Shown in pieces: positions 1-36,560 of a stretch of DNA of 36,560 nucleotides. This stretch comes from a virus. A program made the translations under genes and the position numbers. Each line of letters begins with the position of its first letter. Positions within the stretch are counted from its first letter, which is position 1. The notes under the pieces are model-generated. The model saw only the letters and a program-made list of their open reading frames with translations. It did not search any database and was not told the DNA's origin. The stretch spans positions 1-36,560 of the IMG/VR virus record IMGVR_UViG_3300046048_001028; one strand, written 5' to 3'.

Positions 1-50
1 GTGTTTCCCACCAGGCCCAGGTGTTTGAGCAGCTTGTCAGTAGTCGGCAT
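1..50 (-). CDS. Partial gene (5' end only), unknown protein
   Basis: An ATG on the minus strand at 50-48 opens a frame that stays open to the left edge (16 codons visible, beginning MPTTDKLLKHLG). The rest lies outside the window, so no function can be given. It is divergent from the gene at 117; the 66 bases between them hold AT-rich boxes (TATTTAGG and GTTCTTTAAG on this strand) that could carry promoters for both. Confidence 0.45.
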   Translation of the reverse strand, partial: MPTTDKLLKHLGLVGN

Positions 51-106
51 AGTCCAAACCTAAATACTTCTCGCTTAAAGAACGCCTTCCCATGCCAGCT
101 TCCGGT

Positions 107-116
107 TCTTTAAGGC
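107..116 (+). promoter_or_regulatory. TTAAGGC start-site motif
   Basis: TCTTTAAGGC directly abuts the ATG at 117. It shares the TTAAGGC core with start sites at 994, 14092, 15457, 19283 and 33636. It is too close to the start codon to act as a normal Shine-Dalgarno sequence; its role is unknown. Confidence 0.35.
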
Positions 117-359
117 ATGAGTAAACGCAAAAGTGAACCCATCGTTGTCTTCCGCACAACCGAGGGCCATCTCAAGAAATTGAAGGACTGGCATCGCGAC
201 CATCCCCCGCTGGGGGTCCGAAGTCACCACCACCAGGCCCGCAAGATTTTGGAGGACGTTTTGGATGGGCGGGCGAACCTGGTTTACACCAACCCCGCCG
301 ATACCTGCAAGGATTGCGTGCGGCTTAGTGCCGTAGGCAATTCCCATCCAGCGGATTGA
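117..359 (+). CDS. Small basic protein of unknown function
   Basis: An 80-residue protein rich in Lys, Arg and His in its first half, followed by a helical stretch (ARKILEDVLDG) and a CKDC pair near the C terminus. I do not recognise the family. The basic N-terminal half could bind nucleic acid, but that is only inference. The start is the ATG directly after TTTAAGGC, a sequence repeated at other starts in this window. A competing minus-strand frame (75-347) has less protein-like composition. The 3' end overlaps the convergent gene 325-642 by 35 bases. Confidence 0.55.
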   Translation: MSKRKSEPIVVFRTTEGHLKKLKDWHRDHPPLGVRSHHHQARKILEDVLDGRANLVYTNPADTCKDCVRLSAVGNSHPAD

Positions 360-642
360 GCGTGAAACGGACCTCGGCCAAAAATGTTGACTTGCTTTCG
401 TGGTCGGAAACCCGCACGGGAATCAGGCAGTGGAGCCGGTCCTGGTCCCAGGATTCCACTATGACCAGGGACGGATCAGGCTTTTCCTCCTGGGCTGCCG
501 CAAATTCCTGGATGGCCGGAGCCAGACGGGAACGGCATTGGCTGGTGAGCCAGGCCCGGAGGCCCTTGAGCTTGGGCGCTTCATCCTCGACAAACGTTCC
601 GGCGGCCCGGCTGGCGCGCTCACTGGGCTTCCGCGTAATCAT
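325..642 (-). CDS. Hypothetical protein, 105 aa
   Basis: A 105-residue protein with a charged helical N-terminal half (including APAIQEFAAAQEEKPD) and a beta-like C-terminal half ending in a FLAEVRFTLNPLDG strand pattern. I do not recognise it. I chose the ATG at 642 because a GGCGAGGA sequence lies just before it and because it overlaps the upstream gene by only 23 bases. The longer frame starting at 828 would run over most of that neighbour in another frame and has Ser/Arg-rich, non-protein-like composition. It is the last gene of a three-gene minus-strand run (1146 down to 325). Confidence 0.6.
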   Translation of the reverse strand: MITRKPSERASRAAGTFVEDEAPKLKGLRAWLTSQCRSRLAPAIQEFAAAQEEKPDPSLVIVESWDQDRLHCLIPVRVSDHESKSTFLAEVRFTLNPLDGNCLRH

Positions 643-994
643 ATTCCTCGCCGGCGAAGTCGTCCGGTTTGACGCGGATTTCAAAGCCCGTGCGCGCCGA
701 TCCGTTTTTGACGTACCGGAACGCTTGGGGCGGGCGCGGAGCGGCCAGGAGCCGCATGACATCGGGAAAGACTTCCTGGGGCAGCCGGTAGAAATCCAGT
801 TGAACCTTGACCGTCCCCGGCTCGGCATCGCAGTGGAGGTAGCCCACGTCGGCCAAGGAATTCAGCAGGCCCGGCGCGCTGAACAAACGCAGGAGCAGCC
901 GATTGATATAGACACTGATTTTGGGGTCCAATTCAGTGTCCACTTGCTCGCCGGTCTCGATCAGGAGCCGCGCAACTTTGTCAGTGACGGTCAC
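620..994 (-). CDS. Hypothetical protein, 124 aa
   Basis: A 124-residue soluble protein with an amphipathic N-terminal helix (TDKVARLLIETGEQVD), a hydrophobic helical middle (YINRLLLRLFSAPGLLNSL) and a mixed alpha/beta C-terminal half. No family was recognised. The start is GTG at 994; its first bases form GTGA with the TGA stop of the preceding gene, which suggests translational coupling. The TAGTTAAGGC motif lies directly before the start, inside the end of the upstream gene. Confidence 0.65.
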   Translation of the reverse strand: MTVTDKVARLLIETGEQVDTELDPKISVYINRLLLRLFSAPGLLNSLADVGYLHCDAEPGTVKVQLDFYRLPQEVFPDVMRLLAAPRPPQAFRYVKNGSARTGFEIRVKPDDFAGEEYDYAEAQ

Positions 995-1146
995 GCCTTA
1001 ACTACTATGAGGGGCCAAAGAACCAGGCAAAGCGCCTGGCGCAGCCAGCGGCGGTTGACCCGTGAGCGCACGGGCATCCAATCGGGCACATCCGCAGTCA
1101 CCCGCAGAAGCAACCGGTCTCCTTCGTAAAGCTCGTATAGCCGCAT
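991..1146 (-). CDS. Small protein with hydrophobic C terminus, 51 aa
   Basis: A 51-residue protein beginning MRLYELYEGD. The N-terminal part looks beta-rich, and the last 17 residues (LRQALCLVLWPLIVV region) are hydrophobic enough for a short membrane segment. Upstream ATG 1224 is possible but adds 26 residues of poor composition; the 1146 start fits better. The stop overlaps the next gene as GTGA. Function unknown; a small membrane protein is only inference. Confidence 0.5.
   Translation of the reverse strand: MRLYELYEGDRLLLRVTADVPDWMPVRSRVNRRWLRQALCLVLWPLIVVKA
995..1004 (-). promoter_or_regulatory. TAGTTAAGGC start-site motif
   Basis: On the minus strand TAGTTAAGGC abuts the GTG start at 994. 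The same ten bases occur directly before the GTG at 33636 and the ATG at 14092. Here it also encodes the last residues of the upstream gene (VVKA, stop), so the match could be partly coding chance. Confidence 0.35.
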
Positions 1147-1238
1147 AACGTCAATAACTGAACACCCTTTTAGAACCCGATGCGCCCGCAAACCCGAAGT
1201 CAACCAAAAACAATTCAACTGCAAATCGCTTTGAAACC

Positions 1239-2267
1239 ATGAAACTGCTCTGTTTTGCCGATCTCCAGATCACCGATGGCCATGAAAAATGCCACGAGCA
1301 CCCCAGCCGCTCGCTCCAGCTTTGGCGGGTGGAGAAATTCTTCAAGGACCTCCATGCCGTGTACATCGAGCACGAATGCGATGGGTTGGTGGACCTGGGC
1401 GACACCACCGATGATCGGAGCAACATCCCGGTTCCGGCCCTGGACGTTCTGATGCAGGGCTTGAGCCTTTTTGCCGCCGACGGCCAGAACTACAAGATCA
1501 TCGGCAACCACGAGCAATACCTGCGGGACGGCACGATCAACACGAGCCGGCTGTACTCCAGCCAGTTCAGCGTCATCCAGGATCGGGCGGTGTACGACAT
1601 GGGCAGCTTCATCCTGGCGCTGGCCTCCTTCACCACGGACAATGCCGGGCTTTCGGACTGGCTCTCCAAGCTCAAATATCGCAAGCCAGTCCTCTTTTTC
1701 GGTCACCTGGCGGTAAGCGGTTCGGTCTGGCCCAACGGTCAGCCGGTCAGTGGCATCAGCGCCGAACTGCTCAAGCCTTTTGCTGCCGGGCTGCTGGGCC
1801 ACATCCACAAGCCGCAGGGAATCATCGGTAATGTTCACTACCTGGGCAGCCCTTTCCAACAGGACTTCGGCGAGGCCGGCGATCAAAAGCGGGTTGCTGT
1901 GCTGGACACCGATTCCATGAAGTTCACCTGGGTTCCGATGGAAGGCTTTCCGCAATACTTCACCCTGACCTGGCCCGATTTTCAAAAGGCCACGCTCCAG
2001 GGCGAGGACCGCTTTAAGGTCGTGCTGCGCTCGCCCGAAGAAGCCAACGAATTCTACAACAGCCCCAAATCCGTCCGCGTGAGCGAGCCGATCTACGAGT
2101 ACCAGGAGGAGCAGCAGGTGGTCCTGGAAACCGAGGCCCAGGACTGGTCCTTTGAAGGCCGGCTCCGCAACTACGTTCAGCGGATGCCGCCCGATAAGGT
2201 AGGAATCGCCCTGGACGCCGACGAAATGGTTGCCTGGGGCGCAACCCTGGCAGGAGTGAAAAAATGA
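1239..2267 (+). CDS. SbcD/Mre11-family nuclease subunit (T4 gp47-like)
   Basis: A calcineurin-type metallophosphoesterase of 342 residues. Visible motifs in order: DLQ at 8-10 (usually DxH), GD at 54-55, GNHE at 89-92, GH at 155-156 and GHIHKP from 187, followed by YLGSPFQQDFGE near 201-212, which is typical of SbcD. In T4 the equivalent gp47 pairs with the SMC-like ATPase gp46 to resect DNA ends for recombination-dependent replication; no gp46-like gene lies in this window. The glutamine in motif I replaces a usual metal-binding histidine, so activity may be altered. The gene stands alone on the plus strand between minus-strand genes, and a terminator for the opposing gene sits directly after it. 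Confidence 0.88.
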   Translation: MKLLCFADLQITDGHEKCHEHPSRSLQLWRVEKFFKDLHAVYIEHECDGLVDLGDTTDDRSNIPVPALDVLMQGLSLFAADGQNYKIIGNHEQYLRDGTINTSRLYSSQFSVIQDRAVYDMGSFILALASFTTDNAGLSDWLSKLKYRKPVLFFGHLAVSGSVWPNGQPVSGISAELLKPFAAGLLGHIHKPQGIIGNVHYLGSPFQQDFGEAGDQKRVAVLDTDSMKFTWVPMEGFPQYFTLTWPDFQKATLQGEDRFKVVLRSPEEANEFYNSPKSVRVSEPIYEYQEEQQVVLETEAQDWSFEGRLRNYVQRMPPDKVGIALDADEMVAWGATLAGVKK

Positions 2268-2291
2268 AAAAGGGCCGCCCTGCGGCGGCCC
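2265..2291 (-). terminator. Rho-independent terminator
   Basis: On the minus strand GGGCCGCC and GGCGGCCC (2284-2291 and 2272-2279) form a perfect 8-bp GC stem with a 4-base loop, followed by CTTTTTC. This is a textbook intrinsic terminator for the minus-strand gene 2316-2792. The plus strand lacks a T tract after the stem, so it probably works in one direction. Confidence 0.8.
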
Positions 2292-2315
2292 CGTGAAACG
2301 ACCATGTGTCTCGGT

Positions 2316-2792
2316 TTAGTAAACCCAAGGACCCTCGCCCGGAGTGATGATACCCGTGGTCGGGTCCACCGTGCCCCAGTTCTTGGTCAGCGTCGGCCTG
2401 TTGAACGCCGGGTCGTAGCCCCAACCCTTGCGTCCGCCAGGGTAGATGCTGATGTCCGCGCCGCGCAGGTCACCCTTGTTGCGAAGGACCGGCGTGATGT
2501 TGACCTTGGTGCTCCCGCCCACACCAGAACCGAAGAAGCCGATCCGCTTGTTGAGGATCGCGAAACTCACGGTCTTGGTGCCGCCGGGAACCACAGTCAC
2601 AGCATCACCGATTTGGGCGAAACCACTGGGAGCCGTCACGCCGTCGTACTGCATGACCTTGATGTAGGCGGCGAAGTTCCCGGTGTTCTCGTAGATGAGG
2701 TCAAAATTGCCCAGGCGGTCACCCGCTGCTTGGGCATATCCGGCCAGGAGCGTTGCGTCCACGCCGAATCCGATGCTCGATTGCTGGTTCAT
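2316..2792 (-). CDS. Beta-sandwich-like putative virion or decoration protein
   Basis: A 158-residue protein with alternating hydrophobic residues, abundant Gly, Thr and Asn and no long helix. A central pattern (DLIYENTGNFAAYIKV, then VVPGGTKTVSF) resembles Ig-like or jelly-roll strands. Similar 'xENTGxxxxxV ... PGG' patterns occur in 17077-17523 and more weakly in 9169-9522, so the three may be related surface proteins. Exact family not recognised. It is a single-gene unit: its promoter must lie in the 53 bases shared with the divergent gene at 2846, where AAAGTATAGAAC is visible on this strand, and it ends at a strong terminator. A strong isolated unit suits an abundant virion protein. Confidence 0.65.
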   Translation of the reverse strand: MNQQSSIGFGVDATLLAGYAQAAGDRLGNFDLIYENTGNFAAYIKVMQYDGVTAPSGFAQIGDAVTVVPGGTKTVSFAILNKRIGFFGSGVGGSTKVNITPVLRNKGDLRGADISIYPGGRKGWGYDPAFNRPTLTKNWGTVDPTTGIITPGEGPWVY

Positions 2793-2845
2793 ATCGTTGT
2801 TCTATACTTTTGTTGCGGTTGCACTGTCGGCCTAAGTAGCGATTT

Positions 2846-3445
2846 ATGTCTGAACAGCTTCCCATACAATTGAAGGAACAACTGTCCTTGGTGCCAAACG
2901 AGCCGACCGACCTGGAACGCTGGGAAAGGCTGAGTGAGACACGCGAGGACGAGATTATTGCCGGTTTGCACCGGTTTCGCAGCGTTTTGGATCAGCGTTG
3001 GGCCTGTGGATTCGAGGAAGCCGAATGGCTTGGCTTTGTCCTGAACTGGAAGCGTCTGCCTTCCAGCAGCGTGGCCGCCGTGGTCTTCGATGAAACGGCA
3101 GGCAGGGTCAAATCCTTTCGGGCCAGCGATTTTGTCGAAAGCTCGGAAGTTCTCGTGATGACCCTGACTTTCGGTACCACCGTCATGGTCAACCTGGCCC
3201 TGCCCGACCGCAAACCGCCGGGCAGCTTCCGGCGGCTCTCAGAATATGTGTTTCAGCAGTGTTTGTGGGGCGTAGCCTGGCTGTTCAGCCAACCGGCCAT
3301 GCTGGAGGCCCTGCGATCAAAACTGCGGCGGCGATACCCGGCGCTGGAAGGGCCGGAGGGAACCGCCGTCGTGCGGGAGGTCCTGGCGCTGCCCGCGCCG
3401 GTCACAGCAGAGACGCCTGGTGATCGTCCAGCACTGCCGCCATGA
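2846..3445 (+). CDS. Hypothetical protein, 199 aa
   Basis: A 199-residue protein with a charged helical N terminus (residues 1-45), a central hydrophobic beta-rich part (VAAVVFD ... VLVMTLTFGTTVMVNLAL), an aromatic helix (FQQCLWGVAWLF) and a Pro/Ala-rich C terminus. No signal peptide and no family recognised. The last 44 bases overlap the convergent co-chaperonin gene. The start ATG follows CCTAAGTAGCGATTT with no clear Shine-Dalgarno sequence. Confidence 0.6.
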   Translation: MSEQLPIQLKEQLSLVPNEPTDLERWERLSETREDEIIAGLHRFRSVLDQRWACGFEEAEWLGFVLNWKRLPSSSVAAVVFDETAGRVKSFRASDFVESSEVLVMTLTFGTTVMVNLALPDRKPPGSFRRLSEYVFQQCLWGVAWLFSQPAMLEALRSKLRRRYPALEGPEGTAVVREVLALPAPVTAETPGDRPALPP

Positions 3446-4019
3446 TGAAGTCCTGTTCCACGTAAACAAAATCTTTTGGCTGCCCGTCCTGGTAAAGCTG
3501 AAACGGCTGGGCACGGGTGAAAACCGGCATGACTTCCATGCCCACTTCGATTTCGGCGCGGACGTTCTCGCCCTTGGAGACCACATGAAACTGCCACATA
3601 TCCGGCTCGCGCACGTCTTCGGGCACGATGATGCTCGTCGCCTGCTTGAGGGCCGGACGGAGAATCAGCCACTTGCCGCAGGCATGGAAGGTTTCCTCGG
3701 TGATGTTGTCCGGGTCCTGGACGCGGGCCAGGCAATCGTCCTGGTGGAGCGCGATCAGCAGCTTGTCATCGAACTCGAAAGAGTGCATCGCCGCCCAGGA
3801 TTCGTTGACCTGGAAGTAAACATAGTCATTGACCCGAACGTGCATGGGCACGGCTGGCTTGCTGGTCCAGCGGCCATCGCCGACCCGGACCACGCGCCCA
3901 ATGGCGTGAAGTTCGTTTTTCTGGGCGGCCACGGGAATAATGATGTTTCCCGCACTGCGCGTGCTTTTGGCCACGCGCTCGACAATCACCCGATCACCAA
4001 AAACTTTGAGTTTGTTCAT
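3402..4019 (-). CDS. Two-domain GroES-like co-chaperonin (T4 gp31-like role)
   Basis: A 205-residue protein holding two GroES-type beta-barrels. Domain 1 (about 4-100) begins KVFGDRVIVERV, has a mobile-loop-like STRSAGNIIIP, then GRVVRVGDGR and VRVNDYVYF, as in GroES. Domain 2 (about 116-198) repeats the plan in weaker form: KWLILRPALKQATSIIVPED, then VGMEVMPVFTRAQPF and VEQDFIMAAVLDD. Ordinary GroES is about 97 residues and T4 gp31 about 111, so this is a double-length form. Such proteins cap host GroEL; T4 gp31 does so to fold the capsid protein, and I infer the same kind of role. It overlaps the primase gene by ATGA, so the two are probably translated together. Confidence 0.8.
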   Translation of the reverse strand: MNKLKVFGDRVIVERVAKSTRSAGNIIIPVAAQKNELHAIGRVVRVGDGRWTSKPAVPMHVRVNDYVYFQVNESWAAMHSFEFDDKLLIALHQDDCLARVQDPDNITEETFHACGKWLILRPALKQATSIIVPEDVREPDMWQFHVVSKGENVRAEIEVGMEVMPVFTRAQPFQLYQDGQPKDFVYVEQDFIMAAVLDDHQASLL

Positions 4020-5104
4020 GGCTTAAAGAACGAGGTCCGACTGGGCCGGTGCTCAACATGGGTGCCCAACGCTTTCACTGAGGCTTCCTCCAGGCGGTGC
4101 GTCAGCGCCGTGCTGATTCGGTGTGGCTCCCGCTCCTCGAAAGCTTTCCACGCGGCGTCAACATCATCGTTCGGGTCCAGGGTGGGCGCTCCCAGAGCCG
4201 GCGGCATGGCGGCCACGCTCATCTGCACCGCCCGGCCCCGGCGGAACCGGCGGACCTGCGACCAGGCGGCGGTCGTGGCGTCCGCGTCGAACAGCAGGCA
4301 TATTTCCTGGATGAACGGAAGCTGGATCAACTTGTACGCCTGCTCCTTGCTGACGGCGTGTTTGAAGACGGCCACAACCCCTACTTCGCGCTTGAGGCCC
4401 TGCTCCCGTATCTTGCGCCGCAAGGAAAGCACGTTCAAGATGGACTCGACGATGAGCACGATGGGGGTGCCAAAATGCTGAACTTCGTCCATGTTGTGCA
4501 GCCAGTACCGCGCGCCGAACTCCACTTCGCGCCGGGACGGAAACTGCTTGGTTGGCAGGTCCGGTTCGTCATACCAGCTTCGGCCCTGGAAGTACACCGC
4601 TGTTGTCCCCTCAAAAACGGGGAAGATGCAGAACGGCTGCCAGTAAGGATCGCGCCGGGTGAAGCCCGCCCCCACCTGGATGAAGTCCTCCAGGCGCAGC
4701 CGTTTGCGCTCCGCCAGGGCTGCCATGCGCCGCGCGTAAAGGCTTTTGGGATCATCGGCCAGGGAAATGAAGCCCTCCGGCAGACGCGCCGGCTTGATCG
4801 GCGGCAGAACCAGCGTGCGGGAGGCTTCCTTGGCCTCCAGGAGCTTGTCCACCGGCAGGGCGTGGGCCGCGCCCGCGTCGGTCGAAAACTCGTACCCCAG
4901 CCGTTTGGCCCAGCGCAGAAAATCCCCGCCTTTTTCGCAGCGCCAACAGTTGGTCATGCCGTTGCGCAGATTGACGGAGCGGTTGCCGCTGCGGTCGCCG
5001 CACCCCGGCTCCGGGCAGACAAACACCAATTCCTCCGGCGTACTGCGGTCTTTGATGACCGTGAACGTCGCCTCGATTTCGCGCTGGAGCACCTGTCCGA
5101 TCAT
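4016..5104 (-). CDS. DNA primase (zinc finger plus TOPRIM)
   Basis: A 362-residue DnaG-type primase. The N-terminal zinc-binding finger has C30, C35, C53 and C56 (CPEPGC ... NCWRC). The TOPRIM core shows the acidic motif IVESILN with E220, then LLFDADAT with D273 and D275, and DPNDD at 310-314. It would synthesise RNA primers at the replication fork with the DnaB-like helicase at 34872-36281. It is divergent from 5129 with only 24 bases between the start codons. The stop overlaps the co-chaperonin start as ATGA. Confidence 0.88.
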   Translation of the reverse strand: MIGQVLQREIEATFTVIKDRSTPEELVFVCPEPGCGDRSGNRSVNLRNGMTNCWRCEKGGDFLRWAKRLGYEFSTDAGAAHALPVDKLLEAKEASRTLVLPPIKPARLPEGFISLADDPKSLYARRMAALAERKRLRLEDFIQVGAGFTRRDPYWQPFCIFPVFEGTTAVYFQGRSWYDEPDLPTKQFPSRREVEFGARYWLHNMDEVQHFGTPIVLIVESILNVLSLRRKIREQGLKREVGVVAVFKHAVSKEQAYKLIQLPFIQEICLLFDADATTAAWSQVRRFRRGRAVQMSVAAMPPALGAPTLDPNDDVDAAWKAFEEREPHRISTALTHRLEEASVKALGTHVEHRPSRTSFFKP

Positions 5105-5128
5105 GGCTCAGTACTTAGATAGAACGAA
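5105..5128. promoter_or_regulatory. 24-bp divergent start region
   Basis: Only 24 bases separate the start codons of the primase (-) and the tail gene (+). The plus strand reads AGTACTTAGATAGAAC; the minus strand reads GTTCTATCTAAGTACT. This is too short for two independent -35/-10 promoters, so promoters must overlap, lie inside coding sequence, or use a single short box. Confidence 0.3.
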
Positions 5129-6085
5129 ATGGCACGCATCATCGAACAAACGAACGTGTGGGGCCGCAGCCAGGGCCAGGAGGCCCAGCGGCTCGACCTG
5201 TGGGTACTGGACATGACCAACGCGGTCAAGCAGATCGCCGAGCAGTTAAGCGTCCAGCTTCCCGACATTCCTGGCTATTTTGCCAGTTCCATCACCCTGC
5301 CGGAACTGCGCATTCAGCCCGAAGTGGTCCGGCGCGATTCCCGGCCTTACAACATGCCAAGCTGGGACCTGCCCGTGGATGTTGTCCGGGTCAACTTCAT
5401 CATGGACGCCAATCCCGACCGGGACCAGCCGGCCATTTACCAGGTCCTGGACTCCTGGCGGACGCTCGTGCGGGCCGGGCGCGGAGCCATGAGCACCGAG
5501 ATGTCCTTCCACCTGAACTCGAACTATCGCATTGACTACAATTTTGACCTGCTGGTTTATCTGCTGCGCGGCGGGAGCAGCATCGCATCGAGCCGCATCA
5601 CATCCAGCCTGACCCAGCAACTGGCGTTTAGCGCCGCGCGGACCTTTGGGGCCTTTGCCAACCAATGGAACAACCCGATCACGCGCGCCCTCCGCGACCG
5701 CGTGCAAAATTTCGCCGAACAGCAGGATTTTCAGCAGGCCGGCGAAAGTGACGAGGATTACCAGGACCGGATCAACGAGCAGGTCCAGATGCGTCAGCAG
5801 ATCATCAACGCGAACATCGCCGCCCAGGACACCCAGGCTGCGCTCACTTACGCGCGGGCCAGGAGTTGGGACCCCGCCTTCAAGGTGTACAACAACAACC
5901 TGGAAATCAGCGCGGTCTTGCTGCTCAAGCGCGCCTGGCTCAGCAGCTACAAAGTTGGCCTCCTGGACTACGGCAATAATGGGACGCTGATGATAGAAGG
6001 CGCGTTCTATGTAGAAGACATCGTGCGGCAAGTGGCTTCCGGGAACCAACCCAATTCGTTTCCGGGCGTCGCGCCGCCCAACTGA
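5129..6085 (+). CDS. Tail-tube-like or tube-initiator baseplate protein (gp19/gp54-like)
   Basis: A 318-residue protein. The N-terminal half (about 45-150) has the alternating strands of tail-tube folds (DVVRVNFIMDAN, IDYNFDLLVYLLRGG). The middle (about 170-245) is a Gln-rich helical insertion, and the C-terminal part returns to tube-like strands with LLKRAWLSSYKVGLLDYGNNG and MIEGAFYVEDI, a pattern typical near the end of tube and gp54-like proteins. In T4, gp54 starts tube polymerisation on the baseplate. Because a second, simpler tube protein lies at 10196-10834 next to the sheath, I favour initiator over main tube. It leads a plus-strand run with spike and tail-assembly genes, which supports a baseplate role. 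Confidence 0.6.
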   Translation: MARIIEQTNVWGRSQGQEAQRLDLWVLDMTNAVKQIAEQLSVQLPDIPGYFASSITLPELRIQPEVVRRDSRPYNMPSWDLPVDVVRVNFIMDANPDRDQPAIYQVLDSWRTLVRAGRGAMSTEMSFHLNSNYRIDYNFDLLVYLLRGGSSIASSRITSSLTQQLAFSAARTFGAFANQWNNPITRALRDRVQNFAEQQDFQQAGESDEDYQDRINEQVQMRQQIINANIAAQDTQAALTYARARSWDPAFKVYNNNLEISAVLLLKRAWLSSYKVGLLDYGNNGTLMIEGAFYVEDIVRQVASGNQPNSFPGVAPPN

Positions 6086-6093
6086 ACTGACTT

Positions 6094-6282
6094 ATGAAGC
6101 CCGAATTGTACAAATACGTGGACACGGCCAGGAAGCATGAGGACACGGGTCCGCAGCCGCCGGTCGAGGTCAACCGCACCGATCAAGCCCAAACCGGCGT
6201 GGAGTGGTGCCGCCGGCAGGCCAACCGGCCTCCTGAACCGCCCGTCGAACAAGGACCCAAGGCGTATCCGGTGCCCAACTAG
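6094..6282 (+). CDS. Small proline-rich protein, 62 aa
   Basis: A 62-residue hydrophilic protein with many Pro, Gln and Glu residues and one Trp-Cys pair (VEWCRRQ). It is probably unstructured for much of its length. It sits between two baseplate genes, 8 bases after one and 3 bases before the next, which suggests it is translated with them and could be a small virion or assembly factor. No family recognised. Confidence 0.5.
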   Translation: MKPELYKYVDTARKHEDTGPQPPVEVNRTDQAQTGVEWCRRQANRPPEPPVEQGPKAYPVPN

Positions 6283-6285
6283 CCC

Positions 6286-7305
6286 ATGAAGCTCATGGGC
6301 ACGTACGCCGGGATCGTGGAGGCCAACAACGACCCGGAGAAACTGGGGCGCGTCAAGGCCCGCGTGCCGCACGTTTACGGCTCCACGCTGGTCGCTGGCA
6401 GCATCGGCACCGATGACCTGCCCTGGGCCTTTCCTGCCGGCCTGCCGGCGGGCCAGAGCAGCCTCAGCGGCGGTTTTTCCATGCTCCCGGAGGTCGGGGA
6501 CCGGGTGTGGGTCCGGTTTCTGGACGGCGAACCGGAAAAGCCCGTGTACGAATGGGGAATGCAAACCCAGAAGGGCGCGGAGGACATGGAGGTTCACTCC
6601 TATAACGAGCAAGGCGGGAAAGTCGTGGGCGTCAAATCCACCCGCTGGACCCGCTATGGGCACGTCGCCGAAATCAACCCCGATTCGGTTACGCTGACCA
6701 GCCAGAGCGGCTACTTTTTGCAGATCGTCCACAGCACCGAGCAGCAGGGCCAGATCATCATGGCGACGCCCCTGGGCAACTACCTCTACGTGGACGATGA
6801 GGCCGACGGGATCATGGGATTCGCCAACGAGGACGCGGCCTGGAATTGCGGATCAGCGTTCAGCATCCTCTGCAAATCGTTCGATTGCACGACGCTCCAG
6901 GGAGACGCCGCCTTCGTCAACGGGCGGAAGTTCACGGTCGAGGCCACGGACAACATCGAACTCAGCACTCTGGCCAGCCTGGACGTGAGCGCCGAGGTCA
7001 ACGCCAGCTTGAGTGCCAACGTCAACATGGACCTGAGCGCGGAGGTCAATATGGACATCAGCGCCGGTGCTGCCGCCTCGTTCACCTTTGCCACGCTCCA
7101 CCTGGGCAGCCTGGCCGCCACGCAGCCCTTCGTGCTGGGCACCTTCATGGTCCAGTTTTGCACGACGTTGTTGACCTGGCTCGCCAGCCACACGCATTCC
7201 AACGGCAACGAGGGCGCGCCCACGGGACCGCCCATTGTCCCGCCCACGGGTGCTGTGACCCCAACGCCGGCCCAGCTTATTTCCACGACCATCTTCGGCC
7301 AATAG
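6286..7305 (+). CDS. Baseplate spike protein (gp5/gpV-like)
   Basis: A 339-residue central spike. The N-terminal OB-fold (about 5-100) has the family pattern GRVKARVPHVYG ... LPEVGDRVWVRFLDGEPEKPVYEW, as in gp5, gpV and VgrG proteins. Residues about 205-270 form strand repeats of alternating polar and hydrophobic residues (VNASLSANVNMDLSAEVN), consistent with a trimeric beta-helix needle. Near the tip is SHTHSNG with H302 and H304, followed by TGPP, resembling the iron-binding HxH tip of P2-type spikes. No lysozyme domain is present, unlike T4 gp5. It would pierce the outer membrane under the hub (15764-17080). Confidence 0.8.
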   Translation: MKLMGTYAGIVEANNDPEKLGRVKARVPHVYGSTLVAGSIGTDDLPWAFPAGLPAGQSSLSGGFSMLPEVGDRVWVRFLDGEPEKPVYEWGMQTQKGAEDMEVHSYNEQGGKVVGVKSTRWTRYGHVAEINPDSVTLTSQSGYFLQIVHSTEQQGQIIMATPLGNYLYVDDEADGIMGFANEDAAWNCGSAFSILCKSFDCTTLQGDAAFVNGRKFTVEATDNIELSTLASLDVSAEVNASLSANVNMDLSAEVNMDISAGAAASFTFATLHLGSLAATQPFVLGTFMVQFCTTLLTWLASHTHSNGNEGAPTGPPIVPPTGAVTPTPAQLISTTIFGQ

Positions 7306-7354
7306 CGGAGTCAACGGCTTTGTTCATGCGGCATCGGGTTCTTTCCTGTGTGCT

Positions 7355-8173
7355 ATGATTAAAACCAACCTGCAAGACATGATGCCGGCGCGGGAAAAGT
7401 ACTCCCGCACGATCACGCTCCTGTCCAAGGGCTTTTCCAATCCCAAGGCGTGGCCTGGGGGACAAATCACCATTTTCCCCTGGGACTCGGAGATTGATCG
7501 CTGGCTCGCCCGCAAGGGCAACACGGACGGCAGCGAATACCGCATCCTGTGGACCCTGGCCGAAAAGCTCATTTCGCTCAACGGGGCCTCGATTGACGAT
7601 TTCGTGGTCGGGGAACTCCAGATGGTCCTGATGCTGGCGCGAGCCATCCGCCACAACAACACGGTGATGTACACAGCGGCCTGCCCGCAGTGCGGGGCCA
7701 AGGAAAAGGCCCACGTCCAGGTCCCGGACGACCTGCGTCGCCAGGGCGAAAAAGCTGCCGACTATCCGGGCTTTGACATCATCACGATGCCGCAGTGCAA
7801 GGACATCGTGAAAATCCGGCCCCTACTGGTCCGCGACGTGAAGAAAATCGAGCATTCTGAGCGGCAAAAACTGCTGCCGGCCTCCATCGGTACCGAAACA
7901 GCCCAACTCCTGGCCCACATTTTGGAGGTCGGAGTGGGCGGTCGAGTCGAGACCCTGGAGGAAGTGCTGACCTGGTACCGCGCCCTGCATCCGCAGGACT
8001 CGGCCTTTCTGGAGGAGCAGATTGACGAACGTACTCCCCAGATGGATTCCAGGGTCAAACATCGGTGCGACCGATGTGGCACGGAATACCAATGGTCGCT
8101 CGCGACCGACGTTCAGTTTTTTCGCGGAAGCAGCACGCCAGAGCCTTCAACAGCGGTGGAAAATCCTGTTTGA
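7355..8173 (+). CDS. Probable tail or baseplate-hub assembly chaperone with two CxxC pairs
   Basis: A 272-residue protein. The N-terminal half includes ITIFPWDSEID and a helical core (YRILWTLAEKLISLNG ... LMLARAIRH). Two zinc-knuckle pairs follow: C110/C113 (CPQCG) and C238/C241 (CDRCG). CxxC pairs and this general layout remind me of T4 gp26/gp51-type hub assembly proteins, but only loosely. Its last 16 residues after a TTTTTT run look like poor protein, while the +1 frame continues with a good helical sequence, as in frameshifted tail-assembly chaperones. It follows the spike gene by 49 bases. Confidence 0.55.
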   Translation: MIKTNLQDMMPAREKYSRTITLLSKGFSNPKAWPGGQITIFPWDSEIDRWLARKGNTDGSEYRILWTLAEKLISLNGASIDDFVVGELQMVLMLARAIRHNNTVMYTAACPQCGAKEKAHVQVPDDLRRQGEKAADYPGFDIITMPQCKDIVKIRPLLVRDVKKIEHSERQKLLPASIGTETAQLLAHILEVGVGGRVETLEEVLTWYRALHPQDSAFLEEQIDERTPQMDSRVKHRCDRCGTEYQWSLATDVQFFRGSSTPEPSTAVENPV

Positions 8174-8306
8174 TTTGGCCTGGGACGGGAAGGGCCTGGT
8201 GCTCGATTTGACCCAGGTGCCGGACGAAATTCTGGAAGACTTGATCCAGTGGCGAAATGAGAAAGTGGATCGCGAAAACGACGAGTTCAAAAAATATCGC
8301 ACCTGA
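8022..8306 (+). CDS. Overlapping +1-frame extension of the tail-assembly chaperone
   Basis: This frame overlaps the upstream gene by 152 bases. The part upstream of 8124 (MTNVLPRW...) reads like a shadow. The part after it is convincing protein: AEAARQSLQQRWKILFDLAW, then LTQVPDEILEDLIQWRNEKVD. That helix-turn-helix plan with a terminal charged helix resembles the second half of frameshifted tail-assembly chaperones (lambda GT, P2 E', Mu 41'). It may be expressed by frameshifting near 8117-8123, or as a short separate protein from a GTG or TTG inside. The stop overlaps the next ATG as TGATG. Confidence 0.5.
   Translation: MTNVLPRWIPGSNIGATDVARNTNGRSRPTFSFFAEAARQSLQQRWKILFDLAWDGKGLVLDLTQVPDEILEDLIQWRNEKVDRENDEFKKYRT
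8117..8123 (+). other. Candidate programmed frameshift site (TTTTTTC)
   Basis: In the frame of the 7355 gene this reads TTT TTT CGC. A +1 slip would move the phenylalanyl tRNA from UUU to UUC, and a -2 slip is also possible on the T run. Either enters the frame that ends at 8306 and would make a fusion of about 316 residues instead of 272. Confidence 0.4.
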
Positions 8307-9172
8307 TGATTGACTGCATCGTTGACGCTAATTCCCTCTTTGGCCGGGCCTACTATGCCACGCTCCGGCAGCAAGACCATCAGCGGACTGCCGTCCAGGC
8401 CGCCCTGATAAGCACGGCGCTGCTCTTTCACCCGAACCCGGAGCGGATTCCTGAGCGCGTGGACCGGGCGCTCTTTTGCTGGGACGGTGACAACCACCGG
8501 GACAAGGGCCGGCCTCCCAAGGAGCAGGCTTACCTGGAGACCAGGGCGTGCTACCGGCAGCTTGTCCTGGACCTGTTTGGCTGCCCGGAGAGTGAAATCG
8601 AAGGGTACGAGGCTGACGATCTCGTGGCGACCGCCGCCTACGCCAGCGACGCCGACCAGTGCTATGTGGTCTCGGCGGACAAGGACCTGATGCAACTGGA
8701 CGCGCGGCACATCCACTACTACAGCCTGTGCGAGAAGACGGTCCTTTCGCCCGAATTCGTGAGCAGCAAATGGGGTGTGAAACGCCCGGAGCAGATTGCC
8801 GTGGCCTTGGCCATCATCGGGGACTCAGCGGACAACATCCCCGGCGTGCGCGGCATGGGCCTTGTCAAATGCCGGCACCTGTTCGAGCACGTCACGGCCA
8901 GCATGACGATGGAAAACGTGGTCAGCACCATTGCCGCGAGCCTGCCGCCGATCTTGCAGTCCGAGTTCTACGAGTCGCTGGAGCAAACCCTGCTCAACCT
9001 CCAGGTGCCTGGCGTCGCGAAGCCGGCCCCTTTCTGCCTGGTTAGCCCGCAGGAGGTCGAGGAACTGGGTCTGCGCGACTTTTACCGGTACTACCTGGCC
9101 ATGTACCGGCGCATGGTGCCCACGCCGCATAACGGCATGGACGAGGAGGATGAACAGGAGGCCAGGGCCTAG
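8306..9172 (+). CDS. 5'-3' exonuclease / flap endonuclease (T4 RNase H-like)
   Basis: A 288-residue FEN-family nuclease. It starts IDCIVDANSLFGRAYYA (D7), then GYEADDLVATA with E102, D104 and D105, VVSADKDLMQL with D125 and D127, and IIGDSADNIPGVRGMG with D173 and D176 leading into the helix-hairpin-helix. These are the metal ligands of Pol I-type 5' nucleases. In T4 the equivalent removes RNA primers from Okazaki fragments. The coding region overlaps the preceding frame by TGATG and ends with a 4-base CTAG overlap against the convergent gene 9169-9522. It is a replication gene at the end of a tail-gene run. Confidence 0.92.
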   Translation: MIDCIVDANSLFGRAYYATLRQQDHQRTAVQAALISTALLFHPNPERIPERVDRALFCWDGDNHRDKGRPPKEQAYLETRACYRQLVLDLFGCPESEIEGYEADDLVATAAYASDADQCYVVSADKDLMQLDARHIHYYSLCEKTVLSPEFVSSKWGVKRPEQIAVALAIIGDSADNIPGVRGMGLVKCRHLFEHVTASMTMENVVSTIAASLPPILQSEFYESLEQTLLNLQVPGVAKPAPFCLVSPQEVEELGLRDFYRYYLAMYRRMVPTPHNGMDEEDEQEARA

Positions 9173-9522
9173 AGATTCAAGATCGGCACCGCGCCGCCGC
9201 TGGGGCGGTTAAAGTAACGCTGGATCGAGAATTCCAGGTAGCCGCCGCCCGAAGCATTGCCCACCAGTTGAACCTGGGGATAGTTGCTGCTGATGGTCAC
9301 CAGCTTGACCTCGTTCGGCGAAAGCGTGTTGTAGTAGTCGGAGCCAGACGCACCGAGGTCCACCCAAGCCGTGCCGTTGTACTCCTGCCAGCGGTAGTTG
9401 ATCGTGTTGACGCCGCTGTTTTTCATCACGACCTGCATTTTGGTCGGACCCTGCTGGAGCGCGGAAACCAGCGTGGCGACTGTCTCGGAAACCAGTTGAG
9501 CGTCAGAAACGAAGGTAATCAT
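9169..9522 (-). CDS. Small beta-rich putative virion protein, 117 aa
   Basis: A 117-residue protein with a helical start (ATLVSALQQGP) followed by beta strands: KMQVVMKNSGVNTINYRWQE, LSPNEVKLVTISS, and GGYLEFSIQRYFN. The 'K/ENSG-N' strand followed by a turn and a strand resembles the beta-sandwich proteins at 2316-2792 and 17077-17523. It is the last gene of the minus-strand sheath/tube run, which supports a virion or tail decoration role. Exact family unknown. Confidence 0.6.
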   Translation of the reverse strand: MITFVSDAQLVSETVATLVSALQQGPTKMQVVMKNSGVNTINYRWQEYNGTAWVDLGASGSDYYNTLSPNEVKLVTISSNYPQVQLVGNASGGGYLEFSIQRYFNRPSGGAVPILNL

Positions 9523-9530
9523 AGGTGCCT

Positions 9531-10157
9531 CTAAAATCGAATGCGCCAGGTCAAAGTGGGCGCAAAATCACTCGTCTTGTTGATGACCACGGCCCGCACG
9601 TTGCGGGCGATCAGGGTGTCATTCCCGCTGAACAGCCCCATTTCGGAGATGGCGTAGCCGTTGGCGTCCGCCAGGGCCAGGGTAAAGGCCACGCGCACGA
9701 TGAAGGCGCTCAGAAAATCCACCGAATCAATGTTTTTGGTCGTGGCCCCATTGCTGAGCGTGATCGGCGATCCCAGCGCCACGTCAGTCACCTTGGCCGA
9801 AACCAGCCCGGTTCCCACGCCAAACTTCTGGCAGACATAGTTGGAGATGGGACTGCGGAAGCCAAAGGCGAACGCCATCAGTTGGCGGCCCGTGTCCAGA
9901 AACAGATTGGGTCCCGCCGGAGCTTCCGAGGGTGCGACCTCGAATTCCTTGGGCGGCTCGCCGGCGGCGGGCACCACCCAGCCCTGCCGGATGGCTTCTT
10001 CCAGGGGCACGACGCTGCCATCGGCTGCCGTGATCTTGCTGACGCTCACGTAGCCGACGGGCCGGACCACACTGTCTTCAACTTCACTGTTCACGATTTC
10101 GTTTCGACCATGCCAACCACTTCCACACAAACCGCTCCCGCCAGTTAAGAACCGCAT
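9531..10157 (-). CDS. Putative tail-fibre-related or baseplate protein
   Basis: A 208-residue protein. The C-terminal half has ISEMGLFSGNDTLIAR and TLTWRIRF, close to the 'E-GLF-d--G-liA ... w-i-f' pattern found in tail-collar and tail-fibre N-terminal domains. The first 22 residues (Gly, Ser and Cys-rich) look less protein-like; a GTG at codon 22 (then NSEVEDSVVRPVGY) is a plausible alternative start. It lies just after the tail tube gene in the same direction, so a tail role is likely. T4-type equivalents cannot be assigned. Confidence 0.55.
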   Translation of the reverse strand: MRFLTGGSGLCGSGWHGRNEIVNSEVEDSVVRPVGYVSVSKITAADGSVVPLEEAIRQGWVVPAAGEPPKEFEVAPSEAPAGPNLFLDTGRQLMAFAFGFRSPISNYVCQKFGVGTGLVSAKVTDVALGSPITLSNGATTKNIDSVDFLSAFIVRVAFTLALADANGYAISEMGLFSGNDTLIARNVRAVVINKTSDFAPTLTWRIRF

Positions 10158-10195
10158 CCAGCGGCCCTTCGTTATTGCCAGGGCAGCGGAGGATG

Positions 10196-10834
10196 CTACG
10201 CAGCGTAACCGGTGAGGACTTGCATGTTGTTGATGTCCACCGGGTAGTAGCGGTCAACCGACAGGTTGAACGTGAGCATGACATAGCCACTTTCGGTCAT
10301 GTTCGCGTCCGTAAACTTCAAACCCTTGATGAGGCAGCCTTCCAGTTCGTAGGTCAGACCCTCGTTGGTCGTGGTGATCGTCCGGCTGCCCAGCGCCACG
10401 TTCTGGCGCAGGTCCTGCAACTGGGCGTTCATGTCGGGCACGATCCAGCGCAGGTAGCCCTTGCCTTTGCACTGGGAGGTCAGACCAATGCCGCCCGTCC
10501 GTGGATTGGCGACGAGATAGAACCACTTTTCCAGCAGTTCCGCCGTCTGCTCGGCGAACACATAACGGATGGGCACTTCAATCGGACCCATCTGCGCGTC
10601 GCCGCCGATCAGCCAGTTGGTCTGCTGCATGTACTTGATGGGCGTGAAATCCCTGGTCCGGTCGGGGAACGGAAACCGTTCCACGGCAAACTCCACATGG
10701 TCCTGCCAGGTCAAGCTGCTCACCCGCTGGAGGACTTCGGGAATGACCACGGTGAATTTGAACAGATCGGGACGCTGCGGATCAAGCCGCGAGGATTGCG
10801 TGCCGAAACGATTGCGGAATTCAAGTCTTGCCAT
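10196..10834 (-). CDS. Tail tube protein (gp19-like)
   Basis: A 212-residue protein immediately downstream of the sheath gene (17 bases), the usual place for the tube. It shows the tube-fold strand pattern: FKFTVVIPEVL, VEFAVERFPFP, then IEVPIRYVFAEQTAELLEKWFYL, EGLTYELEGCLIKGLKFTD, and SGYVMLTFNLSVDRY near the C terminus. Size is close to T4 gp19 (163 aa) with modest expansions. It would form the hexameric inner tube. A second tube-like protein is encoded at 5129-6085. Confidence 0.75.
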   Translation of the reverse strand: MARLEFRNRFGTQSSRLDPQRPDLFKFTVVIPEVLQRVSSLTWQDHVEFAVERFPFPDRTRDFTPIKYMQQTNWLIGGDAQMGPIEVPIRYVFAEQTAELLEKWFYLVANPRTGGIGLTSQCKGKGYLRWIVPDMNAQLQDLRQNVALGSRTITTTNEGLTYELEGCLIKGLKFTDANMTESGYVMLTFNLSVDRYYPVDINNMQVLTGYAA

Positions 10835-10851
10835 AGTTCAAAGATGCTTGT

Positions 10852-13056
10852 TTAGGTCACACTGTTCAACTGCGCTCCACTTTCGCGCACCGTGGCATTG
10901 ATGTAAATGCGCTCGGCCACGTCCACCGGGATGATGGACAGGTCGCAAATGACCTCGCGGTTATTGCGGGTGGTCGCGGTGTTGTTGCTCTCGTCGCAGA
11001 CCAGGTTGTAGTCTTCCAGGCCCCGCTCGTTGCGGATGCGGTCGAGATATTCGGACATCGCGAACCGAAGCTGGACCAGCAGTTCGGCATCGTTCGGATC
11101 GAACACGAACCGCCGGGCAACCGCCGCCAGACCGTTCACGACAATGTTCACGAGCATGACGTTGTGGACGGCGGTCAGCTTGCTTTCCGTCCGCTGGAGC
11201 GTCCGCTCACCGTAGAGCATGATCCGACCCCGCAGCAGCACGATGGGATTGATGCTCGTGCCCTCGCCGTTGAAGGCGTCCCGCAGTTCGATGGGCACCT
11301 TCGGGAACTGGAGGCCCACCGCTTCGGGCAGCACGCCCCGAATTTCGCCGGCAGCCGCGTACCACGGCTTGAAGGAGTTGCTGGTCCAGGCCATCGCCCG
11401 GAGCGTGCCGATGGTTGGCGGCACCAGTTTGGTCGTGCCGACAACCAGCGGATCGGCGATATAAAACCAGTTCCAGTAATTGGCAATGTTCGAGTCGTCA
11501 ATGAACCCGTCAGTCGTGTAGGCCCCCTGGCCGTTGGACCAGTCAATGGCTTGGCGTCCCGTCAGGCCCGCCGGGATGTCCACGATGGCCAGCGCGTTGA
11601 TTTTCTTGGCGATCCGCCGCATTTCTTGCCGGATGCTCATTTCGATGCCGCTCATGGGCGCGGCCAGGATGTCCAGGACGATATTGTCCACATCGTCGAA
11701 CAGCTTGAGGCCCGTGGCGTTGTCGTTCACGTCCACCGAGCCGATGAAGTCCTCGTCCTGCGGATTGGGGCCGTTGTAGCCCGTGGTGAACTGGCCGCCC
11801 GTCGTGCCGCCGGAGTTCATGGACCCGTCCGGCATGGAGGGCGGATTGTAGGCCAGGTTCTGGGTTTGCAGGTTGGTATCCCACGGACTGGCCGTGTTCG
11901 CCGCGTGGAAATCCGTCACGTCATTGACGTGCTTCACCACGATGTAGCTCGACTCCTCGTTGATCTTGGCGGTGTAATAGTCCTCCGAACTGGCGTCGCT
12001 GCTCAGGTTATCAATGGTTTCGACCAGGCCGTCGTCCTCGTAAACCTCGAACTTCTTGGTCCCCGGCTTGCTGCCCGGACGAACCTTCACGTAAAGCCCC
12101 TGAGTGGGGCCGGTGCCGTTGGCCCACTCCCCTTCGGAAGCGGCTTCCAGGTAAAGGAACGGCGTGTTGCCGGTGACCTTGTAGAGCGTGCCGGTGGAGT
12201 AATTGTCCTGGAGCGGGAGAGCCTGGTAGCCGACGCGGGTCACGTCGGTCGGTTCCAGATACACCGTATTGTTCACGATGCTCTTGATCCGAACCTCGCA
12301 GGTGGTGAACTTGTTGGTCTCTTTGATCTTGTAAACCCCGCCCACCACCACGTCGCCCGTGACCGTTTGGACCGTGAATTGATAGGCGTTTTTGGCCCCG
12401 ACGATGGTGCCGGCGCTGGTCAGCGGATTGTCAAAAACGTCCGTGCCGGTCGCGCCGTAGGTGTAGGCGTTGATGACGCTTTCGGCCTTGTTGGCAGCCT
12501 GCTCATAGTAGCTGAACGCCACATCGGCGGCGACGTAGGTGTCCTGGAGCGCCGGGTTGCTGGTGTCCAGCGTGACCACGGTGCCAGCCACGTTGATAAC
12601 GCGCGCGTTGGCCGTGGTCGCTTTGCCCTCCTCGGTGAGCCGGACGTACAGTTCGCTCGACGGGGACAGGGACGGATCAAGCTGGGAGGCTGCCGCCGAA
12701 CCGAAGGCGTAGCTGCCCGCGCTGCCCGATGCCGCGCCCGGAAGCTGGGTGTCTTGATACTCGTTGCCGACCCGGACCACGGTCATGCCATCGGTGTAAT
12801 CGGAGAGCATCGTCACGGCGTCGGCCATGAAAAAGCCCCGACCCACGGGATTTCCGTCATCGTCGTACTCGGTGACCAGGGGGTCCCCAAAAAGCAGCCC
12901 AAACTCCTTCAACGTCCGCACGGCGGTCGCAGTGTTGAACGGTCCCTTTTGGGCCACGCCAATGAGTCCGACGCGAAATCGGCTGACCGCAGGCTGGGTG
13001 AAGCTCTGGTCAATGATGGTCGTATAGACGCCAGGTGCTTTTCTTGCAGTTGCCAT
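10852..13056 (-). CDS. Contractile tail sheath protein (gp18-like)
   Basis: A 734-residue sheath subunit, similar in length to T4 gp18 (659). The start APGVYTTIIDQS and FRVGLIGVAQKGPFNTATAV matches the conserved sheath N terminus, including strand donation. The C-terminal domain shows IRQEMRRIAKKINALAIVDIP and later LLRGRIMLYGERTL and VVNGLAAVARRFVFDP, with a final VCDESNNTATTRNNREV segment typical of sheath proteins. Residues about 100-400 are the variable protruding domains. It would surround the tube and contract on infection. Upstream, 43 bases separate it from the gp15-like gene; a TAGTTATTGGC box and GATTTAACG lie there. Confidence 0.92.
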   Translation of the reverse strand: MATARKAPGVYTTIIDQSFTQPAVSRFRVGLIGVAQKGPFNTATAVRTLKEFGLLFGDPLVTEYDDDGNPVGRGFFMADAVTMLSDYTDGMTVVRVGNEYQDTQLPGAASGSAGSYAFGSAAASQLDPSLSPSSELYVRLTEEGKATTANARVINVAGTVVTLDTSNPALQDTYVAADVAFSYYEQAANKAESVINAYTYGATGTDVFDNPLTSAGTIVGAKNAYQFTVQTVTGDVVVGGVYKIKETNKFTTCEVRIKSIVNNTVYLEPTDVTRVGYQALPLQDNYSTGTLYKVTGNTPFLYLEAASEGEWANGTGPTQGLYVKVRPGSKPGTKKFEVYEDDGLVETIDNLSSDASSEDYYTAKINEESSYIVVKHVNDVTDFHAANTASPWDTNLQTQNLAYNPPSMPDGSMNSGGTTGGQFTTGYNGPNPQDEDFIGSVDVNDNATGLKLFDDVDNIVLDILAAPMSGIEMSIRQEMRRIAKKINALAIVDIPAGLTGRQAIDWSNGQGAYTTDGFIDDSNIANYWNWFYIADPLVVGTTKLVPPTIGTLRAMAWTSNSFKPWYAAAGEIRGVLPEAVGLQFPKVPIELRDAFNGEGTSINPIVLLRGRIMLYGERTLQRTESKLTAVHNVMLVNIVVNGLAAVARRFVFDPNDAELLVQLRFAMSEYLDRIRNERGLEDYNLVCDESNNTATTRNNREVICDLSIIPVDVAERIYINATVRESGAQLNSVT

Positions 13057-13099
13057 ATTGTTCTTCGTTAAATCGTTCTGCCAATAACTACACGCCCTC

Positions 13100-14092
13100 T
13101 CACGAAATCAGCACCGTCGGGCGACCGATTGCTACGGAGCTTGGAATTCCCTGCGGTTCGAGCGTTATGGTGAACGGCTCGCCCCGCTCGGCCAGTGCCT
13201 GCTCGCAGGTCCCCGCCGCTGGCACATCGTCCCGGTGGGCCAGAACGGGGTTTTCCCCGCCGACCCGCAAATCCACCCGGTAAAGCTCAACCAGACTCTC
13301 TGGCGGCAGCGGGTTGCCGCCCCGCAGGACCAGGGTCCAGAGCGCCGGCACTGTCCGCCAATCCAGGTCCACCCCGAACCCTTCAATGGTAATGTTCACG
13401 GTGGTCCTGAACTCCACGTTTTTCTGGTCAGGCGGCTCCTCCGGCGTCGTGCTTTCGATGCTGTCCCCGTCGAGGTAAAGCCGGGCCAGCCGGAAGCCCC
13501 AGCCCGGATAAGCGACCGGAATCCAGGTTTGGGCGGTGCCGCCCGTCCGCCAGAACTCCCACATGAGCTTCTCCACGAAGCCAGCCTGGGTGTCGGGCCT
13601 CATGCAGAAGTGGTCAATCTGGAACCGGTAATCCCAGGCCATTGGCATCCGGGAAACCTGGGCATTACCCAGATCGCAAAGCGTCGGATCATCGGCGACC
13701 GCCGGCCAGGTCAGCTTGTAGCGGTGGATCGAGAAGTTCTGCTGGGTGCGGAACTTCCAGCCCTTCCGATAGACGGAAATGAGCGGGTAGCGCACGGGGC
13801 TGGGATGCGGCTCGTACAGCGGCGTGCCGTTATCGTCCTTTACGTCCAGCAGGTACTTGAACGGGTTGTTGTCATCCGCCCACAGGTTGCGGAAATGCCC
13901 GAAAGCGTCCATCGGCGTCGAAAAGACGACCGGCACCGGATAGCCCTCCCGGACTTGGAACGTGGAGTTCAACCACGCCTGGAGGGCCAATTCGTGGACG
14001 CGCATCCCCGCGAAGTCGAGCCGGCCCGTGGGTTTGGCCAGCGTGTCCTTGAGGACCGCAGTCGGATTTGGCGTTGGCGGCGGCGTTGTCAT
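13100..14092 (-). CDS. Probable tail sheath stabiliser / tail completion protein (gp15-like)
   Basis: A 330-residue protein. Its order of elements recalls T4 gp15: an aromatic start, PVPVVFSTPMDAFGHFRNLW, YPLISVYRKGWKF, then MAWDYRFQIDHFCMRPDTQA followed by an amphipathic helix (FVEKLMWEFW) and VEFRTTVNITIEGFGVDLDW. No catalytic motif is present. Its place just upstream of sheath and tube, and downstream of a gp14-like gene, matches the T4 gene order 14-15-18-19. Its C terminus carries an extra Pro/Glu-rich part. I hold the family assignment as moderate; a different tail terminator is the main alternative. The ATG directly follows TAGTTAAGGC. Confidence 0.55.
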   Translation of the reverse strand: MTTPPPTPNPTAVLKDTLAKPTGRLDFAGMRVHELALQAWLNSTFQVREGYPVPVVFSTPMDAFGHFRNLWADDNNPFKYLLDVKDDNGTPLYEPHPSPVRYPLISVYRKGWKFRTQQNFSIHRYKLTWPAVADDPTLCDLGNAQVSRMPMAWDYRFQIDHFCMRPDTQAGFVEKLMWEFWRTGGTAQTWIPVAYPGWGFRLARLYLDGDSIESTTPEEPPDQKNVEFRTTVNITIEGFGVDLDWRTVPALWTLVLRGGNPLPPESLVELYRVDLRVGGENPVLAHRDDVPAAGTCEQALAERGEPFTITLEPQGIPSSVAIGRPTVLIS

Positions 14093-14102
14093 GCCTTAAC
14101 TA
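14093..14102 (-). promoter_or_regulatory. TAGTTAAGGC start-site motif
   Basis: TAGTTAAGGC abuts the ATG at 14092 in true noncoding sequence, so it cannot be explained by the coding of an upstream gene. This is the cleanest example of the repeated start motif. Confidence 0.4.
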
Positions 14103-14118
14103 TCGCAGTACAAACAGA

Positions 14119-14151
14119 GCCGGCTGAGAGCGTGGCAAGCCCTCAGCCGGC
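14119..14151. terminator. Strong hairpin in the gap between genes
   Basis: GCCGGCTGAG at 14119-14128 pairs perfectly with CTCAGCCGGC at 14142-14151, a 10-bp GC-rich stem with a 13-base loop. No T tract follows on the minus strand, so it may be a factor-dependent terminator, an attenuator, or an RNA stabiliser between 14177-14539 and 13100-14092. Confidence 0.5.
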
Positions 14152-14176
14152 GAAGACATCGAACCGGCAGACTGGA

Positions 14177-14539
14177 CTAGGCGACCGGCTGCCCGCATTG
14201 GGCGCAGACGGTTTTGCCTTTTCGCTCCACGGCGTTTTTGGAGCCGCAGGCTTCGCACACGCATTCAACAAGGCTTTCGTTGACCTTGATGAGCAAACTC
14301 GTTTGGCACGGGACCACGATGCCATTGGGCGTCTCAACGTCCGTGTAACCGGTCCCCTTGTTCGACGCCCCGACCACGCGGCCTTTGACGCCTTGCAGGG
14401 GCCAGGCGGGATCGTCCACGACGGCGACGGCATCGCCGGCCCTCAAGTCCATTTCCAAAAGGTGCCGGGCCGCTTCCTCGACGGCTTGAGGCCCGCCTTT
14501 GGCGTACGATTCGGTGATGATTTTCTCAACGTTGTTCAT
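14177..14539 (-). CDS. Zinc-ribbon protein with an SH3/KOW-like middle, 120 aa
   Basis: Residues 1-30 are helical (VEKIITESYAKGGPQAVEEAA). Residues 34-86 look like an SH3 or KOW barrel (GDAVAVVDDP ... VKGRVVGASNKGTGYTDVET). The C terminus is a zinc ribbon with C95, C98, C112 and C115 (CEACG ... CAQCG). It may bind nucleic acid or act in virion assembly; the exact role is unknown. It sits in the neck-tail operon. Upstream of its ATG a 7-codon GTG mini-frame (GTGACATCG...) ends TGA overlapping ATGA; this could be a leader or chance. Confidence 0.65.
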   Translation of the reverse strand: MNNVEKIITESYAKGGPQAVEEAARHLLEMDLRAGDAVAVVDDPAWPLQGVKGRVVGASNKGTGYTDVETPNGIVVPCQTSLLIKVNESLVECVCEACGSKNAVERKGKTVCAQCGQPVA

Positions 14540-14564
14540 AATCGCTGTTTCGATGTCACTTTAA

Positions 14565-14909
14565 CTACACCCGCAGGGCCGCCAGAACGACTTGGCCCAA
14601 CTCCGGGCTGGGATCAAACCAGTCACTGCCGATGACCAGCAACGTCCATACGGAATCGCCACTACCGGTCGCACTAACTACAAGCTCACCTTGCTTCCAC
14701 CGGCAGCGGAGCAACGGAACCAGTTCGTCAATGGCTTTGGACATGGCCTCCATGCGCGCATCCAGGTCCTCCACCGGCAGTTTGCGGACTCCGGCGAAGT
14801 GTTCCTTGAGGGCTACGGCCACGTCGTCCTTCTGATCCTTGAGGGCCTGCTGGAGGGTTTCCAGGAACCCGTCCTGCAAATCCTTTTCCAGGAGTTCCGT
14901 TTCCTTCAT
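14565..14909 (-). CDS. Hypothetical helical protein, 114 aa
   Basis: The first 70 residues are strongly helical and charged, with heptad-like leucines (LLEKDLQDGFLETLQQALKD ... ARMEAMSKAIDELVPLL), suggesting a coiled coil. The C-terminal 40 residues look beta (GELVVSATG ... VWTLLVIGSDWF). No family recognised. It overlaps the upstream gp14-like gene by ATGA and lies in the neck-tail run, so a head-tail joining role is possible. Confidence 0.6.
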   Translation of the reverse strand: MKETELLEKDLQDGFLETLQQALKDQKDDVAVALKEHFAGVRKLPVEDLDARMEAMSKAIDELVPLLRCRWKQGELVVSATGSGDSVWTLLVIGSDWFDPSPELGQVVLAALRV

Positions 14910-15457
14910 GCTTCGGGCAGCGGATGGGATTGCCGGATTTCCGAGGGCACCGGTTCACCGGGATTGACGACCGGGCGGGCGTCGCCGTCGGGCGGAATGA
15001 TGCACTGGCAGGTCATGCCCAGCCAGACGTTGGTCTGCTGCCACATGGCCGTGGGGTCCAGGACCACTTCCCAGCACAGAAAACGATAGCCGTTGTAGTA
15101 AAACAGGTCCCCCCGCACCGGAAAATAGTCCAGTTCCTGCATGACCAGGTTGGCCAGCCAGAAGCTTGTCGCCTGCTGCGGGACCATGCCCTGCTTGGTC
15201 AGCCGCCACTTGGGCTTTTCCTGTTTGACGATGGCCGGCATGTCCAGGGTGCGGCTGAACATGGTTCTTCCCTCTAAGGGCATGTGCCAGAGCGTATCTA
15301 TTTTGGCGTTGTTCCGGTCAACCTCGAAAACCTTGGGCAAAGGCCGGGGTGACATCTTGCGGACGTACTCCGCGTGGATTTTGAGCGCGGTCTGCGTGTC
15401 GGGCAGGCCGAAAAGCGCCGGATCGTAGAGCCATTCGCGACGGTCGTTGAATCGCAT
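14906..15457 (-). CDS. Putative neck protein (gp14-like)
   Basis: A 183-residue protein. It contains a beta-rich C-terminal half with GDLFYYNGYRFLCWEVVLDP, MWQQTNVWLGMTCQCIIPP, which resembles the head-tail connector pattern in T4 gp14, where a described interface is followed by 'wei--V-P---f-q-----i-i'. The N-terminal half has RREWLYDPALFG and a helix TALKIHAEYVRK. It is the first gene of the minus run ending in sheath and tube, fitting the T4 order. The assignment is tentative. Its start ATG lies 9 bases from the divergent start of the gene at 15467. Confidence 0.5.
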   Translation of the reverse strand: MRFNDRREWLYDPALFGLPDTQTALKIHAEYVRKMSPRPLPKVFEVDRNNAKIDTLWHMPLEGRTMFSRTLDMPAIVKQEKPKWRLTKQGMVPQQATSFWLANLVMQELDYFPVRGDLFYYNGYRFLCWEVVLDPTAMWQQTNVWLGMTCQCIIPPDGDARPVVNPGEPVPSEIRQSHPLPEA

Positions 15458-15467
15458 ACCTTAACTA
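15458..15467 (-). promoter_or_regulatory. TAGTTAAGGT motif inside a 9-bp divergent gap
   Basis: TAGTTAAGGT abuts the minus-strand ATG at 15457; its first base is already the A of the plus-strand ATG at 15467. Two divergent start codons are thus separated only by this motif. Any promoters for the pair must lie in coding DNA or be a single shared box. Confidence 0.4.
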
Positions 15468-15760
15468 TGGACAAACCAAAGCCGTTACTCGATTTACTGG
15501 AAGAACTCGAACGGGAGCCGCCCGAAGGCCAGCCCTGGCGGGGCGGTCGGGCCACGCTGCTTTTGGACGGCCACGCCGTCCGTTTGACGGCCAGGGAATG
15601 CTGGCTCCTTTTTCAGACCATCGAATCGGTCGAGGATATGAACAATACCCTGGACGCCGCGAGCGTTCGTTTAGAGATTCCCCGACACCTGCCCATTGAC
15701 GATGATGTCCTCGATTACCTGCGCGAAATCATGGACGTGGCCGTGGAGGAGGCTAGTTAA
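15467..15760 (+). CDS. Small acidic protein, 97 aa
   Basis: A 97-residue protein starting MDKPKPLLDLLEELERE. It has a helical N terminus, a beta hairpin (GRATLLLDGHAVRLTARE), two more helices and an acidic end (DDDVLDYLREIMDVAVEE). I do not recognise it; the size and charge would fit a small baseplate or hub assembly factor. The upstream in-frame start at 15374 overlaps the divergent gene and is not needed. It lies 3 bases before the hub gene, with GGAGGAGG near its end serving as a strong Shine-Dalgarno site for that gene. Confidence 0.6.
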   Translation: MDKPKPLLDLLEELEREPPEGQPWRGGRATLLLDGHAVRLTARECWLLFQTIESVEDMNNTLDAASVRLEIPRHLPIDDDVLDYLREIMDVAVEEAS

Positions 15761-15763
15761 AGC
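15754..15763 (+). promoter_or_regulatory. TAGTTAAAGC motif before the hub gene
   Basis: TAGTTAAAGC abuts the GTG at 15764 and overlaps the stop of the preceding gene. Unlike most starts here it is preceded by GGAGGAGG, so this gene also has a good Shine-Dalgarno sequence about 10 bases upstream of the start. Confidence 0.3.
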
Positions 15764-17080
15764 GTGAGCGAAATTGTAGCCAGCGGCGACGGGCAAGCGG
15801 TGGTCGAGTACCAATTGCTGGTGCGCGAAAGCCTGCCCTACTTCATCAAGGAGGGCATCCTCAACCACATCAGCAGTGTCCTGGCCGACTTCGTGGACCG
15901 GCCCGCGCAGTACGAGCACAAGTTCCGCATCCAAAGCCCGGATTTCGTGGACAAGGTGCTCCGCCAGGCCAACTCCAAACTGCTGCCCAAGCTGCGGTTT
16001 CGGTTTGGCATTGGCACGCCCGGCAATGCCCGCTTTCAGACCTGGCAGGACCACTACATCACCGGCTATTCAGCCTCCGTCGAGGGCGTGGCGGAGAGCA
16101 GCGGCCATTTCGTCTCGATCCATACCTCTGACGCGCTTTACGTGTTGCGGGAAACCCAAACCAAAACCGTGGCCCGCCGGGGCCGCATCAGCGATATTGT
16201 GGCCCAGATCGCCAGTGAAAATGGCATCCAGGACACGGTGATCGAGCAGACCGGCGATAACCGCTACCTGCTGATCCAGAGCTTTTTGTCGGACGAGGAG
16301 TTCATCCGCCAGCGGTGCGTCCCACGCGCCGTCAATGCCAAAGGTCGCGGGAATTACTGCTTCTACATCCGGGACAACGTGCTCCATTTCCACTCGGCGG
16401 ATTACGAGTCCACGGTCAAGGAACTGAACTTTTTCCGGCCCGAAAACATGAGCCTGGTGGAGCACGACCGCAGCCATGAACTATTTGGCCAGGGCGCATC
16501 GGGCCTCCGCATCGTCCAGTACAACCCGCTCACGGGCCTGTCGCGGGAAGTGGTCAACGATCCTGAGAAATCGCTGCGCTACTCGAACATGCTCTACCCG
16601 ATCTCGACGCTGACCAACAGCCATCTGATTATGCACCACACGGTCGGGGCCAACCCGCCGGACGAGGCGGTCGCCCTGGCGCAGAACTTCTATGACCAGG
16701 CGCGCAATCAGATTTTTCGGACCAACCTGGAAGGGGTAAAGATCGTGATTGCCGCCGGGGACCTCCTCAAACTCAACGTCGAATCCAAGCTTTCCAGCGC
16801 CTCAAGCTGGAGCGGCTACTACTGGGTCGTGGCCTCGACGCACACCATCGTCAAACAGGCGATCACGTCCGAATACATCCTCCAGCGGGGCGAATCCACC
16901 AACTATCTGGGCGACCAGGTGTACGTCAGCGACCCGGAGGGCCAGCTTACCAGTGAGACCGAAGCGCCCGGCCAGGACCTGAACGTGGCCGATGCGGTCA
17001 GTTCTCCGCTGACGAAAGGTGCGGGCGCGGCCACGGGAGGCGCGCGGTTCATCACCTTGAAGGACCCGAAGACAGGCTAA
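15764..17080 (+). CDS. Baseplate hub protein (gp27/gpD-like)
   Basis: A 438-residue hub protein with the arrangement of late-control gpD/VgrG N-terminal parts. Residues about 95-215 contain HYITGYSASVEGVAESSG, VLRETQTKTVARRGRISDIVAQIASENG, then YLLIQSFLSDEEFIRQRC, and FYIRDNVLHFHSADY: two tandem tube-like domains framing a short helical one. Such proteins form the trimer that joins the tube to the spike (6286-7305). The last 50 residues are low in structure (Ser, Ala, Gly-rich). It shares a 4-base CTAA with the convergent gene, where its TAA interlocks with the other TAG. Confidence 0.75.
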   Translation: MSEIVASGDGQAVVEYQLLVRESLPYFIKEGILNHISSVLADFVDRPAQYEHKFRIQSPDFVDKVLRQANSKLLPKLRFRFGIGTPGNARFQTWQDHYITGYSASVEGVAESSGHFVSIHTSDALYVLRETQTKTVARRGRISDIVAQIASENGIQDTVIEQTGDNRYLLIQSFLSDEEFIRQRCVPRAVNAKGRGNYCFYIRDNVLHFHSADYESTVKELNFFRPENMSLVEHDRSHELFGQGASGLRIVQYNPLTGLSREVVNDPEKSLRYSNMLYPISTLTNSHLIMHHTVGANPPDEAVALAQNFYDQARNQIFRTNLEGVKIVIAAGDLLKLNVESKLSSASSWSGYYWVVASTHTIVKQAITSEYILQRGESTNYLGDQVYVSDPEGQLTSETEAPGQDLNVADAVSSPLTKGAGAATGGARFITLKDPKTG

Positions 17081-17523
17081 CCCGGAGGCAACGGACGGCC
17101 CTGCCAAAGCTGCGGCGGATAGAAGGGATCGGTCTTGTCGAAGCCCAGGGAGCGCCATTCCCGCTGCGATTCAATCTGCATCCGAATCGCGCTGACGCCC
17201 TCGGTGCCGGTACAGGCCAATTCCATGAAATAGCTGTTGGGCGTGCCGGTGACCGTGACCTGGCCGCCGGGCACCAGGCTGACACCGCTCACCACCAGGG
17301 TTCGCACCCCGGAGACAGTCCGGTCATCGGTCTCCCGGATTTCAACCGTGGTCGCGTTGGCACCGGTGTTCTCGATGGTGAACAGGCAAGTGTCTGGCTG
17401 GGAGACGGCGGGCCGGAGCAGCGCGTCTTCGGCGTACAACCGCGCTGTCACATAACCGGACACGACCGGCACGTTGACGAAGTGTTTGCGCGGTAACGGT
17501 TGAGGATAGTAGCCTGGATTCAT
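17077..17523 (-). CDS. Beta-sandwich-like putative decoration protein, 148 aa
   Basis: A 148-residue, strand-rich protein: CLFTIENTGANATTVEIRE, then TLVVSGVSLVPGGQVTVTG and SYFMELACTG. The 'ENTG' strand followed by a PGG turn and another strand matches 2316-2792 closely and 9169-9522 loosely, suggesting paralogues. The last 25 residues are Pro-rich and may be an extended arm. It ends the long minus-strand run and follows the SWIM protein gene by 3 bases. A virion surface role is inferred from fold and company, not proven. Confidence 0.6.
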   Translation of the reverse strand: MNPGYYPQPLPRKHFVNVPVVSGYVTARLYAEDALLRPAVSQPDTCLFTIENTGANATTVEIRETDDRTVSGVRTLVVSGVSLVPGGQVTVTGTPNSYFMELACTGTEGVSAIRMQIESQREWRSLGFDKTDPFYPPQLWQGRPLPPG

Positions 17524-17526
17524 AAG

Positions 17527-18714
17527 TTATCGCATCGCTGGCGCGGGCCGGCGTCGCCGCATTTCCGGTTCCTCGATGGCAGGTTGGCCTTCCTCGCCCG
17601 GCTCGCCAAATTCCTCCTCCTCCGCCGGTTCGGGCACCATGATCGGCTCCTGGCTCTCCGGTTCCTCCGGCTCCAACTCAGGTTCCGGCTCCGGCTCGGC
17701 AGCCAATGCGCCTACCAGTTCCTTCAACGAAGCACTGATTTCGCGCAAGAGTCCCAGCGCCGTCTGCGCCTCAGAGTCCGGGGTTTCGGCAGTGGTCGCC
17801 GGGGCCGCGCTTTGCTCGGCTTCCATTTCCTCGATAGTTTTCTGTGCTTCGATGAGGTTCATACGATCTAAGCCATTCAATGTATCTACACTTTCAGTTC
17901 GCCGAGTACGTCGTCGTGGGCGACGCGGCGGTGTTTCCGGGGCGGCTTCGGGGGCTGGGGGCGCATGGGCCGGCGGAGCACCCGCCCCGGCGACGCGCTC
18001 CGGCTGCATCATGGCAAAGAATCCCGCCGGCCCTTCTTCGGGCGGAGGCGGCGGCAACTCCGGTTCCTCCGGGGGCAACTCCGGCGGCTCTGGGAGCGGC
18101 TCGCCCCGGTTGCGGGCGCGGACACCGGCGGCATAGCGGGCTTCGCGCTCGCGGGCCTTGGCCATTTCGCCGGGAAAGTCCGCCCAGCGCGTCGTGGCCC
18201 GGCGGACCAGCCGCTGGAGCATGATGGCCTGGTCTTCCTCGCCGCGCGGCCAGTGGCCAAGCTGGTTGTAAATGTACTGCCGGGCGGCCAGAAGATGCTT
18301 GCACATGCCAGGCCGGCCCGTGGGATTGGTCTTGCGCGGCGCGCGATTGAGCGACTGGTTCAGCGTGCCGTTGCCCACCCGGCCCGCGCGGCGCTGCTTG
18401 TTGGTCCAGGCCCAGCGGTAGCGATAATCCGGGCAGGAGCAGTCCACTTCGCACTTTACGTTTTGCAGCGGCGTTTTCAGGTTCCGGGGTTTCTTGAACT
18501 TGATGAAACCCCGATGCCGCAGCCCCGTGGTGCTGGGATAGGACTTGAAATTGAACCCGTAGTAGAGCGCGTCCTCGTAGGCGTCCACGTCCAAGGGCGG
18601 CCCGCGCACGGTCAAGGAGCGCGTCACGCGGTCAGGATCGCTGACGCGGAACAATTGGTCGAAGGTCATCTCCTCCTGGAGAAGCTGCTTCATGCTGGCT
18701 TTAGGCAGTTTCAT
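17527..18714 (-). CDS. SWIM zinc-finger-like protein with long disordered tail
   Basis: A 395-residue protein. Residues about 20-150 form a compact domain with a SWIM-type pattern: C92, C94, then C138 and H140 (DCSCPDYRYRW ... GMCKHLLAARQ), with about 43 residues between the pairs. SWIM domains bind zinc and often nucleic acid or protein partners. Residues from about 210 are Pro, Glu and Arg-rich and look disordered, with a short coiled-coil candidate (MNLIEAQKTIEEMEAEQ) and an acidic repeat (AEPEPEPELEPEEPE) near the end. Similar CSCPDYRYRW/CKHL proteins are found in other phages, sometimes near virion genes; the role is not established. It overlaps the upstream gene by ATGA. Confidence 0.7.
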   Translation of the reverse strand: MKLPKASMKQLLQEEMTFDQLFRVSDPDRVTRSLTVRGPPLDVDAYEDALYYGFNFKSYPSTTGLRHRGFIKFKKPRNLKTPLQNVKCEVDCSCPDYRYRWAWTNKQRRAGRVGNGTLNQSLNRAPRKTNPTGRPGMCKHLLAARQYIYNQLGHWPRGEEDQAIMLQRLVRRATTRWADFPGEMAKAREREARYAAGVRARNRGEPLPEPPELPPEEPELPPPPPEEGPAGFFAMMQPERVAGAGAPPAHAPPAPEAAPETPPRRPRRRTRRTESVDTLNGLDRMNLIEAQKTIEEMEAEQSAAPATTAETPDSEAQTALGLLREISASLKELVGALAAEPEPEPELEPEEPESQEPIMVPEPAEEEEFGEPGEEGQPAIEEPEMRRRRPAPAMR

Positions 18715-19283
18715 TCTTCGGGAGGGCGTGGCAGATAGCCCAGGTGGGGCGGAAATCCGGCTTTGCGCAATTCTTCTTCCTCGCGGCGTTTTTGCTCAAG
18801 CCGGTCCCAGTCGGCCTGCTCCTGCGCTTCCTTTTTAGCCACACCCCGGAGGTAGGCTTTCACTCTCATTTGGTCGGCAAAGGGCCAGACCTTGATCGGC
18901 ACAAGTTCACAAAATTTCAAGACCTCCGGCTGTCCGTGCTCGGACTGAAACCAGTACATGTCCGCAAAGGGGTCAGGATAAGAAGTCGGATTGATGAACA
19001 GGTTGAATTGCCGTGCGGTAAAGCCTGGTTCGTCCACGCTGAATACCGCTCCCTCCGCGTCTCGGTTGACCTCCAGCAAAACCGCGCCCTGCATCAACCA
19101 ATCCTGCCTGCTCCAATTGGCCTGTTCGGGACTCCATCTTCGCAGATGCGCCACAAAATCATCCCAATCGTCAAACGCAACCACTCCGAAATCAACAAAC
19201 ATGGAGTGGAAGACCAAGAGCACACGCTCTCGCTTTTTCTTCGCACCCGTCAGCTTGAGTTTCGGTATTCGCGGTATTCGCAT
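18711..19283 (-). CDS. Hypothetical protein, 190 aa
   Basis: A 190-residue protein with a basic N terminus (PKLKLTGAKKKRERV), an alpha/beta middle (LLVFHSMFVDFGVVAFDDWDDFVAHL) and a charged C-terminal helix (KKEAQEQADWDRLEQKRREEEELRK) of coiled-coil type. I recognise no motif. It lies between the SWIM protein and an 88-residue protein with close spacing, likely one transcript. The start is the ATG two bases after TAGTTAAGGC. Confidence 0.6.
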   Translation of the reverse strand: MRIPRIPKLKLTGAKKKRERVLLVFHSMFVDFGVVAFDDWDDFVAHLRRWSPEQANWSRQDWLMQGAVLLEVNRDAEGAVFSVDEPGFTARQFNLFINPTSYPDPFADMYWFQSEHGQPEVLKFCELVPIKVWPFADQMRVKAYLRGVAKKEAQEQADWDRLEQKRREEEELRKAGFPPHLGYLPRPPEE

Positions 19284-19285
19284 CT

Positions 19286-19295
19286 GCCTTAACTA
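19286..19295 (-). promoter_or_regulatory. TAGTTAAGGC start-site motif
   Basis: TAGTTAAGGC lies in the 9-base gap between two minus-strand genes, ending 2 bases before the ATG at 19283, preceded by GGGTTCG. Confidence 0.35.
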
Positions 19296-19559
19296 CGAAC
19301 CCGCGTGCGGCAGATTGGGGGCCTGTGGGTGGCGTTTTTCCTCTGGCTCGCGGTAATTGGTGATTTCCGCCTCCGACTCGTAGAAATTCCAGGCGTAGTC
19401 GAACGCCTTTTCCACCAGGTCCATGTCGGCTCCGCGATCCTTGAACCAGGTCCTGGCCTCCTCCGGGTCAAGCTGCTCGGTGTGGCCGTTGGGCAGGATC
19501 AGTTCAAAGTAGTCCGCGAAGGGCTGGCGCTTGATGATGACGACGATGGGCTGGCCCAT
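19293..19559 (-). CDS. Hypothetical protein, 88 aa
   Basis: An 88-residue protein. It begins with two probable strands (PIVVIIKR, DYFELILPNGHTEQL), then an acidic helical part (DPEEARTWFKDRGADMDLVEKAFDYAWNFYE) and a short polar tail. No family recognised. Start overlaps the upstream stop as TAATG, which implies coupled translation with the disordered protein 19559-20254. Confidence 0.55.
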   Translation of the reverse strand: MGQPIVVIIKRQPFADYFELILPNGHTEQLDPEEARTWFKDRGADMDLVEKAFDYAWNFYESEAEITNYREPEEKRHPQAPNLPHAGS

Positions 19560-20254
19560 TAGCCTTGACGTGCGCCGGCGAAGCGCCGGAAAGCCTCCAT
19601 CAGAGGCCGCCCGTCGCTCGGCTTGTGCTCCGGCATGGTACAGGTTCCGGGTGCGGCGGGAGTCATGGCCTGTGTCACCTTGTCCTCCGCCGTCATGGCC
19701 GCGAGCATGGATTCCGCCGCGACTGGGGGCGGCGCAGGCACGACCGGCGCGGCGGCAGGGGCCACTGGAGCGGCTGCGGGCGCGGCGGCTGGCCGGCCCA
19801 AAAGCACGTTGAGCGCATTGACCGGCTCCGCTTTGGCAGCTTCGGCTTCCCGCGTGGTGAATTTGACCTCGGCATAGCCGGGCACCAGGCTCAGATCGAG
19901 CGGATAAAACGCCTTCGGCGTCACATCCGGGGCCACGAGCGCCACAGCCGGCGTCATTAACTCCTCCGGGTTCTGTTCGGCGTACGGATTTTCCGGCTCA
20001 CTGGGCGCTTTAACCAGCGGCTTTTCCCCGGCAATCGGCGTCCCGGTAGTGCTGGTCTTCAAGGCATCGGCGGGAATGACCGTCGCATCGCTCGGTTCGT
20101 TGTCCACGTCCTCGGTCATGGCCTGAGCCGCCCCCGCGCGCCGGCGGCGCTCCTCGGCGCGGCGGCGCAGTGATTTGCGGGGCACTGTGGCCGGCACCGG
20201 AACGACCGATTCCCTGACCTGTTTGCTGACGAGTTGGGTGACCAAGGGGTTCAT
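19559..20254 (-). CDS. Ala/Pro-rich, mostly disordered protein
   Basis: A 231-residue protein. After a short basic helical region (RKSLRRRAEERRRR) it is largely Ala, Pro, Val and Glu-rich, including the repetitive AAPAAAPVAPAAAPVVPAP segment at about 155-176. A short ordered piece (SLVPGYAEVKFTTREAEAAK) may be folded. No family recognised. Overlaps its neighbours by ATGA upstream and TAATG downstream. Several long disordered proteins cluster here, which is unusual for virion structural proteins. Confidence 0.55.
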   Translation of the reverse strand: MNPLVTQLVSKQVRESVVPVPATVPRKSLRRRAEERRRRAGAAQAMTEDVDNEPSDATVIPADALKTSTTGTPIAGEKPLVKAPSEPENPYAEQNPEELMTPAVALVAPDVTPKAFYPLDLSLVPGYAEVKFTTREAEAAKAEPVNALNVLLGRPAAAPAAAPVAPAAAPVVPAPPPVAAESMLAAMTAEDKVTQAMTPAAPGTCTMPEHKPSDGRPLMEAFRRFAGARQG

Positions 20255-20811
20255 GGGGTTGTTGCTTTGAGCTTCAACGCGGCGAGCGTGTCGGCTGGAC
20301 TGATCTCGCCAAGCTCTTTACCCACCAGGGCGGGCGTCTCCGGCTCGGCCAGGTCATCCATCATGCGCGCCAGCGACTCGGCGTCGGATTGGCCCAGCTT
20401 GTAGGCCAGACCAACAAAATCCTCGTACTTCTCCAGGCCGTCGAGCACCCTGGCCGCGACCTCCCGCCGCGCCGCGTCGTCCGTGGCTTGTCGCCAATCC
20501 GACTCCAGCGCCTCCACGGTCACGGCGACCATCGCCTCCGGCCCCTCGTGCTCCTCCGGCTCGATCTCGCCCGGCCCCTCGTGCTTTTCCAGTTCGACGG
20601 GTCCTGCCGGCTCACTGGACGGTTCGGCTTTGTCCTTCTTTTTCTTCTCGTCCTTTGGCTCTTTCGGCTCCTTCTCCTTGCCCTCTTTCTCGTCGTCATC
20701 CTCGCGTAAGGGCGCACGGCCCATCGCCCGCAGGACGGCGCTGGAAGGCTTCGGAAGGCCGTCAACGTCAGAGTTCAGCAGGTGCTCGGCAATGTCGGTC
20801 GCTTTTTTCAT
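20251..20811 (-). CDS. Highly charged Lys/Glu-rich protein, 186 aa
   Basis: A 186-residue protein. Residues about 38-95 alternate Lys and Glu (EKEGKEKEPKEPKDEKKKKD) and then acidic HEGPxExE repeats (EKHEGPGEIEPEEHEGPEA). The C-terminal half is predicted helical (VTVEALESDWRQATDDAARREVAARVLDGLEKYED). A scaffold or nucleic-acid-associated role would fit the charge, but that is guesswork. Start follows TAGTTAAGTCGT; its upstream neighbour, a glycosyltransferase gene, ends 9 bases before. Confidence 0.55.
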   Translation of the reverse strand: MKKATDIAEHLLNSDVDGLPKPSSAVLRAMGRAPLREDDDEKEGKEKEPKEPKDEKKKKDKAEPSSEPAGPVELEKHEGPGEIEPEEHEGPEAMVAVTVEALESDWRQATDDAARREVAARVLDGLEKYEDFVGLAYKLGQSDAESLARMMDDLAEPETPALVGKELGEISPADTLAALKLKATTP

Positions 20812-20813
20812 AC

Positions 20814-20823
20814 GACTTAACTA
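20814..20823 (-). promoter_or_regulatory. TAGTTAAGTC start-site motif variant
   Basis: TAGTTAAGTC lies 2 bases before the ATG at 20811; its TAG is also the stop codon of the upstream glycosyltransferase gene. A variant of the TAGTTAAGGC motif. Confidence 0.3.
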
Positions 20824-21756
20824 CAGTTGCAGCGGTTCAATATCCTCCACGATTTTGTACCCAAGCTGTTTTAGCTGTTCCACGGGGATTCCCGCCTTGC
20901 GGTAAGCCCCGGCAGTCATGGGCTGCTGGACCAGGCCAAAAGGCCGGTAATAGTCGGTCACCTGGTAGCTTTTGCTGATCGCGTGCATCACAATTGCCGA
21001 TTCCTGGTTGTTGCGCTGTCGCTCCGGGCCGGACAGGCTCGTCGCCACGTCCTGGTGCCGCAAAAGCTCGTGCTCCAGGTCCAGTTGGTTCTGGTCCCGG
21101 CCTTCGAGCCGGATGCCGCCGGCGAACCGGCAGCGGATTGTAAAATCGCAGTGCTCCTCGCCAAACTTGGGAAACCGCATGTCGAAATAGCCCACTTTCT
21201 CCAGGAGCGGGCGGGTCACGGACATCATTATCCCCACAAACCGGGGCGTCAGCTTCACGCCGTAGCCTCGGCTGCGCACCGTGACCCACCGGTAGGTTTC
21301 TGGTGCCCCTGAAATGGCCGGCGACGCCGCAGTGAAATCGCAGAAACTGAACATGCCGACATCGAGGTCCTTGTGGGCCTGGGCGTAGAAGGCGGCGAAG
21401 TCGCCCAGGACGAACAGGTCGTCGTTGCAGAGGCAAAGCGTGTCCGCATCGGTTTCCTCCATGAACCACTTGATAGCCCGGTTAGAGTTGCCGGCCACGC
21501 CGAGATTCATCGTGCCCAGAAACGCAGTCCAGGGCAGGTCACCATAAGCTTTGAATGGCACCTGCTGGGCCTTCAAATCTGGCCGATCCTTGCGCTCCAC
21601 GCCGGGCGGAGCCAGGAAATCCTCGGTTCCATCCCGGTTGCCGAGGTCTTCAAAAACGGCCAGGGGATGCTGGCGACAGTGTTCGCTGGCTCCTGCGAGC
21701 ATGTCTTTGAGCGCGTGGAGCCGCCGAAAGGTCAGAATGGCGATGGCTGGTTTCAT
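20821..21756 (-). CDS. Glycosyltransferase family 2-like protein
   Basis: A 311-residue GT-A fold enzyme. It starts AIAILTFRRLHALKDML, then NLGVAGNSNRAIKWFMEET and LCLCNDDLFVLGDF (residues 107-120), the usual nucleotide-sugar/metal-binding region, with NDD in place of a classic DxD. Later FGEEHCDFTIRCRFAGG fits the family's acceptor-side region. It would add a sugar to an unknown acceptor. It is one of three glycosyltransferase genes on this strand. Start overlaps the membrane-protein gene upstream as ATGA. Confidence 0.78.
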   Translation of the reverse strand: MKPAIAILTFRRLHALKDMLAGASEHCRQHPLAVFEDLGNRDGTEDFLAPPGVERKDRPDLKAQQVPFKAYGDLPWTAFLGTMNLGVAGNSNRAIKWFMEETDADTLCLCNDDLFVLGDFAAFYAQAHKDLDVGMFSFCDFTAASPAISGAPETYRWVTVRSRGYGVKLTPRFVGIMMSVTRPLLEKVGYFDMRFPKFGEEHCDFTIRCRFAGGIRLEGRDQNQLDLEHELLRHQDVATSLSGPERQRNNQESAIVMHAISKSYQVTDYYRPFGLVQQPMTAGAYRKAGIPVEQLKQLGYKIVEDIEPLQL

Positions 21757-22142
21757 GGTTGGGTAAGGGGCGGGGGCAATTTGCCGCCGGGGCCGCTGGC
21801 GTAAAACCCCGCGACGATCCGGGCGGCGGCTTCGGGCATGAGATTGATGTCGGCCATCATGTCCAGGACGAAGGACATGCAGCGGAAGGCTAGGACCACG
21901 GCCCAGGTGCCCAAAACCACGCAGGAGGCAAAAAGGGAAATCAAAGTCCAGCGCAGGTCCTGGTCCGCCTGGAGGCTGTGGTACACAAAAAATCCGACGG
22001 CGGTCAGAAAGAGCAAAATGAAGATCACGTCAATGAACTGGAAGAAACCCATTTTCAGCAGAGCCTGCGTCCGGGTCATCGGAATTTGGTTTTCGGGAAA
22101 CTGGAGGCGGGCCGGAGCCGCCGCTGGGGGATTGCCATTCAT
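21753..22142 (-). CDS. Two-helix membrane protein
   Basis: A 129-residue protein with two strong hydrophobic helices at about 33-55 (FFQFIDVIFILLFLTAVGFF) and 65-88 (TLISLFASCVVLGTWAVVLA). Both termini are polar. Such a layout is seen in small membrane proteins and some holins, but there is no endolysin beside it, so I do not call it a holin. A later start (MTRTQALL) is possible. It overlaps both neighbours by ATGA. Confidence 0.6.
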   Translation of the reverse strand: MNGNPPAAAPARLQFPENQIPMTRTQALLKMGFFQFIDVIFILLFLTAVGFFVYHSLQADQDLRWTLISLFASCVVLGTWAVVLAFRCMSFVLDMMADINLMPEAAARIVAGFYASGPGGKLPPPLTQP

Positions 22143-23548
22143 AGCGAGTTTTTCAGGTGGACGTTAATGAGGCGGATCAGTTCGTTGGCGCTTAGACCTG
22201 GGGGCACTTCCCAGCGCCGGTTGACGCACATCAGGCGTTTTTGCAGGGAAGGCTTGGGATTGCAAAAAACCAGCCGGTTGGTCGGGCCGGTGCGCAGCCC
22301 AAAGAGGAGCTTTTTGTTGCCGCTGGGATGGAAGAAAATCTGGCCTCGGTGCCGGGTCTGATTCAGGTGGTCCTTGACGTATTGAATGGCCTCAAGCTCC
22401 GCGTCCGATCCCGACGCGCAGGCTCCCACGGCCAGGACCGGCACCCGGACGCCTTTTGCTCCCAGCAGCTTCGGGTCAATCTTCATCTTGTCCAGGCCAT
22501 AGTTGGCCGCGACGGTTCGGCAGTTGACCCGGTAATCGCACGAATTGCATTCCCGGCGGTTGTCCTGGAACAGCACCCCAAAGCACGCCATGACGCCGCC
22601 CTGCATTTTGGGCACGAGCGCGCCGCAGATGTGCAATAACTCGGCGACCTGCGCGTTGACTTTCGCGTGCTGGATGCGCGCCGCGATAGTGAGCATCCGC
22701 TTGATGATGCTCTGGTCCGTGTTGGGAGGAATCTGCAACCCAAACAGGCTGCAAAGGGCCGACAGCGCCATTTTCCTCTTGCTCTCCTCGTCCCGTTCTT
22801 GATCGTTCATATCGCGGTAATTTCGTATTTTTGTCTGGACCATCGCCACTACCTCCCGATAGAACTCCAAGTGCTTTTCCGTCCCTTTGAATCCCAAGCC
22901 CTCCGAGAGATGACGCTCGCGAATTCTAATCTCGACGGATCGCAGCAGACGCCGGCCCACGCTCGAATCCAATTCGGCGCGCAGGCAAGCATCCAGGTTC
23001 GGACAGACCATCTGGTCAAAAACCAGCCGTTCCAGTGGCGTTAAAATTGCGCGGTATTCCTCCTCGACCTGCCTCGTTTCCTCGTGATCGGCCTCGTAGC
23101 TGTCGGGAATTTGGAGCGGACAATCGTCATTGTCCATTGACCGCTCGACCGTTTTCATGCCGGTCTCTTGCCGCTCCTTGTTCGATAAGCCGGTGCGCCG
23201 GTGGGTGCCTCGATTCTTCTGGATGAGGCTGTAAACCAGGTTGCGGTAGGACCGCTGGAAAAGACCGAAAAAGCGGGCGCGGGTGCCGGCCTTCTGCAAG
23301 TAGCCTTTTTCGATCAAGTAGGAAAGCTTGGCCCGTCCGTAGCTGACCAGTTCCTCCAGATGCAGGTCCATGCAGGAGTCGTCCACGTAACTTCGGGCAA
23401 TGGCAACCATGACGCGCTCCAGGTCGGGCATCATCTCCTCGATCACCGGAGGCCGGATTTTCGGGTCAGGAAACAGCAGGCAGAACCGAGCCGTCAGCTT
23501 GACCTCGGTCACCAAGAATTCTGGATCAAGGATTTGGCTCGTTATCAT
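22139..23548 (-). CDS. Sigma-factor-like protein with a C-terminal four-cysteine (Fe-S-like) motif
   Basis: A 469-residue protein. Residues 61-112 resemble sigma region 2: LHLEELVSYGRAKLSYLIEK followed by TRARFFGLFQRSYRNLVYSL, where the second half mirrors the 'F-ty----irn-i' helix that binds the -10 element. Residues 169-182 (LTPLERLVFDQM) recall the start of region 4. The second half carries C322, C334, C337 and C343 (C-x11-CxxC-x5-C; CNSCDYRVNC), a spacing like Fe-S clusters in Cas4/AddB and EndoIII-type proteins. A zinc site is the main alternative. The start at 23548 is chosen because the longer frame (to 23683) overlaps the upstream gene with poor composition. It overlaps that second sigma-like gene by 23 bases. 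Confidence 0.6.
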   Translation of the reverse strand: MITSQILDPEFLVTEVKLTARFCLLFPDPKIRPPVIEEMMPDLERVMVAIARSYVDDSCMDLHLEELVSYGRAKLSYLIEKGYLQKAGTRARFFGLFQRSYRNLVYSLIQKNRGTHRRTGLSNKERQETGMKTVERSMDNDDCPLQIPDSYEADHEETRQVEEEYRAILTPLERLVFDQMVCPNLDACLRAELDSSVGRRLLRSVEIRIRERHLSEGLGFKGTEKHLEFYREVVAMVQTKIRNYRDMNDQERDEESKRKMALSALCSLFGLQIPPNTDQSIIKRMLTIAARIQHAKVNAQVAELLHICGALVPKMQGGVMACFGVLFQDNRRECNSCDYRVNCRTVAANYGLDKMKIDPKLLGAKGVRVPVLAVGACASGSDAELEAIQYVKDHLNQTRHRGQIFFHPSGNKKLLFGLRTGPTNRLVFCNPKPSLQKRLMCVNRRWEVPPGLSANELIRLINVHLKNSL

Positions 23549-24569
23549 GGTCGTAAAGTTCGTGCTCGCCGGAACGGTTTGGATCGAGGACATCCACCAT
23601 GTCGTTATAGACTTCGGTTGCCGTTCGCTGGTTGCGGCGGTATTTGCGTGCGATGGCCGTGACCGAATCCGGGTCCTGGTCACTGCTCTGGATTTCCCGG
23701 TACATTTGGTAGTTGCGCTTCAACTCCGCCAGACTGGCCAGGCTGGGAATCTTCATGCGCGTCCCGCCGTACACGGCGATAAGCTTTTTGGTGTTTTCGT
23801 AGCCGATCAGATCAATTAGGTCGGGCAGGATGGTGTAAGCATAGGCCGCCCGCAAGAGGTCCTGCTCGGTAAAGGGAAAGTAGGCCAGGTCATAGAAGGC
23901 GTTCCGCAACGCCTGCAAGGCCCAGTTGTAGAAGAATTTCGTGTGGTCCTCGGCGATGCCAAAAGCGTAGGATGCGGAGCGGATGGCCGCCTGCCGGTTG
24001 TGGTCATCGGCCACAATGCAGTCAATCAGGAACCGCAGCGCGCCGATTTCCTGCGGATCACCCCACCGGCAGGTGATGCCCCGCAGTCTGGACCGAGCCT
24101 CCGCCGCCGCGTCATGCTTGTTGACGGCGTGGTCCTCGACTCCGTGAAACTTCTCCAGGTCGTCACCCGTGACATGAAATTTCTTCCGGTATTGGCTGAC
24201 CTTGCTCAGTTCACTGCGAAAGGCGTTTTTGGCGCATTTGGAAAACCAGGAAAACAGCCGGCCTTTCTTGGGCGACCAGCGCAGCAGCCATTTGACGACC
24301 TTTTCCTGGGCGGCGGCAACCAGGATGGGCAGGTCCACCATGTAGTGAAATTCCTCGTACTGGGCGAGCCGCTCGAACATGGCCGTGGACCCTTCAATGA
24401 TCTGGCCCAGGACATCCATCGCCTCCTTGTGGCGCTTGGCGGCGTTAAGCTGCTTCCACTTGACCGCCAGCGGCGTCAGTTGCGCGCTGGGAAAAATGTG
24501 CTCGCCCGGCGGTGTCGTTGGTGCGGCGACGGGCTTTGCATTCGACTTTTTGCCTCGGCGGGGCGTCAT
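23526..24569 (-). CDS. Late sigma factor-like protein (gp55-like) with Mor-like C-terminal domain
   Basis: A 347-residue protein. Residues about 80-130 resemble sigma region 2 of T4 gp55-type late sigma factors (LLRWSPKKGRLFSWFSKCAK, then NAFRSELSK). Residues about 250-330 resemble the Mor transcription activator family: LIDLIGYENTKKLIAVYGG, TRMKIPSLASLAELKRN, then IARKYRRNQRTATEVYNDM with a helix-turn-helix. T4 gp55 is only 185 residues and lacks such a domain. I infer a phage sigma factor that carries its own DNA-binding module. It follows 24575-25189 by 5 bases and overlaps the second sigma-like gene. Confidence 0.65.
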   Translation of the reverse strand: MTPRRGKKSNAKPVAAPTTPPGEHIFPSAQLTPLAVKWKQLNAAKRHKEAMDVLGQIIEGSTAMFERLAQYEEFHYMVDLPILVAAAQEKVVKWLLRWSPKKGRLFSWFSKCAKNAFRSELSKVSQYRKKFHVTGDDLEKFHGVEDHAVNKHDAAAEARSRLRGITCRWGDPQEIGALRFLIDCIVADDHNRQAAIRSASYAFGIAEDHTKFFYNWALQALRNAFYDLAYFPFTEQDLLRAAYAYTILPDLIDLIGYENTKKLIAVYGGTRMKIPSLASLAELKRNYQMYREIQSSDQDPDSVTAIARKYRRNQRTATEVYNDMVDVLDPNRSGEHELYDHDNEPNP

Positions 24570-24574
24570 CGGCG

Positions 24575-25189
24575 CTACGCAGCCCCAGGCACGACCTGAG
24601 ACAGCTTTTTGTACCGTTGGGAGACTTTTTCCAGAGGTTTCAAAGCTTCCTCTACTACTCCAGGCGTCTTGTCGTGGCGCTCGATAAGCTCGTAGGCGTT
24701 GGCTAAAAGGGCGAAGACAGCGATGGCTACATCGGTCGGACGTTTTTCCAGCCGTTGCGTCGCTGGGCCGGGCGCGGTATCCACTTCCGTCTTGGGTTGT
24801 GGACTCGCTGCTTTCCCGCGCGGACGAACGCGCGGCGTTGCGGCTAGAACCTGCGCGGCCACGGCTCCCTTGGCTTTGGGCTTGGGCTTGGCCTGGCCGT
24901 CGCTTGCTTTTGGTTTCGGTTCGCTCTTTTCTGAACCCTGCGGGACAATCTTGGCCAGCACCGCCGCTTGCTGGATGATGTCCTGCGTGCCCATGTGGCG
25001 AATGTCCCTTCCCGCTTCATGCAACGTATTAGTCGTGCGTATAACCAACGACGGGAATGGAGCCAGCGTGCCGTTGGGCTTTTGGACCATTTCCGTTTCG
25101 CCTCCGGCCTTGGCCAGGGCGGGTTCTCGCGCGATGATGGTTGCTATTCTCTGGTAGCAAACGAACGATGGGTCAGTTTTTAAGGGCAT
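24575..25189 (-). CDS. Hypothetical protein with a basic disordered middle, 204 aa
   Basis: A 204-residue protein. Residues 1-85 look folded (VCYQRIATIIAREPALAKAG ... VIRTTNTLHEAGRDIRHMG). The middle (about 90-150) is Lys, Pro and Ala-rich and likely disordered (KPKASDGQAKPKPKAKG). The end is helical (VAIAVFALLANAYELIERHD, ALKPLEKVSQRYKKLSQ). No family recognised. It precedes the two sigma-like genes by 5 bases and might work with them, but nothing in it proves that. A -10-like TATAAT and a hairpin lie upstream. Confidence 0.6.
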   Translation of the reverse strand: MPLKTDPSFVCYQRIATIIAREPALAKAGGETEMVQKPNGTLAPFPSLVIRTTNTLHEAGRDIRHMGTQDIIQQAAVLAKIVPQGSEKSEPKPKASDGQAKPKPKAKGAVAAQVLAATPRVRPRGKAASPQPKTEVDTAPGPATQRLEKRPTDVAIAVFALLANAYELIERHDKTPGVVEEALKPLEKVSQRYKKLSQVVPGAA

Positions 25190-25213
25190 ACTCGTAATCC
25201 ATTACAATGAACG

Positions 25214-25244
25214 AGCGCGATTGTGGATTTCAACCCATCGCGCT
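25214..25244. promoter_or_regulatory. 8-bp inverted repeat in the leader of the sigma operon
   Basis: AGCGCGAT at 25214-25221 pairs perfectly with ATCGCGCT at 25237-25244 (15-base loop). It lies between a TATAAT sequence and the start at 25189 on the minus strand. It could be an operator, a leader hairpin or the end of the upstream transcript; it has no T tract. Confidence 0.4.
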
Positions 25245-25253
25245 GTCCATCAA

Positions 25254-25259
25254 ATTATA
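25254..25259 (-). promoter_or_regulatory. Possible -10 promoter element (TATAAT)
   Basis: The minus strand reads GTGAGTATAATTTG just after the stop of 25261-25797, in one of the few real gaps of this run (71 bases). TATAAT is a perfect -10 hexamer; no good -35 is seen 17 bases upstream. It could drive the gene at 25189 and the two sigma-like genes after it. Confidence 0.35.
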
Positions 25260-25260
25260 C

Positions 25261-25797
25261 TCACACAGTTTCCACAACTTGTTCACGATCCGCCGATTCA
25301 ACGGGCGTTTCTTCCTGGGAAATGGTTTCGAGTTGGCCACTGACCGACTCAGTGACGAAGTGAAACATTTCGCACAAGGAATCGTAGCAAAAGCTGGCTT
25401 CTTTGAACCGCTTGACCGTGCCTGAATACTCCACCACGTCGGGTTTGCGAGCCTTGCATTTGGCCACACCATCCTCCGATTCAATCTGCAAACGGGACAG
25501 GCCCCGGTGCAAAAGGGCCAGGGCCTGTTTCTCGTTGCCGGACTGCCAGGTATAAGCATCCACGATGATGATGGCGTCCACTTGGGAATAAAGGCGCTCC
25601 GCCGCCCCAATGCGCTTGGTGACCACCGGCTCACCTTTGCACTCCTGCAATTCACCCTCCTTGTTGGTGCGCATCCGCAGGCAGCAGCCGATTTTGATGG
25701 AGTTCTGGCTGATGGCCGCAAACTCCGGGTATTGTTCGGGGTCCAGCATCGCCGTCAATGCCTTCACCACTCCGTCATCGGGAATGTATTCAGTCAT
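25261..25797 (-). CDS. Phage metallopeptidase-like protein lacking HExxH
   Basis: A 178-residue protein. Residues 60-132 follow the plan of the putative phage metallopeptidase family: a VDAIIIVDAYTW strand, then QALALLHRGLSRLQIESEDG where family members have 'aLldHElcH', and KARKPDVVEYSGTVKRF where they have 'rkhDveeF--vv-r-g'. The catalytic HELxH is replaced by RGLSR (98-102), so zinc peptidase activity is unlikely. Extra cysteines lie at 38, 39 and 53. It overlaps the RecA gene by ATGA. A dead family member might act as a binding protein; this is inference from memory of the family, not a search. Confidence 0.6.
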   Translation of the reverse strand: MTEYIPDDGVVKALTAMLDPEQYPEFAAISQNSIKIGCCLRMRTNKEGELQECKGEPVVTKRIGAAERLYSQVDAIIIVDAYTWQSGNEKQALALLHRGLSRLQIESEDGVAKCKARKPDVVEYSGTVKRFKEASFCYDSLCEMFHFVTESVSGQLETISQEETPVESADREQVVETV

Positions 25798-27116
25798 AAT
25801 TCTTCTTCCGGTTCGTAGTCGTCTTCGTCCATGCCCTCCGTCAGGCCGCCACTGTCATCGCGGAAGCAGCGGTCCAAAGCGTAGCGCCACAACGCATCCA
25901 AATCCTCGCGGTGATCGGCGTAAAATTGCAACCATTCTCCGCGATGTTCGATGCGGGGGTCGCCGCGAAAGCGGACCTCCTCGTCTTCATCGTCGAGCTT
26001 CTTACGCCCGGTTTTGAAGGTTTTGAGTTCCACCCCGGCCTGCTTGAACCGGAAGCGGATGCCGTCATCCTCGATCTTGGCGCACTTGAGGAACAGGAGA
26101 GTCTCCAGGAGCGAAAACTCATTGTTGAATCCGCCGTTTTTCTCCCGAAACAGCAGGACCATGCGCCCGTCCCGCATCGGTTTCTTGATCCGATTCTTGG
26201 TCGTCGTGAACCCGACCATGAAACCGTCCGGGAATACGGAGCCAGGGAATTTGTACCGGGTGCTGAGCCGGTACATGAAAATCCGGTGGGTGCTGAAATA
26301 CTTGAGCGCCTTGCCGCCATAGCTCACGTAGTCATCGTCCATCGGCACCAGGCTGCGGGGCCGGCCTGTGAATGAACTCTGCTTGGCGAAGTTATCGCTA
26401 ACCTGGTTGGTGCAGATTACGCAGGCTTCGACTTCACTCGCCTTGAGCCGGCGCGTCAAAACCCGGAATCCGGCTTTGATCGCCGCCGGCGTGCGCGGGT
26501 AATCGTCCTTCGACCAGTCCATTTCCAGTTCGGCGCGGGTACTGGTCGAAGCCACGGTGTCCACCACGCAGATGACGAACTGCTTGCGGCCCGTGCGCTT
26601 TTGCCGGCGCACGGCGGTATCCAGCGTGGCTTCGATGGTCTTGAACACGTTGTCAATGGTGTCAAAGCGGGAAATCGCTGCGTAGAGCCGCTTGCCATCC
26701 ACGTAGATTTTGTTGTCCTCGTCGAGGCTCTGCTCGTTGTCAATGTAGCAAACGCCCACGTCGAAGGTGTCGGGGTCAAGCTTCTCAAAAGTCTTGACCA
26801 TCGTCTCCGGGTCAGTGCGGACCTGGTAGATGTTTTTCTGGGTAGCCTGATAGGCCGCCCGCAGTACCAGGTTGGTTTTCCCGCAGGATTCCAGCCCATA
26901 GATTTCGACGATCCGCCCCATCGGAAAACCGCCGGTTAGATCGTCGAAGGGGGCCAGGCCAGTCATCAAAACATGGCTGACCGCGCTGGGAATCCGCTCC
27001 GTCGAGAGCATGACCTCGTACACGCCCGCTGGCCCGCCTTTTTTGCGGGGCTGGCGGGCGAGAATGCAGCGGTACATCTCGACCGTCAAATCGTCGTCTT
27101 GGGCTTTTTTCTTCAT
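25794..27116 (-). CDS. RecA/UvsX-family recombinase
   Basis: A 440-residue strand-exchange ATPase. Walker A is GLESCGKT (74-81), E128 follows in YIDNEQ, Walker B is VICVVDTVAS (181-190), the L2 side shows CTNQVSDN (235-242) and GGKALKYFSTHRIF (267-280) matches RecA's GGNALKFYASVRL. The C terminus is extended and acidic (DEDDYEPEEEL), as in UvsX, which may tune DNA access. It forms filaments on ssDNA for recombination-dependent replication, together with the SSB (upstream, ATGA overlap) and UvsY-like protein. Confidence 0.92.
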   Translation of the reverse strand: MKKKAQDDDLTVEMYRCILARQPRKKGGPAGVYEVMLSTERIPSAVSHVLMTGLAPFDDLTGGFPMGRIVEIYGLESCGKTNLVLRAAYQATQKNIYQVRTDPETMVKTFEKLDPDTFDVGVCYIDNEQSLDEDNKIYVDGKRLYAAISRFDTIDNVFKTIEATLDTAVRRQKRTGRKQFVICVVDTVASTSTRAELEMDWSKDDYPRTPAAIKAGFRVLTRRLKASEVEACVICTNQVSDNFAKQSSFTGRPRSLVPMDDDYVSYGGKALKYFSTHRIFMYRLSTRYKFPGSVFPDGFMVGFTTTKNRIKKPMRDGRMVLLFREKNGGFNNEFSLLETLLFLKCAKIEDDGIRFRFKQAGVELKTFKTGRKKLDDEDEEVRFRGDPRIEHRGEWLQFYADHREDLDALWRYALDRCFRDDSGGLTEGMDEDDYEPEEEL

Positions 27117-28756
27117 TCAGGCCCCCTTTGGCTGATCTTGTTGAGCAAAGCCGTGCCAGGCTTCCGAGCCGGCGGCGGCGGCACCGGCGAACCAGTCCTG
27201 GCCGGGCGATTGGTTGTCGGCGGCACGACCGAGGACGGGCCGGCGGCTGGGCGACGGGTTTGCGGTGGACGAGCGGGCGGGGTAACAGCGGGCGGCGGGT
27301 CTTCCTGGGCCGGGGGATCGTCGTAGGGAATGTCATCCTCTGCCGCCGGCGGGGCCGAGTCCTTTTCTTCGGGCGGCACTTCATCACCGCTTTCATCGTC
27401 AATCCTGCCGCCCTCGCGGCGCGGCGAACGGCCCGTCCGAGCGGTCCTTTCCTCACGCTCCTCGGCTGCCGGTTTTGCGTCAGTTTCGGCTTCACCTTCG
27501 GGCGCGCCTTCGGGTTCTTCCTCGCCGCCAGTCTGGTCCTCTGGCTCTGGCTCGCGCCGGGTGCGCGGCGGCGCGGCGGGCGCGGCTGGCCGACGACGGT
27601 CTTCCGGGGCAGACCTGCGATCCTCTGGCTCCGCCCGACGGTCTTCTGGCTCCGCCCGACGCCGCTCGGTGGGCCTTTCATCTCCCTGGTCCTCGGTTTC
27701 CCGGCGCTGCCGGCGAGGTTCCTCGTCGTCATAGCTGCGGCGGGCGCGGGGTTCCTCAGAAGGCCGGCTTCGGCCACGGCTTCCGCCCCGGTCTTGGTCC
27801 CGGTCTTGATCCCGGCCACGGTCCCGGCCACGGTCCCGGTCTTCATCCTCGTCAAAGCTCCGGCCTCGGCCTCGACTTCGGCGATCATCGGACTCGTCCC
27901 GGCCACGGCTGCTGCGCCCGCCTCTCCGGTCGTCATCCTCATCGTCACGACCACGACCACGCCGTTCTTTCTCCTCGCGCGCGGCAAAGTCATCCTCCAC
28001 GTCCCTGGCGTCTTCGCCTTCCTCCAGGCGCTCGATGGCCTCCCAGATGTCCTGGACGAAATGGTTGAGCGCCGCCTCGTTGGGGATGTTTTGCTTGGGC
28101 AGCTTGTAGCGCCCCTCCAGGATTTTGATGCACTCCTCCAGGTAGCCTTCGTCATCGGTGCTGATGATCGGCTCCGGGTCCATCTTGTCCAGGCGGGTGG
28201 TCCGGCCTTTGCGGACGATGAAATCGTTGCCATCGAGGTAATCCAGGACGCTCCAGGGCCGCTTTTTGGTCACGCCGTTGCGGAAAAAGCCCACCAGTTC
28301 CTGGAAGGTGCTCCGGTAGTGCTCGAAGATGTAGGGATTGAGAACTTCATCCATCGGTTCGGGCTGCTCGCGCACGCGCTCCATGACGGAGCAGAACGTC
28401 AGCCATTGCGGGGTAACCTGAACGCGCCAGGCGAAGTCGCTCACTTCCTTGGAGTGATGGCCTTCCAGTTCCTCCAGTGTGGCGCAGACGGGGCACTCGA
28501 TCTTGGGATTGCCGCCCATGATCTCGTCTGTTCCACGTAAACACAAGATCGGACGCTTGTAGAGCCAGTGCTTGGCAACGCAGGCGAAGAAGTTGCCCTC
28601 GGCGGTCAACCGGGCCGGCAAGAAGCGGACCCGCCAGGCTTCTCCCTTTTTCAGGCGCACCACGCGCCGGGTGCTGCGCCCGGTTTCGGCCCGGCGATTT
28701 TCCCGCTCCACATTTTTGAATAGGGCATCCGATGGGGGTTGTAGATATTTACTCAT
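27113..28756 (-). CDS. gp32-like single-stranded DNA-binding protein with very long charged tail
   Basis: A 547-residue SSB. The core (about 30-245) has the gp32 layout with a zinc site H63, C72, C88, C91 (HWLYKRPILC ... CPVC); T4 gp32 uses His64, Cys77, Cys87 and Cys90. The N terminus (SDALFKNVERENRRAE) recalls the basic cooperativity segment. From about residue 249 to the end the protein is a mixed-charge Arg/Asp/Glu tail (EEKERRGRGRDDEDDD, then RDxx repeats) followed by Pro/Glu-rich sequence. T4 gp32 is 301 residues with a short acidic tail, so this tail of about 300 residues is exceptional. It would coat ssDNA and recruit replication proteins. It follows the UvsY-like gene by 38 bases. 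Confidence 0.85.
   Translation of the reverse strand: MSKYLQPPSDALFKNVERENRRAETGRSTRRVVRLKKGEAWRVRFLPARLTAEGNFFACVAKHWLYKRPILCLRGTDEIMGGNPKIECPVCATLEELEGHHSKEVSDFAWRVQVTPQWLTFCSVMERVREQPEPMDEVLNPYIFEHYRSTFQELVGFFRNGVTKKRPWSVLDYLDGNDFIVRKGRTTRLDKMDPEPIISTDDEGYLEECIKILEGRYKLPKQNIPNEAALNHFVQDIWEAIERLEEGEDARDVEDDFAAREEKERRGRGRDDEDDDRRGGRSSRGRDESDDRRSRGRGRSFDEDEDRDRGRDRGRDQDRDQDRGGSRGRSRPSEEPRARRSYDDEEPRRQRRETEDQGDERPTERRRAEPEDRRAEPEDRRSAPEDRRRPAAPAAPPRTRREPEPEDQTGGEEEPEGAPEGEAETDAKPAAEEREERTARTGRSPRREGGRIDDESGDEVPPEEKDSAPPAAEDDIPYDDPPAQEDPPPAVTPPARPPQTRRPAAGPSSVVPPTTNRPARTGSPVPPPPARKPGTALLNKISQRGPE
27620..27661. repeat. 21-bp tandem repeat in the SSB tail
   Basis: CTCTGGCTCCGCCCGACG (27623) recurs with one change 21 bases later (27644). 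On the minus strand it encodes repeated RAEPEDR units. Confidence 0.7.
27789..27848. repeat. Five 12-bp tandem repeats in the SSB tail
   Basis: Five units of 12 bases (variants of CGGTCTTGGTCC and CGGCCACGGTCC) follow without gaps. On the minus strand they encode RDRG/RDQD tetrapeptides. Slippage in such arrays could change tail length. Confidence 0.75.
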
Positions 28757-28794
28757 GTCGTCAATGGTTATGTTTACTATTTTTGGTTGGGTGG

Positions 28795-29271
28795 TCAGTC
28801 GTCGTCGCTGTCCGCAATCCCCTTCCGCCGTGTGGCCTCGGAGGAGCGGACCAAATCCAGTTTGGCTTGCAGGGAGGAAATTAGGTTGGAAAGGCGCACC
28901 GAAAGCGCCGCGTAAAGGGCGTGGTAATCCACGGCTTTTTGGACCTCATCGTCGCAGTTGACCGCGTGTTCGAGGGCCGTTTCAGTCATTTTCACGCCCC
29001 AGCCTTTTTCGGTGAACTCGCCCTCCCGCAGCCGCTTGTAGGCTTCGGCCATCTTGCGCTTGATCGCGTGTTTCCACTGGAACCTGGCCCGGATGCACTC
29101 CTCCAAGCGCGCGTTGGTCCACTCGATGTGAACCGGCAGCGCCTGGCAGGCAAAGCGGATGTCCAGATAATCCTGCTCGAACACCTGGTCCAGATTCAGG
29201 CTCTCCCCGTCGCCCATGTCCAGAATGCCGAGCTTGGGCAACTCAAATGGTAATGAATCGTTCTTGCTCAT
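28795..29271 (-). CDS. Probable UvsY-like recombination mediator
   Basis: A 158-residue mostly helical protein. Its layout resembles T4 UvsY (137 aa): a helix with WTNARLEECIRARFQWKHAI, basic KRKMAEAYKRL, then G-linked KMTETALEHAVNCDDEVQKA (residues 94-113) and a final long helix (LSNLISSLQAKLDLVRSSEA). The 'M-TE-al---v--d-ev' piece matches a conserved UvsY feature as I recall it. UvsY loads UvsX onto SSB-coated DNA; its place just upstream of SSB and RecA strongly supports the call. The start at 29271 (ATGA overlap with the upstream stop) is preferred over 29397. Confidence 0.6.
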   Translation of the reverse strand: MSKNDSLPFELPKLGILDMGDGESLNLDQVFEQDYLDIRFACQALPVHIEWTNARLEECIRARFQWKHAIKRKMAEAYKRLREGEFTEKGWGVKMTETALEHAVNCDDEVQKAVDYHALYAALSVRLSNLISSLQAKLDLVRSSEATRRKGIADSDDD

Positions 29272-30509
29272 GTCGCACTCTTGAAAGAACCAAGTGCGAC
29301 GCCTCGCGACTCCACCATATCGAGCTTGGCGGTCACCGCGTCCACGGTAACGCTGGCCAAGACCTGGCAAGTTTCCTGGGAAGACCCCAGCGGACACTTT
29401 AATTCGGGAAAGCAGCCGTAGGCGTAGCAGGGGCTGAAACCGCAGGCTTCGTGCTCCCAGATGGCCAGGTCCATGTAATCCTTGTCGTAGCCGATCCGGG
29501 TGCCCGGATGGTGGGTGCCCCAGACCGAAATGGCCGGCACCCGCAGGGCCTGGGCCATGTAAAGCGGGCCGGTATCCAGGGTTACAACGGCGTTGGCCTT
29601 GGCGATCAGGGCAAGGGTGAATCGCAGGTTCGTTCCACCCAGGACGTTGATGACGCCTTCGCTGACGTTGCCCAGTTCCGCGTTGAACTGGCCCACTGAC
29701 ATGCCCATCGTCGGCATTCGCTCGTGGAGCAAACCGACCACCACGACAGGCCGCCGGTCAGCCAATTCCTTGATGATGGGCAACCAATCCGCGTACTTCA
29801 TGCAGCGCAGGCTGGCCGCCGCCAGCGGCGCGACCACGTAGTAGCCAGTGCGCCGCAAATCCACCTTTTTCTGCATCCAGACCATGTAGTAGAACTGGTC
29901 CAGATTTTTGTCATCTTCGGGCTGAATCCAGGCCGTGGGCCGCTTGAATTGAACATCAATCTGCGCCGGATCAAAGCCCAGTTGCCGGTAAAGGGCATCG
30001 TACACGTTCAACTGGTCCGGCTCCTCGTTACACTCGGTTACCGTGCCCAGCATCCAGTGGAAATCGTAGTGCTGGAGGTCATCGTAATGCAGTGGCCCGG
30101 CCAGTGTGGATTTGCTGCTCAGCCACGGGCAGCCTGTGAGAATCGCGCCCCGGTCAGCCAGCGAGTAACTATCAATGTTCACTGACGACCCGGTGACGTG
30201 TTGGAAGAAACGGAGCGGGCCGGTCAGGAACAACAGGTCGCCGATTCCCCGGTCGCGCATTCGCTCCAGAAGCACATTGGCGTTGGACAAATTGACCCCG
30301 GAGCGCAGCGGGCGGTAAAGGCCCGACCCTTCCAGTTCCGAGACCGATTCCACGTACTGGGTCAGCTTGGCCAGGTGGAGGCTGTTGAGGAGGTAGCGCC
30401 GGCGGGGATTGAGCAACCACGTTTCGTCATCGGTGCGTTGCCACATGACCGGCTCCTTGAACCGGACGATGTTCCAGGAATGGTGGATCGGTAGGCGGTC
30501 GGGGAGCAT
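29268..30509 (-). CDS. Heptosyltransferase-like glycosyltransferase (GT9-like)
   Basis: A 413-residue protein. Its C-terminal half has the GT-B pattern of ADP-heptose transferases: RRPVVVVGLLHER, VINVLGGTNLRFTLALIAKA, then VVTLDTGPLYMAQALRVPAI and SVWGTHHPGTRIGYD. The N-terminal half includes RGIGDLLFLTGPLRF, close to the 'g-iGD-l-atp---' start of the family. A Cys-rich end (CGFSPCYAYGCFPELKC) could bind a metal or form disulfides. The sugar and acceptor are unknown. It sits with a two-domain glycosyltransferase upstream. Confidence 0.72.
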   Translation of the reverse strand: MLPDRLPIHHSWNIVRFKEPVMWQRTDDETWLLNPRRRYLLNSLHLAKLTQYVESVSELEGSGLYRPLRSGVNLSNANVLLERMRDRGIGDLLFLTGPLRFFQHVTGSSVNIDSYSLADRGAILTGCPWLSSKSTLAGPLHYDDLQHYDFHWMLGTVTECNEEPDQLNVYDALYRQLGFDPAQIDVQFKRPTAWIQPEDDKNLDQFYYMVWMQKKVDLRRTGYYVVAPLAAASLRCMKYADWLPIIKELADRRPVVVVGLLHERMPTMGMSVGQFNAELGNVSEGVINVLGGTNLRFTLALIAKANAVVTLDTGPLYMAQALRVPAISVWGTHHPGTRIGYDKDYMDLAIWEHEACGFSPCYAYGCFPELKCPLGSSQETCQVLASVTVDAVTAKLDMVESRGVALGSFKSAT

Positions 30510-30511
30510 GG

Positions 30512-32140
30512 CTAGGGTTTGGGTTCAAGGGCCAGGTATTGGTGCAAAGAAGCCGGAATCTGGGCCAGTTCTTCGGGCCGCCAGTTGCGCACGTTGGGCC
30601 AGATTTGGTAGGGGTTGTACATGTGGAGGCCCTTGTGACCGCTGGGCCAGGTGTGCTGGAAGCCGGGCTTGATGTTGGGCAGGACTTTCTCGATCCACTC
30701 CTCGAACAGATAGTCCTTGTCATCGTAATGGCCGCCCACCCGCATTTTGGCCTCGATTTCCTCCCGCGTTCGGCGCGTGGCCGTGAAATGAAAAACCATT
30801 GGCATGGGCAGCTTGACCGGCTGGACGCGCGGCGTGCGGCACTCGGAGAACTGAGCCTGGCCGCCGATGTACACGACGGCCAAATCCGTCGCTTTGTCCA
30901 CTGGATAGCCCGGCAGACCGATCACGGGCACCATCCGGCAACTCACCGACTGGATGCCCTCCCGGACACAGGCGTCAATGGCGCTGAGCGTGCCCTTGAA
31001 CCAAAGCTCATCGCCGTCCACGATCAGAATGCGCTCGAACCCGTGGGACCGAATCCAGGAGAGGCTGTCGTTGCGCAGCCGAGCCTCGACCTTGACCAGT
31101 TGATCGCCGGGAAAGCGGTAACTGGACACGTCGAATTTCTTGGTGTGGACCGTCGAACCCTTGGCCCGCAGCGAAGCGGCGACAGCCTCGATCTGGGCAA
31201 CCTCTGCGTCGGTCACTGGTGTTTGGGTGAACCAGTACTCGTCCGGGATCGCCATGAAGAAGGTGTTTACGCCTTCCTCCCGCAGCCGGTCGCAGACTTC
31301 CTCCAGGCAGAAATCGTTCTTGGTGACCTGGAGATAGGCGCAGTAATCGGCGCTAGGCGCGGCTGTGGGCGCGGCGGCAGGCGGCGCGGCGGCTTGAACG
31401 GAGGGCGTCATCGGCTGGCCGTGGACGGGCGGAGGCGGCGCGGCCAGCGGCCCGTCATCCAGCGGGAAGTTCTGTGAGGCGCGAAACTTAAAAAGGATTT
31501 CGCCCCGGTCCCACCGATCTTTCGAGGCATGACTGAGGTCAACCTGGTCCCTGGGGCGCTTGTTGCAGTCGGGATGCAGATGCTCAAAGAGCAGGTGCTG
31601 GGCGTTGATGACCACGCCATCCCGCTTGGCAACCTCACCAAATTCCGTGTCGCAGAACATGGATTCGTACTTCGGGTAGAAGACGTAGCCAAATTTCTGG
31701 TAACGCTTGCGGGTCAGGATCGAAAGGACGAAAATATCGTGGACGTAACCATCCTCCACTTTGACCACGTACTCGCCATCCTCCCAGCCAGGGCGGACGG
31801 CCAGCAGTTGGGTGTCCCAGTTTTCTGGGGGCATAAAGTCATCCGCCACGCAGATAATGACCTTGCCCTGGGTTTGGGAGGCGGCCAGGTTCCAGCCCCG
31901 GACGCAATTGAATGGCGGCTCTTTCTGGACGATGGCCTGGTAAGCGGCGCAGCCGGTTCCGGCCTGCTGAATCTGCATCCCGACCTGGCGGGCGGCATCA
32001 ATGCAGTCCATCCGATTTGTGTCCAGGGAAACGACCCACTCGTGCGCCTTCAAAGCCGAGCGGTCATTCCACGTTTTCACCACGTTCGCCAGGTAGTTCG
32101 GGCGGATGGTCGTGTAGGCTAAAGAGAATACAGGTTGCAT
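30512..32140 (-). CDS. Two-domain GT-A glycosyltransferase
   Basis: A 542-residue protein with two GT-A-like parts joined by a Pro/Ala linker (about 235-270). Domain 1 has VFSLAYTTIRPNYLANVVKTW, VRGWNLAASQTQGKVIICVA and DDFMPPENWD. Domain 2 has FERILIVDGDELWFKGTLSA, a clear DxD (DGDE), and FHFTATRRTREEIEAKMR. Each could transfer a different sugar or one may only bind. It is the first gene of the long minus-strand run; only 18 bases separate it from the divergent gene at 32159, with GTTCTTAGAAC, an inverted repeat, in between. Confidence 0.72.
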   Translation of the reverse strand: MQPVFSLAYTTIRPNYLANVVKTWNDRSALKAHEWVVSLDTNRMDCIDAARQVGMQIQQAGTGCAAYQAIVQKEPPFNCVRGWNLAASQTQGKVIICVADDFMPPENWDTQLLAVRPGWEDGEYVVKVEDGYVHDIFVLSILTRKRYQKFGYVFYPKYESMFCDTEFGEVAKRDGVVINAQHLLFEHLHPDCNKRPRDQVDLSHASKDRWDRGEILFKFRASQNFPLDDGPLAAPPPPVHGQPMTPSVQAAAPPAAAPTAAPSADYCAYLQVTKNDFCLEEVCDRLREEGVNTFFMAIPDEYWFTQTPVTDAEVAQIEAVAASLRAKGSTVHTKKFDVSSYRFPGDQLVKVEARLRNDSLSWIRSHGFERILIVDGDELWFKGTLSAIDACVREGIQSVSCRMVPVIGLPGYPVDKATDLAVVYIGGQAQFSECRTPRVQPVKLPMPMVFHFTATRRTREEIEAKMRVGGHYDDKDYLFEEWIEKVLPNIKPGFQHTWPSGHKGLHMYNPYQIWPNVRNWRPEELAQIPASLHQYLALEPKP

Positions 32141-32158
32141 CTGGTTCTAAGAACTTGA
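32141..32158. promoter_or_regulatory. 18-bp divergent start region with inverted repeat
   Basis: GGTTCTAAGAACTTG between divergent starts contains GTTCTAAGAAC, a near-perfect palindrome (GTTCT/AGAAC). Because it reads nearly the same on both strands it could act as a shared site for both genes. Confidence 0.35.
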
Positions 32159-32434
32159 ATGGACACGAATTTGAACCGGGCACCGCTCGACCAACGATTT
32201 GTAAACGCCAAAGTTCAAACGCTGCAAATCCGCAGCCTGGCGCAGGGGTTCCTGGGCTGTGCGGCGCTGCTGGAGCAGGCGTTGGGCCTGGCCTCCATGT
32301 GGGAATCCATCGCAACCGAATACCGTGAAAAGTCCGCTTCTCGACCAGTTGGTTCAGCAATACCTGGACAAGCACCAAAAACCACCCCAGCGAATCCTGG
32401 TGACGCCGCCAGCGGCGATAGCCCTGGGAATTAA
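32159..32434 (+). CDS. Small hypothetical protein, up to 91 aa
   Basis: A 91-residue frame. Residues 1-65 look real (VNAKVQTLQIRSLAQGFLGC, ALLEQALGLASMW: helical). The rest (PGQAPKTTPANPGDAASG) overlaps the next gene in another frame and is probably disordered or a shadow. No family recognised. It is divergent from the glycosyltransferase by 18 bases. Confidence 0.4.
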   Translation: MDTNLNRAPLDQRFVNAKVQTLQIRSLAQGFLGCAALLEQALGLASMWESIATEYREKSASRPVGSAIPGQAPKTTPANPGDAASGDSPGN

Positions 32435-32564
32435 AGGCGCGCTGGCTTCCACCTGGAATCAGGTGCCCATTAGCATTGACGACAATTTCGTCGCCGTGGC
32501 TGATGGACCCAGCCTGGGCATCGTGGTGATCGCCAGCCAGGTAACGGGCGTGGACGCAAACTAA
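32325..32564 (+). CDS. Small hypothetical protein, 79 aa (GTG start)
   Basis: A 79-residue protein from GTG at 32325: a short helix (SPLLDQLVQQYLDKHQK), then strands (ILVTPPAAIALG, VPISIDDNFVAVAD, LGIVVIASQVTG). The composition is convincing, better than that of the overlapping end of 32159-32434. The two genes overlap by 110 bases, so either the first stops being real earlier or this is a genuine out-of-frame overlap. The TAA interlocks with the convergent TAG (CTAA). Function unknown. Confidence 0.5.
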   Translation: MKSPLLDQLVQQYLDKHQKPPQRILVTPPAAIALGIKGALASTWNQVPISIDDNFVAVADGPSLGIVVIASQVTGVDAN

Positions 32565-32866
32565 GCCTCGCCGAAGGTGCCCTTGGTGCCGACGGGCAGC
32601 GGGCGGGAGCGGGGCGGCCCAAAGGGCGCGCGGTAGGTTTCAATGGGCAACTGGTACACGCCCACCGAACCTTCGAGGCTGGGATTTCTCTTAATCATCT
32701 CCGTCGCGAGCCGGCGGGCTTCGACCTCCGGGTAAGTTCGGGCGGCGTGAATCTCGGACTGCCAGGTGCGCCCGTCCCACCAAAACCGGCTGCCTGACTT
32801 GGGGCTGTCCCATTGAACAGTCCAGATGTCCGCGTAATTCTCCAGGATCAAGTCTTTGGTTTTCAT
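32561..32866 (-). CDS. Hypothetical protein, 101 aa
   Basis: A 101-residue protein with an aromatic alpha/beta N-terminal half (YADIWTVQWDSPKSGSRFWW), a helix (YPEVEARRLATEMIKRN) and a Pro/Arg-rich end. No family recognised. It overlaps the gp13-like gene upstream by TGATG and shares CTAA with the convergent gene. It probably belongs to the gp13-like transcript. Confidence 0.55.
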   Translation of the reverse strand: MKTKDLILENYADIWTVQWDSPKSGSRFWWDGRTWQSEIHAARTYPEVEARRLATEMIKRNPSLEGSVGVYQLPIETYRAPFGPPRSRPLPVGTKGTFGEA

Positions 32867-33636
32867 CAGTCAACGGTAAGCGGCGCGGACCTCTGCATCG
32901 CCTTGAGTTCGGCTTCAAGCCGGTTCATTTCGTCGGTCCACATCCGGCGGCGCTCCTGGTCGAGTTGCAGATTCTGAACCGGCCCCGGAATGGCCCCGGA
33001 GAACTTCATCCATTGCTGGCCTAGCAGCATGTTGGCCTTGGCCACGCTGTAACGCTTAACCCATTGGCTCCCCACCGAATCGAGCGCACGCGGATCGGTC
33101 ACGTCGAAATAGCAGATGACGCCGCACATATACCGCTCAATGGGGTTGTGGATGTAGAGGCAGGAGTCCACGTCGTCGTACATCCAGTTCGGCTGAACCG
33201 AAGTCACACGCATCCAAGTTTTTCGCCAACGTAGGAATGTGTCGTACTCGTCCAGGCCCAGCCGGAAAATCGGGGCGGGATTGATGAGGTTGCCGTAGAA
33301 AATCTCGGTCGGCACCGGGTTCGGCTCGACAAAGGAAACTTCGGCAATGCCCTGGCCCACGTCCACGCCTTCCAGATAGCGGAACTGACCTTGGACCAGA
33401 ATGATGGACTGGGCACGGCGCAGGGGCACCCAGATGGACCAGAGCGTCAGAGCATCGTTGATCGTGTCAAGAATCTGCTGGCGGGAAAGCTCAACGTTCC
33501 AGGTTGGCGCACCCAACTGGCGCTCCACGTAATCGGCAAGCTGCTCAAGCCCGACGCCCTTATTGGCCAGGGAATCCGGGCTGGTGACCGGGACTGGGGT
33601 CGCCGAGTTCGAGGTTATGGGCATTGATGTGCTCAC
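32866..33636 (-). CDS. Neck protein (gp13-like)
   Basis: A 256-residue protein. Residues 30-66 (LADYVERQLGAPTWNVELSR, then QQILDTINDALTLW) match the start of T4 gp13-type neck proteins ('ilrrLGaPiinVElt--qi-d-i--Al-ly'). The C-terminal half has the aromatic and helical features of that family (RYSVAKANMLLGQQWMKFSG). Gp13 joins the head to the gp14 and tail complex. It sits apart from the gp14-like gene (14906-15457). It starts at GTG just after TAGTTAAGGC, 24 bases past the upstream stop. Confidence 0.7.
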   Translation of the reverse strand: MSTSMPITSNSATPVPVTSPDSLANKGVGLEQLADYVERQLGAPTWNVELSRQQILDTINDALTLWSIWVPLRRAQSIILVQGQFRYLEGVDVGQGIAEVSFVEPNPVPTEIFYGNLINPAPIFRLGLDEYDTFLRWRKTWMRVTSVQPNWMYDDVDSCLYIHNPIERYMCGVICYFDVTDPRALDSVGSQWVKRYSVAKANMLLGQQWMKFSGAIPGPVQNLQLDQERRRMWTDEMNRLEAELKAMQRSAPLTVD

Positions 33637-33646
33637 GCCTTAACTA
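33637..33646 (-). promoter_or_regulatory. TAGTTAAGGC start-site motif
   Basis: TAGTTAAGGC abuts the GTG at 33636 in the 24-base gap between genes, so it is noncoding here. Confidence 0.4.
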
Positions 33647-33660
33647 CGGGCGCGGCACCG

Positions 33661-34818
33661 CTATTCCTCGTCGTATTGCTCCAGAAGCTGTTTGGCCTGT
33701 TTGGGAAAGTTTGCCTCCACATGATCCCTGAGTTCGGCCAACGTCTTGAAGCCCCGGCCATCGGCCAGGCAGACGTAGGTTGGGGCCATGATTTCCCCCT
33801 GGGGCGGCTCCTCTTGGCCGGACAGCCAGCCAGGCGCGTTCTGGGTGGACGCTGGCGCGGCGGGAGCCAACGGCGCGGGTGCCGGCTGAGGTTCCGGTTC
33901 AGGCTCCGGCTCGGCGATTTCCGACTCCGGCGGCGCGGGCAATTCTTTCTCCGACTCTGGCTCAGGCTCCGGCTCTGTGGCCTCGACCGGTTCGGGCGAC
34001 GGCGCGGGGCGGGAAACTTTCGGGCGTCGGCTCCTGGACTTGGTTTCCGTTTCCGCTGGCGGGGCCGCCGCACTCGCGGCAGCCTCCGCCATGACGGTTT
34101 CGACGACTCGGTTCCCAAAAATGCTGGATGCTTTCGGCACGGGAGGCGCAGGCACGACCACCGGCGGAACTTTAGCAGCCGGCGGAGGGGCCTTGGGCGC
34201 AGGAGGCACGGGTTTGCGCTTGAGAATGTTCATGCGCGGCTTGGGGGCGACCACGCTGCTACTGGCCACAGCGGCTTTCTTGGGCTGGACTGGAACGTCC
34301 CGCGAATAGGTGATGCTTGGAATGGATTCCCCGGCGGGCGGCTGGCCCGTGGTCTCCGAAGCGCCGTAGTCTTCGGGCACCAGTTTGGTCGGGCGGATCA
34401 GCCCCCGGCGGCGGGCCTCATCCACCGACATGCCCTGGATGCTGTTGGCGTTAAAAGCCCGGACCTGCTCCGGCAGCGGGCGCGGCGCGATAGGGTGGTG
34501 AAGCCCGTGCTTGTCCGCTGGCGTGAATTCGGTGATCTCCCGCACGGGCGGCTGGCCGACGGGCGTGGTATTCTGGGTCAGGGGCGGCAAGGCAACCAGG
34601 GGCACCGGATCGTCGGAGATTTCCTTGGTCAATTGGTTGGGGTGCATGGCGTACTGGTCGAAGAACGGGTCATTGATTTTGTTGCCCGCTCGATCCTTGA
34701 TGTACTCCCCAACTTCGAGCCGCAGGGTTTGGTTCAAGGCGGAGATAAAAAGGTGGATGGGATACTTGTTGCCATTGAAGTAGCCCACAGTCGTCGTCAT
34801 CGGAACGTTTTTGTTCAT
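33661..34818 (-). CDS. Long disordered Pro/Glu-rich protein with small folded ends
   Basis: A 385-residue protein. The N-terminal 60 residues look folded (VGYFNGNKYPIHLFISALNQ). Residues about 185-335 are Pro, Ala and Glu-rich, including EPEPEPESEKELPAPPESE and EPEPEPEPQPAPAPLAPAAP. The last 45 residues (APTYVCLADGRGFKTLAELR, then DHVEANFP) resemble half a C2H2 finger with only one Cys and one His. No family recognised. It lies between helicase and gp13-like genes on the same strand. Confidence 0.6.
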   Translation of the reverse strand: MNKNVPMTTTVGYFNGNKYPIHLFISALNQTLRLEVGEYIKDRAGNKINDPFFDQYAMHPNQLTKEISDDPVPLVALPPLTQNTTPVGQPPVREITEFTPADKHGLHHPIAPRPLPEQVRAFNANSIQGMSVDEARRRGLIRPTKLVPEDYGASETTGQPPAGESIPSITYSRDVPVQPKKAAVASSSVVAPKPRMNILKRKPVPPAPKAPPPAAKVPPVVVPAPPVPKASSIFGNRVVETVMAEAAASAAAPPAETETKSRSRRPKVSRPAPSPEPVEATEPEPEPESEKELPAPPESEIAEPEPEPEPQPAPAPLAPAAPASTQNAPGWLSGQEEPPQGEIMAPTYVCLADGRGFKTLAELRDHVEANFPKQAKQLLEQYDEE

Positions 34819-34871
34819 GTCCTAGAGAACCAGGTCCAACGGAAATTTGTGACCATTGATGTTGACTCGCG

Positions 34872-36281
34872 TTATTCCTCCACCGTTTCCCGGTGAACCG
34901 CCTTGTTCCGCTTGTTGCGCGACCGGGCCTTTTGAGCCTTGGCCTGCTCCTTATCCTCCTTGGTTTCCGGGTCATAGGCGATGCGCTCGTCTATGGTGAT
35001 GCGGAACAGTTCGGGCATGACCGTGCCTTGCCAGTGCAAGTGCTTGCGCCCGTGCCGATTCACGAAAAGGAAGAACCGCAGCTTGTTCATGGCGTATTCC
35101 TCGTCGGTTTGGCAGATGCCCAGAGCCACGTCCACGATGCCGCCCTTCTCGAAAGCGCCCTGGAACGACTTGATGTTCGGCACGGAAAGGCCAACCGTTT
35201 CCTTATTACAGCGGTCAGGCATGATAACGCAGCAGCCCAGGGTTTGGCCCATCGCGCGGGCCGCCGTGTAAATGTCCGATTGCTGGCGGTGATCCGGGGT
35301 GCCCCGCTCCGAATGCGGACGCACGGTTTCCGCATAGTCAATGAAAATGGCCTTGGGCTGGATGTTCAGCGTGCGCATGATTTGCTTGGCCGCCCGCTGC
35401 ATGTCGGCAATGGTCGCCGTCTTGGCCGGAAATTCCTTGTAAACCAAATTGCCCCCGATCAATCGCGAGGTTTGCTCCTCGGCCACTTGAATGAATTTTT
35501 CGGGGTCCTCCCGCATGTCGTCGAAAGTCATCCCCGTCAGACCGCACAGGTTGCGGGCCATCGCCAGCGTGTCGGAGATTTCGCAGGTGAAATAAAGCAC
35601 GTCCGCGCCAACCTGCGGGCTGACCATGTTCAAGGCCAGGTTCAGGCAGACCGTCGTCTTGAAGCTCTTGGGCGCACCCAGCGGCACGATCAGCCAGCCC
35701 GGCAGCCAGCCCGAAGGCCAGACCTTATCGAGTTCGTCATAACCCGTGTGGACGCCGGCATCGGGCCGGATGATGCGGTTGACGACTTCCTTGATGTGGA
35801 AGTGCTGGACGAGGCCCATGTCATCAACCCGCTCGCCGACCGACAGGGCCTTCTCGATCAGGGCGACCGGGCCGCCCGTGATCTGCTTTCCCTCCTGGAC
35901 GGCGTTGATGATCGTGGACATCGAGTGGAACAGCGCCCGCTCGCGGGCAAATTCCAGGACCCGCTCGGCCACGTAGTCGTAGTCGCTCGTGTCCCGCGCG
36001 GCCAGGTTCAGGATATAGCGGGACGCCTCGACCGCGCGCTCCGGCTCCTTCCGGTAGTGCCGCCGGAACAAGTACTCGGACAGGACCTCCATGCCGGGAT
36101 AGCGCCCGTACTTCTCGTTGTAATCTTGCAGCCCCCGCATGGTGTCAATCTGGGGAATGGCGTTGAAGAAGTGCGGCTCCAGGACATGGCCATACTTGAG
36201 GAAGTGCTCGTTGTGGACGATGAAGCAGGCAAGCACCAGGTCGGCAAATTCGTCGCTGAAATTGAAACGTTCGTGGATCAT
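34872..36281 (-). CDS. Replicative DNA helicase (DnaB/gp41-like)
   Basis: A 469-residue RecF4-type hexameric helicase. The N-terminal domain is helical (about 1-160). The motor has GAPKSFKT at 202-209 as Walker A, CEIS with E234, and AIFIDYAE at 311-318 as Walker B, then DHRQQSDIYTAARAMGQTLG (330-349) and a late FFLFVNRHG. The phosphate-binding loop has Phe where DnaB proteins have Gly before Lys-Thr; this is uncommon. The C terminus is Lys/Arg/Glu-rich. It would unwind DNA at the fork and recruit the primase at 4016-5104. It overlaps the upstream gene by ATGA. Confidence 0.88.
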   Translation of the reverse strand: MIHERFNFSDEFADLVLACFIVHNEHFLKYGHVLEPHFFNAIPQIDTMRGLQDYNEKYGRYPGMEVLSEYLFRRHYRKEPERAVEASRYILNLAARDTSDYDYVAERVLEFARERALFHSMSTIINAVQEGKQITGGPVALIEKALSVGERVDDMGLVQHFHIKEVVNRIIRPDAGVHTGYDELDKVWPSGWLPGWLIVPLGAPKSFKTTVCLNLALNMVSPQVGADVLYFTCEISDTLAMARNLCGLTGMTFDDMREDPEKFIQVAEEQTSRLIGGNLVYKEFPAKTATIADMQRAAKQIMRTLNIQPKAIFIDYAETVRPHSERGTPDHRQQSDIYTAARAMGQTLGCCVIMPDRCNKETVGLSVPNIKSFQGAFEKGGIVDVALGICQTDEEYAMNKLRFFLFVNRHGRKHLHWQGTVMPELFRITIDERIAYDPETKEDKEQAKAQKARSRNKRNKAVHRETVEE

Positions 36282-36560
36282 GTCGTGCGCTCCAACAAAG
36301 AACTGAATCGGCTCCGCTGGCCGTCAAAAGCTTTGAGCATTTCCAGGTGCTGGATGGCCCCGCCCAGGTTGGTCCAGACTTTCAGCGGGGCGTCAATGTC
36401 GCCTTCCCCCAGCCAAAATTCGGAAGGCTTCAAGCCATAGCCGGACAACACTTTTTCCAAGGCTTCTGGAAAAGTGGCCTCGCGACACCGGAACACGGCA
36501 ATGGCCGCCCGCCGGTGCTTCTTGAAATGGTTCAAGCGGCGCAGGACGTTTGACCGGAAA
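36278..36560 (-). CDS. Partial gene (3' part), unknown protein
   Basis: The frame is open to the right edge, so the start lies outside; a TTG at 36535 is only a possible internal start. The visible 93 or so residues are basic (NHFKKHRRAAIAVF) then helical (ATFPEALEKVLSGYG), with LGGAIQHLEMLKAF near the end. No family recognised. Its stop overlaps the helicase start as ATGA, so they are probably co-translated. Confidence 0.6.
   Translation of the reverse strand, partial: FRSNVLRRLNHFKKHRRAAIAVFRCREATFPEALEKVLSGYGLKPSEFWLGEGDIDAPLKVWTNLGGAIQHLEMLKAFDGQRSRFSSLLERTT

Follow-up and report, generated by a model that had tools for sequence, protein, structure and literature searches.

The window, i.e., the whole 36,560 nt stretch of DNA that was analyzed, carries on its minus strand a gene for a 347 aa protein, P0001, in which a sigma region 2 (sigma2) domain of the phage T4 gp55 type is joined to a DNA-binding domain of the Mor family. 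The most likely domain order is a gp55-like sigma2, a sigma4-like helix-turn-helix (HTH) and the Mor-family domain. The favored interpretation, with a probability of roughly 0.6, is that P0001 is a phage sigma factor of the late type that carries a fused Mor module and acts with a partner on the host RNA polymerase. The fusion, with an adjoining second sigma-like gene, suggests a new viral way to redirect host RNA polymerase.

The fusion gene and its locus

The window, a 36.6 kb fragment from IMG/VR, derives from a myovirus that encodes a RecA/UvsX-like recombinase, a DnaB-type helicase and a tail sheath; all of these are very distant from their counterparts in cultured phages. The P0001 gene is in a minus-strand run together with the UvsX gene and an SSB-like gene (the latter recognized by inspection). 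It is followed by the gene for P0002 (22139–23548, about 469 codons), with which it overlaps by 23 nt. The plus strand across the fusion gene has an antisense frame only. The features of P0001 are:

23526–24569, minus strand: sigma-Mor fusion gene P0001, ATG at 24569, stop at 23526, 347 aa
24171–24500, minus strand: sigma region 2 domain, gp55-like, residues 24–133 (phrog_234, model, hhalign)
24219–24257, minus strand: LFSWFSKCAKNAF, residues 105–117, counterpart of the gp55 promoter pocket in the alignment; loci L025 and L026 carry inteins here
23880–24074, minus strand: middle helix-turn-helix, probably sigma4-like, residues 166–230; model helices 172–186, 192–203 and 207–224
23589–23837, minus strand: predicted Mor-family DNA-binding domain, residues 245–327, with a GG-x-R-x-K-I-P linker (phrog_836, hhalign)

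An earlier sequence-only reading of this DNA had the gene at the correct coordinates, 23526–24569, which lie on the minus strand, and proposed a sigma2 part at residues 80–130 and a Mor-like part at 250–330. Both domains are present there, but these ranges represent the cores only and the true domains are slightly longer (approximately 24–133 and 245–327). The two ends of the proposed architecture are thus correct, but the sigma4-like HTH between them (approximately 166–230) and the neighboring sigma-like gene were missed.

Relatives and distribution

The fusion is found in 24 IMG/VR contigs that range from 13 to 238 kb, several of which are near-identical. Single-protein searches of viral contigs with the fusion, UvsX and the partner gave no relatives; the tail sheath gave the first ones, and profile searches then yielded 18 and 20 viral loci; the partner gene as query gave 22. 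Single-protein tblastn of P0001 and P0002 against 50,697 phage records did not reveal a full-length relative, a scan of genome contigs did not find the fusion, and PDB sequences searched by profile were uninformative. The mean pairwise identity declines along the protein, from 67% in sigma2 to 51% in the HTH and 41% in the Mor part.

A protein of the cultured Maribacter phage Colly_1, Colly1_121 (337 aa, annotated as hypothetical), has a Mor domain at the same position as P0001 (hhalign E = 4e-9). Its N-terminal half appears sigma2-like by eye, with a profile comparison that is not significant (best E = 0.04–0.05). Colly1_121 is likely a distant relative of P0001 in a cultured phage. A published description of a sigma-Mor fusion was not found in the open-access literature.

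The sigma region 2 domain

Sequence profiles assign the N-terminal part of P0001 to the gp55 type. The Sigma70_r2 model applied to the single sequence gives a weak match at residues 88–123 (E = 0.3), and phrog_234, the gp55 late sigma family, matches 8 of 16 homologues with a best E of 4e-5 and the fusion gene of the window itself with E = 0.0011. When 11 contigs were searched over the whole record, every gp55-type match (8 of the 11) was inside the fusion gene. A domain-level hhalign comparison of the P0001 sigma2 with gp55 gives E = 7.8e-4, while crossed controls, with sigma2 and Mor swapped, give E = 0.44 and 0.36. The alignment with gp55 is collinear from the N-terminal motif through the end of sigma2.

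The AlphaFold2 model of P0001 (16 sequences, pLDDT 76) has a pTM of 0.35, at which the relative placement of the domains is not reliable. It is all-helical and consists of a bundle at residues 28–133, an HTH at 172–224 and a Mor-like part at 235–327; a sigma2 helical bundle, the absence of which from a predicted structure would have spoken against the earlier proposal, is therefore present. All 50 structure matches listed by VIA are sigma factors and include gp55 and E. coli sigmaE. The comparison with gp55 in the open complex (7d7c_F) shows Z = 10.4 over 115 residues at 2.6 Å (residues 25–145). VIA cautions that, among helical bundles, values below about 13 may be commonplace, and P0001 has Z values of 10–11. 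The PDB matches listed by Foldseek are sigma factors as well, none with E ≤ 0.001. Since single Z values are ambiguous, the assignment of a sigma2 fold is carried by the uniform list of sigma factors together with the sequence profiles.

In gp55, residues F86, H95, Y97 and T99 are required for promoter opening, and the acidic residues E70, D74 and E77 bind the clamp helices of the beta' subunit (PMC7892883). The four promoter-pocket residues correspond by hhalign to W98, F106, W108 and S110 in P0001. These are near-invariant in the family and are alike in type to those of gp55 (aromatic or hydroxyl) but not identical. Of the three acids, E77 alone has a counterpart (E89). The loss of the E70 and D74 counterparts could indicate that P0001 is a sigma mimic, i.e., a protein that blocks or remodels host RNA polymerase and is not an active sigma factor, and T4 gp33 is known to repress basal transcription (PMC2988020). 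This is nonetheless very unlikely, in that the best-conserved stretch of the P0001 family is the aromatic promoter-pocket motif, which a pure blocker would not need.

Two loci have inteins within the LFSWFSKCAKNAF pocket motif, at two slightly different insertion points (L025:2573–4714 and L026:1793–3907). Both inteins carry LAGLIDADG endonuclease domains (Pfam LAGLIDADG_2, approximately 2e-17; Intein_splicing, approximately 1e-6). Inteins usually occupy critical motifs of essential proteins, and this placement fits a core function of the motif. We know of no report of an intein in a sigma factor, as judged by a broad literature search.

A search of 11 records with PF02916 for a T4-type sliding clamp gave no match, in a search that had no positive phage control. 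One related contig, of 225 kb, has in addition a gene for a conventional sigma70 region 2 protein, well away from the fusion gene (G010:C1:200305–200514, minus strand; 46.8 bits, above the cut-off).

The Mor-family domain and the middle helix-turn-helix

Residues 248–324 of P0001 match phrog_836, the Mor class of late transcriptional activators, with E = 2e-10, and 15 of 16 homologues do so as well. The match to Pfam Mor (PF08765, residues 247–320) has E = 8e-5 and, at 23.0 bits, is slightly under the Pfam cut-off of 24.9. In the whole-record search the top Mor match was inside the fusion gene in 10 of 11 contigs, and a domain-level hhalign comparison with Mu Mor, Mu C and relatives gives E = 1.7e-6. 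The two parts of P0001, compared separately by profile, thus match different families and not one unrelated fold. With the negative controls and the PDB matches of the model, almost all of them sigma factors, this upholds the proposal that a gp55-type sigma2 and a Mor-family domain are fused in one protein. In every relative that was read, the Mor part is joined to sigma2, and it was never present there as a free protein of approximately 130 aa. In Streptococcus phage vB_SagM-GXN1, an unannotated stretch (L031) has a free Mor-like ORF of 153 aa (1384–1845; hhalign E = 1.6e-6) directly after a 341 aa ORF at 228–1253.

The middle HTH is probably sigma4-like, based on the many sigma2 plus sigma4 structure alignments that extend through residue 232. 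Some structure alignments place the last HTH, that of the Mor part, on sigma4 and not the middle one.

These observations bear on a simpler explanation, in which P0001 is an ordinary sigma2-sigma4 factor whose last domain is a generic additional HTH, with the Mor match due to HTH resemblance and not to descent. It would account for the Pfam score just under the cut-off and for the weak matches that the Mor model gives in all 14 control genomes, and the alignment of the middle HTH to sigma4 agrees with it. The strength of the phrog_836 match in nearly all members argues against it, as does the extent of the match, which covers the linker ahead of the HTH where G269, R271 and P275 are invariant in the P0001 family. 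In addition, the last domain matches the Mor family, whereas the middle HTH does not (hhalign E = 0.14). The generic HTH is considered unlikely, and a true Mor-family domain is favored.

The partner protein P0002

The gene downstream of the fusion encodes a second protein with sigma2 and HTH regions:

22139–23548, minus strand: P0002, second sigma2 plus HTH protein, 468–469 aa (adjacency, homology, structure)
23210–23467, minus strand: sigma2-like domain, residues 28–113
22799–23095, minus strand: sigma4-like HTH region, residues 152–250
22520–22585, minus strand: four invariant cysteines, possible metal site, C322, C334, C337 and C343
22142–22438, minus strand: C-terminal alpha/beta domain, residues 371–469; similar to YjbR (Z 7.0) and more weakly to the MotA double wing (Z 4.4–5.1)

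The sigma2 of P0002 is distantly homologous to that of P0001 (profile comparison, E = 7.3e-5). The homology is visible with profiles only, as a direct BLASTP of P0001 against P0002 is not significant. The cysteines have the spacing C-x11-C-x2-C-x5-C, and 10 of 16 members match phrog_13400, a family of unknown function. The P0001 and P0002 genes are side by side in all 22 loci found with the partner query, where they mostly overlap or are a few bases apart. This strict pairing suggests that the two proteins act together, perhaps as physical partners.

A candidate late promoter element

The sequence TAGTTA, usually as GTAGTTA, is strongly overrepresented 10–15 nt upstream of start codons, with 8 cases in the window against 0.2 expected. 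Two related genomes have it at the same position (20 against 1.2 expected and 28 against 1.1 expected). The sites in the window are:

13085–13090, minus strand: TAGTTA element, 34 nt upstream of the start of the tail sheath gene
33641–33646, minus strand: TAGTTA element, 10 nt upstream of the head-tail adaptor gene, which has a GTG start at 33636
15754–15759, plus strand: TAGTTA element, 10 nt upstream of a GTG start at 15764
1004, 13090, 14102, 14567, 15467, 19295, 20823 and 33646, minus strand, and 15754, plus strand: GTAGTTA motif sites, the three above included

In the window and in genomes G005 and G007, the genes that follow GTAGTTA are mostly virion genes, and the spacing to the start codon is often exactly 10 nt. 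Among the genes behind TAGTTA are those for a head-tail adaptor, a portal and a tail sheath, and also for a NUDIX/thymidylate kinase. The element upstream of the tail sheath is maintained in the window, in four sheath loci (two near-identical) and in G007, at a distance that varies from about 21 to 37 nt. This variation is more in keeping with a promoter than with a ribosome-binding site. GTAGTTA is the best candidate for a late promoter element, with an indirect link to P0001; it could also be an unusual translation signal. Late transcripts are possibly leaderless or have very short leaders, in a host with little Shine-Dalgarno use.

The conserved GE codons at the C-terminus of P0001 were considered as a Shine-Dalgarno sequence for the partner gene. 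This was dropped, as these genomes show no enrichment of GGAG ahead of starts. The palindrome TGTATACA is strongly enriched between genes in G005 and G007 (L042–L061), but as a common target it was also dropped because GTATAC is absent from the window.

GTAGTTA is absent from the 80 nt before all 12 fusion genes tested. Its occurrence ahead of virion genes and not of these genes counts in favor of the preferred interpretation. The 57 nt upstream of 56 GTAGTTA sites show no enriched k-mer or position and no conserved upstream element. T4 late promoters likewise have no upstream element (PMC2988020). The earlier suggestion that the Mor part would serve as a reader of upstream DNA is unsupported so far by these 56 sites, which are themselves candidate targets of P0001.

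The lack of an upstream element for the Mor domain at these sites is also what would be expected if P0002, which has a sigma2 and an HTH of its own, were the protein that reads the late promoter, with the sigma-Mor protein serving another class such as middle genes or only assisting. The position of the gene pair within a run with UvsX and SSB-like genes would agree with this division of labor. However, the gp55 late sigma family is matched by the sigma2 of P0001 and not by that of P0002, and the gene pairing speaks for joint action. Such a role for P0002 is doubtful, and P0001 is preferred as the late-type factor.

Proposed mechanism

In the preferred interpretation, the sigma2 of P0001 would attach to the beta' clamp helices of host RNA polymerase and open a -10-like element in the DNA. 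The upstream face of the polymerase and the double-stranded DNA there would be held by the HTH together with the fused Mor domain. These two domains would stand in for gp33 and the sliding clamp in T4, or for the free activator dimer near -43 in Mu. P0001 would work with the co-encoded P0002, and the likely targets would be the virion genes behind GTAGTTA. Counting against this interpretation are the missing counterparts of gp55 E70 and D74, the Z values of 10–11, the lack of a Foldseek E ≤ 0.001 and the lack of an upstream element. A more elaborate and quite tentative version is a two-protein sigma system, with Mor fused on one subunit and a MotA-like double wing on the other, which together might replace the -35 element, the host sigma4 contacts and the sliding clamp.

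If the interpretation is correct, a natural and conserved protein that unites a gp55-type sigma2 with the DNA-binding domain of an activator would represent an evolutionary step that lies between minimal sigma factors and complete ones. P0001 would be a single-chain system for testing how upstream DNA contacts substitute for -35 recognition. The analysis also provides a likely function for an unannotated gene pair in a group of uncultured phages, on contigs from 13 to 238 kb in length, and a candidate late promoter for them.

Comparison with known systems

Sigma factors and activators are normally separate proteins. In Bacillus phage SPO1, gp33 and gp34 form a two-protein late sigma encoded by two adjacent genes. 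This is a possible parallel to P0001 and P0002; SPO1 gp33/gp34 is not known to have a Mor domain. T4 gp33 and the laboratory gp55-gp33 fusions are similar to P0001 as split or fused sigma factors whose second part holds the beta flap and upstream DNA (PMC2988020). The likeness drawn here is one of idea, and gp33 has no DNA sequence recognition.

The last domain of P0001 shares with phage Mu Mor and C (PF08765, phrog_836) the helices, the GG...P linker and the HTH of the Mor core. Mu Mor is a free 129 aa dimer; it acts alongside host sigma70 and, at -43.5, substitutes for the -35 contact (PMC4390567), whereas in P0001 the domain is fused to a sigma factor. Activators of the Mor/C family sit as dimers on a dyad element that lies upstream of the promoter.

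The similarity to T4 gp55 (phrog_234) consists of sigma region 2 homology, the aromatic promoter pocket and candidate promoters with a -10-like element only, which here is GTAGTTA. The 185 aa gp55 carries a sliding-clamp motif at its C-terminus and lacks both HTH and Mor domains, while P0001 has two further domains. P0001 thus departs from the gp55 family in two features, its length and the acidic residues E70 and D74, but its profile matches and its fold make it most likely that it functions as a sigma factor of the gp55 type does.
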